Assembly (NCBI GenBank): GCA_016839425.1
Contig: JAEOUI010000499.1
Coordinates: forward strand, 1-10,185
Origin: Promethearchaeota archaeon
Lineage (GTDB): Archaea > Asgardarchaeota > Lokiarchaeia > Sigynarchaeales > SOKP01
Reading direction: 5' to 3'
Length of the DNA stretch: 10,185 nucleotides
Below, piece by piece: positions 1 through 10,185 of this stretch; the stretch's first letter is position 1; every line of letters starts with the position of its first letter. The position numbers and the translations under genes are program-made. The notes beneath the pieces were generated by a model. The model searched no databases. It saw only the letters and a program-made list of their open reading frames with translations, and was not told the origin of the DNA.

Positions 1-1497
1 CTCATTTCTCCTTTGTTTTCTAACATTGCTAAGACCAAGCAAGCGATCCAATCCAAGCTTTTAATATCTACGGGTAAAAAAGGAAGGGTTCAATATAAGG
101 GATTTATCCACGAGATCGAACTTTTCAAGAGCACCGAATTTAAAGAATACGATAGTTATGATATTTTTTTAGTAAAAAGCGATAATTTTTTTTTATCAGG
201 TGATAATCCATATTTCGATTCGTGGAGATTTGACTCCTTGATACACGATTCATACTTTCTATCAAAATCGATACCTATAGTATTAAAACTAATTCGAGAA
301 AAATATCCCCCGCCCTACATTCTACACCTACAGGATTGGGAAACAGCATTAGTAGCGGATATCATACCATCAGTGAACGGTACCAAGAGCGTGCTCACGC
401 TTCACAATCCATACGACGAGTATCTTCCAAACGACCCCCAAGGACGTACGATCCTTCAGTTCACGATTCCAAAAATGCAAGGAATTTCGACGGTTTCCGA
501 GGAGTTTTCACGGGAATTTCAGAACGATATTTTAGTTCATGATGTGTTAAGCCAAAAAATTCGTCAAGAATTACAAATTCTACCACCTATTGGAATTAAT
601 AACGGTAATTTTGTCCCCCTATCGTTTCCAGAACATTTAACATGCGTGGAAGATGTATTAAATGAGAAAAGAAGAAATCGGGAGGAATTTTACAAGATCC
701 TCACTAAGCGAGAGGATATAAAACCCAAGTGGGGCCAGCAACTCGAACTTTTAAAAGACGATATTCCGCTTTTCTTCTTATTTGGACGGGACGAACCCAA
801 ACAAAAAGGATTTGATGCGGCAGCAGCAGCAATATTTAGAGTACTAAGAAGGTTAGGACCTGATTCAGCTTTTTTTGTATTAACCCCTATTCCGAGTCCT
901 CGAGGTCTAGATGGATTAGCTTATCTCGAAGATTTATGCCAAGAATTTAGTAAAAATGTAATGGTTTTTCCTTACCGCATTTCAAGCGGGTACGATAATT
1001 TACAAAAAGCAGCAAGTTTTGTTGTCATGCCTTCATATTACGAACCTTTTGGTGCTGCTAACGAGGGATACGCTTCAGGAACGCCCGTGATAGCTAGAGC
1101 CACTGGTGGCCTCATCCAACAAGTAAGTCCTATCAATTTTAACGATTTACCACACTCCATTCAGGTCGAGGTAAAGAGACATCACAAAGACCTCTCCAAA
1201 CCCACGGGATTTTTATTCTGGGAACATCCGAGCACGGAAACAAAAGAAAATTGGGAATACCTCTTGAGCACGGACTTCTCCCAGAGAAGGCCCATAAGAG
1301 AGCCAGTACATTGGAGAAATCCCGTGTTCTGGTCAATGGTCTCCGAACTCGAAAATATAATAGAAAAGGCAATTAATTTTTATAGAGAAGAAAAACAGGG
1401 GTATTGTAGCATGATCATCAATGGCATCCAACTATTCAAGCAATTCTCGTGGGAAAAATCGGCACGGAATTACAGGGAATTATTGTATAAAATCTAA
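1..1497 (+). CDS. glgA: Glycogen/starch synthase-like glycosyltransferase (GT5-type), N-terminus outside window
   Basis: The frame is open from the first base, so the 5' end is cut. The TTG at 13 is not a credible start because this family has a conserved glycine-rich sugar-nucleotide loop several dozen residues further upstream. Counting from the first codon, the 498 visible residues show HLQDWETAL (109-117), LTLHNPY (132-138), a TVSEEFSRE stretch (about 164), NNG (200-202), a GRD..KQKGFD element opening the second Rossmann domain (about 262-272) and PSYYEPFGAANEGYASGTP (344-362) followed by ATGGL (367-371). In GT-B synthases the E-x-F-G and TGGL parts bind nucleotide-sugar and acceptor. The expected reaction is transfer of glucose from ADP- or UDP-glucose to an alpha-1,4-glucan in the cytoplasm. 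Length fits a GT5 enzyme with an insertion between its two domains. The donor cannot be read from sequence, and a divergent branch related to GT3 remains possible. Confidence 0.87.
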   Translation, partial: LISPLFSNIAKTKQAIQSKLLISTGKKGRVQYKGFIHEIELFKSTEFKEYDSYDIFLVKSDNFFLSGDNPYFDSWRFDSLIHDSYFLSKSIPIVLKLIREKYPPPYILHLQDWETALVADIIPSVNGTKSVLTLHNPYDEYLPNDPQGRTILQFTIPKMQGISTVSEEFSREFQNDILVHDVLSQKIRQELQILPPIGINNGNFVPLSFPEHLTCVEDVLNEKRRNREEFYKILTKREDIKPKWGQQLELLKDDIPLFFLFGRDEPKQKGFDAAAAAIFRVLRRLGPDSAFFVLTPIPSPRGLDGLAYLEDLCQEFSKNVMVFPYRISSGYDNLQKAASFVVMPSYYEPFGAANEGYASGTPVIARATGGLIQQVSPINFNDLPHSIQVEVKRHHKDLSKPTGFLFWEHPSTETKENWEYLLSTDFSQRRPIREPVHWRNPVFWSMVSELENIIEKAINFYREEKQGYCSMIINGIQLFKQFSWEKSARNYRELLYKI

Positions 1498-1538
1498 TTT
1501 TAATAATAATAAGAAAATTAATAGCAAGAAAATGGGTT

Positions 1539-3953
1539 TTAAGTTGTTCTTATTTTTTCTTCTGCGATCTTGATTATTTCGTTAAATTCTTTAAACGAGA
1601 ATTTACTAATGATTTCGGAGTATCGAGACGAAAATTCCGTTATTTCATGCATTAAAGAAACCACTTTAACGGGATCGTCAAGCGAGATAATTTGTTCTCG
1701 ATAAACAGATAATTTTTCTCGTATGCCCCTAATAACTTTTTCTTCTGTTGATACTGGAAAATACCTTGTTAAGATCGATTCTGCTCCTTTAAACATTGAT
1801 GTTTCACCGGACCAATTTGCAAGTTGCTTCCCAAATTTGCTCTCAAAAGCTTCTGAGAAACTTTTGAGCCTTTTTCGAATAATGGGCAAGTCTTTATCGC
1901 ACAATAACGCAACTGTAATGCGCGCTCCATGATTTAAAAGAACTTTTTTGTCTTCTTGATCTATCGAACGTAATTGCTTGCCGCTCCCTGTTGCTTCTTT
2001 TGAGAATGTAGTGAGTGCAGAAATCATTCCAGAGATTAATTCAGGTTTGCGCAATTCAATTCCAAAAGAATAGCTATACATACTTACTCCTTCTTTTGTC
2101 AGAACAAATAAATCTCTTAAAGTTTTGCCCCAGTTTCTTTGACGGACATATCTTCTGGCAACGACAGAAATGGGGACTAACGCAATTACCGCACCAACAA
2201 TTGATATTAATAATATAATAGTTTCGGGGGGAATATAGTCATCAGGATGACGAACATCAACGAAAATTGTATAATATGCAACCTCCTTGCCATTCATCCA
2301 AAAAATGTTGACTTGGTAAGTTCCAACTGCTAGATTCGTTCCAAGATACATTTCAGAACTACTGAGCACGCCGTCACTCGATGTGAGATTGTCGTCTTGA
2401 AGTAAAACACTACCTGATGGACTAAGGAAAGTGATATTACCGATCCCTCCCGAGATCGGCGTGTTGTAGGGATCCTTAATCTCTGCTTGGAATCTTATAT
2501 ATTTCCCTAATTGCAAATATCCCTTATTTTGAAATTGATCATTAATTTTTATTTGTGGATTTATTTTCGAACAATAATTGGGAGAGTAAAATGTTCCAAT
2601 GCATGTGCCTAATCCCAATTCGCCACCCCATAAATTAAATAATCCCTCGAAATCTTCATTGTAGACCGTAATAGCCCCTGAAAACATTTCTGTTTCAGAT
2701 CCAATTGGGCTGTAAAAACCATCCAATTCCCAGTCAGGCTCGTATAAGAACCAAAGTTCAGCATTTTTCGCTCCTATATCGTAATAATAGGGATAGGAGA
2801 CATTCCATTGTATGGTGTTATTAATTAGCTGCCAAATACCTGAGGCGTTTATTTGGTAAATGAAATATAATTTTGACTCAACAGCTAGGGACTCAATAAT
2901 TGAACTTGAAAAAATTGTAAAATTTATGTCTTTATTAGGCGGAGAAATAAGATAATATGATATAAACGCCTCGTATCCCGAAGAACCAGGTGCTGTACTT
3001 TTTTGATATGAAGGAATATATTCAGTCCCATCTATTATATACTTGAGATTGATATCTTCTGGATTATAAAGAACATTGTAAGTCATATTGCATAACATGT
3101 CGATGTTTTCCGTAGCGTCAATTTGAATGACATTATTGTTAAAAACATAATATGTAAGTCCTTCATCCTTATCATCGGTTTTTGTCCTGTTCTCAGCAGC
3201 CCATGTACCTTTTACATTATAAGGTTCGAGAATATTTAATCTTGTACCAACCCAATACGCAATATAGTAAGATTTATTTGGAGATAATACGTTTGAACTG
3301 ATATTGTTAAATGTAAACCATCCTGCAACTCCCGGTTCAATTGGAATCACAGAATATCCGAAAGGATCTCCAAAAGCTTCGTCAAAAATCATAACAACAG
3401 AAAATAAAATATTTTTATATACAAGTGGAATGTCAGTGAAATTTAAATAAAGGTTCATTTCGCTAATTGTGAGTTCTCGAGTAATATTAGGAGTTTTAAA
3501 TTCTTGGAGCACCATCCTCCAAAAAGATTGAGGTTGTAAAATACCTTGAGAAGTATTAGTAGCGATAGTAATATTTCCCTCATTTTTAAAAATGTTAAAT
3601 ACCCTAAGATCTACTCTGTTCAAGCTATAATTGAATTCATTAAATTCCCAGGATTTTGGAAGTGATTCGTTAAGCCATGCTTGATTTGACCAAATATTAT
3701 CACTTCCAACGGTTAAACTCTTGATCCCTAATGTAGATATACCTCCATCGTATTGCCCAGAATAAAAAACACCATCAGAGGTTTTCAAACATAAATCCTC
3801 GTTTCGTTCCTTGAAATTTAAGAGAGGAATTTTTACAACTAATGACAAAGCAAAAATTAATATTATTGTAATAAAGTAAATATATATTTTTATGGAATTT
3901 GCTTGGATATTCTTTAATTTGGATATATAATTTTTAGGCACGATTGAAAACAC
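1539..3953 (-). CDS. Two-span membrane protein with large sequon-rich ectodomain and cytoplasmic longin/roadblock-like domain
   Basis: This 804-residue protein probably starts at GTG 3953; an in-frame stop lies 12 codons upstream with no ATG, GTG or TTG between, and the next GTG is residue 5. A lysine-containing N-terminus precedes membrane segment 1 (about 22-46). An outer region (about 47-574) is rich in beta-prone sequence, has 16 N-x-S/T sequons and ends in an Ig-like segment (about 465-567). Membrane segment 2 (about 576-598) is followed by RRYVRQR, consistent with both termini in the cytoplasm. Residues 608-734 show the longin/roadblock pattern: a LFVLTKEGVSMYSYSF strand-turn-strand, a helix ELISGMISALTTFSKE, strands around RSIDQ, KKVLLNHG and ITVALLCDKD, and a helix LKSFSEAFESKFG. 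A charged helical tail (735-804) follows. Such domains typically bind small GTPases; the sensor/receptor role here is inference. No known full-length homologue is recognised. Confidence 0.85.
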   Translation of the reverse strand: MFSIVPKNYISKLKNIQANSIKIYIYFITIILIFALSLVVKIPLLNFKERNEDLCLKTSDGVFYSGQYDGGISTLGIKSLTVGSDNIWSNQAWLNESLPKSWEFNEFNYSLNRVDLRVFNIFKNEGNITIATNTSQGILQPQSFWRMVLQEFKTPNITRELTISEMNLYLNFTDIPLVYKNILFSVVMIFDEAFGDPFGYSVIPIEPGVAGWFTFNNISSNVLSPNKSYYIAYWVGTRLNILEPYNVKGTWAAENRTKTDDKDEGLTYYVFNNNVIQIDATENIDMLCNMTYNVLYNPEDINLKYIIDGTEYIPSYQKSTAPGSSGYEAFISYYLISPPNKDINFTIFSSSIIESLAVESKLYFIYQINASGIWQLINNTIQWNVSYPYYYDIGAKNAELWFLYEPDWELDGFYSPIGSETEMFSGAITVYNEDFEGLFNLWGGELGLGTCIGTFYSPNYCSKINPQIKINDQFQNKGYLQLGKYIRFQAEIKDPYNTPISGGIGNITFLSPSGSVLLQDDNLTSSDGVLSSSEMYLGTNLAVGTYQVNIFWMNGKEVAYYTIFVDVRHPDDYIPPETIILLISIVGAVIALVPISVVARRYVRQRNWGKTLRDLFVLTKEGVSMYSYSFGIELRKPELISGMISALTTFSKEATGSGKQLRSIDQEDKKVLLNHGARITVALLCDKDLPIIRKRLKSFSEAFESKFGKQLANWSGETSMFKGAESILTRYFPVSTEEKVIRGIREKLSVYREQIISLDDPVKVVSLMHEITEFSSRYSEIISKFSFKEFNEIIKIAEEKIRTT

Positions 3954-4004
3954 ATCTTGATTATTTTTAATATATGATGGAACTTACTATTTATTAAGTT
4001 TCAC

Positions 4005-4018
4005 TATATAATTTTAAA
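4005..4018 (-). promoter_or_regulatory. Candidate TATA box for the longin-domain membrane protein gene
   Basis: On the minus strand this reads TTTAAAATTATATA, 52-65 bases before the GTG start at 3953. A start site about 25 bases downstream would leave a leader of roughly 25-30 bases. A run of six T (minus strand, 4029-4034) just upstream could end transcription from the flavoprotein gene, which would make the two minus-strand genes separate units. The whole spacer is AT-rich, so this is suggestive only; a second AT run sits at about 3964-3975. Confidence 0.3.
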
Positions 4019-4069
4019 TAATAGTAGGAAAAAATGAAATTATAATTCGATGAGTATTTTCTGATGGAA

Positions 4070-4642
4070 TTATTTGAGTTTTTCAAGGAGTAATGCCATA
4101 TTCTTTCCAAGATTTTTAAATGTTTCCACTCCTTCCTCATCCTTCTCGATGTCTCCGGGATTCAAACCCATTCCCACATTCCAATAGCTTGAACCCACCA
4201 CAAACATCTCAGCAATCAAAAAAAAGTAATTTATACTTGAAAATACGTGGTTTGCGCCTTGTCTCCTGACAGCCACTACAGCAGCACCCACTTTATGTTT
4301 TAGGAGATTTCCGTTCGCTCGAGCCACGAAACCCGCTCTTTCAATAAGTGCTTTTATATTTGTAGATACATCAGAGAAATATGTGGGCGATCCAAGGATA
4401 ATTCCATCTGAATCCAATATTTTCGCGATATACTCGTTCATCTTGTCGTTTTCTTGGGAGCACTTCAAGTTTTGGTTTGCTTTGCATTTATAGCACGCCA
4501 AGCACCCTCTTAGATTTTCTGCGCCCATCCATACATAATCGCATTCTATTCCTTCTTTTTTCAATTCTTCCATGACAATATTTAGGCAATGGTAAGTATT
4601 ACCTTTTGCCCGTGGACTTCCATTAAATAATACGACCTTCAT
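4070..4642 (-). CDS. Iron-sulfur flavoprotein / NADPH-dependent FMN reductase family protein
   Basis: The 190-residue protein has a flavodoxin-like fold signature: an opening beta strand MKVVLFNGSPR, then KGNT forming the FMN-phosphate loop (8-15), and GSPTYFSDVSTNIKALIERAG-type flavin-contact sequence (84-104). Cysteines at 47, 50, 53 and 61 form C-x2-C-x2-C-x7-C, matching the compact motif of archaeal Isf proteins, which bind one 4Fe-4S cluster next to FMN and pass single electrons from ferredoxin to acceptors. Length agrees with that family. The role is inferred to be cytoplasmic electron transfer, possibly against oxygen or peroxide stress; the physiological partner is unknown. The ATG at 4642 has no Shine-Dalgarno site but has a TATA-like box 26-38 bases upstream, suggesting a leaderless or near-leaderless message. 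It is divergent from the U32 gene and lies 116 bases ahead of the membrane-protein gene on the same strand. Confidence 0.88.
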   Translation of the reverse strand: MKVVLFNGSPRAKGNTYHCLNIVMEELKKEGIECDYVWMGAENLRGCLACYKCKANQNLKCSQENDKMNEYIAKILDSDGIILGSPTYFSDVSTNIKALIERAGFVARANGNLLKHKVGAAVVAVRRQGANHVFSSINYFFLIAEMFVVGSSYWNVGMGLNPGDIEKDEEGVETFKNLGKNMALLLEKLK

Positions 4643-4667
4643 GACTATCGATTAATTATGATTATAA

Positions 4668-4680
4668 TGTTTTATAATTA
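4668..4680 (-). promoter_or_regulatory. Candidate TATA box for the flavoprotein gene
   Basis: The minus strand reads TAATTATAAAACA. It begins 38 bases and ends 26 bases before the ATG at 4642, the spacing of an archaeal TATA box to a transcription start at or just before the start codon. With no Shine-Dalgarno site upstream of that ATG, a leaderless transcript is the simplest reading. AT-richness limits certainty. Confidence 0.35.
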
Positions 4681-4701
4681 AATAGAATACATGAATAATG
4701 C

Positions 4702-4732
4702 TTTAAAATGATTTTAAAATTATCATTTTAAA
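4702..4732. repeat. Perfect 11-bp inverted repeat in a divergent promoter region
   Basis: The left arm TTTAAAATGAT (4702-4712) and right arm ATCATTTTAAA (4722-4732) are exact reverse complements around a 9-base spacer. The site lies 60-90 bases upstream of the flavoprotein start and 89-119 bases upstream of the U32 start, in the 178-base spacer between the two divergent genes. Its symmetry and position suit an operator for a dimeric regulator serving either gene. The spacer itself repeats the TTTAAAAT word, so some of the symmetry comes from low-complexity AT sequence. Confidence 0.45.
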
Positions 4733-4820
4733 TTTGCAATTTGATGCATCTAAAATTTTTTTTTACGATACTGGATTATTTTAAGTAGAGACTTTATCAA
4801 AAGAAAATTGAATAAATTTT

Positions 4821-6077
4821 ATGACGAGTACTTCACCAAGACCTGAACTGGTAGCTCCAGTGCAAAATTGGAATGTCTTAAAGACATTCAAAAAGAATGC
4901 CCTCCCCAACGCAATATATTTTGGCGTAGAAGAATTTAACATGCGGGCGAAAGCAAATAATTTCAAACAAGAAGATTTATTCGATATCGTTTCGTATTGC
5001 ACTACTCAAAATCCAAAAATCAAGACTTATCTTGCGACAAACATCATTATCTACGACCAAGAATTAGAATCTTTACAAGCCTTATTAAAGGTTGCAAAAA
5101 ATGCAGGAATTGACGCAATAATTACTCACGATTTAGCTGGGATTCAAATGGCTCGACGGATGAAAATGCCTTTCCACATTTCAACTCAAGCGAATATATC
5201 AAACATCGAATCTGCGAGATTTTTAGAGGATTTAGGAGCCGAAAGAATTGTACTCGCAAGAGAATTGTCATTGATTCAAATAGAGAATATCAAAAATCAA
5301 CTAAAAACATGTGAAATAGAATGCTTCGTTCATGGCGCCATGTGCACATCGATTAGTGGGAGGTGCTATTTTTCAGCAACCATTTGCGATTCGAACGAGT
5401 TCTCTGCTAATAGAGGACGTTGTGTTCAACCTTGCAGGCGTAAGTGGAGGGTAATTGACGATGAAAATCACGAATTCGTCTACGATGGGTTAAGATTTTT
5501 GAATTCAAAAGATTTGTGCATGATCAAATACATCCCTCAATTAATTGATACTGGAATTGACGCGTTTAAAATCGAGGGGAGGATGAAAGATCCCATCTAT
5601 GTAAGGGAGGTTACTTCTTGCTATCGAGAGGCGATCGATAGTTATTTCGAAGGATCGTTTGATCGAGAGAAAGTGAAAAAATGGACGAGTAGACTTTTGC
5701 AGGTATTTAATCGAGGATTTCATACGGGATTTTATTTTAAAAAACCCACAATTGAAGAAGTCGAATTATTAGAAGAAGGAAACACGTCTCCTTATAAAAA
5801 AAAATATGTTGGTACAATCATTTCATATGATGAGTCAAGCAAGACGGCCAACATAATTATTGAGAATATTAATGTTCCTCTTAAAAGAGGAAGCGAAATT
5901 ATATTACAAAGCAATGATACATATCGTTTTGAAACCATAAAAAAAATGTTTATAGGTGGAGAAAAAATCGTTAATGTCGTAAGGACTGAAAACGACATGC
6001 CTATAAAGCTTAATATTCGATTATCTAAAGGTGCCCAACCCGAAGAGAGGATATATCTGCTCTTAAAGAGCGAATAA
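4821..6077 (+). CDS. Peptidase U32 family protein (TrhP/UbiU-like), single gene
   Basis: The 418-residue protein has a TIM-barrel-like N-terminal part beginning PELVAPVQNW and containing STQANISN (121-128). It carries the U32 signature E-C-F-V-H-G-A-M-C (167-175), then SGRC (179-182), and NRGRCVQPCRR (197-207). Cys175, Cys182, Cys201 and Cys233 are placed much like the four cysteines that hold a 4Fe-4S cluster in characterised U32 proteins. Residues 325-418 form the small beta-barrel C-terminal domain (VGTIISYD onward). Characterised members hydroxylate tRNA uridine 34 (TrhP) or act in oxygen-independent ubiquinone hydroxylation (UbiU/UbiV); 'peptidase' is mostly historical. A tRNA-hydroxylase-like role is the best guess, since archaea lack ubiquinone. 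The ATG at 4821 has no Shine-Dalgarno site. The isoaspartyl methyltransferase gene follows after 30 bases and is probably co-transcribed. Confidence 0.9.
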   Translation: MTSTSPRPELVAPVQNWNVLKTFKKNALPNAIYFGVEEFNMRAKANNFKQEDLFDIVSYCTTQNPKIKTYLATNIIIYDQELESLQALLKVAKNAGIDAIITHDLAGIQMARRMKMPFHISTQANISNIESARFLEDLGAERIVLARELSLIQIENIKNQLKTCEIECFVHGAMCTSISGRCYFSATICDSNEFSANRGRCVQPCRRKWRVIDDENHEFVYDGLRFLNSKDLCMIKYIPQLIDTGIDAFKIEGRMKDPIYVREVTSCYREAIDSYFEGSFDREKVKKWTSRLLQVFNRGFHTGFYFKKPTIEEVELLEEGNTSPYKKKYVGTIISYDESSKTANIIIENINVPLKRGSEIILQSNDTYRFETIKKMFIGGEKIVNVVRTENDMPIKLNIRLSKGAQPEERIYLLLKSE

Positions 6078-6107
6078 ACGACTTAAGTGCATCGGTTTAG
6101 ATTTACA

Positions 6108-6779
6108 ATGAGTTTTGAAGAAAAAAGAAGGGATTTAATTGAAGACCTCCAAAAAAGAGGTGTTTTAACCAAAACAGAAGTGATTAGAGCAATGCTCAAG
6201 GTACCAAGGCATTTATTTTTACCTGAAAAAGCAAGGTCTTCAGCATATATGGATACGCCTTTATTAATTGGAATGAATCAAACAATTAGTGCGCCCCACA
6301 TGAACGCAATGATGTGCGAATACCTTGAACTTAAAGAAGGCGATAAAGTTTTAGAAATCGGAACTGGATCGGGATATCACGCAGCGCTTTGTGCAGAATT
6401 AGTAGCACCTAAGGGGTCTAAAATTCCAGGACATGTGTTCACCATTGAGTATCACAAGGAATTAGCAACAAGCGCAAGAATAAGCTTGAAGGAAACGGGT
6501 TATGACGATAGCGTGACTGTAATTCACGCAGACGGTACTTTGGGTTATCCAGATCAGGCACCTTTTGATAAGATCTTAGTCACGGCGGCTTCTCCAGAAA
6601 AAGTACCCCAAGCATTTAAGGATCAATTAAGGGATGGAGGAATTTTGTGCATCCCTGCTGGATCTAAAAACTACGGTCAAACTTTGTATGTTGTTCGGAA
6701 ATTCGGAAATGCTTTTGAAATTAACAAAAAATGTGGTGTTAGATTTGTCCCACTCGTAGGACAGCATGGATTCGAATAA
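6108..6779 (+). CDS. pcm: Protein-L-isoaspartate O-methyltransferase
   Basis: This cytoplasmic repair enzyme methylates L-isoaspartyl residues of damaged proteins using S-adenosylmethionine, starting their return to normal aspartyl bonds. The 223 residues contain the family motifs in order: FEEKRRDLIEDLQKRGVL at the N-terminus, the substrate-loop NQTISAPHM (57-65, usually G-Q-T-I-S), SAM motif I VLEIGTGSGYHAA (81-93), ADGT (141-144), PFDKILVTAA (152-161) and the C-terminal VRFVPLVG (211-218). Length is typical. I chose ATG 6108 over the in-frame GTG at 6087, which would add seven residues (MHRFRFT) with no counterpart in the family; neither has a Shine-Dalgarno site. The gene follows the U32 stop by 30 bases and probably shares its transcript. 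The N for G change in the substrate loop is minor. Confidence 0.95.
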   Translation: MSFEEKRRDLIEDLQKRGVLTKTEVIRAMLKVPRHLFLPEKARSSAYMDTPLLIGMNQTISAPHMNAMMCEYLELKEGDKVLEIGTGSGYHAALCAELVAPKGSKIPGHVFTIEYHKELATSARISLKETGYDDSVTVIHADGTLGYPDQAPFDKILVTAASPEKVPQAFKDQLRDGGILCIPAGSKNYGQTLYVVRKFGNAFEINKKCGVRFVPLVGQHGFE

Positions 6780-6829
6780 ATTATTTTCATTTATAAAAAT
6801 AAGATTTTAAAAAGAATAAATCGATTAGT

Positions 6830-6997
6830 TCATTCCAGAAATTTTTTTTTATATCTTTTTCGAGCTAGTTTATTGCGGATCTCTTTATAGAATTCATTAC
6901 GTTCTATATTACCTTTTAACATGTCTTCGCAACCATTCCAACAAAAACATTTCTTTAAATCGCGACATTCTATCATTTTTTTATCATTTTCTCTCAT
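6830..6997 (-). CDS. Small cysteine-rich basic protein (55 aa), hypothetical
   Basis: The frame runs from ATG 6997 to TGA 6830 without interruption, in AT-rich DNA where random frames usually stop much sooner. No other ATG, GTG or TTG lies between the upstream in-frame stop and this ATG. The product has four cysteines close together, at 11, 17, 19 and 23 (C-x5-C-x-C-x3-C, within IECRDLKKCFCWNGCEDM), then a lysine/arginine-rich helical tail (28-55) ending RKRYKKKFLE. The cluster suggests a bound metal, most likely zinc, and the tail suggests nucleic-acid or protein binding; both are inference. A TATA-like box sits 30-42 bases upstream and a weak GGA about 12 bases before the ATG. It converges on the methyltransferase gene with a 50-base gap. 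A run of nine A near the 3' end could hide a sequencing indel affecting only the tail. I do not recognise the family. Confidence 0.55.
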   Translation of the reverse strand: MRENDKKMIECRDLKKCFCWNGCEDMLKGNIERNEFYKEIRNKLARKRYKKKFLE

Positions 6998-7026
6998 TAT
7001 TCTATTCCAAAATAAATGAGATAAAC

Positions 7027-7039
7027 TATATTTTTTAAA
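7027..7039 (-). promoter_or_regulatory. Candidate TATA box for the small cysteine-rich ORF
   Basis: The minus strand reads TTTAAAAAATATA, 30-42 bases before the ATG at 6997. That spacing allows a transcript with a very short leader. It supports separate transcription of the 55-residue ORF rather than read-through from the 53-residue ORF upstream. Low-complexity AT sequence nearby keeps confidence low. Confidence 0.3.
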
Positions 7040-7103
7040 CTGAGTGTCATAGACTATAAAAAATAGCAGTTTTTACCTTAATCAAATAAAGAAATTGCGA
7101 GTA

Positions 7104-7119
7104 TTTATAATATTATAAA
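7104..7119. repeat. 16-bp perfect AT-only palindrome between two small ORFs
   Basis: TTTATAATATTATAAA is its own reverse complement. It sits 13-28 bases past the stop of the 53-residue ORF and more than 100 bases upstream of the 55-residue ORF. It contains only A and T in an AT-rich spacer, so it may be chance, a weak transcript end or a binding site. Confidence 0.25.
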
Positions 7120-7131
7120 AGTAAAAGTTTT

Positions 7132-7293
7132 TTAATGCAACTTTTTAACATGGTTTTGAATTTGTTTCTCAATCTTGGCTCTAACAAGCTTTTTTCGAAT
7201 GTTCCTTACATGGGCATTTTTTTCGAAGATCTCTCCGATAGATTTTCTCGTGAAGGACCAGCTGTTTCCCGCAGAAATTTTGTTGTGCTGCAT
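7132..7293 (-). CDS. Small strongly basic protein (53 aa), hypothetical
   Basis: The frame runs from ATG 7291-7293 to TAA 7132-7134. The product opens with a polar stretch (MQHNKISAGNSWSFTRKS) and continues as a predicted amphipathic basic helix from about 19 to 53, including NIRKKLVRAK and ending HVKKLH. It has 13 Lys/Arg and four His against three acidic residues. The codons use more C and G at third positions than the surrounding spacer, which favours coding. The complementary strand is also open (about 7135-7335) but gives a less protein-like hydrophobic product. There is no Shine-Dalgarno site; AT-rich TATA-like words lie at about 7304-7315 and 7341-7356. It lies between the terminator of the GH57 gene and the cysteine-rich small ORF, all on the minus strand. 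No family is recognised; RNA or DNA binding is a guess from charge alone. Confidence 0.42.
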   Translation of the reverse strand: MQHNKISAGNSWSFTRKSIGEIFEKNAHVRNIRKKLVRAKIEKQIQNHVKKLH

Positions 7294-7371
7294 TGTTATA
7301 GCTGTTTTTTATTTAGTAAAGTTGCTTATTTTTAATTGTGTTTAAAATTATTTAAAGGTAGAGAATTTCGA

Positions 7372-7405
7372 CAAAAATATTCCGCTTACAAAAGTGTAAA
7401 CGGAA
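7372..7405 (-). terminator. Hairpin plus T-tract terminator after the GH57 gene
   Basis: Immediately after the TAG of the GH57 gene the minus strand reads TTCCGTTTAC, loop ACTTTT, GTAAGCGGAA, then TATTTTTG. The stem is ten pairs. The single non-Watson-Crick position is a stable G-U pair in the minus-strand RNA but an A-C mismatch in plus-strand RNA, so the orientation fits termination of the GH57 transcript. A further T run sits between the stop codon and the stem. Confidence 0.6.
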
Positions 7406-7408
7406 AAA

Positions 7409-9556
7409 CTAATACATTTTTAAGCACAGGTTCAATTCAAATTTAGCTCCAAATTTTACATGAGGCGTGATGTTTATCCCTTGATATATTTCTTTGTATC
7501 CTTCGTCTGTAAAAACATAAGCAATTATTGGAAAAACATTAAACTGCATTCCTTGAGAATCCCCCATAATGCTAATTTCAAAAGTAAAGTCGTAAATTTC
7601 GTCGAATGCTTTGAAGTGTGAACCAAGAAACCTAAATGGTTGCAATGAATTTGAAGACATATCAATATTCTCTTTTAAATCCTTGCTTTCAAAATGAAAT
7701 CGCTTGGGATCCCCGTTAAAAAAGAACGGAATATCCAATGCCAGATTTAAATTTTTGATAATTCTATCTGAAGAAAATTTTTTTTCTTGGTTAATATCAA
7801 ATTTTCCATCAATATTGATATCAATTTGGGTGCCACTAACATTTATTTTTTTAGTAATCGTGCAGGGAATCCTCTCATCAGATTCGGTATCTTTTACATT
7901 TCCTTCCATTTCAAGAATAAGTTCTGCAACTTTATTTTTAACAGAACTTGCTTTAATTTTGAATTCTCCGTTGACGAAATTTCCAAATTCGTAATAATCA
8001 TCGGCAATTAATTGCTCAAATTTCACATCGTCGTGAAGGAACCGTAAGCGTAACATCGATCGTCGGAACTTATCAACATGAATTTCACCCAATTTTATTT
8101 TATTTTCATCATGATAAGCCTCAGGCCATCGAGTTAAAGTGTTTAATAAATTATATGATTTTGGTTTAAAATCTAATTCAAAAATAGTCCCTCCGTTTGA
8201 AGGATCAATATATACATTTAACAAATCTGATTCGATCAAGACATCGCTCTTGCTGTTTCTGGTAAAATCCATTGGTTCTAACCACATGAAAGAACTTTGT
8301 TGAGCGACGAGCAATCCATTCATCTCATCAATTAATTTTTCTGCGTTAATCAAGTGAGTATACACTGAAAATCGCAAGAATTGTAAGTAAACACCTCCAA
8401 ATAAACCGTGCCAATAGCAATCGTTGCATTGACTTTTATAAATCTCGTCCCAGCTTTCAAGTACCTTGGGTTTTAGTTTTGAAACAAGCTCGGAATCCTT
8501 GATTTTTTTAATTTTGCTCTCGACTTGAAGTAACTTGTCTCTAACATGCAACATCTTTTTGTGCATGTTGTTTGATTCTGGGTATTTTACCAAAAATGAC
8601 CTCCAAAAGCCTCCTTTCAAAAATTGATAAGCTTCGTGCCAGGTTTTATATTTTTTCGTGTGTTGCATAATTTGTTGATATTTCTTTCTCATTTGGGTTG
8701 GAAGCACCCATTCTTCCATCTTGTCGTAGCTAGCCGTCGGAAGATAGATTAAATCCTTAGCAGGATGTTGCCACATATATTCAAAGAGAGTTATACTTTT
8801 GATCCAATCGTTATCTTCTACTTGCTTGAAAAGCGAAGGTAAGAAGGGCCTTCCATTATCCCCTTCTTGGTGTCCATAGCCCTCAATATAACAAATTTGA
8901 TGTGTTGATCCCCAAACACCCATCTTTTCTGCATCTGATATTAGTAAAGCGAACCTATCCCCTTTTTCATCAGCTATACTCCGCAAATAATCAATAGTCT
9001 CGTGAGTGGGCTTCCAAGGAGTTAAATATCTAATTTGCTCGTTTATTGGAAATACACGAAGAGTCTTTCCCTCGTCTTCGGTAACATACGAGTAAAAAGT
9101 GTCTTCTTCTGAAATACCCGAGGATCTAAAATGATTATCGTCAACAATCACATATTTTAATCCTACTTCCGTCAAGAAGGAAGGATAAGAGGGTTCCCAA
9201 ACTCGTTCCGATAACCAAGCGCCCTTTGGCGTTATTCCAAATTCCTCTTCTACGAGATGGGAAAGCTTTCTCATTTGAGCGATTTTATCTCTTGTGGGAA
9301 TGATTGCGTAGATTGGTTCGTAATAACCCCCGCCAATGATTTCAATTTGATCCCTTTTTGCCATTTGCTTGAGCTTGTTGATAAGATGAGGTTTATTCTC
9401 AATAAACCATTCCAATAAATTCCCTGAGAAATGGAGCGTTGCTTTAACCTTAGGATGCTCGTAAAGGGTATTTATTAAGGGTCCATAAGATTTATTATAA
9501 CAATCTTCAATCACATGTTCAAAATTATCGACTGGTTGGTGAAAGTGAAAAACCAT
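7409..9556 (-). CDS. GH57 4-alpha-glucanotransferase / alpha-amylase family enzyme
   Basis: The 715-residue protein carries the conserved GH57 regions: HFHQP (4-8), GGGYYEPI (75-82), WLSERVWEP (114-122) with nucleophile Glu117, and ISDAEKMGVWG (206-216) with acid/base Asp208. The 91-residue spacing of the catalytic pair equals that of the Thermococcus litoralis 4-alpha-glucanotransferase (Glu123, Asp214). QCNDCYWHGLFGG (376-388) marks the helical DUF1925-type domain, and about 435-715 is the beta-rich DUF1926-type C-terminal domain. Such enzymes transfer or hydrolyse alpha-1,4-glucan chains; no signal peptide is seen, so it acts in the cytoplasm on glycogen or maltodextrins. The catalytic residues sit six positions early relative to that enzyme, and the first beta strand looks clipped, so translation may start at ATT 9583, adding nine residues. 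The gene ends at a hairpin terminator and is divergent from a maltokinase-like gene. Transferase versus amylase is undecided. Confidence 0.92.
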   Translation of the reverse strand: MVFHFHQPVDNFEHVIEDCYNKSYGPLINTLYEHPKVKATLHFSGNLLEWFIENKPHLINKLKQMAKRDQIEIIGGGYYEPIYAIIPTRDKIAQMRKLSHLVEEEFGITPKGAWLSERVWEPSYPSFLTEVGLKYVIVDDNHFRSSGISEEDTFYSYVTEDEGKTLRVFPINEQIRYLTPWKPTHETIDYLRSIADEKGDRFALLISDAEKMGVWGSTHQICYIEGYGHQEGDNGRPFLPSLFKQVEDNDWIKSITLFEYMWQHPAKDLIYLPTASYDKMEEWVLPTQMRKKYQQIMQHTKKYKTWHEAYQFLKGGFWRSFLVKYPESNNMHKKMLHVRDKLLQVESKIKKIKDSELVSKLKPKVLESWDEIYKSQCNDCYWHGLFGGVYLQFLRFSVYTHLINAEKLIDEMNGLLVAQQSSFMWLEPMDFTRNSKSDVLIESDLLNVYIDPSNGGTIFELDFKPKSYNLLNTLTRWPEAYHDENKIKLGEIHVDKFRRSMLRLRFLHDDVKFEQLIADDYYEFGNFVNGEFKIKASSVKNKVAELILEMEGNVKDTESDERIPCTITKKINVSGTQIDINIDGKFDINQEKKFSSDRIIKNLNLALDIPFFFNGDPKRFHFESKDLKENIDMSSNSLQPFRFLGSHFKAFDEIYDFTFEISIMGDSQGMQFNVFPIIAYVFTDEGYKEIYQGINITPHVKFGAKFELNLCLKMY

Positions 9557-9580
9557 GGGAAAATAAATGCTTTTTTCGGT

Positions 9581-9596
9581 AATTGATCGTGCACCT
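9581..9596 (-). promoter_or_regulatory. Shine-Dalgarno site and possible ATT start of the GH57 gene
   Basis: On the minus strand AAAAGGTG is followed by eight bases and an in-frame ATT (9581-9583). AGGTG pairs with the archaeal 16S 3' end at a normal distance from this ATT but lies 35 bases from the ATG at 9556. Starting here adds ITEKSIYFP before MVFHFHQP and completes the first beta strand of the catalytic domain. Confidence 0.45.
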
Positions 9597-9630
9597 TTTA
9601 ATTTGTTAATGAACGATTAAGAGTCGTGTG

Positions 9631-9641
9631 TTTTTAATTAT
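9631..9641 (-). promoter_or_regulatory. Candidate TATA box for the GH57 gene
   Basis: The minus strand reads ATAATTAAAAA about 48-58 bases before the candidate ATT start. A start site some 25 bases downstream would give a leader of about 25 bases that includes the Shine-Dalgarno site. Plausible by spacing only. Confidence 0.3.
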
Positions 9642-9670
9642 TTCGCATAACAATATTTAAAATAATACAG

Positions 9671-9683
9671 ATTTTAAAATATT
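9671..9683 (+). promoter_or_regulatory. Candidate TATA box for the maltokinase-like gene
   Basis: ATTTTAAAATATT lies 28-40 bases before the ATG at 9711. No Shine-Dalgarno site precedes that ATG, so a short-leader or leaderless message fits. The divergent GH57 promoter lies next to it, so the two glucan genes could share regulation. Confidence 0.3.
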
Positions 9684-9710
9684 CCTAAAGCATAGAAAAA
9701 AATTACTATC

Positions 9711-10185
9711 ATGGATAATATCATTACAAAAAAAAAAATATTAACAATATTTAATACAACAGAATTTAAAAATTGGTTAATCAAGCGTCGTTGGTTTTCC
9801 GATAAACAAGAACTTTCTACTCTTGGATTTGATATCTTAATAACTAATATAGAATTTCTTAGCAAAAATTTTGTGTTGTGCGTTATTGAAATTAGGAAAG
9901 CTAATTATCAAAAATTCTATTTCTTTCCCTTAGCGTTTTTTTTCAAATTGAAAGAAGTGTTAGAATACAATGAGATGGAGGAAAAAGAAATCATAGATCT
10001 GGAGGATAGTGCCTATACTGGCGAAATAAAGATAATTGAAGCGGAATTATTCAAACAATTTTGGCGTTATTTGTTTTCTAGAACTAGTAAGAATGAAACT
10101 AAAAGCGGTTTTTTCGAATTTATAATATTTGGGACGGAGAATATTATTAATATTAAAAGAGATATCTTAAACTTAGTTAATGCTC
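9711..10185 (+). CDS. Maltokinase-like protein, N-terminal cap domain only (3' end outside window)
   Basis: The frame is open from ATG 9711 through the last base (158 complete codons). It carries the hallmark of the maltokinase N-terminal cap: FKNWLIKRRWFSDK (19-32), like the W-L-x-x-R-R-W-F-x-x-K motif of that family. A hydrophobic strand follows, with YFFPL (70-74) in the position of the conserved y-x-l-P-L, and IIEAELFKQFWRYL (108-121) matches the D-A-x-x-D-x-x-F segment. The kinase domain itself lies beyond the window. Maltokinase phosphorylates maltose with ATP to maltose-1-phosphate, the GlgE substrate for building alpha-1,4-glucan; the same cap occurs in some glucosamine kinases and in TreS fusions. 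Position beside a divergent GH57 gene supports alpha-glucan metabolism. A run of eleven A at codons 6-10 is a weak point for sequence accuracy, but the motifs lie downstream of it in this frame. Confidence 0.72.
   Translation, partial: MDNIITKKKILTIFNTTEFKNWLIKRRWFSDKQELSTLGFDILITNIEFLSKNFVLCVIEIRKANYQKFYFFPLAFFFKLKEVLEYNEMEEKEIIDLEDSAYTGEIKIIEAELFKQFWRYLFSRTSKNETKSGFFEFIIFGTENIINIKRDILNLVNA

Follow-up and report, generated by a model that had tools for sequence, protein, structure and literature searches.

In human cells, longins often act as docking platforms for small GTPases. Dimers of longins and of roadblocks are known. The Rab-GEF longins (TRAPP Trs23/Bet5, Fuzzy-Inturned and Mon1-Ccz1) are subunits of soluble or peripheral complexes, and we know of none with an ectodomain and a membrane span ahead of the longin. 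In the longin SNAREs (Sec22b, VAMP7, Ykt6) the longin is N-terminal and is followed by the SNARE motif, there is no ectodomain; Sec22b and VAMP7 have a C-terminal anchor after this motif. In SNAREs and adaptor subunits, the longin serves to bind partners and not to act on GTPases. Asgard archaea are already known to have longins and longin-GTPase fusions in abundance: Both types of protein are described in the available portions of PMC10933270 and PMC4917890, the former also naming longin and roadblock dimers and the latter giving 41 longin-like domains for the first Lokiarchaeum. Asgard proteins which join Vps28-C, adaptin appendage and longin domains appear in the accessible part of PMC10936438. 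A longin behind a membrane span is not described in the available portions of these three papers, nor in those of PMC9834061 and PMC7997004. We have found no description of such a longin with an outer domain in the open-licence literature, it may be published elsewhere.

The protein described here is predicted to have this arrangement. It is encoded in the window, the whole stretch of 10,185 nt which we have analyzed, and its features are as follows:

1539..3953, reverse strand: whole ORF, open from 3953 to 1539, 804 codons, GTG start
3852..3908, reverse strand: N-terminal hydrophobic segment, residues 16-34, a signal peptide or first membrane anchor (hydropathy, model)
2229..3833, reverse strand: ectodomain, residues 41-575 (structure model, sequon density)
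3069..3587, reverse strand: lectin-like beta sandwich region, residues 123-295
2235..2582, reverse strand: MG (macroglobulin-type) domain next to the membrane, residues 458-573
2163..2225, reverse strand: membrane span, residues 577-597 (hydropathy, model, flanking charge)
1752..2123, reverse strand: longin domain, residues 611-734, with elements b1 b2 a1 b3 b4 b5 a2 a3 (two models, structure comparisons)
1545..1748, reverse strand: conserved helical tail, residues 736-803 (models, conservation; the fold comparison was slight)

The start of the ORF is a candidate only, either the GTG at 3953 or a second in-frame GTG at 3941. An apparent alignment of the latter with the start of a homologue in a Lokiarchaeal contig (L002) was rejected: The L002 ATG is out of frame with the L002 ORF. 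No family of Pfam or NCBIfam matches the protein at E 1. With the 206-residue cytosolic part as query, only DUF5965 appears at E 10, which is not relevant.

An FMN reductase-like gene (4070-4642, PF03358) is found on the same strand, 116 bases upstream. The homologue in L002, which is split into two ORFs as read, is adjoined by ORFs which cluster with the FMN reductase (family 10), U32 peptidase family (family 16) and PCMT (family 15) genes of the window. Since L002 has the same neighbors, the window has the appearance of an ordinary piece of an Asgard chromosome. A gene of the GH57 alpha-amylase/glucanotransferase family (7409-9556, reverse strand) and one for a starch synthase-like or GT4-type glycosyltransferase (1-1497, forward strand) flank the ORF, which suggests that genes of glucan metabolism are nearby.

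Hydropathy gives two hydrophobic segments in the protein, at residues 16-34 and 579-597; all TM counts in this work are hydropathy counts. A segment placed 187-224 residues from the C-terminus is present in 103 of the 104 proteins of the family, the exception (P0004) being a piece which ends before the position of the span. Most homologues longer than 700 residues also have the N-terminal segment, eight have none at the threshold used. Mean net charge among the homologues is -1.9 in the 15 residues before the inner span and +4.5 after it (102 of 103 rows), and +2.3 ahead of the N-terminal segment (92 homologues). In 103 of the 104 proteins, N-glycosylation sequons reach 2.9 per 100 residues outside, 2.6-fold the 1.1 expected from composition, and only 0.19 inside, under half of the expected 0.42. 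The distributions of charge and sequons fit an outer domain and an inner longin, a statistical argument. The sequence-only reading had proposed about 530 outer residues, a span, a cytoplasmic longin and a tail; ORF, hydropathy, charge, sequons and models all confirm this layout. We consider it very likely that an outer domain, a span and an inner longin follow each other in this protein.

The model of the ectodomain is nearly all beta and confident from about residue 61, its structural neighbors are lectin-like and macroglobulin folds. A sequon-rich ectodomain formed by beta sandwiches would also suit a mainly structural protein of the S-layer or envelope, the longin being merely an anchor or dimer clamp, and an S-layer protein (8s80) appears among the weaker Foldseek rows. 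However, conservation in this protein is highest in the cytosolic module, the opposite of what is expected for an anchor, and we find such a structural role improbable.

The sequence-only reading placed a longin/roadblock-like domain at residues 608-734, and proposed that a predicted structure of the cytosolic part be compared with both types of fold. The comparison gives a longin, with a whole-domain match to solved structures. Strands and helices run from 612 to 731 in the structure model, and VIA structural alignments to solved longins span about 611-733, in agreement with the placement. A helix ahead of b1 continues the membrane span. The element order b1-b2-a1-b3-b4-b5-a2-a3, which is that of the longin superfamily, is present in both models (DSSP). 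In the longin rows, 114-128 residues are aligned (101 in one of them, an SRP receptor chain), and the match reaches to about 132-148 in the cytosolic model; the roadblock rows have 98-105 aligned residues and stop at 110-115. The second helix after the sheet is aligned by the longin rows, not by the roadblock rows, and the former also have higher Z scores. The domain is best read as a longin rather than a roadblock because the longin rows match longer and include the last helix. We rejected the roadblock reading on match length and helix order; in addition, the fold-sensible curated matches for related domains are longin families, no roadblock family is found among the 25 matches shown. That the cytosolic domain is a roadblock is thus very improbable: Only the longin half of the earlier description stands.

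Rab-GEF longins are among the top structural neighbors of the domain, with SNARE and coat longins close behind: Those of Sec22b, VAMP7, AP and COPI come to within about 2-3 Z units of the best rows, and one comparison places Sec22b level with Trs23. The Foldseek matches have moderate TM-scores, 0.29-0.49 by model length and 0.19-0.67 by target. Model confidence is lower for the first helix (pLDDT 64-69 in one model, about 79 in the other). Together with the third strand, this helix lies inside the most conserved part of the domain, the a1-b3-b4 stretch. Conservation of the tail, about 2.7 bits, equals that of the second half of the longin.

The window longin does not match any longin family of Pfam or NCBIfam directly, it is linked to the longin superfamily through an intermediate. 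An alignment of 16 rows of the cytosolic part (A3) finds 15 places at E 0.01 in G001, a single-contig Lokiarchaeal chromosome (CP070831.1, the genome of L009). One of these, matched at E 1.3e-6, is L058, a 125-residue standalone longin, and L058 passes the Pfam cut-off of PF19036 (Fuz_longin_1, the longin of FUZ/MON1/HPS1). Among 20 fragments examined singly, only L058 clears the cut-off of a longin family. At E 0.1, a lax threshold at which 38 families appear altogether, a set of 40 related longins which includes the window one gives 7 matches to PF19036, 6 to Sybindin, 3 to Intu_longin_1, 2 to Longin and 1 to Clat_adaptor_s. Against the sequences of solved structures, the 16-row profile gives four rows at E 0.15-0.45, no longin among them. 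A 40-row profile finds Trs23 at 0.011, other TRAPP subunits at 0.04-0.35 and MON1 at 0.13-0.23, weak matches since non-longins score alongside at 0.0086 and 0.036.

These neighbors must be weighed for function. A cargo or adhesion receptor, whose longin would recruit sorting or cytoskeletal proteins and not act on GTPases, agrees with the closeness of the Sec22b, VAMP7, AP and COPI longins and with an ectodomain like lectin-like and macroglobulin folds. On the other hand, no SNARE or coat family is found in the chain at E 1, and the only related longin past a Pfam cut-off fits the FUZ/MON1/HPS1 model. We consider such a receptor rather unlikely.

Residues 560-804 as query retrieve 102 proteins, the window protein included, and since the weakest match still has E 3.4e-44 the relationship is beyond chance. 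The whole-length search gives only three relatives besides the query itself. All 25 rows with organism names in the 560-804 search are Asgard (Promethearchaeota, Lokiarchaeota, Helarchaeota, Hermodarchaeota and Hodarchaeota), which agrees with the archaeal cell assumed from the sequence. A scan with A3 of one genome per species gives 17 loci, all from Loki-, Hel- or Heimdallarchaeota; the Heimdall locus (L017) is a weak match with no obvious span. A single-sequence scan of genome contigs found no relative. The profile search for the same layout in Asgard genomes, also suggested by the sequence-only reading, finds the family at 1e-70 or better in at least 13 of the 227 genomes of the phylum, and in a fourteenth (G122) the protein is in two pieces, one of them L016. 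At 1e-20, A3 matches at least 110 of the 227 genomes, other longin proteins included. These counts are lower bounds, because the multi-genome searches scored the best 13 or best 7 candidates per genome.

The two sides of the membrane differ in conservation. Identity to the window protein is 41-68% for the cytosolic part (600-804, in the 102 of 103 relatives which have it) and 19-55% for the outer part (40-570, 103 relatives). One relative is different outside, P0011, on a single 4143-base contig: Its inner module is 61% identical, and outside it has 12 LVIVD repeats and TSP3 repeats. Computation thus supports one exchange of ectodomains on the same TM-longin module, here with a putative LVIVD propeller and TSP3. 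In some cases two members are neighbors: L013 has two copies side by side, and P0002 and P0005 adjoin on one contig, judged by locus numbers. Stand-alone versions were sought by length (113-360 residues), and the 25 proteins found are probably pieces, since 24 of them come only from contigs under 5 kb. The Helarchaeon of L012 and L013 (G004) has 101 A3 matches at E 0.01, against 13-32 in six other genomes: This is a large expansion of longins.

The layout had been presented for one protein, it is no lone oddity. The 40-row profile finds 40 longin places in the G001 chromosome, with 41 ORFs in the sorted table, and 11 of these 41 longin proteins are membrane proteins with a C-terminal longin by hydropathy. 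Six (L121-L125, L132) have one span just before the longin and an outer part in front, L121 being the G001 member of the window protein family. The other five (L120, L127, two in L135, L140) are polytopic. We have left out L134, L136 and L139, in which a hydrophobic stretch directly follows the longin, and L141, in which a stretch lies far ahead of it. Profile search and hydropathy thus show that the window protein belongs to a wider Asgard set of single-pass and polytopic proteins, whose predicted inner domain is a related longin.

One polytopic type has about 438 residues and a cytosolic C-terminal longin (L052 at 1231-2547, reverse strand; L127 at 1477-2793, reverse strand; L082-L089). A nine-row average, in which two rows are the same gene, gives seven hydrophobic runs, of which the last two overlap within a stretch of sufficient length for both, and the longin begins at about 231. 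No Pfam family is found above cut-off for this type. At 1e-20 it is matched in at least 64 of the 227 Asgard genomes, a count which includes shorter relatives (about 360 residues), and many of these genomes have several places. Other proteins (L063, L070, L071, L076, L049, L077, L078, L081) have about 9-12 hydrophobic segments, 7 in L049, which is cut, and a C-terminal longin. L070 is weakly MFS-like (MFS_1 at 2e-4, below cut-off); by their segments, proteins of this type are putative transporter-like proteins with a longin.

Two large, sequon-rich proteins (L066 at 3-3998, forward strand; L068 at 3827-6499, reverse strand) have a winged helix behind the longin (PF24409, above cut-off). A span precedes the longin in L068. 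In L066 there is a weaker stretch at this position, which does not reach the threshold used; L075 likewise has no span there at this threshold. L066 and L068 are possible membrane-bound regulators, and their C-terminal winged helix suggests another output in some members. This bears on the strongest rival explanation, in which the longin would dimerise and transmit the signal to whatever follows it, as a HAMP or PAS domain does, with no GTPase involved. The winged helices of these two proteins favor it, as does the conservation of the family tail, which matches that of the second longin half, and it also agrees with the gene linkage results given below. However, the tail is short and helical, with no output fold recognised in a slight fold comparison, and proteins which handle GTPases are among the structural and sequence relatives of the longin. 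We think it unlikely, somewhat less so than a cargo or adhesion receptor.

The sequence-only reading also proposed a link to small GTPases, for which the evidence is mixed. No GTPase gene is found among the seven ORFs of the window which were scanned. Fusions do exist: L056 (985-1854, reverse strand) has a longin at 3-118 and a Ras/Arf-type GTPase within 127-261 (Pfam). By profile and BLAST, L007 has another at 15939-16609 (forward strand), which runs off the locus end. L012 (1381-2328, reverse strand) has an N-terminal domain which is roadblock-like by eye, with a GTPase domain behind. Three G001 proteins of about 650 residues (L143, L145, L150), with no detected spans and a longin near the C-terminus, each have a same-strand Ras-profile match 231-350 bases after the longin match.

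In L005-L008, a Ras-like GTPase of 181-183 residues is found about 1.7-3.5 kb downstream of the family gene, on the same strand. These GTPases count as one event because the loci share one same-strand neighborhood, with an MFS transporter, the GTPase and a beta-eliminating lyase (Pfam on L006). The MFS and lyase families are also present in L010 and L011, in which none of the ORFs clusters with the GTPases of L005-L008. We have not accepted this case as linkage: It is a single event, absent in L010 and L011, and the chromosome-wide test of the membrane class is unclear.

This rotation test was done on G001, with the 40 profile places as longin set and four short Ras pieces omitted; some GTPase places are pieces of one ORF. 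For the 11 membrane longins, observed and expected numbers are 0 and 0.71 at 1 kb (P 1.0), 1 and 1.50 at 3 kb (P 0.77), and 5 and 2.32 at 5 kb (P 0.07). The 29 soluble longins give 5 and 1.73 (P 0.03), 6 and 3.96 (P 0.21), and 9 and 5.88 (P 0.14), and all 40 together 5 and 2.46 (P 0.09), 7 and 5.42 (P 0.28), and 14 and 8.21 (P 0.03). The nine P values come from one genome and are uncorrected for the number of tests; one of the five soluble longins with a GTPase within 1 kb is a fusion. An earlier test with the 15 A3 matches in G001 was flat at 1, 3 and 5 kb. Because the Ras profile finds matches in 12 of 14 control genomes too, including E. coli, the weaker GTPase places may be something other than small GTPases. 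Membrane longins thus show no clear GTPase linkage at short range, and any excess at 5 kb is weak. Missing linkage is weak evidence either way because small GTPase genes of MK-D1 are generally found outside operons with longin genes, according to the available portion of PMC10933270.

In summary, prediction supports a membrane-anchored protein of Asgard origin, with a longin fold on the inside. The reading which we prefer, with a probability of about one half, is that of a type I Asgard surface protein whose longin pair regulates a Ras-superfamily GTPase at the membrane in response to outer cues. The beta-sandwich domains would bind something outside, and the single predicted span would join them to the cytosolic longin and helical tail. 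By analogy with known longin and roadblock dimers, two longins may pair through the first helix and third strand, within the conserved stretch. The pair would form a platform at the membrane for a Ras-superfamily GTPase of the same cell, which it would bind and regulate, and outer events would bias the loading or placement of this GTPase. The fold neighbors, the sequence chain to L058 and the longin-GTPase fusions argue for GTPase regulation. On the other side stand the lack of a GTPase among the seven scanned ORFs of the window, the lack of clear close linkage for membrane longins, the absence of a Pfam or NCBIfam longin family for the window domain, and the SNARE, coat and SRP receptor longins in the same structural match lists; the lower confidence of the first helix and the winged helix outputs of two relatives also count against it.

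More tentatively, we suggest a whole class of Asgard surface receptors, which would include single-pass proteins of varied ectodomain, 7-TM proteins and polytopic transporter-like ones, and whose shared output would be a cytosolic longin in direct control of the state or location of Ras-, Arf- or Rag-like GTPases; we think this more doubtful than the reading for the window protein itself. If true, ligand-controlled GTPase regulators predate eukaryotes, built from the same longins which were later turned into Rab GEFs. Small GTPases and longins number in the dozens in Asgard genomes. According to the available part of PMC10933270, GTPases are difficult to pair with their regulators by gene order. 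A longin connected across the membrane with an outer domain is a candidate input, and a possible place where GTPase and membrane meet. Each membrane-longin class supplies a defined test protein. For the origin of eukaryotic membrane-identity systems, longins may have worked at the surface of cells which had not yet acquired inner membranes.

Among the known systems nearest to the window longin are the Rab-GEF longins of TRAPP, Fuzzy-Inturned and Mon1-Ccz1. Compared to the longin SNAREs, the window protein has the reversed order, and no SNARE family of Pfam is found in it at E 1. The soluble longins and longin-GTPase fusions of Asgard archaea are found by the same profile in the same genomes as the family; unlike the window protein, they have neither membrane span nor ectodomain. 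MglB, LAMTOR and Roadblock3 of MK-D1 have a related core sheet, with a shorter match which ends before the last helix of the longin. Plexins, surface receptors with a GTPase-regulating inner domain (available portion of PMC3787391), are a functional analogy: Their inner domain is of the RasGAP type, and we claim no homology. If the membrane longins act as receptors for GTPases, they would be a new kind of receptor.
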